Positions 1 to 64,000 of a DNA stretch of 64,000 nt are shown here, in pieces (within the stretch, counting starts at the first letter, position 1; each line of letters starts with the position of its first letter). The stretch covers positions 930,001 through 994,000 of the forward strand of contig JAECZT010000006.1 of NCBI GenBank assembly GCA_020055645.1, read 5' to 3'. Source of the stretch: Tomocerus qinae (Eukaryota > Arthropoda > Collembola > Entomobryomorpha > Tomoceridae). A model generated the notes under the pieces. The model ran no database searches. It saw nothing but the letters and a program-made list of their open reading frames with translations, and had not been told where the DNA came from. Position numbers and translations under genes: made by a program.

Positions 1-3000
1 GTCTTCTCGTACAAGCTAAAAAAAATGATTTTTTTCAAGTGTTTCTCTAAATAAACGTTATATTACTAAGGTTTTTGGTCTTCTCTTACAAGCTCAAAAA
101 AATGATTTTTTTCAAGTGTCTAGTCTTTATTAATGTTATATTACTAAGGTTTATGGTCTCCTCGTACAAGCTCAAAAAAATGATTTTTTTCAAGTGTCTA
201 GTCTTCATTAATGTTATATTACTAAGGTTTTTGGTCTCCTCGTACAAGCTCAAAAATATGATTTTTTTCAAGTGTCTAGTCTTTATTAATGTTATATTAC
301 TAAGGTTTATGGTCTCCTCGTACAAGCTCAAAAAAATGATTTTTTTCAAGTGGTTCTCTAAATAGACGTTATATTACTAAGGTTTTTGGTCTCCTCGTAC
401 AAGCTCAAAAAAATGATTTTTTTCAAGTGTCTAGTCTTTATTAATGTTATATTACTAAGGTTTTTGGGCTCCTCGTACAACCTCAAAAAAATGATTTTTT
501 TCAAGTGTCTAGTCTTTATTAATGTTATATTACTAAGGTTTTTGGTCTCCTCGTACAAGCTCAAAAAAATGATTTTTTTCAAGTGGTTCTCTAAATAGAC
601 GTTATATTACTAAGGTTTTGGTCTCCTCGTACAAGCTCAAAAAAATGATTTTTTTCAAGTGTCTAGTCTTTATTAATGTTATATTACTAAGGTTTTTGGT
701 CTCCTCGTACAAGCTCAAAAAAATGATTTTTTTTCAAGTGTCTAGTCTTCATTAATGTTATATTACTAAGGTTTATGGTCTCCTCGTACAAGCTCAAAAA
801 AATGATTTTTTTCAAGTGGTTCTCTAAATAGACGTTATATTACTAAGGTTTTTGGTCTCCTCGTACAAGCTCAAAAAAATAATTTTTTTCAAGTGTCTAG
901 TCTTTATTAATGTTATATTACTAAGGTTTTTGATCTCCTCGTACAAGCTCAAAAAAATGATTTTTTTCAAGTGTCTAGTCTTTATTAATGTTATATTACT
1001 AAGGTTTATGGTCTCCTCGTACAAGCTAAAAAAATGATTTTTTTCAAGTGTTTCTCTAAATAAACGTTATATTACTAAGGTTTTTGGTCTCCTCGTACAA
1101 GCTCAAAAAAATGATTTTTTTCAAGTGTCTAGTCTTCATTAATGTTATATTACTAAGGTTTTTGGTCTCCTCGTACAAGCTCAAAAAATGATTTTTTTCA
1201 AGTGTCTAGTCTTCATTAATGTTATATTACTAAGGTTTTTGGTCTCCTCGTACAAGCTCAAAAAAATGATTTTTTTCAAGTGTTTCTTTAAATAAACGTT
1301 ATATTACTAAGGTTTTTGGTCTTCTCGTACAAGCTCAAAAAAATGATTTTTTTCAAGTGTCTAGTCTTTATTAATGTTATATTACTAAGGTTTTTGGTCT
1401 CCTCATACAAGCTCAAAAAAATGATTTCTTTCAAGTGCCTAGTCTTTAATAATGTTTTATTACTAAGGTTTATGGTCTCCTCGTACAAGCTCAAAAAATG
1501 ATTTTTTTCAAGTGTCTATTAATGTTATATTACTAAGGATTTTGGGCTCCTCGTACAAGCTCAAAAAAATGATTTTTTTCAAGTGTCTAGTCTTTATTAA
1601 TGTTATATTACTAAGGTTTATGGTCTCCTCGTACAAGCTCAAAAAAATGATTTTTTTCAAGTGTCTTGTCTTTATTAATGTTATATTACTAAGGTTTTTG
1701 GTCTCCTCGTACAAGCTCAAAAAAATGATTTTTTTCAAGTGTCTAGTCTTTATTAATGTTATATTACTAAGGTTTTTGGTCTCCTCGTACAAGCTCAAAA
1801 AAATGATTTTTTTCAAGTGTTTCTTTAAATAAACGTTATATTACTAAGGTTTTTGGTCTCCTCGTACAAGCTCAAAAAAATGATTTTTTTCAAGTGTCTA
1901 GTCTTTATTAATGTTATATTACTAAGGTTTTTGGTCTCCTCGTACAAGCTCAAAAAAATGATTTTTTTCAAGTGTCTAGTCTTTATTAATGTTATATTAC
2001 TAAGGTGTATGGTCTTCTCATACAAGCTCAAAAAAATGATTTTTTTCAAGTGTCTAGTCTTTATTAATGTTATATTACTAAGGTTTTTGGGCTCCTCGTA
2101 CAACCTCAAAAAAATGATTTTTTTCAAGTGTCTAGTCTTTATTAATGTTATATTACTAAGGTGTATGGTCTTCTCATACAAGCTCAAAAAAATGATTTTT
2201 TTCAAGTGTCTAGTCTTTATTAATGTTATATTACTAAGGTTTTTAGGCTCCTCGTACAACCTCAAAAAAATGATTTTTTTCAAGTGTCTAGCCTTTATTA
2301 ATGTTATATTACTAAGGTTTATGGTCTCCTCGTACAAGCTCAAAAAATGATTTTTTTCAAGTGGTTCTCTAAATAAACGCTATATTACTAAGGTTTTTGG
2401 TATCCTCGTACAAACTCAAAAAAATGATTTTTTTCAAGTGTCTAGTCTTCATTAATGTTATATTACTAAGGTTTATGGTCTCCTCGTACAAGCTCAAAAA
2501 ATGATTTTTTTCAAGTGGTTCTATAAATAAACGTTATATTACTAGGGTTTTTGGTCTTCTCGTACAAGCTCAAAAAAATGATTTTTTTCAAGTGTCTTGT
2601 CTTTATTAATGTTATATTACTAAGGTTTATGGGCTCCTCGTACAAGCTCAAAAAAATGATTTTTTTCAAGTGTCTAGTCTTCATTAATGTTATATTACTA
2701 AGGTTTATGGTCTCCTCGTACAAGCTCAAAAAATGATTTTTTTCAAGTGGTTCTCTAAATAGACGTTATATTACTAAGGTTTTTGGTCTCCTCGTACAAG
2801 CTCAAAAAATAGATTTTTTTCAATTGTCTAGTCTTTATTAATGTTATATTACTAAGGTGTATGTTCTTCTCATACAAGCTCAAAAAAATGATTTTTTTCA
2901 AGTGTCTAGTCTTTATTAATGTTATATTACTAAGGTTTTTGGGCTCCTCGTACAACCTCAAAAAAATGATTTTTTTCAAGTGTCTAGTCTTTATTAATGT

Positions 3001-3287
3001 TATATTACTAAGGTGTATGGTCTCCTCGTACAAGCTCAAAAAAAATGATTTTTTTCAAGTGTCTAGTCTTTATTAATGTTATATTACTAAGGTTTTTGGG
3101 CTCCTCGTACAACCTCAAAAAAATGATTTTTTTCAAGTGTCTAGCCTTTATTAATGTTATATTACTAAGGTTTATGGTCTCCTCGTTCAAGCTCAAAAAA
3201 TGATTTTTTTCAAGTGGTTCTCTAAATAAACGCTATATTACTAAGGTTTTTGGTATCCTCGTACAAACTCAAAAAAATGATTTTTTT
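1..3287 (+). repeat. 77-78 bp satellite array, forward orientation, left block part 1
   Basis: Roughly 42 head-to-tail copies of an AT-rich monomer. A typical monomer reads ggtttttggtctcctcgtac, then aagctc, then the core AAAAAAATGATTTTTTT, then caagtgtctagtctttatta and atgttatattactaa. Class A copies (78 bp) carry gtgtctagtctttattaatg after the core. Class B copies (77 bp) carry gtggttctctaaatagacg there instead. Sub-variants typical of this block are gggctcctcgtacaacctc, gtgtatggtcttctcatac and tctagccttt. Some copies have six rather than seven A in the core. Open frames on both strands (for example 1825-2343 and 1853-2350) only read the 26-codon repeat. The block is cut at 3287, inside a monomer core, by the retroelement. 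No gene, promoter or RNA gene is seen in it. Confidence 0.97.
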
Positions 3288-4107
3288 AGAAGTGAGATCC
3301 TTGTAGGAAATAAAATCGTCCCAAAATCCAAATTCTCAGTCTTCTAAAATATTTTATTGCACCTTTAACTGTAGAGACGCGTTTCAAAATTTATCATCAG
3401 ATTCTACAATACAATCATTCATTAATGATTAGAGAAATTACATGGTTACAAGTTAAATAAGAATATAAGTCATTAAAAGGAAATAAATAATATACAATGA
3501 TGCCATTGAAGTCTCATACCTACCTACTTAGTTATGGTTAAAAAATCCATATAAATATACCGTCCTTACAAAGAATGGTCCAGTTCGATGTCTTTTACAA
3601 ACTATAAGTATATACGAAAATGTTATAAAAGTAGACAATTCAGTCAATATACATTACTTACTTAGAACTGTAATAACTTAATGATAAATTGATCATATGT
3701 AAATAGAGTTATATTTAATTACCTGGATACTGATACAAATTTAGTAATTGGACAATAATTACTGAAGAAAGTAATTAAAAATTACATTTTGGCATCTTTA
3801 ACTTCGTGTTTACTTTGTGCCTTTCACTTAAAGCGAAAGAAGGAAACTGCCCTCTGCTTTTTAATTTACCTCTATAATATCAATTAACCCCATATACATG
3901 TTAACATATAGTATCAGGTTACACAGAATTACTACTTACGATTAGTACTTAAAATGCTAGTTATTGAATTGGTTTTAGTAAATGCTATACATATTTGCAA
4001 ATTAGCAATCCATTTTTCAAATCTTTTATCTTTACATTCGGAGAGAATTCTAAAAATTTCATTTTTAACAATATTGCCTAAATTATTAATATTATTATAG
4101 AATGGGA
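3286..4107 (-). repeat. Left direct repeat (pseudo-LTR) of the PLE, 822 bp
   Basis: This segment recurs at 7686-8511. The two copies begin in register at an offset of 4400 and end at 4404. The right copy has a 3-bp insertion (gtt, near 8056) and a 1-bp insertion near 8213, and I see two substitutions near 3802, so identity is above 99 percent. Read on the minus strand it starts with the last codons of the RT (stop at 3934-3932), followed by a non-coding 3' region that holds a hammerhead-like core at 3408-3370. The shared ttaga at the start and the shared final a may partly come from the satellite target. Because the repeat includes coding sequence, it reflects partial tandem duplication rather than a true LTR. 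Confidence 0.95.
3370..3408 (-). ncRNA. Hammerhead-ribozyme-like core, left pseudo-LTR
   Basis: On the minus strand the order is tgtaga, at, CTGATGA, an 8-nt AT-only segment, GAAAC, GCGTC, tctaca. CTGATGA, GAAA and the GTC cleavage triplet are the invariant parts of a type I hammerhead. Predicted cleavage is after the C of GTC, between 3376 and 3375. The flanks tgtaga and tctaca pair as stem I (6 bp, with an extra AT beside the core). Stem III would be only two base pairs with a 2-nt loop, but ACGCGT is self-complementary, as expected for hammerheads that work as dimers. Stem II is weak (AT only), the main reason for doubt. PLE pseudo-LTRs are known to carry hammerheads, so the location supports the call. 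Activity is not shown. Confidence 0.62.
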
Positions 4108-4340
4108 CGACTAAAAATATTTTATTGTTGATAACATTATGGGGTTTCTTCTGAGAAAATAATATTGTACTTAGAAAGGATTTCGGAGGGAGTGGATTCT
4201 TAAATTACGTAATATTAAGTCTTTCTTGGGTGTAAGAACAGATTCTCTAGTAATATTATTTAATTTACGTGTACAATCAGTAAGTATTTTCCTAGGGATA
4301 GCACTCTCAACAAGAATTTTTTTCATTTCATTATCTATTT
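3932..4340 (-). pseudogene. PLE RT C-terminal region, no GIY-YIG recognised
   Basis: One frame from about 4338 reads IDNEMKKILVESAIPRKI and continues to a stop near 4195. Another carries VINNKIFLVVPFYNNINN and ends at the stop codon 3934-3932. The VVP-type motif followed by a short helix-rich stretch fits the end of the PLE RT module. In endonuclease-bearing PLEs a C-terminal GIY-YIG domain follows; here the protein simply stops after SILSTNRK. This suggests an endonuclease-lacking PLE or loss of the domain. The last part lies inside the left direct repeat. Confidence 0.65.
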
Positions 4341-5191
4341 CTTTGTGAGTAAGCGTCGTCCCGATTAGAGAAACATTTAATAATACAGAATACCAGCAGA
4401 ATATGGCAGAGATGTTTTAACATGGTTTGCGTGGTTGGAATAAAAATGTAAATACATATGTTTACTCTATTTCGGCATTTCACGATAGATGCTAGTTTCA
4501 ATTTGATTGGCTTATTAAGTTTAATGTTTAGGTCCAGAGAAATTGACTTGACTAAAAGACCATTCATAGTGTACCAACTTTAAAAATTGATGAGAAAATA
4601 ATGATTTCAGATAACCATTAGTGTCACTTTATTTCATCAACATCGATAATTAACAATATATCATCTATAAATCTATTCATACACACTATTTCCTTTCTAT
4701 TATCGAACAAACTTTTAATTTCCCTCGAAACTGTCAATATTGCTTACTACTACACTAGAACTAGCACCCATAGGAATACCCTTGTGTTGTTTAAAAGTAT
4801 TGAATTATTATATTCAATAAAATTAAAAGTCTAAACGCCAAATCCAGGAGTTTACGAACAAGTTGAACTGCAGAGATATTGAAAGGCAAGTTGATAAGGT
4901 GTCTATTTTCGACAAAGAAAGCTTGAATACATTGATTTTTACAAATATTTAGTGGTAGACTGGGATATAAAGACTCAATATCTGCTTATTTACAATAATA
5001 TATTTTCTGTCTGGGTTCAATTTGATTTCCGTTTTAATCTTAAAAATTAAATGATTAGTATCAATGATTACATCGGGCATTAAGTTCATTATAGGTTGTA
5101 AGATTTTATCGAGATTAACAACATTAAGGTTTCTATTGCAGCAGTTAACATTGCTACTAATGGGTTCTACCTTTAGGAAAATCATCAACAT
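4341..5191 (-). pseudogene. PLE reverse transcriptase palm and thumb, multiply frameshifted
   Basis: The catalytic core is readable only by changing frame. The frame from 5191 gives PISSNVNCCNRNLNVVNLDK. A second frame carries motif A, DIESLYPSLPLN, from 4982. A third carries motif B, KQHKGIPMGASSS, from 4792. Another carries motif C, NRFIDDILLI, from 4677, including the paired aspartates of the active site. The thumb shows SLDLNIKLNK near 4535 and YLHFYSNHANHVKTSLPYS from 4454. These are family hallmarks of Penelope-like RTs. The aspartates of A and C are still encoded, but the frames are not connected (at least four shifts between 5191 and 4340), so no active enzyme can be made from this copy unless the sequence contains errors. 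Confidence 0.82.
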
Positions 5192-6095
5192 TCTCGTTAA
5201 ACTTGTGTATTTTCGGAAGAATATAGAATTTAGCTGCTTTATAGTTAGAATCTAGGAGTTTTGGTAGTTTAAGTTCTATTGGCATTTTAAAACTTTTTAC
5301 ATCGTCAATTAGAGATTCAGTAGACACAATAAAATGTGATATAGTAGATGGAAAATAAGTAGTCATATTCTCTAGCTGTGAAAACACTTCTTTGTCGTAG
5401 TCATTTCTGAACATTATACAAGTCCCTGCATTTTTATCTGCGGGTTTGATAATAACATTATTTTTATCCTGGAAATCCTTACCTACCTCAGCAAATTCTT
5501 TAGAAATAAGTACATTAGGTATAAAATTTTGTTTAAGTCTGGCAATAAAATCATTGAGTGCTTCCGCTGCGTTTGGGAATAGCACTTTTTCTGTCGTCGA
5601 ATGATATATTTTATTTCTGCTTTTCGTAAATTGGTAGACAATATTTTCGAAAGTACCTAAAGGCTTGCTTTCTTTATCCGAATAATAGGCATTCCATCCT
5701 AATTTTCGTATACATTCAGTATAGCATTCTTTTAGTTTAGTAACATTTGGGGTTTTATCAATACTAAATTTTAAGCCTAACCAAAGAAGTATTTTTAGTT
5801 CAAAAGGAATAGTTAGGTTTGTTAGGTTGTGTATGTAGTTAGGTACAGTTTTTACATCATTGTAGAGTCTGTATAACTTATTGTTGGTATTATGAGTAGG
5901 TTGTCTATCTAGTTTAAACACTTTCTTCATATTACAGAATTTACGATTTTTACTTACTCTAAGGGTACAACATGAGCTGTTGTTGTCAACAGAATTAAAA
6001 CTATTAGTCTTACTTAAAAAATTAACATAGTCATTCTTATTATAAAAATTAAGATTATTATTTACAATTTGATTTACTTCAATGGCATCTGTATC
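5157..6095 (-). pseudogene. PLE reverse transcriptase, N-terminal part and fingers
   Basis: The frame runs from 6095, just after the TAG at 6098-6096, through an internal ATG at 5930 to a TAG at 5157. Counting from that ATG (257 codons): IPFELKILLWLGLKFS at residues 41-56 resembles the region before the fingers in PLE RTs. IIKPADKN (160-167) and FYILPKIHK (235-243) are the fingers motifs, in the form typical of PLE and related RTs. The frame ends in KGRTH. The expected continuation, an arginine-proline-isoleucine type motif, lies in the next frame, so a 1-base frameshift near 5165 breaks the protein. The shift falls at a short A-run, so assembly error is possible. The upstream TAG is the last of three in-frame stops. 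Confidence 0.8.
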
Positions 6096-6818
6096 CTATG
6101 AAATAGCATTAATAACAGCGCTACCTTTAACATTATCATCATAGTAGTTTACGTTAGTCCGTGTCCCTGATTTTTGGTTAAAACCTCTACTTGGAAATGT
6201 ATTTCTATTAGGAGATATGCCTCTATTGTTAGAATAGCCCCTGTTTTGAAAAACGCCTTTTCCTCTGGTTTGAAATGTGCCTCTACCCCTGTATGAGTTT
6301 CTATTATGGAACGATCCCCTGTTATTAAAAGTTCCTCGCCTTGCAAATGAATTCCTATGCTTAAAATTATTAGGAATTTCGTGTTGATTTATCTCATGTG
6401 CAGATTCTTGGTTGGTTTGTGCAAAACCATTAGCCTTAGGAAATTCCACTCTAGGTTTTAAATACTTATCGTTATGTTTTATACTCGGTCCCTGTACTGC
6501 TAAGTCTGCTGCATTTTGATTTGTAACAATATCCAAAGAAGGTTTATGTATGTTTGAATTTGAAATTGCTTTTGTGCCTTTATCTAAAAATTCCTTAAAT
6601 TCCATTTTAACGGTTTCGCCTTTTAATTCAATTTTCCCATTTTCAATATCTTCGCAAATTTTTAAAGCATATCTATTATATATAGAAGGTGGTTCATTAG
6701 GCTTTACTTTTCTCCAATACGGAAGGCTATTAGTCACTTTGCTTTTCTTTTTCGTCCCAATTAAATATTTTAATTTTTTAAAATTTTTCGCAAATTCGGT
6801 TCTAGCTTTAAAAGTAGC
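6096..6818 (-). pseudogene. PLE ORF, Arg-Gly-rich segment (RNA-binding-like)
   Basis: Open frame of about 240 codons from just after the TAG at 6821-6819 to the TAG at 6098-6096. The first half contains LPYWRKVKPNEPPSIYNRYA and an acidic/Lys mix. The second half is a low-complexity region with repeated RG and NRG units (for example RGTFNNRGSFHNRNSYRGRG), like RGG-box segments that bind RNA. Gag-like or ORF1-like chaperone roles are known for such regions in retroelements; here that is inference. The GTG at 6737 is not a credible eukaryotic start, so the segment most likely belonged to a longer protein. The frame continues past the TAG into the RT segment with no shift. Confidence 0.55.
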
Positions 6819-6821
6819 CTA

Positions 6822-7076
6822 TTGCAAAAAATGTGGCACATACAAATCTTCTGTCGAATTTTTGGCCTCTGAATTGATTTGTTTAATGAACTGCAAAATG
6901 ATATGATTAATCTTAGTAATTAAAAATTGCTTTTGAAAGGTATTTCCAGCTACCGCAGTTCTTTGATATTGCATAGAGAAAGACTGTTTGAGGTCGTAGA
7001 GATTTTCGAAAGTTTGTAATGGTAAGATATTATATTGTTGGTATTTTACAAATCTATATCTTAGGATTAAAAAGGC
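6822..7076 (-). pseudogene. PLE ORF, second in-frame segment between TGA and TAG
   Basis: These 85 codons are open in the same frame as 7502-7077, between the TGA at 7079-7077 and the TAG at 6821-6819. The sequence contains YQQYNILPLQTFENLYDLKQ and ends in YVPHFLQ before the TAG. No family is recognised. It has no ATG near its start, which argues that it was translated only as part of a longer protein before the stop arose. The neighbouring frame alignment is the main evidence that it was coding. Confidence 0.45.
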
Positions 7077-7502
7077 TCACTCCTTTATCTGTGTAGCATT
7101 ATCGAAGTATTTTTTCGCAGAATAGTTAATTTGAAAATAAGACACAAAAAGTTTCAAAATTGGCACGTACAGACTATTAGGTATAGAAATTTCAGGCTTA
7201 TAACTCAACATTTTATCCATGTCTTCCTCTCTAGGGATTATTGGTGGATATTGAGGGTTATCTAAAAATTTGTCGATGAATTCCCTAACAAGGATATCCT
7301 TCGAATAGTCATTTACATAATCGTGTATACAACAAATTTTGAGTGGATCAATACTTTCCAAACTAACCTTAATGTTAACATTAGAATTTTTAGACTTCTT
7401 AGTTATGTAGTCTTCGGCGAGAATTCCTTCGTTTGGCCGTTTCAATTTGTTTGGAGTAGAAGTATGTGAAGGTTGTAGCCGCTTTTGGTTCATGGGTAGC
7501 AT
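7077..7502 (-). pseudogene. PLE ORF N-terminal segment, basic, possible nuclear-localising region
   Basis: From ATG 7502 to the TGA at 7079-7077 this reads about 141 residues. The first third is rich in Lys, Arg, Pro and Ser, with basic clusters such as NQKRLQ and ITKKSKN that could act in nuclear targeting or nucleic-acid binding (inference). The rest, with IDPLKICCIHDYVNDYSKD and PQYPPIIPREEDMDK, matches no family I recognise. After the TGA the same frame continues at 7076 without a shift for another 85 codons to a TAG at 6821-6819, and then onwards. I therefore treat it as the first part of one interrupted element protein rather than a separate gene. Unidentified N-terminal regions before the RT occur in several PLE lineages. 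Confidence 0.55.
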
Positions 7503-7685
7503 TGTTTCTTCAAAAATATCTTTGTGAATCGGATTCAATCGCTAGTGAACATAAAAATTCCATTTCCATGTGTTTCCCTTTCGGTGGGGTGCGTAGTATA
7601 ATTATAAAAGGTTGGAAAACTTGGAGATTCCTGTGGAATGCTTGCAAAAAGATTTGTCTCAAATTTTATGGGTCGATGACGAAGA
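7503..7685 (-). other. PLE 5' leader between pseudo-LTR and first reading frame
   Basis: This 183-bp stretch lies between the right direct repeat and the first plausible ATG (7502-7500, minus). In the long decayed frame there is a TAG just upstream of codon 7538, so the coding start must lie below it. The codon at 7538 is TTG, which makes the ATG at 7502 the better start for a eukaryotic gene. No other structure was recognised. Confidence 0.5.
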
Positions 7686-7769
7686 TTAGAAGTGAGATCC
7701 TTGTAGGAAATAAAATCGTCCCAAAATCCAAATTCTCAGTCTTCTAAAATATTTTATTGCACCTTTAAC

Positions 7770-7808
7770 TGTAGAGACGCGTTTCAAAATTTATCATCAG
7801 ATTCTACA
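7770..7808 (-). ncRNA. Hammerhead-ribozyme-like core, right pseudo-LTR
   Basis: Identical to the motif at 3370-3408 and exactly 4400 bp away. The core CTGATGA lies at + strand 7794-7800 (as tcatcag), GAAAC at 7781-7785 (as gtttc) and the GTC triplet at 7776-7778 (as gac). Predicted cleavage is between 7776 and 7775. Cleavage at both copies of a minus-strand transcript would release a 4.4 kb RNA covering one full unit of the element. The weak stem II applies here too. Confidence 0.62.
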
Positions 7809-8335
7809 ATACAATCATTCATTAATGATTAGAGAAATTACATGGTTACAAGTTAAATAAGAATATAAGTCATTAAAAGGAAATAAATAATATACAATGA
7901 TGCCATTGAAGTCTCATACCTACCTACTTAGTTATGGTTAAAAAATCCATATAAATATACCGTCCTTACAAAGAATGGTCCAGTTCGATGTCTTTTACAA
8001 ACTATAAGTATATACGAAAATGTTATAAAAGTAGACAATTCAGTCAATATACATTGTTACTTACTTAGAACTGTAATAACTTAATGATAAATTGATCATA
8101 TGTAAATAGAGTTATATTTAATTACCTGGATACTGATACAAATTTAGTAATTGGACAATAATTACTGAAGAAAGTAATTAAAAATTACATTTTGGCATCT
8201 TTAATCTCGTGTTTTACTTTGTGCCTTTCACTTAAAGCGAAAGAAGGAAACTGCCCTCTGCTTTTTAATTTACCTCTATAATATCAATTAACCCCATATA
8301 CATGTTAACATATAGTATCAGGTTACACAGAATTA

Positions 8336-8510
8336 CTACTTACGATTAGTACTTAAAATGCTAGTTATTGAATTGGTTTTAGTAAATGCTATACATATTT
8401 GCAAATTAGCAATCCATTTTTCAAATCTTTTATCTTTACATTCGGAGAGAATTCTAAAAATTTCATTTTTAACAATATTGCCTAAATTATTAATATTATT
8501 ATAGAATGGG
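8336..8510 (-). pseudogene. Truncated RT C-terminal fragment in the right pseudo-LTR
   Basis: This duplicates the coding end found at 3932-4106. The open frame begins in satellite sequence at 8521 and enters the element at 8510, giving PFYNNINNLGNIVKN and ending at SILSTNRK with the stop at 8338-8336. It is a by-product of the partial tandem structure and not a gene in its own right. Its presence shows that the upstream copy of the tandem was cut off inside the RT coding region. Confidence 0.8.
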
Positions 8511-11050
8511 ATTTTTTTCAAGTGGTTCTCTAAATAAACGTTATATTACTAAGGTTTTTGGTCTCCTCGTACAAGCTCAAAAAAATGATTTTTTTCAAGT
8601 GTCTAGTCTTTATTAATGTTATATTACTAAGATGTATGGTCTTCTCGTACAAGCTCAAAAAAATGATTTTTTTCAAGTGTCTAGTCTTCATTAATGTTAT
8701 ATTACTAAGGTTTTTAGTCTCCTCGTACAAGCTCAAAAAAATGACTTTTTTCAAGTGGTTCTCTAAATAGACGTTATATTACTAAGGTTTTTGGTCTCCT
8801 CGTACAAGCTCAAAAAAATGATTTTTTTCAAGTGTCTAGTCTTCGTTAATGTTTTATTACTATGGTTTTTGATCTCCTCAAACAAGCTTCAAAAAATGAT
8901 TTTTTCCAAGTGTCTAGTCTTCATTAATGTTTTATTACTAATGTTTTTGGTCTTCTCGTACAAGCTAAAAAAAATGATTTTTTTCAAGTGTTTCTCTAAA
9001 TAAACGTTATATTACTAAGGTTTTTGGTCTTATCTTACAAGCTCAAAAAAATGATTTTTTTCAAGTGTCTAGTCTTGATTAATGTTATATTACTAAGGTT
9101 TATGGTCTCCTCGTACAAGCTCAAAAAATGATTTTTTTCAAGTAGTTCTCTAAATAGACGTTATATTAGTAAGGTTTTTGGTCTCCTCGTACAAGCTCAA
9201 AAAAATGATTTTTTTCAAGTGTCTAGTCTTTATTAATGTTATATTACTAAGGTTTATGGTCTCCTCGTACAAGCTCAAAAAAATGATTTTTTTCAAGTGT
9301 CTAGCCTTTAATAATGTTATATTACTAAGGTTTTTGGGCTCCTCGTACAAGCTCAAAAAAATGATTTTTTTCAAGTGTCTAGTCTTTATTAATGTTATAT
9401 TACTAAGGTTTTTGGGCTCCTCGTACAACCTCAAAAAAATGATTTTTTTCAAGTGTCTAGCCTTTATTAATGTTATATTACTAAGGTTTATGGTCTCCTC
9501 GTACAAGCTCAAAAAAATGATTTTTTTCAAGTGTCTAGTCTTTATTAATGTTATATTACTAAGGTTTTTGGGCTCCTCGTACAAGCTCAAAAAAATGATT
9601 TTTTTCAAGTGTCTAGCCTTTATTAATATTATATTACTAAGGTTTATGGTCTCCTCGTACAAGCTCAAAAAATGATTTTTTTCAAGTGGTTCTCTAAATA
9701 GACGTTATATTACTAAGGTTTTTGGTCTCCTCGTAGAAGCTCAAAAAAATGATTTTTTTCAAGTGTCTAGTCTTCCTTAATGTTTTATTGCCACTAAGGT
9801 TTTATGGTCTCCTCGTACAAGCTCAAAAAATGATTTTTTCAAGTGGTTCTATAAATAAACGTTATATTACTAGGGTTTTTGGTCTTCTCCTACAAGCTCA
9901 AAAAAATGATTTTTTTCAAGTGTCTAGTCTTTATTAATGTTATATTACTAAGGTTTATGGGCTCCTCGTACAAGCTCAAAAAAATTATTTTTTTCAAGTG
10001 TCTAGTCTTTATTAATGTTATATTACTAAGGTTTATGGTCTCCTCATACAAGCTCAAAAAATGATTTTTTTCAAGTGGTTCTCTAAATAGACGTTATATT
10101 ACTAAGGTTTTTGGTCTCCTCGTACAAGCTCAAAAAAATGATTTTTTTCAGGTGTCTAGTCTTTATTAATGTTATATTACTAAGGTGTATGGTCTTCTCA
10201 TACAAGCTCAAAAAAATGATTTTTTTCAAGTGTCTAGTCTTTATTAATGTTATATTACTAAGGTTTTTGGGCTCCTCGTACAACCTCAAAAAAATGATTT
10301 TTTTCAAGTGTCTAGTCTTTATTAATGTTATATTACTAAGGTGTATGGTCTTCTCATACAAGCTCAAAAAAATGATTTTTTTCAAGTGTCTAGTCTTTAT
10401 TAATGTTATATTACTAAGGTTTTTAGGCTCCTCGTACAACTTCAAAAAAATGATTTTTTTCAAGTGTCCAGCCTTTATTAATGTTATATTACTAAGGTTT
10501 TTGGGCTCAAAAAATGATTTTTTTCAAGTGGTTCTCTAAATAAACGCTATATTACTAAGGTTTTTGGTATCCTCGTACAAACTCAAAAAAATGATTTTTT
10601 TGAAGTGTCTAGTCTTCATTAATGTTTTATTACTAAGGTTTATGGTCTCCTCGTACAAGCTCAAAAAATGATTTTTTCAAGTGGTTCTATAATTAAACGT
10701 TATATTACTAGGGTTTTTGGTCTTCTCGTACAAGCTCAAAAAAATGATTTTTTCAAGCGTCTTGCTCTTTTATTAAAATGTTTATATTACTAAGATTTTT
10801 GTTCTCCTCGTACAAGCTCAAAAAAATGATTTTTTTCAAGTGTCTAGTCTTTATTAATGTTATATTACTAAGGTTTATGGTCTCCTCGTACAAGCTCAAA
10901 AAATGATTTTTTTCAAGTGGTTCTCTAAATAGACGTTATATTACTAAGGTTTTTGGTCTCCTCGTACAAGCTCAAAAAATAGATTTTTTTCAATTGTCTA
11001 GTCTTTATTAATGTTATATTACTAAGGTGTATGTTCTTCTCATACAAGCT

Positions 11051-11790
11051 CAAAAAAATGATTTTTTTCAAGTGTCTAGTCTTTATTAATGTTATATTAC
11101 TAAGGTTTTTGGGCTCCTCGTACAACCTCAAAAAAATGATTTTTTTCAAGTGTCTAGCCTTTATTAATGTTATATTACTAAGGTTTATGGTCTCCTCGTA
11201 CAAGCTCAAAAAATGATTTTTTTCAAGTGGTTCTCTAAATAAACGCTATATTACTAAGGTTTTTGGTATCCTCGTACAAACTCAAAAAAATGATTTTTTT
11301 GAAGTGTCTAGTCTTCCTTAATGTTTTATTACTAAGGTTTATGGTCTCCTCGTACAAGCTCAAAAAATGATTTTTTTCAAGTGGTTCTATAAATAAACGT
11401 TATATTACTAGGGTTTTTGGTCTTCTCGTACAAGCTCAAAAAAATGATTTTTTTCTAGTGTCTTGTCTTTATTAATGTTATATTACTAAGGTTTATGGGT
11501 TCCTCGTACAAGCTCAAAAAAATGATTTTTTTCAAGTGTCTAGTCTTTATTAATGTTATATTACTAAGGTTTATGGTCTCCTCGTACAAGCTCAAAAAAT
11601 GATTTTTTTCAAGTGGTTCTCTAAATAGACGTTATATTACTAAGGTTTTTGGTCTCCTCGTACAAGCTCAAAAAAATGATTTTTTTCAGGTGTCTAGTCT
11701 TTATTAATGTTATATTACTAAGGTGTATGGTCTTCTCATACAAGCTCAAAAAAATGATTTTTTTCAAGTGTCTAGTCTTTATTAATGTTT
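11051..11790 (+). repeat. Higher-order repeat copy 1 (1370-bp period), left block
   Basis: This segment matches 12421-13160 at a constant offset of 1370 bp, including rare variants such as tggtatcctcgtacaaactc with a core followed by gaagtg, tactagggtttttggtcttc, and ttttctagtgtcttg. The match breaks near 11790, where copy 1 has gttttattactaaggtgtat and copy 2 has gttatattactaaggttttt. The offset is close to 18 monomers. Confidence 0.85.
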
Positions 11791-12420
11791 TATTACTAAG
11801 GTGTATGGTCTTCTCATACAAGCTCAAAAAAATGATTTTTTTCAAGTGTCTAGTCTTTATTAATGTTATATTACTAAGGTTTTTAGGCTCCTCGTACAAC
11901 CTCAAAAAAATGATTTTTTTCAAGTGTCTAGCCTTTATTAATGTTATATTACTAAGGTTTATGGTCTCCTCGTACAAGCTCAAAAAATGATTTTTTTCAA
12001 GTGGTTCTCTAAATAAACGCTATATTACTAAGGTTTTTGGTCTCCTCGTACAAGCTCAAAAAAATGATTTTTTTCAAGTGTCTAGTCTTTATTAATGTTT
12101 TATTACTAAGGTTTTCAAGTGGTTCTATAAATAAACGTTATATTACTACACAGGGTTTTTGGTCTTCTCGTACAAGCTCAAAAAAATGATTTTTTCAAGC
12201 GTCTTGTCTTTTATTAATGTTATATTACTAAGGTTTATGGGCTCGTCGTACAAGCTTAAAAAAATGATTTTTATCAAGTGTCTAGTCTTTATTAATGTTA
12301 TATTACTAAGGTTTATGGTCTCCTCGTACAAGCTCAAAAAATGATTTTTTTCAAGTGGTTCTCTAAATAGACGTTATATTACTAAGGTTTTTGGTCTCCT
12401 CGTATTACTAAGACAAGCTC

Positions 12421-13160
12421 AAAAAAAATGATTTTTTTCAAGTGTCTAGTCTTTATTAATGTTATATTACTAAGGTTTTTGGGCTCCTCGTACAACCTCA
12501 AAAAAATGATTTTTTTCAAGTGTCTAGCCTTTATTAATGTTATATTACTAAGGTTTATGGTCTCCTCGTACAAGCTCAAAAAATGATTTTTTTCAAGTGG
12601 TTCTCTAAATAAACGCTATATTACTAAGGTTTTTGGTATCCTCGTACAAACTCAAAAAAATGATTTTTTTGAAGTGTCTAGTCTTCATTAATGTTTTATT
12701 ACTAAGGTTTATGGTCTCCTCGTACAAGCTCAAAAAATGATTTTTTTCAAGTGGTTCTATAAATAAACGTTATATTACTAGGGTTTTTGGTCTTCTCGTA
12801 CAAGCTCAAAAAAATGATTTTTTTCTAGTGTCTTGTCTTTATTAATGTTATATTACTAAGGTTTATGGGTTCCTCGTACAAGCTCAAAAAAATGATTTTT
12901 TTCAAGTGTCTAGTCTTTATTAATGTTATATTACTAAGGTTTATGGTCTCCTCGTACAAGCTCAAAAAATGATTTTTTTCAAGTGGTTCTCTAAATAGAC
13001 GTTATATTACTAAGGTTTTTGGTCTCCTCGTACAAGCTCAAAAAAATGATTTTTTTCAGGTGTCTAGTCTTTATTAATGTTATATTACTAAGGTGTATGG
13101 TCTTCTCATACAAGCTCAAAAAAATGATTTTTTTCAAGTGTCTAGTCTTTATTAATGTTA
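12421..13160 (+). repeat. Higher-order repeat copy 2 (1370-bp period), left block
   Basis: Second copy of 11051-11790. The shared private variants in the same order show a multi-monomer duplication rather than independent drift. Its left edge lies beside an odd monomer with an inserted ttactaaga at about 12405-12413, which may mark a recombination joint. Confidence 0.85.
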
Positions 13161-14924
13161 TATTACTAAGGTTTTTGGGCTCCTCGTACAACCTCAAAAA
13201 AATGATTTTTTTCAAGTGTCTAGTCTTTATTAATGTTATATTACTAAGGTGTATGGTTTTCTCGTTCAAGCTCAAAAAAATGATTTTTTTCAAGTGGTTC
13301 TCTAAATAGACGTTATATTACTAAGGTTTTTGGTCTCCTCGTACAAGCTCAAAAAAATGATTTTTTTCAAGTGTCTAGTCTTTATTAATGTTATATTACT
13401 AAGGTTTTTGGTCTCCTCGTACAAGCTCAAACAAATGATTTTTTTCAAGTGGTTCTCTAAATAGACGTTATATTACTAAGGTTTTTGGTCTCCTCGTACA
13501 AGCTCAAAAAAAATGATTTTTTTCAAGTGTCTAGTCTTTATTAATGTTTTATTACTAAGGTTTATGGTCTCCTCGTACAAGCTCAAAAAAATGATTTTTT
13601 TAAAGTGTCTAGTCTTCATTAATGTTATATTACTAAGGTTTATAATTCTATATTTAAGCTCAAAAAATGATTTTTAAGTGGTTCTATAAATAGACGTTAG
13701 ATTACTAAGGTTTTTGGTCTCCTCGTACAAGCTCAAAAAAATGATTTTTTTCTAGTGTCTTGTCTTTATTAATGTTATATTACTAAGGTTTATGGGTTCC
13801 TCGTACAAGCTCAAAAAAATGATTTTTTTCAAGTGTCTAGTCTTTATTAATGTTATATTACTAAGGTTTATGGTCTCCTCGTACAAGCTCAAAAAATGAT
13901 TTTTTTCAAGTGGTTCTCTAAATAGACGTTATATTACTAAGGTTTTTGGTCTCCTCGTACAAGCTCAAAAAATGAATTTTTTTCCAAGTGTCTAGTTCTT
14001 TATTAATAGCGTTGTTATATTACTAAGGTGTATTGGTCTTCTCATACAAGCTCAAAAAAATGATTTTTTTCAAGTGTCTCTGAGTCTTTATTAATGTTTT
14101 TTGTATTACTAAGGTGTATGGTCTTCTCTATACACAAGCTCAAAAAAATGATTTTTTTCAAGTGTCTAGTCTTTATTAATGTTATATTACTAAGGTTTAT
14201 GGTCTCCTCGTACAAGCTCAAAAAAATGATTTTTTTTAAGTGTCTAGTCTTTATTAATGTTATATTACTAAGGTTTATGGTCTCCTCGTACAAGCTCAAA
14301 AAATGATTTTTTTCAAGTGGTTCTCTAAATAAACGCTATATTACTAAGGTTTTTGGTCTCCTCGTACAAACTCAAAAAAATGATTTTTTTCAAGTGTCTA
14401 GTCTTCATTAATGTTATATTACTAAGGTTTATGGTCTCCTCGTACAAGCTCAAAAAAAATGATTTTTTTCAAGTGGTTCTATAAATAAACGTTATATTAC
14501 TAGGGTTTTTGGTCTCCTCGTACAAGCTCAAAAAAATGATTTTTTTCAAGTGTCTAGTCTTTATTAATGTTATCTTACTAAGGTGTATGGTCTTCTCGTA
14601 CAAGCTCAAAAAATTATTTTTTCAAGTGTCTTGTCTTTATTAATGCTATATTACCAAGGTTTTTGGTCTCCTCGTACAAGCTCAAAAAAATGATTTTTTT
14701 CAAGTGTCTGGTCTTTATTAATGTTATATTACTAAGGTTTATGGTCTCCTCGTACAAGCTCAAAAAAATGATTTTTTTCAAGTGGTTCTCTGAATAAACG
14801 TTATATTACTAAGGTTTTTGGTCTCCTCGTACAAGCTCAAAAAAATGATTTTTTTCAAGTGTCTAGTCTTTATAAATGTTATGCTACAAAAATTATTAGT
14901 CCCCTCGTACAAGCTCAAAAAAAT

Positions 14925-15024
14925 NNNNNNNNNNNNNNNNNNNNNNNNNNNNNNNNNNNNNNNNNNNNNNNNNNNNNNNNNNNNNNNNNNNNNNNNNNNN
15001 NNNNNNNNNNNNNNNNNNNNNNNN
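14925..15024. other. Assembly gap, 100 N
   Basis: Exactly 100 undetermined bases, the usual placeholder for a gap of unknown size. The satellite orientation is forward to the left and reverse to the right. Open frames that cross the gap contain undetermined residues and are not genes. Confidence 0.99.
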
Positions 15025-16620
15025 TTGTACGCGAAGACCATACACCTTAGTAATAAAACATTAATAAAGACTAGACACTTGAAAAAAATCATTTTTTTGA
15101 GCTTGTACGAGGAGACCAAAAACCTTAGTAATATAACGTTTATTTAGAGAACCACTTGAAAAAAATCATTTTTTGAGCTTGTACGAGGAGACCATAAACC
15201 TTAGTAATATAACATTAATAAAGACTAGACACTTGAAAAAAATGGTTTTTTTAAGCTTGTACAAGGAGCCCAAAAACCTTAGTAATAAAACATTAATAAA
15301 GACTAGACTTTTGAAAAAAATCATTTTTTTGAGCTTGTACGAGGAGACCAAAAACCTTAGTAATATAACGTTTATTTAGAGAACCACATGAAAAAAATCA
15401 TTTTTTTAAGTTTGTACGAGGAGACCAAAAACCTTAGTAATATAACATTAATGAAGACTTGACACTTGAAAAAAATCATTTTTTTAGTTTGTACGAGGAT
15501 ACCAATAACCTTAGTAATTTAACATTAATGAAGACTAGACACTTGAAAAAAACCATTTTTTTGAGCTTGTACGAGGAGACCAAAAACATTAATAATATAA
15601 CATTAATAAAGACTAGACACTTGAAAAAAATCATTTTTTTGAGCTTGTACGAGGAGACCATAAACCTTAGTAATATAACAATAATAAAGACTAGACTCTT
15701 GAAAAAAATCATTTTTTTGAGCTTGTACGAGGAGTCCAAAAACATTAGTAATATAAAGTCTATTTAAAGAACTACTTGAAAAAAATCATTTTTTAAGCTT
15801 GTACGAGGAGACCAAAAACCTTAGTAATATAACATTAATAAAGACTAGACACTTGAAAAAAATCATTTTTTTGAGTTTGTACGAGGAGCCCAAAAACCTT
15901 AGTAATATAACATTAATGAAGACTAGACACTTGAAAAAAATCATTTTTTTGAGTTTGTACGAGGATACCAAAAACCTTAGTAATATAACATTAATGAAGA
16001 CTAGACACTTGAAAAAAATAATTTTTTGAGTTTGTACGAGGAGACCAAAAACCTTAGTAATATAACATTAATGAAGACTAGACACTTGAAAAAAATCATT
16101 TTTTTGAGCTTGTACGAGGAGACCAAAAACCTTAGTAATATAGCGTTTATTTAGAGAAACACTTGAAAAAAATCATTTTTTGAGGTTGTACGAGCAGACC
16201 ATAAACTTTAGTAATATAACATTAATAAAGACTAGACACTTGAAAAAAATCATTTTTTTGAGCTTGTACGAGGAGCCCAAAAACCTTAGTAATATAACAT
16301 TAATAAAGACTAGACACTTGAAAAAAATCATTTTTTTGAGCTTGTACGAGGAGACCAAAAACCTTAGTAATATAACATTAATAAAGACTAGACACTTGAA
16401 AAAAATCATTTTTTTGAGCTTGTACGACGAGACCATAAACCTTAGTAATATAACAATAATAAAGACTAGACTCTTGAAAAAAATCATTTTTTTGAGCTTG
16501 TACGAGGAGTCCGAAAACATTAGTAATATAAAGTCTATTTAAAGAACTACTTGAAAAAAATCATTTTTTTGAGCTTGTACGAGGAGACCAAAAACCTTAG
16601 TAATATAACGTTTATTTAGA
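15025..16620 (-). repeat. Higher-order repeat copy 1 (about 2324-bp period), right block
   Basis: It matches 17348-18946 at an offset of 2323-2326 bp, about 30 monomers. Matching landmarks include gcgaagaccatacacc (15031 and 17354), the aaaatggtttttttaagc core variant (about 15238 and 17562), and the agtctatttaaagaactac element (15757 and 18081). Offset changes of 1-2 bp come from single-base differences in A- or T-runs. Its left edge is the N gap, so the true unit may begin inside the gap. Confidence 0.88.
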
Positions 16621-17347
16621 GAACCACATGAAAAAAATCATTTTTTTAGTTTGTACGAGGATACCAATAACCTTAGTAATTTAACATTAATGAAGACTAG
16701 ACACTTGAAAAAAATCATTTTTTTAGTTTGTACGAGGATACCAATAACCTTAGTAATTTAACATTAATGAAGACTAGACACTTGAAAAAAATCATTTTTT
16801 TGAGCTTGTACGAGGAGACCAAAAACCTTAGTAATATAACATTAATAAAGACTAGACACTTGAAAAAAATCATTTTTTTGAGCTTGTACGACGAGACCAA
16901 AAACCTTAGTAATATAACGTTTATTTAGAGAACCACTTGAAAAAAATCATTTTTTGAGCTTGTACGAGGAGACCATAAACCTTAGTAATATAACATTAAT
17001 AAAGACTAGACACTTGAAAAAAATGGTTTTTTTAAGCTTGTACGAGGAGACCAAAAACCTTAGTAATATAACGTTTATTTAGAGAACCACATGAAAAAAA
17101 TCATTTTTTTAAGTTTGTACGAGGAGACCAAAAACCTTAGTAATATAACATTAATGAAGACTAGACACTTGAAAAAAATCATTTTTTTAGTTTGTACGAG
17201 GATACCAATAACCTTAGTAATTTAACATTAATGAAGACTAGACACTTGAAAAAAACCATTTTTTTGAGCTTGTACGAGGAGACCAAAAACATTAATAATA
17301 TAACATTAATAAAGACTAGACACTTGAAAAAAATCATTTTTTTGAGC

Positions 17348-18946
17348 TTGTACGCGAAGACCATACACCTTAGTAATAAAACATTAATAAAGACTAGACA
17401 CTTGAAAAAAAATCATTTTTTTGAGCTTGTACGACGAGACCAAAAACCTTAGTAATATAACGTTTATTTAGAGAACCACTTGAAAAAAATCATTTTTTGA
17501 GCTTGTACGAGGAGACCATAAACCTTAGTAATATAACATTAATAAAGACTAGACACTTGAAAAAAATGGTTTTTCTAAGCTTGTACAAGGAGCCCAAAAA
17601 CCTTAGTAATAAAACATTAATAAAGACTAGACACTTGAAAAAAATCATTTTTTTGAGCTTGTACGAGGAGACCAAAAACCTTAGTAATATAACGTTTATT
17701 TAGAGAACCACATGAAAAAAATCATTTTTTTAAGTTTGTACGAGGAGACCAAAAACCTTAGTAATATAACATTAATGAAGACTTGACACTTGAAAAAAAT
17801 CATTTTTTTAGTTTGTACGAGGATACCAATAACCTTAGTAATTTAACATTAATGAAGACTAGACACTTGAAAAAAACCATTTTTTTGAGCTTGTACGAGG
17901 AGACCAAAAACATTAATAATATAACATTAATAAAGACTAGACACTTGAAAAAAATCATTTTTTTGAGCTTGTACGAGGAGACCATAAACCTTAGTAATAT
18001 AACAATAATAAAGACTAGACTCTTGAAAAAAATCATTTTTTTGAGCTTGTACGAGGAGTCCAAAAACATTAGTAATATAAAGTCTATTTAAAGAACTACT
18101 TGAAAAAAATCATTTTTTGAGCTTGTACGAGGAGACCAAAAACCTTAGTAATATAACATTAATAAAGACTAGACACTTGAAAAAAATCATTTTTTTGAGT
18201 TTGTACGAGGAGCCCAAAAACCTTAGTAATATAACATTAATGAAGACTAGACACTTGAAAAAAATCATTTTTTTGAGTTTGTACGAGGATACCAAAAACC
18301 TTAGTAATTTAACATTAATGAAGACTAGACACTTGAAAAAAATCATTTTTTTGAGTTTGTACGAGGAGACCAAAAACCTTAGTAATATAACATTAATGAA
18401 GACTAGACACTTGAAAAAAATCATTTTTTTGAGCTTGTACGAGGAGACCAAAAACCTTAGTAATATAACGTTTATTTAGAGAAACACTTGAAAAAAATCA
18501 TTTTTTTGAGCTTGTACGAGCAGACCATAAACCTTAGTAATATAACATTAATAAAGACTAGACACTTGAAAAAAATCATTTTTTTGAGCTTGTACGAGGA
18601 GCCCAAAAACCTTAGTAATATAACATTAATAAAGACTAGACACTTGAAAAAAATCATTTTTTTGAGCTTGTACGAGGAGACCAAAAACCTTAGTAATATA
18701 ACATTAATAAAGACTAGACACTTGAAAAAAATCATTTTTTTGAGCTTGTACGAGGAGACCATAAACCTTAGTAATATAACAATAATAAAGACTAGACACT
18801 TGAAAAAAATCATTTTTTTGAGCTTGTACGAGGAGTCCAAAAACATTAGTAATATAAAGTCTATTTAAAGAACTACTTGAAAAAAATCATTTTTTTGAGC
18901 TTGTACGAGGAGACCAAAAACCTTAGTAATATAACGTTTATTTAGA
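17348..18946 (-). repeat. Higher-order repeat copy 2 (about 2324-bp period), right block
   Basis: Second copy of 15025-16620, with the class A, class B and variant monomers in the same order. Beyond about 18950 the order of variants departs from that after 16620, so the duplication is partial rather than a perfect 30-monomer unit throughout. Confidence 0.88.
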
Positions 18947-21900
18947 GAACCACATGAAAAAAATCATTTTTTTAAGTTTGTACGAGGAGACCAAAAACCT
19001 TAGTAATATAACATTAATGAAGACTAGACACTTGAAAAAAATCATTTTTTTAGTTTGTACGAGGATACCAATAACCTTAGTAATTTAACATTAATGAAGA
19101 CTAGACACTTGAAAAAAACCATTTTTTTGAGCTTGTACGAGGAGACCAAAAACCTTAGTAATATAACATTAATAAAGACTAGACACTTGAAAAAAATCAT
19201 TTTTTTGAGCTTGTACGAGGAGACCATAAACCTTAGTAATATAACATTAATAAAGACTAGACACTTGAAAAAAATCATTTTTTTGAGCTTGTACGAGGAG
19301 CCCAAAAACCTTAGTAATAAAACATTAATAAAGACTAGACACTTGAAAAAAATCATTTTTTGAGCTTGTACGAGGAGACCAAAAACCTTAGTAATATAAC
19401 ATTAATAAAGACTAGACACTTGAAAAAAATCATTTTTTTGAGTTTGTACGAGGAGACCAAAAACCTTAGTAATATAACATTAATGAAGACTAGACACTTG
19501 AAAAAAATCATTTTTTTAGTTTGTACGAGGATACCAATAACCTTAGTAATTTAACATTAATGAAGACTAGACACTTGAAAAAAATCATTTTTTTGAGCTT
19601 GTACGAGGAGACCAAAAACATTAATAATATAACATTAATAAAGACTAGACACTTGAAAAAAATCATTTTTTGAGCTTGTACGAGGAGACCATAAACCTTA
19701 GTAATATAACAATAATAAAGACTAGACTCTTGAAAAAAATCATTTTTTTGAGCTTGTACGAGGAGACCAAAAACCTTAGTAATATAACGTCTATTTAGAG
19801 AACTACTTGAAAAAAATCATTTTTTTGAGCTTGTACGAGGAGACCAAAAACCTTAGTAATATAACGTTTATTTAAAGAAACACTTGAAAAAAATCATTTT
19901 TTTGAGCTTGTACGAGGAGACCAAAAACCTTAGTAATATAACATTAATGAAGACTAGACACTTGAAAAAAATCATTTTTTTAGTTTGTACGAGGATACCA
20001 ATAACCTTAGTAATTTAACATTAATGAAGACTAGACACTTAAAAAAACCATTTTTTTGAGCTTGTACGAGGAGACCAAAAACCTTAGTAATATAACATTA
20101 ATAAAGACTAGACACTTGAAAAAAATCATTTTTTGAGCTTGTACGAGGAGACCATAAACCTTAGTAATATAACATTAATAAAGACTAGACACTTGAAAAA
20201 AATGGTTTTTTTAAGCTTGTACAAGGAGCCCAAAAACCTTAGTAATAAAACATTAATAAAGACTAGACACTTGAAAAAAATCATTTTTTTGAGCTTGTAC
20301 GAGGAGACCAAAAACCTTAGTAATATAACATTAATAAAGACTAGACACTTGAAAAAAATCATTTTTTTGAGCTTGTACGAGGAGACCAAAAACATTAGTA
20401 ATATAACATTAATAAAGACTAGACACTTGAAAAAAATCATTTTTTTGAGCTTGTACGAGGAGACCAAAAACCTTAGTAATATAACGTCTATTTAGAGAAC
20501 CACTTGAAAAAAATCATTTTTTTGAGTTTGTACGAGGAGACCAAAAACCTTAGTAATATAACATTAATGAAGACTTGACACTTGAAAAAAATCATTTTTT
20601 TAGTTTGTACGAGGATACCAATAACCTTAGTAATTTAACATTAATGAAGACTAGACACTTGAAAAAAATCATTTTTTTGAGCTTGTACGAGGAGACCATA
20701 AACCTTAGTAATATAACAATAATAAAGACTAGACACTTGAAAAAAATCATTTTTTGAGCTTGTACGAGGAGACCATAAACCTTAGTAATATAACATTAAT
20801 AAAGACTAGACACTTGAAAAAAATCATTTTTTTGAGCTTGTACGAGGAGACCAAAAACCTTAGTAATATAACGTTTATTTAGAGAACCACTTGAAAAAAA
20901 TCATTTTTTTGAGCTTGTACGAGGAGACCATAAACCTTAGTAATATAACATTAATAAAGACTAGACACTTGAAAAAAATCATTTTTTGAGCTTGTACGAG
21001 GAGACCATAAACCTTAGTAATATAACATTAATAAAGACTAGACACTTGAAAAAAATCATTTTTTTGAGCTTGTACGAGGAGACCAAAAACCTTAGTAATA
21101 AAACATTAATAAAGACTAGACACTTGAAAAAAATCATTTTTTTGAGCTTGTACGAGGAGACCAAAAACCTTAGTAATATAACGTCTATTTAGAGAACCAC
21201 TTGAAAAAAATCATTTTTTTTAGCTTGTACGAGGAGACCATAAACCTTAGTAATATAACATTAATAAAGACTAGACACTTGAAAAAAATCATTTTTTTGA
21301 GCTTGTACGAGGAGACCAAAAACCTTAGTAATATAACATTAATGAAGACTAGACACTTGAAAAAAATCATTTTTTTGAGCTTGTACGAGGAGACCAAAAA
21401 CCTTAGTAATATAACAATAATAAAGACTAGACTCTTGAAAAAAATCATTTTTTTGAGCTTGTACGAGGAGTCCAAAAACATTAGTAATATAAAGTCTATT
21501 TAAAGAACTACTTGAAAAAAATCATTTTTTTGAGCTTGTACGAGGAGACCAAAAACCTTAGTAATATAACGTTTATTTAGAGAACCACATGAAAAAAATC
21601 ATTTTTTTAAGTTTGTACGAGGAGACCAAAAACCTTAGTAATATAACATTAATGAAGACTAGACACTTGAAAAAAATCATTTTTTTAGTTTGTACGAGGA
21701 TACCAATAACCTTAGTAATTTAACATTAATGAAGACTAGACACTTGAAAAAAATCATTTTTTTAGTTTGTACGAGGATACCAATAACCTTAGTAATTTAA
21801 CATTAATGAAGACTAGACACTTGAAAAAAATCATTTTTTTGAGCTTGTACGAGGAGACCATAAACCTTAGTAATATAACATTAATAAAGACTAGACACTT

Positions 21901-24900
21901 GAAAAAAATCATTTTTTTGAGCTTGTACGAGGAGACCAAAAACCTTAGTAATATAACATTAATAAAGACTAGACACTTGAAAAAAATCATTTTTTTGAGC
22001 TTGTACGAGGAGACCATAAACCTTAGTAATATAACATTAATAAAGACTAGACACTTGAAAAAAATCATTTTTTGAGCTTGTACGAGGAGACCATAAACCT
22101 TAGTAATATAACATTAATAAAGACTAGACACTTGAAAAAAATGGTTTTTTTAAGCTTGTACAAGGAGCCCAAAAACCTTAGTAATAAAACATTAATAAAG
22201 ACTAGACACTTGAAAAAAATCATTTTTTTGAGCTTGTACGAGGAGACCAAAAACCTTAGTAATATAACGTTTATTTAGAGAACCACATGAAAAAAATCAT
22301 TTTTTTAAGTTTGTACGAGGAGACCAAAAACCTTAGTAATATAACATTAATGAAGACTTGACACTTGAAAAAAATCATTTTTTTAGTTTGTTCGAGGATA
22401 CCAATAACCTTAGTAATTTAACATTAATGAAGACTAGACACTTGAAAAAAACCATTTTTTGAGCTTGTACGAGGAGACCAAAAACATTAATAATATGACA
22501 TTAATAAAGACTAGACACTTGAAAAAAATCATTTTTTTGAGCTTGTACGAGGAGACCAAAAACCTTAGTAATATAACATTAATGAAGACTAGACACTTGA
22601 AAAAAATCATTTTTTTAGTTTGTACGAGGATACCAAAAACCTTAGTAATATAACATTAATGAAGACTAGACACTTGAAAAAAATCATTTTTTTAGTTTGT
22701 ACGAGGATACCAATAACCTTAGTAATTTAACATTAATGAAGACTAGACACTTGAAAAAAACCATTTTTTTGAGCTTGTACGAGGAGACCAAAAACATTAA
22801 TAATATAACATTAATAAAGACTAGACACTTGAAAAAAATCATTTTTTTGAGCTTGTACGAGGAGACCATAAACCTTAGTAATATAACAATAATAAAGACT
22901 AGACACTTGAAAAAAATCATTTTTTTGAGCTTGTACGAGGAGTCCAAAAACATTAGTAATATAAAGTCTATTTAAAGAACTACTTGAAAAAAATCATTTT
23001 TTTGAGCTTGTACGAGGAGACCAAAAACCTTAGTAATATAACGTTTATTTAGAGAACCACATGAAAAAAATCATTTTTTTAAGTTTCTACGAGGAGACCA
23101 AAAACCTTAGTAATATAACATTAATGAAGACTAGACACTTGAAAAAAATCATTTTTTTAGTTTGTACGAGGATACCAATAACCTTAGTAATTTAACATTA
23201 ATGAAGACTAGACAATTGAAAAAAATCATTTTTTTAGTTTGTACGAGGATACCAATAACCTTAGTAATTTAACATTAATGAAGACTAGACACTTGAAAAA
23301 AACCATTTTTTTGAGCTTGTACGAGGAGACCAAAAACATTAATAATATAACATAAATAAAGACTAGACACTTGAAAAAAATCATTTTTTGAGCTTGTACG
23401 AGCAGACCATAAACCTTAGTAATATAACATTAATAAAGACTAGACACTTGAAAAAAATCATTTTTTTGAGCTTGTACGAGGAGCCCAACAACCTTAGTAA
23501 TATAACGTTTATTTAGAGAACCACTTGAAAAAAATCATTTTTTGAGCTTGTACGAGGAGACCATAAACCTTAGTAATAAAACATTAATGAAGACTAGACA
23601 CTTGAAAAAAATCATTTTTTTGAGTTTGTACGAGGAGACTAAATACCTTAGTAATATAACGTTTATTTAGAGAACCACATGAAAAAAATCATTTTTTTAA
23701 GTTTGTACGAGGAGACCAAAAACCTTAGTAATATAACATTAATGAAGACTTGACACTTGAAAAAAATCATTTTTTTAGTTTGTTCGAGGATACCAATAAC
23801 CTTAGTAATTTAACATTAATGAAGACTAGACACTTGAAAAAAACCATTTTTTGAGCTTGTACGAGGAGACCAAAAACATTAATAATATGACATTAATAAA
23901 GACTAGACACTTGAAAAAAATCATTTTTTGAGCTTGTACGAGGAGACCATAAACCTTAGTAATATAACAATAATAAAGACTAGACTCTTGAAAAAAATCA
24001 TTTTTTTGAGCTTGTACGAGGAGTCCAAAAACATTAGTAATATAAAGTCTATTTAAAGAACTACTTGAAAAAAATCATTTTTTTGAGCTTGTACGAGGAG
24101 ACCAAAAACCTTAGTAATATAACGTTTATTTAGAGAACCACATGAAAAAAATCATTTTTTTAAGTTTCTACGAGGAGACCAAAAACCTTAGTAATATAAC
24201 ATTAATGAAGACTAGACACTTGAAAAAAATCATTTTTTTAGTTTGTACGAGGATACCAATAACCTTAGTAATTTAACATTAATGAAGACTAGACACTTGA
24301 AAAAAACCATTTTTTTGAGCTTGTACGAGGAGACCAAAAACATTAATAATATAACATAAATAAAGACTAGACACTTGAAAAAAATCATTTTTTGAGCTTG
24401 TACGAGGAGACCATAAACCTTAGTAATAAAACATTAATGAAGACTAGACACTTGAAAAAAATCATTTTTTTGAGTTTGTACGAGGAGACCAAATACCTTA
24501 GTAATATAACGTTTATTTAGAGAACCACATGAAAAAAATCATTTTTTGAGCTTGTACGAGCAGACCATAAACCTTAGTAATATAACATTAATAAAGACTA
24601 GACACTTGAAAAAAATCATTTTTTTGAGCTTGTACGAGGAGACCAAAAACCTTAGTAATATAACATTAATGAAGACTAGACACTTGAAAAAAATCATTTT
24701 TTTGAGCTTGTACGAAGAGACCATAAACCTTAGTAATAAAACATTAATGAAGACTAGACACTTGAAAAAAATCATTTTTTTGAGCTTGTACGAGGAGACC
24801 AAAAACCTTAGTAATATAACGTTTATTTAGAGAACCACATGAAAAAAATCATTTTTTTAAGTTTGTACGAGGAGACCAAAAACCTTAGTAATATAACATT

Positions 24901-25749
24901 AATGAAGACTTGACACTTGAAAAAAATCATTTTTTTAGTTTGTACGAGGATACCAATAACCTTAGTAATTTAACATTAATGAAGACTAGACACTTGAAAA
25001 AAATCATTTTTTTGAGCTTGTACGAGGAGACCAAAAACCTTAGTAATATAACATTAATAAAGACTAGACACTTGAAAAAAATCATTTTTTTGAGCTTGTA
25101 CGAGGAGACCAAAAACATTAATAATATAACATTAATAAAGACTAGACACTTGAAAAAAATCATTTTTTGAGCTTGTACGAGGAGACCATAAACCTTAGTA
25201 ATATAACAATAATAAAGACTAGACTCTTGAAAAAAATCATTTTTTTGAGCTTGTACGAGGAGTCCAAAAACATTAGTAATATAACATTAATAAAGACTAG
25301 ACACTTGAAAAAAATCATTTTTTTGAGCTTGTACGAGGAGACCAAAAACCTTAGTAATATAACGTTTATTTAGAGAACCACATGAAAAAAATCATTTTTT
25401 TAAGTTTCTACGAGGAGACCAAAAACCTTAGTAATATAACATTAATGAAGACTAGACACTTGAAAAAAATCATTTTTTTAGTTTGTACGAGGATACCAAT
25501 AACCTTAGTAATATAACATTAATAAAGACTAGACACTTGAAAAAAATCATTTTTTTGAGTTTGTACGAGATACCAAAAACTTTAGTAATATAACATTAAT
25601 GAAGACTAGACACTTGAAAAAAATCATTTTTTGAGCTTGTACGAGGAGACCAAAAACATTAGTAATATAACATTAATAAAGACTAGACACTTGAAAAAAA
25701 TCATTTTTTGAGCTTGTACGAGGAGACCATAAACCTTAGTAATAAAACA

Positions 25750-26450
25750 TTAATGAAGACTAGACACTTGAAAAAAATCATTTTTTTGAGTTTGTACGAG
25801 GAGACCAAATACCTTAGTAATATAACGTTTATTTAGAGAACCACATGAAAAAAATCATTTTTTTAAGTTTGTACGAGGAGACCAAAAACCTTAGTAATAT
25901 AACATTAATGAAGACTAGACACTTGAAAAAAATCATTTTTTTAGTTTGTACGAGGATACCAATAACCTTAGTAATTTAACATTAATGAAGACTAGACACT
26001 TGAAAAAAACCATTTTTTGAGCTTGTACGAGGAGACCAAAAACATTAATAATATGACATTAATAAAGACTAGACACTTGAAAAAAATCATTTTTTTGAGC
26101 TTGTACGAGGAGACCAAAAACCTTAGTAATATAACATTAATGAAGACTAGACACTTGAAAAAAATCATTTTTTTGAGCTTGTACGAGGAGACCAAAAACC
26201 TTAGTAATATAACATTAATAAAGACTAGACACTTGAAAAAAATCATTTTTTTGAGCTTGTACGAGGAGACCAAAAACCTTAGTAGTATAACATTAATGAA
26301 GACTAGACACTTGAAAAAAATCATTTTTTTGAGCTTGTACGAGGAGACCAAAAACATTAATAATATAACATTAATAAAGACTAGACACTTGAAAAAAATC
26401 ATTTTTTGAGCTTGTACGAGGAGACCATAAACCTTAGTAATATAACAATA
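25750..26450 (-). repeat. Long-range duplicated block, copy 1 (26.5 kb apart)
   Basis: It matches 52243-52943 at an offset of 26493 bp. Landmarks in the same order are gaccaaataccttag, a class B monomer with accacatg, gaggataccaataacc, the AAAACCATTTTTT core, and the rare acattaataatatgac. The copies differ at several positions (gcttg/gtttg, aataaag/aatgaag), so the duplication is not very recent, or has since exchanged monomers with neighbours. Confidence 0.7.
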
Positions 26451-29400
26451 ATAAAGACTAGACTCTTGAAAAAAATCATTTTTTTGAGCTTGTACGAGGA
26501 GTCCAAAAACATTAGTAATATAAAGTCTATTTAAAGAACTACTTGAAAAAAATCATTTTTTTGAGCTTGTACGAGGAGACCAAAAACCTTAGTAATATAA
26601 CGTTTATTTAGAGAACCACATGAAAAAAATCATTTTTTTAAGTTTCTACGAGGAGACCAAAAACCTTAGTAATATAACATTAATGAAGACTAGACACTTG
26701 AAAAAAATCATTTTTTTAGTTTGTACGAGGATACCAATAACCTTAGTAATTTAACATTAATGAAGACTAGACACTTGAAAAAAATCATTTTTTTAGTTTG
26801 TACGAGGAGACCAAAAACCTTAGTAATATAACATTAATGAAGACTAGACACTTGAAAAAAATCATTTTTTTGAGCTTGTACGAGGAGACCAAAAACCTTA
26901 GTAATATAACATTAATAAAGACTAGACACTTGAAAAAAATCATTTTTTTGAGCTTGTACGAGGAGACCAAAAACCTTAGTAATATAACGTTTATTTAGAG
27001 AACCACTTGAAAAAAATCATTTTTTTGAGTTTGTACGAGGAGACCAAAAACCTTAGTAATATAACATTAATGAAGACTAGACACTTGAAAAAAATCATTT
27101 TTTTAGTTTGTACGAGGATACCAATAACCTTAGTAATATAACATTAATGAAGACTAGACACTTGAAAAAAATCATTTTTTTAGTTTGTACGAGGATACCA
27201 ATAACCTTAGTAATATAACATTAATGAAGACTAGACACTTGAAAAAAATCATTTTTTTGAGCTTGTACGAGGAGACCATAAACCTTAGTAATATAACATT
27301 AATAAAGACTAGACACTTGAAAAAAATCATTTTTTTGAGCTTGTACGAGGAGACCATAAACCTTAGTAATAAAACATTAATGAAGAATAGACACTTGAAA
27401 AAAATCATTTTTTGAGCTTGTACGAGGAGACCATAAACCTTAGTAATATAACGTTTATTTAGAGAACCACTTGAAAAAAATCATTTTTTTGAGTTTGTAC
27501 GAGGAGACCAAAAACCTTAGTAATATAACATTAATGAAGACTAGACACTTGAAAAAAATCATTTTTTTAAGTTTGTACGAGGATACCAAAAACCTTAGTA
27601 ATATAACATTAATGAAGACTAGACACTTGAAAAAAATCATTTTTTTGAGCTTGTACGAGGAGACCAAAAACATTAGTAATATAACATTAATAAAGACTAG
27701 ACACTTGAAAAAAATCATTTTTTTGAGCTTGTACGAGGAGACCAAAAACCTTAGTAATATAACATTAATGAAGACTAGACACTTGAAAAAAATCATTTTT
27801 TTAGTTTGTACGAGGAGACCAAAAACCTTAGTAATATAACATTAATGAAGACTAGACACTTGAAAAAAATCATTTTTTTAGTTTGTACGAGGATACCAAT
27901 AACCTTAGTAATTTAACATTAATGAAGACTAGACACTTGAAAAAAACCATTTTTTTGAGCTTGTACGAGGAGACCAAAAACATTAATAATATAACATTAA
28001 TAAAGACTAGACACTTGAAAAAAATCATTTTTTGAGCTTGTACGAGGAGACCATAAACCTTAGTAATATAACAATAATAAAGACTAGACTCTTGAAAAAA
28101 ATCATTTTTTTGAGCTTGTACGAGGAGTCCAAAAACATTAGTAATATAAAGTCTATTTAAAGACTAGACACTTGAAAAAAATCATTTTTTTGAGCTTGTA
28201 CGAGGAGACCAAAAACCTTAGTAATATAACGTCTGTTTATAGGACCACTTGAAAAAAATCATTTTTTTAAGTTTCTACGAGGAGACCAAAAACCTTAGTA
28301 ATATAACATTAATGAAGACTAGACACTTGAAAAAAATCATTTTTTTAGTTTGTACGAGGATACCAATAACCTTAGTAATTTAACATTAATGAAGACTAGA
28401 CACTTGAAAAAAATCATTTTTTTAGTTTGTACGAGGAGACCAAAAACCTTAGTAATATAACATTAATGAAGACTAGACACTTGAAAAAAATCATTTTTTT
28501 GAGCTTGTACGAGGAGACCAAAAACATTAGTAATATAACATTAATAAAGACTAGACACTTGAAAAAAATCATTTTTTGAGCTTGTACGAGCAGACCATAA
28601 ACCTTAGTAATATAACATTAATAAAGACTAGACACTTGAAAAAAATCATTTTTTTGAGCTTGTACGAGGAGACCAAAAACCTTAGTAATATAACGTTTAT
28701 TTAGAGAACCACTTGAAAAAAATCATTTTTTTGAGCTTGTACGAGGAGACCATAAACCTTAGTAATATAACATTAATAAAGACTAGACACTTGAAAAAAA
28801 TCATTTTTTTGAGCTTGTACGAGGAGACCAAAAACCTTAGTAATATAACGTTTATTTAGAGAACCACTTGAAAAAAATCATTTTTTTGAGCTTGTACGAG
28901 GAGACCAAAAACCTTAGTAATATAACATTAATAAAGACTAGACACTTGAAAAAAATCATTTTTTTGAGCTTGTACGAGGAGACCAAAAACCTTAGTAATA
29001 TAACATTAATGAAGACTAGACACTTGAAAAAAATCATTTTTTGAGCTTGTACGAGGAGACCAAAAACCTTAGTAATATAACATTAATAAAGACTAGACAC
29101 TTGAAAAAAATCATTTTTTTGAGCTTGTACGAGGAGACCAAAAACCTTAGTAATATAACATTAATGAAGACTAGACACTTGAAAAAAATCATTTTTTTGA
29201 GCTTGTACGAGGAGACCAAAAACCTTAGTAATATAACATTAATGAAGACTAGACACTTGAAAAAAATCATTTTTTTAAACTTGTACGAGGAGACCAAAAA
29301 CCTTAGTAATATAACATTAATGAAGACTAGACACTTGAAAAAAATCATTTTTTTGAGCTTGTACGAGGAGACCAAAAACCTTAATAATATAACATTAATA

Positions 29401-32400
29401 AAGACTAGACACTTGAAAAAAATCATTTTTTTGAGCTTGTACGAGGAGACCAAAAACCTTAGTAATATAACATTAATGAAGACTAGACACTTGAAAAAAA
29501 TCATTTTTTTGAGCTTGTACGAGGAGACCAAAAACATTAGTAATATAACGTCTATTTATAGAACTACTTGAAAAAAATCATTTTTTTGAGCTTGTACGAG
29601 GAGACCAAAAACCTTAGTAATATAACGTTTATTTATAGAACCACTTGAAAAAAATCATTTTTTTGAGTTTGTACGAGGAGACCAAAAACCTTAGTAATAT
29701 AACATTAATGAAGACTAGACACTTGAAAAAAATCATTTTTTTGAGTTTGTACGAGGAGACCAAAAACCTTAGTAATATAACATTAATGAAGACTAGACAC
29801 TTGAAAAAAATCATTTTTTGAGCTTGTACGAGGAGACCAAAAACCTTAGTAATATAACATTAATGAAGACTAGACACTTGAAAAAAATCATTTTTTTGAG
29901 CTTGTACGAGGAGACCAAAAACCTTAGTAATATAACATTAATAAAGACTAGACACTTGAAAAAAATCATTTTTTGAGCTTGTACGAGGAGACCATAAACC
30001 TTAGTAATATAACATTAATAAAGACTAGACACTTGAAAAAAATCATTTTTTTGAGCTTGTACGAGGAGCCCAAAAACCTTAGTAATATAACATTAATAAA
30101 GACTAGACACTTGAAAAAAATCATTTTTTGAGCTTGTACGAGGAGACCAAAAACCTTAGTAATATAACATTAATGAAGACTAGACACTTGAAAAAAATCA
30201 TTTTTTTGAGCTTGTACGAGGAGACCAAAAACCTTAGTAATATAACGTTTATTTAGAGAACCACTTGAAAAAAATCATTTTTTTGAGCTTGTACGAGGAG
30301 ACCAAAAACCTTAGTAATATAACATTAATGAAGACTAGACACTTGAAAAAAATCATTTTTTTAGTTTGTACGAGGATACCAATAACCTTAGTAATTTAAC
30401 ATTAATGAAGACTAGACACTTGAAAAAAACCATTTTTTGAGCTTGTACGAGGAGACCAAAAACATTAATAATATAACATTAATAAAGACTAGACACTTGA
30501 AAAAAATCATTTTTTTGAGCTTGTACGAGGAGACCATAAACCTTAGTAATATAACAATAATAAAGACTAGACTCTTGAAAAAAATCATTTTTTTGAGCTT
30601 GTACGAGGAGTCCAAAAACATTAGTAATATAAAGTCTATTTAAAGAACTACTTGAAAAAAATCATTTTTTAAGCTTGTACGAGGAGACCAAAAACCTTAG
30701 TAATATAACGTTTATTTAGAGAACCACTTGAAAAAAATCATTTTTTTGAGTTTGTACGAGGAGACCAAAAACCTTAGTAATATAACATTAATGAAGACTA
30801 GACACTTGAAAAAAATCATTTTTTTAGTTTGTACGAGGATACCAATAACCTTAGTAATTTAACATTAATGAAGACTAGACACTTGAAAAAAATCATTTTT
30901 TTTAGTTTGTACGAGGAGACCAAAAACCTTAGTAGTATAACATTAATGAAGACTAGACACTTGAAAAAAATCATTTTTTTGAGCTTGTACGAGCAGACCA
31001 TAAACCTTAATAATATAACATTAATAAAGACTAGACACTTGAAAAAAATCATTTTTTTGAGCTTGTACGAGGAGACCATAAACCTTAGTAATAAAACATT
31101 AATGAAGACTAGACACTTGAAAAAAATCATTTTTTTGAGCTTGTACGAGGAGACCAAAAACCTTAGTAATATAACGTTTATTTAGAGAACCACTTGAAAA
31201 AAATCATTTTTTGAGCTTGTACGAGCAGACCATAAACCTTAGTAATATAACATTAATAAAGACTAGACACTTGAAAAAAATCATTTTTTAGAGCTTGTAC
31301 GAGGAGCCCAACAACCTTAGTAATATAACGTTTATTTAGAGAACCACTTGAAAAAAATCATTTTTTGAGCTTGTACGAGGAGACCATAAACCTTAGTAAT
31401 AAAACATTAATGAAGACTAGACACTTGAAAAAAATCATTTTTTTGAGCTTGTACGAGGAGACCAAAAACCTTAGTAATATAACGTTTATTTAGAGAACCA
31501 CTTGAAAAAAATCATTTTTTTGAGCTTGTACGAGGAGACCAAAAACCTTAGTAATATAACATTAATGAAGACTTGACACTTGAAAAAAATCATTTTTTTA
31601 GTTTGTACGAGGATACCAATAACCTTAGTAATTTAACATTAATGAAGACTAGACACTTGAAAAAAATCATTTTTTTGAGCTTGTACGAGGAGACCATAAA
31701 CCTTAGTAATATAACATTAATAAAGACTAGACACTTGAAAAAAATCATTTTTTTGAGCTTGTACGAGGAGACCAAAAACCTTAGTAATATAACATTAATA
31801 AAGACTAGACACTTGAAAAAAATCATTTTTTTGAGCTTGTACGAGGAGACCAAAAACCTTAGTAATATAACAATAATAAAGACTAGACACTTGAAAAAAA
31901 TCATTTTTTTGAGCTTGTACGAGGAGACCAAAAACCTTAGTAATATAACGTCTATTTAGAGAACCACTTGAAAAAAATCATTTTTTTGAGCTTGTACGAG
32001 GAGACCAAAAACCTTAGTAATATAACGTTTATTTAAAGAAACACTTGAAAAAAATCATTTTTTTGAGCTTGTACGAGGAGACCAAAAACCTTAGTAATAT
32101 AACATTAATGAAGACTAGACACTTGAAAAAAATCATTGTTTTGAGTTTGTACGAGGATACCAAAAACCTTAGTAATATAACATTAATAAAGACTAGACAC
32201 TTGAAAAAAATCATTTTTTTGAGTTTGTACGAGGATACCAAAAACCTTAGTAATATAACATTAATGAAGACTAGACACTTGAAAAAAATCATTTTTTTGA
32301 GCTTGTACGAGGAGACCAAAAACATTAGTAATATAACATTAATAAAGACTAGACACTTGAAAAAAATCATTTTTTTGAGCTTGTACGAGGAGACCATAAA

Positions 32401-35400
32401 CCTTAGTAATATAACATTAATAAAGACTAGACACTTGAAAAAAATCATTTTTTTGTGCTTGTACGAGGAGACCAAAAACCTTAGTAATATAACGTTTATT
32501 TAGAGAACCACTTGAAAAAAATCATTTTTTTGAGTTTGTACGAGGATACCAAAAACCTTAGTAATATAACATTAATAAAGACTAGACACTTGAAAAAAAT
32601 CATTTTTTTGAGTTTGTACGAGGATACCAAAAACCTTAGTAATATAACATTAATGAAGACTAGACACTTGAAAAAAATCATTTTTTTGAGCTTGTACGAG
32701 GAGACCAAAAACATTAGTAATATAACATTAATAAAGACTAGACACTTGAAAAAAATCATTTTTTTGAGCTTGTACGAGGAGACCAAAAACCTTAGTAATA
32801 TAACAATAATGAAGACTAGACACTTGAAAAAAATCATTTTTTTAGTTTGTACGAGGAGACCAAAAACCTTAGTAATATAACATTAATGAAGACTAGACAC
32901 TTGAAAAAAATCATTTTTTTAGTTTGTACGAGGATACCAATAACCTTAGTAATTTAACATTAATGAAGACTAGACACTTGAAAAAAATCATTTTTTTGAG
33001 CTTGTACGAGGAGACCAAAAACCTTAGTAATATAACGTCTATTTAGACACTTGAAAAAAATCATTTTTTTGAGCTTGTACGAGGAGACCATAAACCTTAG
33101 TAATATAACATTAATAAAGACTAGACACTTGAAAAAAATCAGTTTTTTGAGCTTGTACGAGGAGACCAAAAACCTTAGTAATATAAAGTCTATTTAGAGA
33201 ACCACTTGAAAAAAATCATTTTTTTGAGCTTGTACGAGGAGACCAAAAACCTTAGTAATATAACGTTTATTTAGAGAACCACTTGAAAAAAATCATTTTT
33301 TTAAGTTTGTACGAGGAGACCAAAAACCTTAGTAATATAACATTAATGAAGACTTGACACTTGAAAAAAATCATTTTTTTAGTTTGTACGAGGATACCAA
33401 TAACCTTAGTAATTTAACATTAATGAAGACTAGACACTTGAAAAAAATCATTTTTTTGAGCTTGTACGAGGAGACCATAAACCTTAGTAATATAACAATA
33501 ATAAAGACTAGACTCTTGAAAAAAATCATTTTTTTGAGCTTGTACGAGGAGACCATAAACCTTAGTAATATAACAATAATAAAGACTAGACTCTTGAAAA
33601 AAATCATTTTTTTGAGCTTGTACGAGGAGACCAAAAACCTTAGTAATATAACATTAATAAAGACTAGACACTTGAAAAAAATCATTTTTTTGAGCTTGTA
33701 CGAGGAGACCAAAAACCTTAGTAATATAACGTTTATTTAAAGAAACACTTGAAAAAAATCATTTTTTTGAGTTTGTACGAGGAGACCAAAAACCTTAGTA
33801 ATATAACATTAATGAAGACTAGACACTTGAAAAAAATCATTTTTTTGAGTTTGTACGAGGATACCAAAAACCTTAGTAATATAACATTAATGAAGACTAG
33901 ACACTTGAAAAAAATCATTTTTTTGAGCTTGTACGAGGAGACCAAAAACCTTAGTAATATAACATTAATGAAGACTAGACACTTGAAAAAAATCATTTTT
34001 TTGAGCTTGTACGAGGAGACCAAAAACATTAGTAATATAACATTAATAAAGACTAGACACTTAAAAAAATCATTTTTTGAGCTTGTACGAGGAGACCATA
34101 AACCTTAGTAATATAACATTAGTAAAGACTAGACACTTGAAAAAAATCATTTTTTTGAGCTTGTACGAGGAGACCAAATACATTAGTAATATAACATTAA
34201 TAAAGACTAGACACTTGAAAAAAATCATTTTTTTGAGCTTGTACGAGGAGACCAAAAACATTAGTAATATAACATTAATAAAGACTAGACACTTGAAAAA
34301 AATCATTTTTTTAGCTTGTACGAGGAGACCAAAAACCTTAGTAATATAACGTCTATTTAGAGAACCACTTGAAAAAAATCATTTTTTTGAGCTTGTACGA
34401 GGAGACCTTAGTAATATAACATTAATAAAGACTAGACACTTGAAAAAAATCATTTTTTGAGCTTGTACGAGGAGACCATAAACCTTAGTAATATAACATT
34501 AATAAAGACTAGACACTTGAAAAAAATCATTTTTTTGAGCTTGTACGAGGAGACCAAAAACCTTAGTAATATAACATTAATAAAGACTAGACACTTGAAA
34601 AAAATCATTTTTGAGCTTGTACGAGGAGACCATAAACCTTAGTAATATAACATTAATAAAGACTAGACACTTGAAAAAAAACATTTTTTTGAGTTTGTAC
34701 GAGGATATCAAAAACCTTAGTAATATAACATTAATGAAGACTAGACACTTGAAAAAAATCATTTTTTTGAGCTTGTACGAGGAGACCAAAAACCTTAGTA
34801 ATATAACATTAATGAAGACTAGACACTTGAAAAAAATCATTTTTTGAGTTTGTACGAGGAGACCAAAAACCTTAGTAATATAACATTAATGAAGACTAGA
34901 CACTTGAAAAAAATCATTTTTTTGAGCTTGTACGAGGAGACCAAAAACATTAGTAATATAACATTAATAAAGACTAGACACTTGAAAAAAATCATTTTTT
35001 TGAGCTTGTACGAGGAGACCAAAAACCTTAGTAATATAACATTAATGAAGACTAGACACTTGAAAAAAATCATTTTTTTGAGCTTGTACGAGGAGACCAA
35101 AAACCTTAGTAATATAACATTAATGAAGACTAGACACTTGAAAAAAATCATTTTTTTAGTTTGTACGAGGATACCAAAAACCTTAGTAATATAACATTAA
35201 TGAAGACTAGACACTTGAAAAAAATCATTTTTTTGAGCTTGTACGAGGAGACCAAAAACCTTAGTAATATAACATTAATAAAGACTAGACACTTGAAAAA
35301 AATCATTTTTTGAGCTTGTACGAGGAGACCATAAACCTTAGTAATATAACAATAATAAAGACTAGACTCTTGAAAAAAATCATTTTTTTGAGCTTGTACG

Positions 35401-38400
35401 AGGAGTCCAAAAACATTAGTAATATAAAGTCTATTTAAAGAACTACTTGAAAAAAATCATTTTTTAAGCTTGTACGAGGAGACCAAAAACCTTAGTAATA
35501 TAACGTTTATTTAGAGAACCACTTGAAAAAAATCATTTTTTTGAGTTTGTACGAGGAGACCAAAAACCTTAGTAATATAACATTAATGAAGACTAGACAC
35601 TTGAAAAAAATCATTTTTTTGAGTTTGTACGAGGATACCAAAAACCTTAGTAATTTAACATTAATGAAGACTAGACACTTGAAAAAAATCATTTTTTTTA
35701 GTTTGTACGAGGAGACCAAAAACCTTAGTAGTATAACATTAATGAAGACTAGACACTTGAAAAAAATCATTTTTTTGAGCTTGTACGAGCAGACCATAAA
35801 CCTTAGTAATATAACATTAATAAAGACTAGACACTTGAAAAAAATCATTTTTTTGAGCTTGTACGAGGAGACCATAAACCTTAGTAATATAACATTAATA
35901 AAGACTAGACACTTGAAAAAAATCATTTTTTTGAGCTTGTACGAGGAGACCAAAAACCTTAGTAATATAACGTTTATTTAGAGAACCACTTGAAAAAAAT
36001 CATTTTTTGAGCTTGTACGAGGAGACCATAAACCTTAGTAATAAAACATTAATGAAGACTAGACACTTGAAAAAAATCATTTTTTTGAGCTTGTACGAGG
36101 AGACCAAAAACCTTAGTAATATAACATTAATGAAGACTAGACACTTGAAAAAAATCATTTTTTTGAGTTTGTACGAGGAGACCAAAAACCTTAGTAATAT
36201 AACATTAATGAAGACTAGACACTTGAAAAAAATCATTTTTTTAGTTTGTACGAGGATACCAATAACCTTAGTAATTTAACATTAATGAAGACTAGACACT
36301 TGAAAAAAATCATTTTTTTGAGCTTGTACGAGGAGACCAAAAACATTAATAATATAACATTAATAAAGACTAGACACTTGAAAAAAATCATTTTTTTGAG
36401 CTTGTACGAGGAGACCAAAAACCTTAGTAATATAACATTAATGAAGACTAGACACTTGAAAAAAATCATTTTTTTGAGTTTGTACGAGGAGACCAAAAAC
36501 CTTAGTAATATAACATTAATGAAGACTAGACACTTGAAAAAAATCATTTTTTTGAGTTTGTACGAGGAGACCAAAAACCTTAGTAATATAACATTAATGA
36601 AGACTAGACACTTGAAAAAAATCATTTTTTGAGCTTGTACGAGGAGACCAAAAACCTTAGTAATATAACATTAATAAAGACTAGACACTTGAAAAAAATC
36701 AATTTTTGAGCTTGTACGAGGAGACCATAAACCTTAGTAATATAACATTAATAAAGACTAGACACTTGAAAAAAATCATTTTTTTGAGCTTGTACGAGGA
36801 GACCAAAAACCTTAGTAATATAACGTTTATTTAGAGAACCACATGAAAAAAATCATTTTTTTAAGTTTGTACGAGGAGACCAAAAACCTTAGTAATATAA
36901 CATTAATGAAGACTAGACACTTGAAAAAAATCATTTTTTTAGTTTGTACGAGGATACCAATAACCTTAGTAATTTAACATTAATGAAGACTAGACACTTG
37001 AAAAAAATCATTTTTTTAGTTTGTACGAGGATACCAATAACCTTAGTAATTTAACATTAATGAAGACTAGACACTTGAAAAAAATCATTTTTTGAGCTTG
37101 TACGAGGAGACCAAAAACATTAGTAATATAACATTAATAAAGACTAGACACTTGAAAAAAATCATTTTTTGAGCTTGTACGAGGAGACCAAAAACCTTAG
37201 TAATATAACATTAATGAAGACTAGACACTTGAAAAAAATCATTTTTTTGAGCTTGTACGAGGAGACCAAAAACCTTAGTAATATAACGTTTATTTAAAGA
37301 ACCACTTGAAAAAAATCATTTTTTTGAGCTTGTACGAGGAGACCAAAAACCTTAGTAATATAACATTAATGAAGACTAGACACTTGAAAAAAATCATTTT
37401 TTTGAGTTTGTACGAGGAGACCAAAAACCTTAGTAATATAACATTAATGAAGACTAGACACTTGAAAAAAATCATTTTTTTAGCTTGTACGAGGAGACCA
37501 AAAACCTTAGTAATATAACATTAATGAAGACTAGACACTTGAAAAAAATCATTTTTTTGAGCTTGTACGAGGAGACCAAAAACCTTAGTAATATAACATT
37601 AATAAAGACTAGACACTTGAAAAAAATCATTTTTTGAGCTTGTACGAGGAGACCATAAACCTTAGTAATATAACATTAATAAAGACTAGACACTTGAAAA
37701 AAATCATTTTTTTGAGCTTGTACGAGGAGACCAAAAACCTTAGTAATATAACGTCTATTTATAGAACCACTTGAAAAAAATCATTTTTTTGAGCTTGTAC
37801 GAGGAGACCAAAAACCTTAGTAATATAACATTAATAAAGACTAGACACTTGAAAAAAATCATTTTTTTTAGTTTGTACGAGGAGACCAAAAACCTTAGTA
37901 ATATAACATTAATGAAGACTAGACACTTGAAAAAAATCATTTTTTTGAGCTTGTACGAGGAGACCATAAACCTTAGTAATATAACATTAATGAAGACTAG
38001 ACACTTGAAAAAAATCATTTTTTGAGCTTGTACGAGGAGACCATAAACCTTAGTAATATAACATTAATAAAGACTAGACACTTGAAAAAAATCATTTTTT
38101 TGAGCTTGTACGAGGAGACCAAAAACCTTAGTAATATAACATTAATAAAGACTAGACACTTGAAAAAAATCATTTTTTTGAGCTTGTACGAGGAGACCAT
38201 AAACCTTAGTAATATAACATTAATAAAGACTAGACACTTGAAAAAAATCATTTTTTGAGCTTGTACGAGGAGACCAAAAACCTTAGTAATATAACGTTTA
38301 TTTAGAGAACCACTTGAAAAAAATCATTTTTTTGAGCTTGTACGAGGAGACCAAAAACCTTAGTAATATAACATTAATGAAGACTAGACACTTGAAAAAA

Positions 38401-41400
38401 ATCATTTTTTTAGTTTGTACGAGGATACCAAAAACCTTAGTAATATAACATTAATGAAGACTAGACACTTGAAAAAAATCATTTTTTTGAGCTTGTACGA
38501 GGAGACCAAAAACATTAGTAATATAACATTAATAAAGACTAGACACTTGAAAAAAATCATTTTTTTGAGCTTGTACGAGGAGACCAAAAACCTTAGTAAT
38601 ATAACATTAATGAAGACTAGACACTTGAAAAAAATCATTTTTTTAGTTTGTACGAGGGTACCAAAAACCTTAGTAATATAACATTAATGAAGACTAGACA
38701 CTTGAAAAAAATCATTTTTTTGAGTTTGTACGAGGATACCAATAACCTTAGTAATTTAACATTAATGAAGACTAGACACTTGAAAAAAATCATTTTTTTG
38801 AGCTTGTACGAGGAGACCAAAAACCTTAGTAATATAACATTAATAAAGACTAGACACTTGAAAAAAATCATTTTTTGAGCTTGTACGAGGAGACCATAAA
38901 CCTTAGTAATATAACAATAATAAAGACTAGACTCTTGAAAAAAATCATTTTTTTGAGCTTGTACGAGGAGTCCAAAAACATTAGTAATATAAAGTCTATT
39001 TAAAGAACTACTTGAAAAAAATCATTTTTTTGAGCTTGTACGAGGAGACCAAAAACCTTAGTAATATAACATTAATAAAGACTAGACATGAAAAAAATCA
39101 TTTTTTTAAGTTTGTACGAGGAGACCAAAAACCTTAGTAATATAACATTAATGAAGACTAGACACTTGAAAAAAATCATTTTTTTGAGTTTGTACGAGGA
39201 TACCAATAACCTTAGTAATTTAACATTAATGAAGACTAGACACTTGAAAAAAATCATTTTTTTAGTTTGTACGAGGATACCAATAACCTTAGTAATTTAA
39301 CATTAATGAAGACTAGACACTTGAAAAAAACCATTTTTTGAGCTTGTACGAGGAGACCAAAAACATTAATAATATAACATTAATAAAGACTAGACACTTG
39401 AAAAAAATCATTTTTTGAGCTTGTACGAGCAGACCATAAACCTTAGTAATATAACATTAATAAAGACTAGACACTTGAAAAAAATCATTTTTTTGAGCTT
39501 GTACGAGGAGACCAAAAACCTTAGTAATATAACGTTTATTTAGAGAACCACTTGAAAAAAATCATTTTTTGAGCTTGTACGAGGAGACCATAAACCTTAG
39601 TAATATAACATTAATAAAGACTAGACACTTGAAAAAAATCATTTTTTTGAGCTTGTACGAGGAGACCAAAAACCTTAGTAATATAACGTTTATTTAGAGA
39701 ACCACTTGAAAAAAATCATTTTTTTGAGTTTGTACGAGGAGACCAAAAACCTTAGTAATATAACATTAATGAAGACTAGACACTTGAAAAAAATCATTTT
39801 TTTAGTTTGTACGAGGATACCAATAACCTTAGTAATTTAACATTAATGAAGACTAGACACTTGAAAAAAATCATTTTTTTGAGCTTGTACGAGGAGACCA
39901 TAAACCTTAGTAATATAACATTAATAAAGACTAGACACTTGAAAAAAATCATTTTTTTGAGCTTGTACGAGGAGACCAAAAACCTTAGTAATATAACATT
40001 TATAAAGACTAGACACTTGAAAAAAATCATTTTTTTGAGCTTGTACGAGGATACCAAAAACCTTAGTAATATAACATTAATGAAGACTAGACACTTGAAA
40101 AAAATCATTTTTTTAGCTTGTACGAGGAGACCAAAAACCTTAGTAATATAACATTAATGAAGACTAGACACTTGAAAAAAATCATTTTTTTGAGCTTGTA
40201 CGAGGAGACCAAAAACCTTAGTAATATAACATTAATAAAGACTAGACACTTGAAAAAAATCATTTTTTTGAGCTTGTACGAGGAGACCATAAACCTTAGT
40301 AATATAACATTAATAAAGACTAGACACTTGAAAAAAATCATTTTTTTGAGCTTGTACGAGGAGACCAAAAACCTTAGTAATATAACGTTTATTTAAAGAA
40401 ACACTTGAAAAAAATCATTTTTTTGAGCTTGTACGAGGAGACCAAAAACCTTAGTAATATAACATTAATGAAGACTAGACACTTGAAAAAAATCATTTTT
40501 TTAGTTTGTACGAGGATACCAATAACCTTAGTAATTTAACATTAATGAAGACTAGACACTTGAAAAAAATCATTTTTTTGAGTTTGTACGAGGATACCAA
40601 AAACCTTAGTAATATAACATTAATGAAGACTAGACACTTGAAAAAAATCATTTTTTTGAGCTTGTACGAGGAGACCAAAAACATTAGTAATATAACATTA
40701 ATAAAGACTAGACACTTGAAAAAAATCATTTTTTGAGCTTGTACGAGGAGACCATAAACCTTAGTAATAAAACATTAATGAAGACTAGACACTTGAAAAA
40801 AATCATTTTTTTGAGCTTGTACGAGGAGACCATAAACCTTAGTAATATAACATTAATAAAGACTAGACACTTGAAAAAAATCATTTTTTTGAGCTTGTAC
40901 GAGGAGACCAAAAACCTTAGTAATATAACATTAATGAAGACTAGACACTTGAAAAAAATCATTTTTTTAGTTTGTACGAGGAGACCAAAAACCTTAGTAA
41001 TATAACATTAATGAAGACTAGACACTTGAAAAAAATCATTTTTTTAGTTTGTACGAGGATACCAATAACCTTAGTAATTTAACATTAATGAAGACTAGAC
41101 ACTTGAAAAAAACCATTTTTTGAGCTTGTACGAGGAGACCAAAAACATTAATAATATAACATTAATAAAGACTAGACACTTGAAAAAAATCATTTTTTTG
41201 AGCTTGTACGAGGAGACCATAAACCTTAGTAATATAACAATAATAAAGACTAGACACTTGAAAAAAATCATTTTTTTGAGCTTGTACGAGGAGTCCAAAA
41301 ACATTAGTAATATAAAGTCTATTTAAAGAACTACTTGAAAAAAATCATTTTTTAAGCTTGTACGAGGAGACCAAAAACCTTAGTAATATAACATTAATGA

Positions 41401-44400
41401 AGACTAGACACTTGAAAAAAATCATTTTTTTGAGCTTGTACGAGGAGTACAAAAACCTTAGTAATATAACATTAATGAAGACTAGACACTTGAAAAAAAT
41501 CATTTTTTTGAGTTTGTACGAGGATACCAAAAACCTTAGTAATATAACATTAATGAAGACTAGACACTTGAAAAAAATCATTTTTTTAGTTTGTACGAGG
41601 AGACCAAAAACCTTAGTAATATAACATTAATGAAGACTAGACACTTGAAAAAAATCATTTTTTTGAGCTTGTACGAGGAGACCAAAAACCTTAGTAATAT
41701 AACATTAATAAAGACTAGACACTTGAAAAAAATCATTTTTTGAGCTTGTACGAGGAGACCATAAACCTTAGTAATATAACATTAATAAAGACTAGACACT
41801 TGAAAAAAATCATTTTTTTGAGCTTGTACGAGGAGACCAAAAACCTTAGTAATATAACGTTTATTTAGAGAACCACTTGAAAAAAATCATTTTTTTGAGC
41901 TTGTACGAGGAGACCATAAACCTTAGTAATATAACATTAATAAAGACTAGACACTTGAAAAAAATCATTTTTTTGAGCTTGTACGAGGAGACCAAAAACC
42001 TTAGTAATATAACGTTTATTTAGAGAACCACTTGAAAAAAATCATTTTTTGAGCTTGTACGAGGAGACCAAAAACCTTAGTAATATAACATTAATAAAGA
42101 CTAGACACTTGAAAAAAATCATTTTTTTTAGTTTGTACGAGGAGACCAAAAACCTTAGTAATATAACATTAATGAAGACTAGACACTTGAAAAAAATCAT
42201 TTTTTTGAGCTTGTACGAGGAGACCAAAAACCTTAGTAATATAACATTAATAAAGACTAGACACTTGAAAAAAATCATTTTTTTGAGCTTGTACGAGGAG
42301 ACCAAAAACCTTAGTAATATAACATTAATGAAGACTAGACACTTGAAAAAAATCATTTTTTTAGCTTGTACGAGGAGACCAAAAACCTTAGTAATATAAC
42401 ATTAATGAAGACTAGACACTTGAAAAAAATCATTTTTTTAGTTTGTACGAGGAGACCAAAAACCTTAGTAATATAACATTAATGAAGACTAGACACTTGA
42501 AAAAAATCATTTTTTTGAGCTTGTACGAGGAGACCAAAAACCTTAGTAATATAACATTAATAAAGACTAGACACTTGAAAAAAATCATTTTTTGAGCTTG
42601 TACGAGGAGACCATAAACCTTAGTAATATAACATTAATAAAGACTAGACACTTGAAAAAATCATTTTTTTGAGCTTGTACGAGGAGACCAAAAACCTTAG
42701 TAATATAACGTCTATTTAGAGAACCACTTGAAAAAAATCATTTTTTTGAGTTTGTACGAGGAGACCAAAAACCTTAGTAATATAACATTAATGAAGACTA
42801 GACACTTGAAAAAAATAATTTTTTAGTTTGTACGAGGAGACCAAAAACCTTAGTAATATAACATTAATGAAGACTAGACACTTGAAAAAAATCATTTTTT
42901 TGAGCTTGTACGAGGAGACCAAAAACCTTAGTAATATAACAATAATAAAGACTAGACACTTGAAAAAAATCATTTTTTTGAGCTTGTACGAGGAGACCAA
43001 AAACCTTAGTAATATAACATTAATAAAGACTAGACACTTGAAAAAAATCATTTTTTTGAGCTTGTACGAGGAGACCAAAAACCTTAGTAATATAACATTA
43101 ATAAAGACTAGACACTTGAAAAAAATCATTTTTTGAGCTTGTACGAGGAGACCAAAAACCTTAGTAATATAACGTCTATTTATAGAACCACTTGAAAAAA
43201 ATCATTTTTTTGAGCTTGTACGAGGAGACCAAAAACCTTAGTAATATAACATTAATGAAGACTAGACACTTGAAAAAAATCATTTTTTTGAGTTTGTACG
43301 AGGATACCAAAAACCTTAGTAATATAACATTAATGAAGACTAGACACTTGAAAAAAATCATTTTTTTTAGCTTGTACGAGGAGACCAAAAACCTTAGTAA
43401 TATAACGTCTATTTAGAGAACCACTTGAAAAAAATCATTTTTTTGAGCTTGTACGAGGAGACCAAAAACCTTAGTAATATAACATTAATAAAGACTAGAC
43501 ACTTGAAAAAAATCATTTTTTTGAGCTTGTACGAGGAGACCAAAAACCTTAGTAATATAACATTAATAAAGACTAGACACTTGAAAAAAATCATTTTTTT
43601 GAGCTTGTACGAGGAGACCAAAAACCTTAGTAATATAACGTTTATTTAGAGAACCACTTGAAAAAAATCATTTTTTTGAGTTTGTACGAGGAGACCAAAA
43701 ACCTTAGTAATATAACATTAATGAAGACTAGACACTTGAAAAAAATCATTTTTTTGAGCTTGTACGAGGAGACCAAAAACCTTAGTAATATAACATTAAT
43801 GAAGACTAGACACTTGAAAAAAATCATTTTTTGAGCTTGTACGAGGATACCAAAAACCTTAGTAATATAACATTAATGAAGACTAGACACTTGAAAAAAA
43901 TCATTTTTTTGAGCTTGTACGAGGAGACCAAAAACATTAGTAATATAACATTAATAAAGACTAGACACTTGAAAAAAATCATTTTTTTGAGCTTGTACGA
44001 GGAGACCATAAACCTTAGTAATATAACATTAATAAAGACTAGACACTTGAAAAAAATCATTTTTTTGAGCTTGTACGAGGAGACCAAAAACCTTAGTAAT
44101 ATAACGTTTATTTAAAGAACCACTTGAAAAAAATCATTTTTTGAGCTTGTACGAGGAGACCAAAAACCTTAGTAATATAACATTAATAAAGACTAGACAC
44201 TTGAAAAAAATCATTTTTTTGAGCTTGTACGAGGAGACCAAAAACCTTAGTAATATAACGTTTATTTAGAGAACCACTTGAAAAAAATCATTTTTTTAAG
44301 TTTGTACGAGGAGACCAAAAACCTTAGTAATATAACATTAATGAAGACTAGACACTTGAAAAAAATCATTTTTTTAGTTTGTACGAGGATACCAATAACC

Positions 44401-47400
44401 TTAGTAATTTAACATTAATGAAGACTAGACACTTGAAAAAAATCATTTTTTTGAGCTTGTACGAGGAGACCAAAAACATTAATAATATAACATTAATAAA
44501 GACTAGACACTTGAAAAAAATCATTTTTTGAGCTTGTACGAGGAGACCATAAACCTTAGTAATATAACAATAATAAAGACTAGACTCTTGAAAAAAATCA
44601 TTTTTTTGAGCTTGTACGAGGAGTCCAAAAACATTAGTAATATAACATTAATAAAGACTAGACACTTGAAAAAAATCATTTTTTGAGCTTGTACGAGGAG
44701 ACCAAAAACCTTAGTAATATAACGTTTATTTAGAGAACCACATGAAAAAAATCATTTTTTTAAGTTTGTACGAGGAGACCAAAAACCTTAGTAATATAAC
44801 ATTAATGAAGACTAGACACTTGAAAAAAATCATTTTTTTGAGTTTGTACGAGGATACCAATAACCTTAGTAATTTAACATTAATGAAGACTAGACACTTG
44901 AAAAAAATCATTTTTTTGAGCTTGTACGAGGAGACCAAAAACATTAATAATATAACATTAATAAAGACTAGACACTTGAAAAAAATCATTTTTTTGAGCT
45001 TGTACGAGGAGACCATAAACCTTAGTAATATAACATTATTAAAGACTAGCCACTTGAAAAAAATCATTTTTTTGAGCTTCTACGAGGAGACCAAAAACCT
45101 TAGTAATATAACATTAATGAAGACTAGACACTTGAAAAAAATCATTTTTTTGAGCTTGTACGAGGAGACCAAAAACCTTAGTAATATAACATTAATAAAG
45201 ACTAGACACTTGAAAAAAATCATTTTTTTGAGCTTGTACGAGGAGACCATAAACCTTAGTAATATAACATTAATAAAGACTAGACACTTGAAAAAAATCA
45301 TTTTTTGAGCTTGTACGAGGAGACCAAAAACCTTAGTAATATAACATTAATAAAGACTAGACACTTGAAAAAAATCATTTTTTTGAGCTTGTACGAGGAG
45401 ACCAAAAACCTTAGTAATATAACGTTTATTTAAAGAAACACTTGAAAAAAATCATTTTTTTGAGCTTGTACGAGGAGACGAAAAACCTTAGTAATATAAC
45501 ATTAATGAAGACTAGACACTTGAAAAAAATCATTTTTTTAGTTTGTACGAGGATACCAAAAACCTTAGTAATATAACATTAATGAAGACTAGACACTTGA
45601 AAAAAATCATTTTTTTAGTTTGTACGAGGATACCAATAACCTTAGTAATTTAACATTAATGAAGACTAGACACTTGAAAAAAATCATTTTTTTGAGCTTG
45701 TACGAGGAGACCACAAACCTTAGTAATATAACATTGATAAAGACTAGACACTTGAAAAAAATCATTTTTTGAGCTTGTACGAGGAGACCAAAAACCTTAG
45801 TAATATAACAATAATAAAGACTAGACACTTGAAAAAAATCATTTTTTTGAGCTTGTACGAGGAGACCAAAAACCTTAGTAATATAACGTCTATTTAGAGA
45901 ACCACTTGAAAAAAATCATTTTTTGAGCTTGTACGAGGAGACCAAAAACCTTAGTAATATAACGTCTATTTATAGAACCACTTGAAAAAAATCATTTTTT
46001 TGAGCTTGTACGAGGAGACCAAAAACCTTAGTAATATAACATTAATGAAGACTAGACACTTGAAAAAAATCATTTTTTTAGTTTGTACGAGGATACCAAT
46101 AACCTTAGTAATATAACATTAATGAAGACTAGACACTTGAAAAAAATCATTTTTTTGAGCTTGTACGAGGAGACCAATAACCTTAGTAATATAACATTAA
46201 TGAAGACTAGACACTTGAAAAAAATCATTTTTTTGAGCTTGTACGAGGAGACCAAAAACCTTAGTAATATAACATTAATAAAGACTAGACACTTGAAAAA
46301 AATCATTTTTTTGAGCTTGTACGAGGAGACCAAAAACCTTAGTAATATAACATTAATAAAGACTAGACACTTGAAAAAAATCATTTTTTGAGCTTGTACG
46401 AGGAGACCAAAAACCTTAGTAATATAACATTAATGAAGACTAGACACTTGAAAAAAATCATTTTTTGAGCTTGTACGAGGAGACCATAAACCTTAGTAAT
46501 ATAACATTAATAAAGACTAGACACTTGAAAAAAATCATTTTTTTGAGCTTGTACGAGGAGACCAAAAACCTTAGTAATATAACGTTTATTTAGAGAACCA
46601 CATGAAAAAAATCATTTTTTTAAGTTTGTACGAGGAGACCAAAAACCTTAGTAATATAACATTAATGAAGACTAGACACTTGAAAAAAATCATTTTTTTA
46701 GTTTGTACGAGGATACCAATAACCTTAGTAATTTAACATTAATGAAGACTAGACACTTGAAAAAAACCATTTTTTGAGCTTGTACGAGGAGACCAAAAAC
46801 ATTAATAATATAACATTAATAAAGACTAGACACTTGAAAAAAATCATTTTTTTGAGCTTGTACGAGGAGACCATAAACCTTAGTAATATAACAATAATAA
46901 AGACTAGACTCTTGAAAAAAATCATTTTTTTGAGCTTGTACGAGGAGTCCAAAAACATTAGTAATATAACATTAATGAAGACTAGACACTTGAAAAAAAT
47001 CATTTTTTTGAGCTTGTACGAGGAGACCAAAAACCTTAGTAATATAACGTTTATTTAGAGAACCACTTGAAAAAAATCATTTTTTTGAGTTTGTACGAGG
47101 AGACCAAAAACCTTAGTAATATAACATTAATGAAGACTAGACACTTGAAAAAAATCATTTTTTTGAGTTTGTACGAGGATACCAAAAACCTTAGTAATTT
47201 AACATTAATGAAGACTAGACACTTGAAAAAAATCATTTTTTTGAGCTTGTACGAGGAGACCAAAAACCTTAGTAATATAACATTAATGAAGACTAGACAC
47301 TTGAAAAAAATCATTTTTTTGAGCTTGTACGAGGAGACCAAAAACCTTAGTAATATAACATTAATAAAGACTAGACACTTGAAAAAAATCATTTTTTGAG

Positions 47401-50400
47401 CTTGTACGAGGAGACCATAAACCTTAGTAATATAACATTAATGAAGACTAGACACTTGAAAAAAATCATTTTTTTGAGTTTGTACGAGGAGACCAAAAAC
47501 CTTAGTAATATAACATTAATGAAGACTAGACACTTGAAAAAAATCATTTTTTTGAGCTTGTACGAGGAGACCAAAAACCTTAGTAATATAACATTAATAA
47601 AGACTAGACACTTGAAAAAAATCATTTTTTGAGCTTGTACGAGGAGACCATAAACCTTAGTAATATAACAATAATAAAGACTAGACTCTTGAAAAAAATC
47701 ATTTTTTTGAGCTTGTACGAGGAGACCAAAAACCTTAGTAATATAACATTAATAAAGACTAGACACTTGAAAAAAATCATTTTTTTGAGCTTGTACGAGG
47801 AGACCAAAAACCTTAGTAATATAACGTTTATTTAGAGAACCACATGAAAAAAATCATTTTTTTAAGTTTGTACGAGGAGACCAAAAACCTTAGTAATATA
47901 ACATTAATGAAGACTAGACACTTGAAAAAAATCATTTTTTTAGTTTGTACGAGGATACCAATAACCTTAGTAATTTAACATTAATGAAGACTAGACACTT
48001 GAAAAAAATCATTTTTTTAGTTTGTACGAGGATACCAATAACCTTAGTAATTTAACATTAATGAAGACTAGACACTTGAAAAAAACCATTTTTTTGAGCT
48101 TGTACGAGGAGACCAAAAACCTTAGTAATATAACATTAATAAAGACTAGACACTTGAAAAAAATCATTTTTTTGAGCTTGTACGAGGAGACCATAAACCT
48201 TAGTAATATAACATTAATAAAGACTAGACACTTGAAAAAAATCATTTTTTTGAGCTTGTACGAGGAGACCAACAACCTTAGTAATATAACATTAATAAAG
48301 ACTAGACACTTGAAAAAAATCATTTTTTGAGCTTGTACGAGGAGACCATAAACCTTAGTAATAAAACATTAATGAAGACTAGACACTTGAAAAAAATCAT
48401 TTTTTTGAGCTTGTACGAGGAGACCAAAAACCTTAGTAATATAACGTTTATTTAGAGAACCACATGAAAAAAATCATTTTTTTAAGTTTGTACGAGGAGA
48501 CCAAAAACCTTAGTAATATAACATTAATGAAGACTAGACACTTGAAAAAAATCATTTTTTTAGTTTGTACGAGGATACCAATAACCTTAGTAATTTAACA
48601 TTAATGAAGACTAGACACTTGAAAAAAACCATTTTTTTGAGCTTGTACGAGGAGACCAAAAACATTAATAATATAACATTAATAAAGACTAGACACTTGA
48701 AAAAAATCATTTTTTTGAGCTTGTACGAGGAGACCATAAACCTTAGTAATATAACAATAATAAAGACTAGACTCTTGAAAAAAATCATTTTTTTGAGCTT
48801 GTACGAGGAGTCCAAAAACATTAGTAATATAAAGTCTATTTAAAGAACTACTTGAAAAAAATCATTTTTTGAGCTTGTACGAGGAGACCAAAAACCTTAG
48901 TAATATAACGTTTATTTAGAGAACCACTTGAAAAAAATCATTTTTTTGAGTTTGTACGAGGAGACCAAAAACCTTAGTAATATAACATTAATGAAGACTA
49001 GACACTTGAAAAAAATCATTTTTTTAGTTTGTACGAGGATACCAATAACCTTAGTAATTTAACATTAATGAAGACTAGACACTTGAAAAAAATCATTTTT
49101 TTGAGCTTGTACGAGGAGACCATAAACCTTAGTAATATAACATTAATAAAGACTAGACACTTGAAAAAAATCATTTTTTGAGCTTGTACGAGGAGACCAT
49201 AAACCTTAGTAATAAAACATTAATGAAGACTAGACACTTGAAAAAAATCATTTTTTTGAGTTTGTACGAGGAGACCAAAAACCTTAGTAATATAACATTA
49301 ATGAAGACTAGACACTTGAAAAAAATCATTTTTTTGAGTTTGTACGAGGAGACCAAAAACCTTAGTAATATAACATTAATAAAGACTAGACACTTGAAAA
49401 AAATCATTTTTTGAGCTTGTACGAGGAGACCATAAACCTTAGTAATATAACAATAATAAAGACTAGACTCTTGAAAAAAATCATTTTTTTGAGCTTGTAC
49501 GAGGAGTCCAAAAACATTAGTAATATAAAGTCTATTTAAAGAACTACTTGAAAAAAATCATTTTTTAAGCTTGTACGAGGAGACCAAAAACCTTAGTAAT
49601 ATAACATTAATAAAGACTAGACACTTGAAAAAAATCATTTTTTTGAGTTTGTACGAGGAGACCAAAAACCTTAGTAATATAACATTAATGAAGACTAGAC
49701 ACTTGAAAAAAATCATTTTTTTAGTTTGTACGAGGATACCAAAAACCTTAGTAATATAACATTAATGAAGACTAGACACTTGAAAAAAATCATTTTTTTA
49801 GTTTGTACGAGGATACCAATAACCTTAGTAATTTAACATTAATGAAGACTAGACACTTGAAAAAAATCATTTTTTTGAGCTTGTACGAGGAGACCAAAAA
49901 CATTAATAATATAACATTAATAAAGACTAGACACTTGAAAAAAATCATTTTTTTGAGCTTGTACGAGGAGACCATAAACCTTAGTAATATAACATTAATA
50001 AAGACTAGACACTTGAAAAAAATCATTTTTTTGAGCTTGTACGAGGAGACCATACACCTTAGTAATATAACATTAATAAAGACTAGACACTTGAAAAAAA
50101 TCATTTTTTGAGCTTGTACGAGGAGACCATAAACCTTAGTAATAAAACATTAATGAAGACTAGACACTTGAAAAAAATCATTTTTTTGAGCTTGTACGAG
50201 GAGACCAAAAACCTTAGTAATATAACGTTTATTTAGAGAACCACTTGAAAAAAATCATTTTTTGAGTTTGTACGAGGAGACCAAAAACCTTAGTAATATA
50301 ACATTAATGAAGACTTGACACTTGAAAAAAATCATTTTTTTAGTTTGTACGAGGATACCAATAACCTTAGTAATTTAACATTAATGAAGACTAGACACTT

Positions 50401-52242
50401 GAAAAAAACCATTTTTTGAGCTTGTACGAGGAGACCAAAAACCTTAGTAATATAACATTAATAAAGACTAGACACTTGAAAAAAATCATTTTTTTGAGCT
50501 TGTACGAGGAGACCAAAAACCTTAGTAATATAACATTAATGAAGACTAGACACTTGAAAAAAATCATTTTTTTTAGTTTGTACGAGGAGACCAAAAACCT
50601 TAGTAATATAACATTAATGAAGACTAGACACTTGAAAAAAATCATTTTTTTAGTTTGTACGAGGATACCAATAACCTTAGTAATTTAACATTAATGAAGA
50701 CTAGACACTTGAAAAAAACCATTTTTTTGAGCTTGTACGAGGAGACCAAAAACATTAATAATATAACATTAATAAAGACTAGACACTTGAAAAAAATCAT
50801 TTTTTTGAGCTTGTACGAGGAGACCAAAAACCTTAGTAATATAACATTAATAAAGACTAGACACTTGAAAAAAATCATTTTTTTGAGCTTGTACGAGGAG
50901 TCCAAAAACATTAGTAATATAACATTAATAAAGACTAGACACTTGAAAAAAATCATTTTTTTGAGCTTGTACGAGGAGACCAAAAACCTTAGTAATATAA
51001 CGTTTATTTAGAGAACCACTTGAAAAAAATCATTTTTTTAAGTTTGTACGAGGAGACCAAAAACCTTAGTAATATAACATTAATAAAGACTAGACACTTG
51101 AAAAAAATCATTTTTTTGAGCTTGTACGAGGAGACCAAAAACCTTAGTAATATAACATTAATAAAGACTAGACACTTGAAAAAAATCATTTTTTTAGCTT
51201 GTACGAGGAGACCAAAAACCTTAGTAATATAACATTAATGAAGACTAGACACTTGAAAAAAATCATTTTTTTGAGCTTGTACGAGGAGACCATAAACCTT
51301 AGTAATATAACATTAATAAAGACTAGACACTTGAAAAAAATCATTTTTTTGAGCTTGTACGAGGAGACCAAAAACCTTAGTAATATAACGTTTATTTAGA
51401 GAACCACTTGAAAAAAATCATTTTTTTGAGCTTGTACGAGGAGACCAAAAACCTTAGTAATATAACATTAATAAAGACTAGACACTTGAAAAAAATCATT
51501 TTTTTGAGCTTGTACGAGGAGACCATAAACCTTAGTAATATAACATTAATAAAGACTAGACACTTGAAAAAAATCATTTTTTTGAGCTTGTACGAGGAGT
51601 CCAAAAACATTAGTAATATAAAGTCTATTTAAAGAACTACTTGAAAAAAATCATTTTTTTGAGCTTGTACGAGGAGACCAAAAACCTTAGTAATATAACG
51701 TTTATTTAGAGAACCACTTGAAAAAAATCATTTTTTTGAGTTTGTACGAGGAGACCAAAAACCTTAGTAATATAACATTAATGAAGACTAGACACTTGAA
51801 AAAAATCATTTTTTTGAGTTTGTACGAGGATACCAAAAACCTTAGTAATATAACATTAATGAAGACTAGACACTTGAAAAAAATCATTTTTTTAGTTTGT
51901 ACGAGGATACCAATAACCTTAGTAATTTAACATTAATGAAGACTAGACACTTGAAAAAAATCATTTTTTGAGCTTGTACGAGGAGACCAAAAACCTTAGT
52001 AATATAACATTAATAAAGACTAGACACTTGAAAAAAATCATTTTTTTGAGCTTGTACGAGGAGACCATAAACCTTAGTAATATAACATTAATAAAGACTA
52101 GACACTTGAAAAAAATCATTTTTTTGAGCTTGTACGAGGAGACCAAAAACCTTAGTAATATAACATTAATAAAGACTAGACACTTGAAAAAAATCATTTT
52201 TTGAGCTTGTACGAGGAGACCATAAACCTTAGTAATAAAACA

Positions 52243-52943
52243 TTAATGAAGACTAGACACTTGAAAAAAATCATTTTTTTGAGTTTGTACGAGGAGACCA
52301 AATACCTTAGTAATATAACGTTTATTTAGAGAACCACATGAAAAAAATCATTTTTTTAAGTTTGTACGAGGAGACCAAAAACCTTAGTAATATAACATTA
52401 ATGAAGACTAGACACTTGAAAAAAATCATTTTTTTAGTTTGTACGAGGATACCAATAACCTTAGTAATTTAACATTAATGAAGACTAGACACTTGAAAAA
52501 AACCATTTTTTGAGCTTGTACGAGGAGACCAAAAACATTAATAATATGACATTAATAAAGACTAGACACTTGAAAAAAATCATTTTTTTGAGCTTGTACG
52601 AGGAGACCAAAAACCTTAGTAATATAACATTAATGAAGACTAGACACTTGAAAAAAATCATTTTTTTGAGTTTGTACGAGGAGACCAAAAACCTTAGTAA
52701 TATAACATTAATGAAGACTAGACACTTGAAAAAAATCATTTTTTTGAGTTTGTACGAGGATACCAAAAACCTTAGTAATATAACATTAATGAAGACTAGA
52801 CACTTGAAAAAAATCATTTTTTTGAGCTTGTACGAGGAGACCAAAAACATTAATAATATAACATTAATAAAGACTAGACACTTGAAAAAAATCATTTTTT
52901 GAGCTTGTACGAGGAGACCATAAACCTTAGTAATATAACAATA
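52243..52943 (-). repeat. Long-range duplicated block, copy 2 (26.5 kb apart)
   Basis: Partner of 25750-26450. The match ends soon after 52943, where copy 1 continues to ggagtccaaaaacattag and this copy to ggagaccaaaaaccttag. Shorter related blocks with acattaataatatgac also occur near 22490, 23885 and 56795. Confidence 0.7.
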
Positions 52944-55900
52944 ATAAAGACTAGACTCTTGAAAAAAATCATTTTTTTGAGCTTGTACGAGGAGACCAAA
53001 AACCTTAGTAATATAGCGTTTATTTAGAGAAACACTTGAAAAAAATCATTTTTTGAGCTTGTACGAGGAGACCAAAAACCTTAGTAATATAACGTTTATT
53101 TAGAGAACCACATGAAAAAAATCATTTTTTTAAGTTTGTACGAGGAGACCAAAAACCTTAGTAATATAACATTAATGAAGACTAGACACTTGAAAAAAAT
53201 CATTTTTTTAGTTTGTACGAGGATACCAATAACCTTAGTAATTTAACATTAATGAAGACTAGACACTTGAAAAAAATCATTTTTTGAGCTTGTACGAGGA
53301 GACCATAAACCTTAGTAATATAACATTAATAAAGACTAGACACTTGAAAAAAACCATTTTTTTGAGCTTGTACGAGGAGACCAAAAACCTTAGTAATATA
53401 ACATTAATAAAGACTAGACACTTGAAAAAAATCATTTTTTGAGCTTGTACGAGCAGACCATAAACCTTAGTAATATAACATTAATAAAGACTAGACACTT
53501 GAAAAAAATCATTTTTTTGAGCTTGTACGAGGAGCCCAAAAACCTTAGTAATATAACGTTTATTTAGAGAACCACTTGAAAAAAATCATTTTTTGAGCTT
53601 GTACGAGGAGACCATAAACCTTAGTAATAAAACATTAATGAAGACTAGACACTTGAAAAAAATCATTTTTTTGAGCTTGTACGAGGAGACCAAATACCTT
53701 AGTAATATAACGTTTATTTAGAGAACCACATGAAAAAAATCATTTTTTTAAGTTTGTACGAGGAGACCAAAAACCTTAGTAATATAACATTAATGAAGAC
53801 TTGACACTTGAAAAAAATCATTTTTTTAGTTTGTTCGAGGATACCAATAACCTTAGTAATTTAACATTAATGAAGACTAGACACTTGAAAAAAATCATTT
53901 TTTGAGCTTGTACGAGGAGACCATAAACCTTAGTAATATAACAATAATAAAGACTAGACACTTGAAAAAAATCATTTTTTTGAGCTTGTACGAGGAGACC
54001 ATAAACCTTAGTAATATAACATTAATAAAGACTAGACACTTGAAAAAAATCATTTTTTTGAGCTTGTACGAGGAGTCCAAAAACATTAGTAATATAAAGT
54101 CTATTTAAAGAACTACTTGAAAAAAATCATTTTTTTGAGCTTGTACGAGGAGACCAAAAACCTTAGTAATATAACATTAATAAAGACTAGACACTTGAAA
54201 AAAATCATTTTTTTGAGCTTGTACGAGGAGACCAAAAACCTTAGTAATATAACATTAATGAAGACTAGACACTTGAAAAAAATCATTTTTTTAGTTTGTA
54301 CGAGGATACCAAAAACCTTAGTAATATAACATTAATGAAGACTAGACACTTGAAAAAAATCATTTTTTTAGTTTGTACGAGGATACCAATAACCTTAGTA
54401 ATTTAACATTAATGAAGACTAGACACTTGAAAAAAATCATTTTTTTGAGCTTGTACGAGGAGACCAAAAACATTAATAATATAACATTAATAAAGACTAG
54501 ACACTTGAAAAAAATCATTTTTTGAGCTTGTACGAGGAGACCATAAACCTTAGTAATATAACAATAATAAAGACTAGACTCTTGAAAAAAATCATTTTTT
54601 TGAGCTTGTACGAGGAGTCCAAAAACATTAGTAATATAAAGTCTATTTAAAGAACTACTTGAAAAAAATCATTTTTTTGAGCTTGTACGAGGAGACCAAA
54701 AACCTTAGTAATATAACGTTTATTTAGAGAACCACATGAAAAAAATCATTTTTTTAAGTTTCTACGAGGAGACCAAAAACCTTAGTAATATAACATTAAT
54801 GAAGACTAGACACTTGAAAAAAATCATTTTTTTAGTTTGTACGAGGATACCAATAACCTTAGTAATTTAACATTAATGAAGACTAGACACTTGAAAAAAA
54901 TCATTTTTTTAGTTTGTACGAGGATACCAATAACCTTAGTAATTTAACATTAATGAAGACTAGACACTTGAAAAAAACCATTTTTTTGAGCTTGTACGAG
55001 GAGACCAAAAACATTAATAATATAACATTAATAAAGACTAGACACTTGAAAAAAATCATTTTTTGAGCTTGTACGAGGAGACCATAAACCTTAGTAATAT
55101 AACATTAATAAAGACTAGACACTTGAAAAAAATCATTTTTTTGAGCTTGTACGAGGAGACCAAAAACCTTAGTAATATAACGTTTATTTAGAGAACCACT
55201 TGAAAAAAATCATTTTTTGAGCTTGTACGAGGAGACCATAAACCTTAGTAATAAAACATTAATGAAGACTAGACACTTGAAAAAAATCATTTTTTTGAGT
55301 TTGTACGAGGAGACCAAATACCTTAGTAATATAACGTTTATTTAGAGAACCACATGAAAAAAATCATTTTTTTAAGTTTGTACGAGGAGACCAAAAACCT
55401 TAGTAATATAAAATTAATGAAGACTAGACACTTGAAAAAATCATTTTTTTAGTTTGTACGAGGATACCAATAACCTTAGTAATTTAACATTAATGAAGAC
55501 TAGACACTTGAAAAAAACCATTTTTTGAGCTTGTACGAGGAGACCAAAAACATTAATAATATAACATTAATAAAGACTAGACACTTGAAAAAAATCATTT
55601 TTTTGAGCTTGTACGAGGAGACCATAAACCTTAGTAATATAACAATAATAAAGACTAGACTCTTGAAAAAAATCATTTTTTTGAGCTTGTACGAGGAGTC
55701 CAAAAACATTAGTAATATAAAGTCTATTTAAAGAACTACTTGAAAAAAATCATTTTTTTGAGCTTGTACGAGGAGACCAAAAACCTTAGTAATATAACGT
55801 TTATTTAGAGAACCACTTGAAAAAAATCATTTTTTTAAAGTTTGTACGAGGAGACCAAAAACCTTAGTAATATAACATTAATGAAGACTAGACACTTGAA

Positions 55901-58900
55901 AAAATCATTTTTTTGAGTTTGTACGAGGATACCATAAACCTTAGTAATAAAACATTAATGAAGACTAGACACTTGAAAAAAATCATTTTTTGAGCTTGTA
56001 CGAGGATACCATAAACCTTAGTAATATAACATTAATGAAGACTAGACACTTGAAAAAAACCATTTTTTTGAGCTTGTACGAGGAGACCAAAAACATTAAT
56101 AATATAACATAAATAAAGACTAGACACTTGAAAAAAATCATTTTTTGAGCTTGTACGAGGAGACCATAAACCTTAGTAATAAAACATTAATGAAGACTAG
56201 ACACTTGAAAAAAATCATTTTTTTGAGTTTGTACGAGGAGACCAAATACCTTAGTAATATAACGTTTATTTAGAGAACCACATGAAAAAAATCATTTTTT
56301 GAGCTTGTACGAGCAGACCATAAACCTTAGTAATATAACATTAATAAAGACTAGACACTTGAAAAAAATCATTTTTTTGAGCTTGTACGAGGAGACCAAA
56401 AACCTTAGTAATATAACGTTTATTTAGAGAACCACTTGAAAAAAATCATTTTTTGAGCTTGTACGAGGAGACCATAAACCTTAGTAATAAAACATTAATG
56501 AAGACTAGACACTTGAAAAAAATCATTTTTTTGAGTTTGTACGAGGAGACCAAATACCTTAGTAATATAACGTTTATTTAGAGAACCACATGAAAAAAAT
56601 CATTTTTTTAAGTTTGTACGAGGAGACCAAAAACCTTAGTAATATAACATTAATGAAGACTTGACACTTGAAAAAAATCATTTTTTTAGTTTGTACGAGG
56701 ATACCAATAACCTTAGTAATTTAACATTAATGAAGACTAGACACTTGAAAAAAACCATTTTTTGAGCTTGTACGAGGAGACCAAAAACATTAATAATATG
56801 ACATTAATAAAGACTAGACACTTGAAAAAAATCATTTTTTTGAGCTTGTACGAGGAGACCAAAAACCTTAGTAATATAACATTAATGAAGACTAGACACT
56901 TGAAAAAAATCATTTTTTTAGTTTGTACGAGGATACCAAAAACCTTAGTAATATAACATTAATGAAGACTAGACACTTGAAAAAAATCATTTTTTTAGTT
57001 TGTACGAGGATACCAATAACCTTAGTAATTTAACATTAATGAAGACTAGACACTTGAAAAAAACCATTTTTTTGAGCTTGTACGAGGAGACCAAAAACAT
57101 TAATAATATAACATTAATAAAGACTAGACACTTGAAAAAAATCATTTTTTGAGCTTGTACGAGGAGACCATAAACCTTAGTAATATAACAATAATAAAGA
57201 CTAGACTCTTGAAAAAAATCATTTTTTTGAGCTTGTACGAGGAGTCCAAAAACATTAGTAATATAAAGTCTATTTAAAGAACTACTTGAAAAAAATCATT
57301 TTTTTGAGCTTGTACGAGGAGACCAAAAACCTTAGTAATATAACGTTTATTTAGAGAACCACATGAAAAAAATCATTTTTTTAAGTTTCTACGAGGAGAC
57401 CAAAAACCTTAGTAATATAACATTAATGAAGACTAGACACTTGAAAAAAATCATTTTTTTAGTTTGTACGAGGATACCAATAACCTTAGTAATTTAACAT
57501 TAATGAAGACTAGACACTTGAAAAAAATCATTTTTTTAGTTTGTACGAGGATACCAATAACCTTAGTAATTTAACATTAATGAAGACTAGACACTTGAAA
57601 AAAACCATTTTTTTGAGCTTGTACGAGGAGACCAAAAACATTAATAATATAACATAAATAAAGACTAGACACTTGAAAAAAATCATTTTTTGAGCTTGTA
57701 CGAGGAGACCATAAACCTTAGTAATAAAACATTAATGAAGACTAGACACTTGAAAAAAATCATTTTTTTGAGTTTGTACGAGGAGACCAAATACCTTAGT
57801 AATATAACGTTTATTTAGAGAACCACATGAAAAAAATCATTTTTTTAAGTTTGTACGAGGAGACCAAAAACCTTAGTAATATAACATTAATGAAGACTAG
57901 ACACTTGAAAAAAATCATTTTTTTAGTTTGTACGAGGATACCAATAACCTTAGTAATTTAACATTAATGAAGACTAGACACTTGAAAAAAACCATTTTTT
58001 TGAGCTTGTACGAGGAGACCAAAAACATTAATAATATAACATTAATAAAGACTAGACACTTGAAAAAAATCATTTTTTGAGCTTGTACGAGGAGACCATA
58101 AACCTTAGTAATATAACATTAATAAAGACTAGACACTTGAAAAAAATCATTTTTTTGAGCTTGTACGAGGAGACCAAAAACCTTAGTAATATAACGTTTA
58201 TTTAGAGAACCACTTGAAAAAAATCATTTTTTTGAGCTTGTACGAGGAGACCAAAAACCTTAGTAATATAACATTAATGAAGACTAGACACTTGAAAAAA
58301 ATCATTTTTTTGAGCTTGTACGAGGAGACCAAAAACCTTAGTAATATAACATTAATAAAGACTAGACACTTGAAAAAAATCATTTTTTTGAGCTTGTACG
58401 AGGAGACCAAAAACCTTAGTAATATAACATTAATGAAGACTAGACACTTGAAAAAAATCATTTTTTTGAGTTTGTACGAGGAGACCAAAAACCTTAGTAA
58501 TATAACATTAATGAAGACTAGACACTTGAAAAAAATCATTTTTTTGAGCTTGTACGAGGAGACCAAAAACCTTAGTAATATAACATTAATAAAGACTAGA
58601 CACTTGAAAAAAATCATTTTTTGAGCTTGTACGAGGAGACCATAAACCTTAGTAATATAACATTAATAAAGACTAGACACTTGAAAAAAATCATTTTTTT
58701 GAGCTTGTACGAGGAGACCAAAAACCTTAGTAATATAAAGTCTATTTAGAGAACCACTTGAAAAAAATCATTTTTTTGAGCTTGTACGAGGAGACCATAA
58801 ACCTTAGTAATATAACATTAATAAAGACTAGACACTTGAAAAAAATCATTTTTTTGAGCTTGTACGAGGAGACCATAAACCTTAGTAATATAACATTAAT

Positions 58901-60109
58901 AAAGACTAGACACTTGAAAAAAATCATTTTTTTGAGCTTGTACGAGGAGACCAAAAACCTTAGTAATATAACGTTTATTTAGAGAACCACTTGAAAAAAA
59001 TCATTTTTTGAGTTTGTACGAGGAGACCAAAAACCTTAGTAATATAACATTAATGAAGACTAGACACTTGAAAAAAATCATTTTTTTGAGTTTGTACGAG
59101 GAGACCAAAAACCTTAGTAATATAACATTAATGAAGACTAGACACTTGAAAAAAATCATTTTTTTGAGCTTGTACGAGGAGACCAATAACCTTAGTAATA
59201 TAACATTAATAAAGACTAGACACTTGAAAAAAATCATTTTTTGAGCTTGTACGAGGAGACCAAAAACCTTAGTAATATAACATTAATAAAGACTAGACAC
59301 TTGAAAAAAATCAATTTTTGAGCTTGTACGAGGAGACCATAAACCTTAGTAATATAACATTAATGAAGACTAGACACTTGAAAAAAATCATTTTTTTGAG
59401 CTTGTACGAGGAGACCAAAAACCTTAGTAATATAACGTTTATTTAGAGAACCACTTGAAAAAAATCATTTTTTGAGTTTGTACGAGGAGACCAAAAACCT
59501 TAGTAATATAACATTAATGAAGACTAGACACTTGAAAAAAATCATTTTTTTAGTTTGTACGAGGATACCAATAACCTTAGTAATTTAACATTAATGAAGA
59601 CTAGACACTTGAAAAAAACCATTTTTTTGAGCTTGTACGAGGAGACCAAAAACATTAGTAATATAACATTAATAAAGACTAGACACTTGAAAAAAATCAT
59701 TTTTTGAGCTTGTACGAGGAGACCATAAACCTTAGTAATATAACATTAATGAAGACTAGACACTTGAAAAAAATCATTTTTTTGAGCTTGTACGAGGAGA
59801 CCAAAAACCTTAGTAATATAACGTTTATTTAGAGAACCACTTGAAAAAAATCATTTTTTTGAGCTTGTACGAGGAGACCAAAAACCTTAGTAATATAACA
59901 TTAATAAAGACTAGACACTTGAAAAAAATCATTTTTTTGAGCTTGTACGAGGAGACCAAAAACCTTAGTAATATAACATTAATAAAGACTAGACACTTGA
60001 AAAAAATCATTTTTTTGAGCTTGTACGAGGAGACCAAAAACCTTAGTAATATAACATTAATAAAGACTAGACACTTGAAAAAAATCATTTTTTTAAGTTT
60101 GTACGAGGA

Positions 60110-60822
60110 TACCAAAAACCTTAGTAATATAACATTAATGAAGACTAGACACTTGAAAAAAATCATTTTTTTGAGCTTGTACGAGGAGACCAAAAACCTT
60201 AGTAATATAACATTAATAAAGACTAGACACTTGAAAAAAATCATTTTTTTGAGCTTGTACGAGGAGACCATAAACCTTAGTAATATAACATTAATAAAGA
60301 CTAGACACTTGAAAAAAATCAGTTTTTTGAGCTTGTACGAGGAGACCAAAAACCTTAGTAATATAAAGTCTATTTAGAGAACCACTTGAAAAAAATCATT
60401 TTTTTGAGCTTGTACGAGGAGACCATAAACCTTAGTAATATAACATTAATAAAGACTAGACACTTGAAAAAAATCATTTTTTTGAGCTTGTACGAGGAGA
60501 CCAAAAACCTTAGTAATATAACATTAATGAAGACTAGACACTTGAAAAAAATCATTTTTTTGAGTTTGTACGAGGATACCAAAAACCTTAGTAATATAAC
60601 ATTAATGAAGACTAGACACTTGAAAAAAATCATTTTTTTGAGCTTGTACGAGGAGACCAAAAACATTAGTAATATAACATTAATAAAGACTAGACACTTG
60701 AAAAAAATCATTTTTTTGAGCTTGTACGAGGAGACCATAAACCTTAGTAATATAACATTAATAAAGACTAGACACTTGAAAAAAATCATTTTTTTGAGCT
60801 TGTACGAGGAGACCAAAAACCT
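60110..60822 (-). repeat. Higher-order repeat copy 1 (3178-bp period), right block
   Basis: It matches 63288-64000 at a constant offset of 3178 bp, about 41 monomers. The rare core variant aaatcagttttttgag occurs at 60318 and again at 63496, each followed by the rare ataaagtctatttagagaac. A few substitutions separate the copies (for example gaccataaacc at about 60422 against gaccaaaaacc). A related copy of the rare core is at about 33138. Confidence 0.85.
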
Positions 60823-63287
60823 TAGTAATATAACGTTTATTTAGAGAACCACTTGAAAAAAATCATTTTTTTGAGCTTGTACGAGGAGACCAAAAACCTT
60901 AGTAATATAACATTAATAAAGACTAGACACTTGAAAAAAATCATTTTTTTGAGCTTGTACGAGGAGACCAAAAACCTTAGTAATATAACGTTTATTTAAA
61001 GAAACACTTGAAAAAAATCATTTTTTGAGCTTGTACGAGGAGACCATAAACCTTAGTAATATAACATTAATAAAGACTAGACACTTGAAAAAAATCATTT
61101 TTTTGAGCTTGTACGAGGAGACCAAAAACCTTAGTAATATAACGTTTATTTAGAGAACCACTTGAAAAAAATCATTTTTTGAGCTTGTACGAGGAGACCA
61201 TAAACCTTAGTAATATAACATTAATAAAGACTAGACACTTGAAAAAAATCATTTTTTTGAGTTTGTACGAGGAGACCAAAAACCTTAGTAATATAACATT
61301 AATGAAGACTAGACACTTGAAAAAAATCATTTTTTTGAGTTTGTACGAGGATACCAAAAACCTTAGTAATATAACATTAATGAAGACTAGACACTTGAAA
61401 AAAATCATTTTTTTGAGCTTGTACGAGGAGACCAAAAACCTTAATAATATAACATTAATAAAGACTAGACACTTGAAAAAAATCATTTTTTTGAGCTTGT
61501 ACGAGGAGACCAAAAACCTTAGTAATATAACATTAATGAAGACTAGACACTTGAAAAAAATCATTTTTTTGAGTTTGTACGAGGAGACCAAAAACCTTAG
61601 TAATATAACATTAATGAAGACTAGACACTTGAAAAAAATCATTGTTTTGAGTTTGTACGAGGAGACCAAAAACCTTAGTAATATAACATTAATGAAGACT
61701 AGACACTTGAAAAAAATCATTTTTTTGAGCTTGTACGAGGAGACCAAAAACATTAGTAATATAACATTAATAAAGACTAGACACTTGAAAAAAATCATTT
61801 TTTGAGCTTGTACGAGGAGACCATAAACCTTAGTAATATAACATTAATAAAGACTAGACACTTGAAAAAAATCATTTTTTTGAGCTTGTACGAGGAGTCC
61901 AAAAACATTAGTAATATAACGTCTATTTAAAGAACTACTTGAAAAAAATCATTTTTTGAGCTTGTACGAGGAGACCAAAAACCTTAGTAATATAACATTA
62001 ATAAAGACTAGACACTTGAAAAAAATCATTTTTTTGAGCTTGTACGAGGAGCCCAAAAACCTTAGTAATATAACATTAATAAAGACTAGACACTTGAAAA
62101 AAATCATTTTTTGAGCTTGTACGAGGAGACCAAAAACCTTAGTAATATAACGTCTATTTATAGAACCACTTGAAAAAAATCATTTTTTTGAGTTTGTACG
62201 AGGAGACCAAAAACCTTAGTAATATAACATTAATGAAGACTAGACACTTGAAAAAAATCATTTTTTGAGTTTGTACGAGGAGACCAAAAACCTTAGTAAT
62301 ATAACATTAATGAAGACTAGACACTTGAAAAAAATCATTTTTTTGAGCTTGTACGAGGAGACCAAAAACCTTAGTAATATAACATTAATGAAGACTAGAC
62401 ACTTGAAAAAAATCATTTTTTTGAGCTTGTACGAGGAGACCAAAAACCTTAGTAATATAACATTAATAAAGACTAGACACTTGAAAAAAATCATTTTTTG
62501 AGCTTGTACGAGGAGACCAAAAACCTTAGTAATATAACATTAATGAAGACTAGACACTTGAAAAAAATCATTTTTTTGAGCTTGTACGAGGAGACCAAAA
62601 ACCTTAGTAATATAACGTTTATTTAGAGAACCACTTGAAAAAAATCATTTTTTTGAGTTTGTACGAGGAGACCAAAAACCTTAGTAATATAACATTAATG
62701 AAGACTAGACACTTGAAAAAAATCATTTTTTTGAGTTTGTACGAGGAGACCAAAAACCTTAGTAATATAACATTAATGAAGACTAGACACTTGAAAAAAA
62801 TCATTTTTTGAGCTTGTACGAGGAGACCAAAAACATTAGTAATATAACATTAATAAAGACTAGACACTTGAAAAAAATCATTTTTTTGAGCTTGTACGAG
62901 GAGACCATAAACCTTAGTAATATAACATTAATGAAGACTAGACACTTGAAAAAAATCATTTTTTGAGCTTGTACGAGGAGACCAAAAACCTTAGTAATAT
63001 AACGTTTATTTAGAGAACCACTTGAAAAAAATCATTTTTTGAGCTTGTACGAGGAGACCAAAAACCTTAGTAATATAACATTAATGAAGACTAGACACTT
63101 GAAAAAAATCATTTTTTGAGCTTGTACGAGGAGACCAAAAACCTTAGTAATATAACATTAATAAAGACTAGACACTTGAAAAAAATCATTTTTTTGAGCT
63201 TGTACGAGGAGACCAAAAACCTTAGTAATATAACATTAATGAAGACTAGACACTTGAAAAAAATCATTTTTTGAGTTTGTACGAGGA

Positions 63288-64000
63288 GACCAAAAACCTT
63301 AGTAATATAACATTAATGAAGACTAGACACTTGAAAAAAATCATTTTTTTGAGCTTGTACGAGGAGACCAAAAACCTTAGTAATATAACATTAATAAAGA
63401 CTAGACACTTGAAAAAAATCATTTTTTTGAGCTTGTACGAGGAGACCATAAACCTTAGTAATATAACATTAATAAAGACTAGACACTTGAAAAAAATCAG
63501 TTTTTTGAGCTTGTACGAGGAGACCAAAAACCTTAGTAATATAAAGTCTATTTAGAGAACCACTTGAAAAAAATCATTTTTTTGAGCTTGTACGAGGAGA
63601 CCAAAAACCTTAGTAATATAACATTAATAAAGACTAGACACTTGAAAAAAATCATTTTTTTGAGTTTGTACGAGGAGACCAAAAACCTTAGTAATATAAC
63701 ATTAATGAAGACTAGACACTTGAAAAAAATCATTTTTTTGAGTTTGTACGAGGATACCAAAAACCTTAGTAATATAACATTAATGAAGACTAGACACTTG
63801 AAAAAAATCATTTTTTTGAGCTTGTACGAGGAGACCAAAAACATTAGTAATATAACATTAATAAAGACTAGACACTTGAAAAAAATCATTTTTTTGAGCT
63901 TGTACGAGGAGACCATAAACCTTAGTAATATAACATTAATAAAGACTAGACACTTGAAAAAAATCATTTTTTTGAGCTTGTACGAGGAGACCAAAAACCT
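63288..64000 (-). repeat. Higher-order repeat copy 2 (3178-bp period), right block
   Basis: Second copy of 60110-60822, with the same rare core variant followed by the same class B form and then the same order of monomers. It continues to the window edge, so its full length is not visible. Confidence 0.85.

Follow-up and report, generated by a model that had tools for sequence, protein, structure and literature searches.

Minimal type I hammerhead ribozymes in the pseudo-LTRs of Penelope-like elements (PLEs), which may act as dimers, are described in the sections of PMC7761336, PMC6155905 and PMC7229834 available to us; for cleavage of these small motifs as dimers, the three papers cite Cervera and de la Pena 2014 and Lunse et al. 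2017. The role of the hammerhead in these elements is called a mystery in the available part of PMC7761336. For the lizard PLE PAc, excerpts of PMC11167929 place the cut 26 nt and the start of reverse transcription 111–118 nt into the ORF, and subtraction of these values puts the start 85–92 nt past the cut. The same excerpts report that the PAc hammerhead cleaves only when protein is added, that mutating the hammerhead does not abolish insertion in vitro, and that RNA-seq reads neither started nor stopped at the cut (PMC11167929). Natural hammerheads with U3-A8 cores, with U10.1-U11.1 mismatches or with a stem II of one pair appear in the part of PMC3088659 that we draw on, and hammerheads with helix II absent or reduced to a single pair are active in vitro according to a section of PMC544870. 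We consider it likely that the locus analysed here, a dead copy of a PLE in the genome of Tomocerus qinae, carries a type I hammerhead of the small pseudo-LTR kind that acts in pairs when intact.

The window, a stretch of 64,000 nucleotides (C6:930001–994000), contains a broken PLE copy at 3286–8511 on the minus strand, recognised by its end repeats and a piece of reverse transcriptase (RT) and inserted in a 78-bp satellite. The 3′ pseudo-LTR (3286–4107) and the 5′ pseudo-LTR (7686–8511), both on the minus strand, are identical at 820 of 826 positions. Also on the minus strand are an N-terminal part of the RT frame at 5157–6095 and its C-terminal end at 3932–4204, partly within the 3′ pseudo-LTR; the coding frame is interrupted by stops and frame changes. 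The copy is bounded by a probable 9-nt target-site duplication, GATTTTTTT, at 3279–3287 on the 3′ side and 8510–8518 on the 5′ side. The satellite occupies about 59 kb (1–3287 and 8510–64000), nearly all of the remaining window, with longer periods of 154–155 and 232 bp, and switches strand near 15 kb.

The window RT piece shares 97–98% identity with other genomic copies (97% with locus L015). The RT of L015 matches RVT_1 at 34.5 bits against a Pfam cut-off of 29.6; the window piece itself has no Pfam match to RVT_1. We call the RT PLE-type from the motifs KPADK, LPKIHK and FIDD, which we take to be characteristic, and other hallmarks of these elements are present, namely tandem units with pseudo-LTRs and partial or inverted copies. 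A GIY-YIG endonuclease is a canonical PLE trait that is missing in endonuclease-deficient PLEs, so it is not obligatory; it was absent from the Pfam matches of seven window pieces and of three ORFs of L015 and L034. The probable 9-nt duplication is seen in the window copy despite the lack of a recognised GIY-YIG in the RT ORFs (L015, L034 and window 3932–7541). Searches of viral contigs, genome contigs and phages returned no relatives of the RT, and comparison with PDB sequences gave no match. In the window and in L015 an in-frame stop separates ORF1 from the RT frame (window 6096–6098), and in several PLE lineages the RT match contains a single TAG in an otherwise long open frame; stop-codon readthrough is possibly involved. 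ORF1 matched nothing in Pfam and includes a stretch rich in arginine and glycine. At five loci (L012, L014, L018, L023, L060), PLE copies or motifs lie head to head or closely opposed.

Each pseudo-LTR carries the same hammerhead motif on the minus strand, at 3370–3408 in the 3′ repeat and 7770–7808 in the 5′ repeat. Positions 3408–3370 read TGTAGA AT CTGATGA TAAATTTT GAA ACGCGT C TCTACA, and 7808–7770, at a spacing of 4400 bp, are letter-identical. In the 3′ pseudo-LTR, the 5′ side of stem I (3403–3408) is followed by an unpaired AT (3401–3402), CTGATGA (3394–3400), the stem II segment (3386–3393), GAA (3383–3385), the ACGCGT of stem III (3377–3382), C17 (3376) and the 3′ side of stem I (3370–3375), all on the minus strand. 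Cleavage is predicted to separate 3376 from 3375 in this copy and 7776 from 7775 in the other. The type I core order, CUGANGA ... GAAA ... UH, is found in the window copies and their relatives alike. An earlier note made from the window's letters had proposed this layout, with its words, order, spacing and pairing 6-mers, its placement in both direct repeats of a PLE 4400 bp apart, and a cut at 3375 or 7775, and our analysis agrees on each of these points. Model R1, which was built without the window rows yet includes two rows of the same family (family 1), gave the window motifs 48.2 bits.

Comparison with relatives changed the reading of two other features. The window copies keep 6 bp of stem I, offset by two bases from the core, and the note had described an AT bulge beside this stem. 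In all nine other family 1 sites (L001–L005, L007, L011 and L012 twice) C17 is followed by ATTCTACA, whose pairing with TGTAGAAT gives an 8-bp stem I flush with the core in 9/9. The apparent bulge is really a 2-nt deletion on the 3′ side, and among family 1 sites this loss of AT is confined to the two window copies. Since both window repeats are without the AT, its loss would predate the repeat duplication or have spread between the repeats later. The deletion should weaken or kill the two window motifs. Stem II of family 1 consists of two A-U pairs after a spare U and is weak under any energy model. The note had regarded an AT-only stem II as unusual and a possible sign of decay; we rejected that interpretation because stem II is minimal throughout the PLE group studied here (25 versions). 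The window motif is a genuine PLE hammerhead in a damaged copy.

Among 3000 dinucleotide-shuffled versions of a single 4.4-kb unit, the words CTGATGA...GAAA occurred in 245, the words with a 2-bp stem III in 190, and the words with stem III and a stem I of ≥4 bp in 29 or of ≥6 bp in 3. Across the genome (334 Mb, 115 contigs), the pattern CTGATGAN{4,30}GAAACGCGTC gave 15 matches against 0 in the reversed control. The loose core CTGATGAN{4,30}GAAACN{2,8}GTC gave 144 against 143, i.e. no enrichment; core words by themselves are therefore no proof, and the case rests on stem I pairing and PLE context. Another pattern search returned 76 matches against 37 in the control, of which 11, 4 and 34 were assigned by eye to families 1, 2 and 3 and 27 to none of these, and a further search returned 35 against 40, seven of them family 4. 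From this family make-up, only the PLE families stand above chance. Loose-pattern matches outside the families mostly had 0–2 pairs in stem I among the matches listed, and pairing was weak at L064, L081 and L082. Two further loci, L046 and L047, are diverged pieces of a family 1 pseudo-LTR with a G-U-rich or mismatched stem I. A repeated sequence at L024, L025, L028, L029 and L031 contains CTGATGA...GAAACGGGTC and, by eye, a candidate outer stem ATGAAT/ATTCAT; its stem II does not fit and there is no PLE RT match nearby.

The covariance-model check with a relaxed threshold that the note had suggested went against the motif: an Rfam search of the window returned no hammerhead up to E 10, and none reached the gathering score in the window or in eight relatives. 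Matches to SL1 (E 4.5) and U6atac (E 4.8) were dismissed as chance. The Rfam miss is a detection limit rather than a defining trait of the ribozyme, and Rfam overlooks such minimal motifs.

The pattern searches delineated four further families. Stem I and stem III are GTGC/GCAC and ACGCGT in family 2, TAGAGT/ACTCTA and ACTAGT in family 3, 3+7 bp with a small loop and ACGT in family 4, and TTAGC/GCTAA and ACTAGT in family 5. Families 2–4 are PLEs with the RT on the motif strand, the stem I of family 4 having been worked out after its RT was known. Family 5 was chosen by motif and stem I first, and the subsequent search located a PLE RT 441 nt upstream of it. A same-strand RT match ends 441–722 nt upstream of the motif in 22 of 29 motif sites; the other seven (L009, L010, L014, L017, L023, L030, L035) had no RT match within the piece examined.

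We also approached the motif from the RT. A protein search of the genome gave at least 128 PLE RT matches; for 26 of these, 221–401 bp were taken at the expected distance of the motif, and 23 of the 26 loci carried a hammerhead at the expected place and on the RT strand under a rule that left positions 3 and 8 free. Stem III was an exact palindrome in 20 of the 23. Shuffled pieces passed in 128 of 2600 cases, 44 with a palindromic stem III. The rule had been widened stepwise, from CTGANGA only to compensated pairs and then to any base at 3 and 8, and was shaped on the first six pieces (L086–L091); the later 20 loci are independent of it, and 18 pass. Two pieces, L100 and L101, started just beyond the motif, and L102 and L103 were substituted before counting. 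There was one opposite-strand match (L096) and one overlapping spurious match (L106). The three misses retain the core words: stem I is reduced to 1 bp in L088, is by eye 2 bp, a loop and 8 bp in L107, and has lost its 3′ side in L112. A U3-A8 core was present in 8/26 surveyed loci, L088 counted. Genome-wide, TTGANAA...GAAACCGGTC gave 42 matches against 2 in the control and CTGANGA...GAAACCGGTC 25 against 1; using 90 (hand count) of the at least 128 RT rows, 15/42 and 4/25, respectively, lay at pseudo-LTR positions of a same-strand RT, against 0 and 0 for the flipped control. At C1:34060245–34074843, seven ACCGGT-type motifs are spaced 2260–2597 bp, too tight for full PLE units; this run may represent a tandem derivative of reduced unit length.

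Conservation of the core in other genomic copies, to which the note had looked for a decision, speaks strongly for the motif. We compared 25 versions, omitting repeats or near-repeats (L090, L093, L096, L111, L113) as well as the decayed L112, L046, L047 and window forms, whose inclusion would lower the stem I score, and including L107 and L088 although both fail the survey rule. Of the 100 cells at stem I positions 1.1–1.4, 94 form Watson-Crick pairs; the mean over shuffles was 56.5 with a maximum of 76, and 0/20000 reached 94, with row kinship left in. By this alignment, stem I covaries across the 25 versions. At positions 3 and 8, 19 versions have C-G and the other 6 have U-A, with no mixed combination; the idea that a U3-A8 core is new was rejected, as the available part of PMC3088659 reports it. 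Stem III, whose palindrome the note had pointed out in the window, is self-complementary in 25/25, as an exact palindrome in 21 and about one centre base in 4, with 12 different sequences, which indicates that it keeps a palindrome rather than a fixed sequence. After A9 comes a spare base, a feature known from viroid work, and then a closing pair that is GC in 20, AT in 4 and GT in 1, with stem II totalling 1–3 bp; in the family 2 and L088 rows stem II could also pair without the spare base. An earlier test on seven rows gave mixed results: cells changed on both sides numbered 9 against 3.7 expected (0/500 shuffles), pairs changed on both sides 4 against 2.9 (116/500) and pair types 5 against 5.5 (431/500).

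Covariation of stem I together with a stem III that is always self-complementary fits a two-molecule ribozyme, and because a monomer folding on a 6-nt palindrome would have a loop of only 2 nt, two molecules or units would be the natural partners. Beyond the directly observed anatomy, conservation, covariation, position and tandem spacing, we infer transcription, dimer folding in cells, cleavage and a use for it. Intact relatives, with an 8-bp stem I, a spare base, a 1–3-bp stem II and a self-complementary stem III too short for closure within one motif, would be transcribed from head-to-tail arrays into RNA with one motif per ~4.3–4.4 kb. Pairing via ACGCGU would join two motifs, whether they belong to the same multimer or to separate RNAs, each providing the core for the other's cut, which would follow C17. 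The 2-nt deletion next to the cut should hamper this process in the window copies. Head-to-tail motifs do occur, three of them spaced 4365 bp, and as they are head to tail, cleavage of an array transcript would free unit-length RNA. On the window's own contig, eleven family 3 motifs lie head to tail 4135–4282 bp apart in a PLE array (C6:2152666–2195193).

Folding calculations were another check named in the note. Relative to two monomers, the hammerhead-register dimer gains 7.1 kcal/mol for the window copy, 8.1 kcal/mol for intact family 1 and 2.1–7.5 kcal/mol for families 2–5, and the unconstrained fold of the window RNA is a dimer via stem I and ACGCGU. Unconstrained intact versions prefer competing pairs over the hammerhead, so the energies are merely suggestive. 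An arrangement with stems II and III both formed between the same two molecules was dropped by reasoning on topology.

Homology among inserted copies extends past the motif. In an analysis covering 28 of the 56 known sites of families 1–4 (11/11, 4/4, 8/34 and 5/7, respectively), element sequence continued beyond the predicted cut in 28/28. Homology mostly ends 88–98 nt beyond the cut in family 1 (81 for L017 and some pairs), 87–92 nt in family 2 (66 for L014), 84–93 nt in family 3 and 77–88 nt in family 4; the window copy ends at 89 nt. It extends to 700 nt for internal array units and the L036–L037 duplicate. Because the search patterns reached no further than the cut, they would also have picked up copies that end at it. 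Given that all 28 sites extend past the cut, inserted copies probably derive from RNA uncut at the motif, and the RNA that gave rise to the window insertion was probably uncut at both of its motifs.

These tails are also what would be expected if the motif were no longer a ribozyme and served as a structural mark that places or presents the template, with reverse transcription starting ~77–98 nt downstream. The narrow range of end distances in four families and the 28/28 sites extending beyond the cut agree with this explanation, as do the PAc start 85–92 nt past the cut and the insertion of PAc ribozyme mutants reported in excerpts of PMC11167929. We nonetheless find it unlikely: unpaired core bases are fixed and positions 3 and 8 change only pairwise, as for a working core, and the PAc motif cleaves once protein is added (PMC11167929, same excerpts). 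That protein dependence suits a different proposal, in which intact relatives are cut as protein-helped single motifs and stem III is self-complementary only incidentally, as a consequence of forming a hairpin with a 2-nt loop; a 6-nt palindrome can indeed be depicted as two pairs and a loop of 2 nt. The middle bases would be free in such a hairpin, yet they are matched in all even-length versions (21/25), and the four odd-length versions match except at the centre base, which leads us to consider this proposal improbable as well. Chance resemblance of the window motif would agree with the equality of the loose core and its reversed control (144 versus 143) and with Rfam searches that lacked a hammerhead; it is contradicted by the RT-anchored survey and the covariation, only 3/3000 shuffles match, and we consider it exceedingly improbable.

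We retain the reading of a small PLE hammerhead that would act in pairs when intact. A bolder version, in which this PLE group uses an obligate symmetric dimer of half-ribozymes, active solely while two RNAs of the element or two multimer units are paired, the palindrome is the dimerisation signal, the cut trims or disposes of non-template multimers and the motif sets the downstream start of reverse transcription, is offered tentatively and may well prove wrong. A single 334-Mb genome with at least 128 PLE RT matches and 25 natural motif versions provides a comparative test bed.

Compared with the dimer-acting small PLE hammerheads, which we know through citing papers (PMC7761336, PMC6155905 and PMC7229834, in part), the motifs described here share the type I order, the place in the pseudo-LTR, a diminished stem III, tandem copies and proposed dimers; possible differences of the T. 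qinae PLEs are a stem III that is self-complementary in 25/25 versions and the spare base before a 1–3-bp stem II. As in lizard PAc, the motif lies at the junction of pseudo-LTR and ORF, and the 89 nt past the cut in the window falls within the 85–92 nt of PAc; unlike the elements here, PAc has a C-terminal GIY-YIG and was assayed, whereas our analysis is of sequence alone (PMC11167929, from the excerpts cited above). U3-A8 and a minimal stem II also link our motifs to the natural variants in the available part of PMC3088659, which are several scattered examples, whereas ours belong to PLE lineages of one genome. An absent or one-pair helix II is shared with the artificial minizymes and miniribozymes in the section of PMC544870 we draw on, which differ in being engineered and trans-acting on a target. 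A limited literature search, in which no query was aimed at either point, did not turn up a stem III that is self-complementary without exception or a constant uncut tail. Earlier publications already cover small PLE hammerheads acting as dimers, cores with U3-A8 and stems II of one pair, and to these the window motif adds a damaged example; what this analysis contributes beyond them is the self-complementarity of stem III in 25 versions and the uncut tail.
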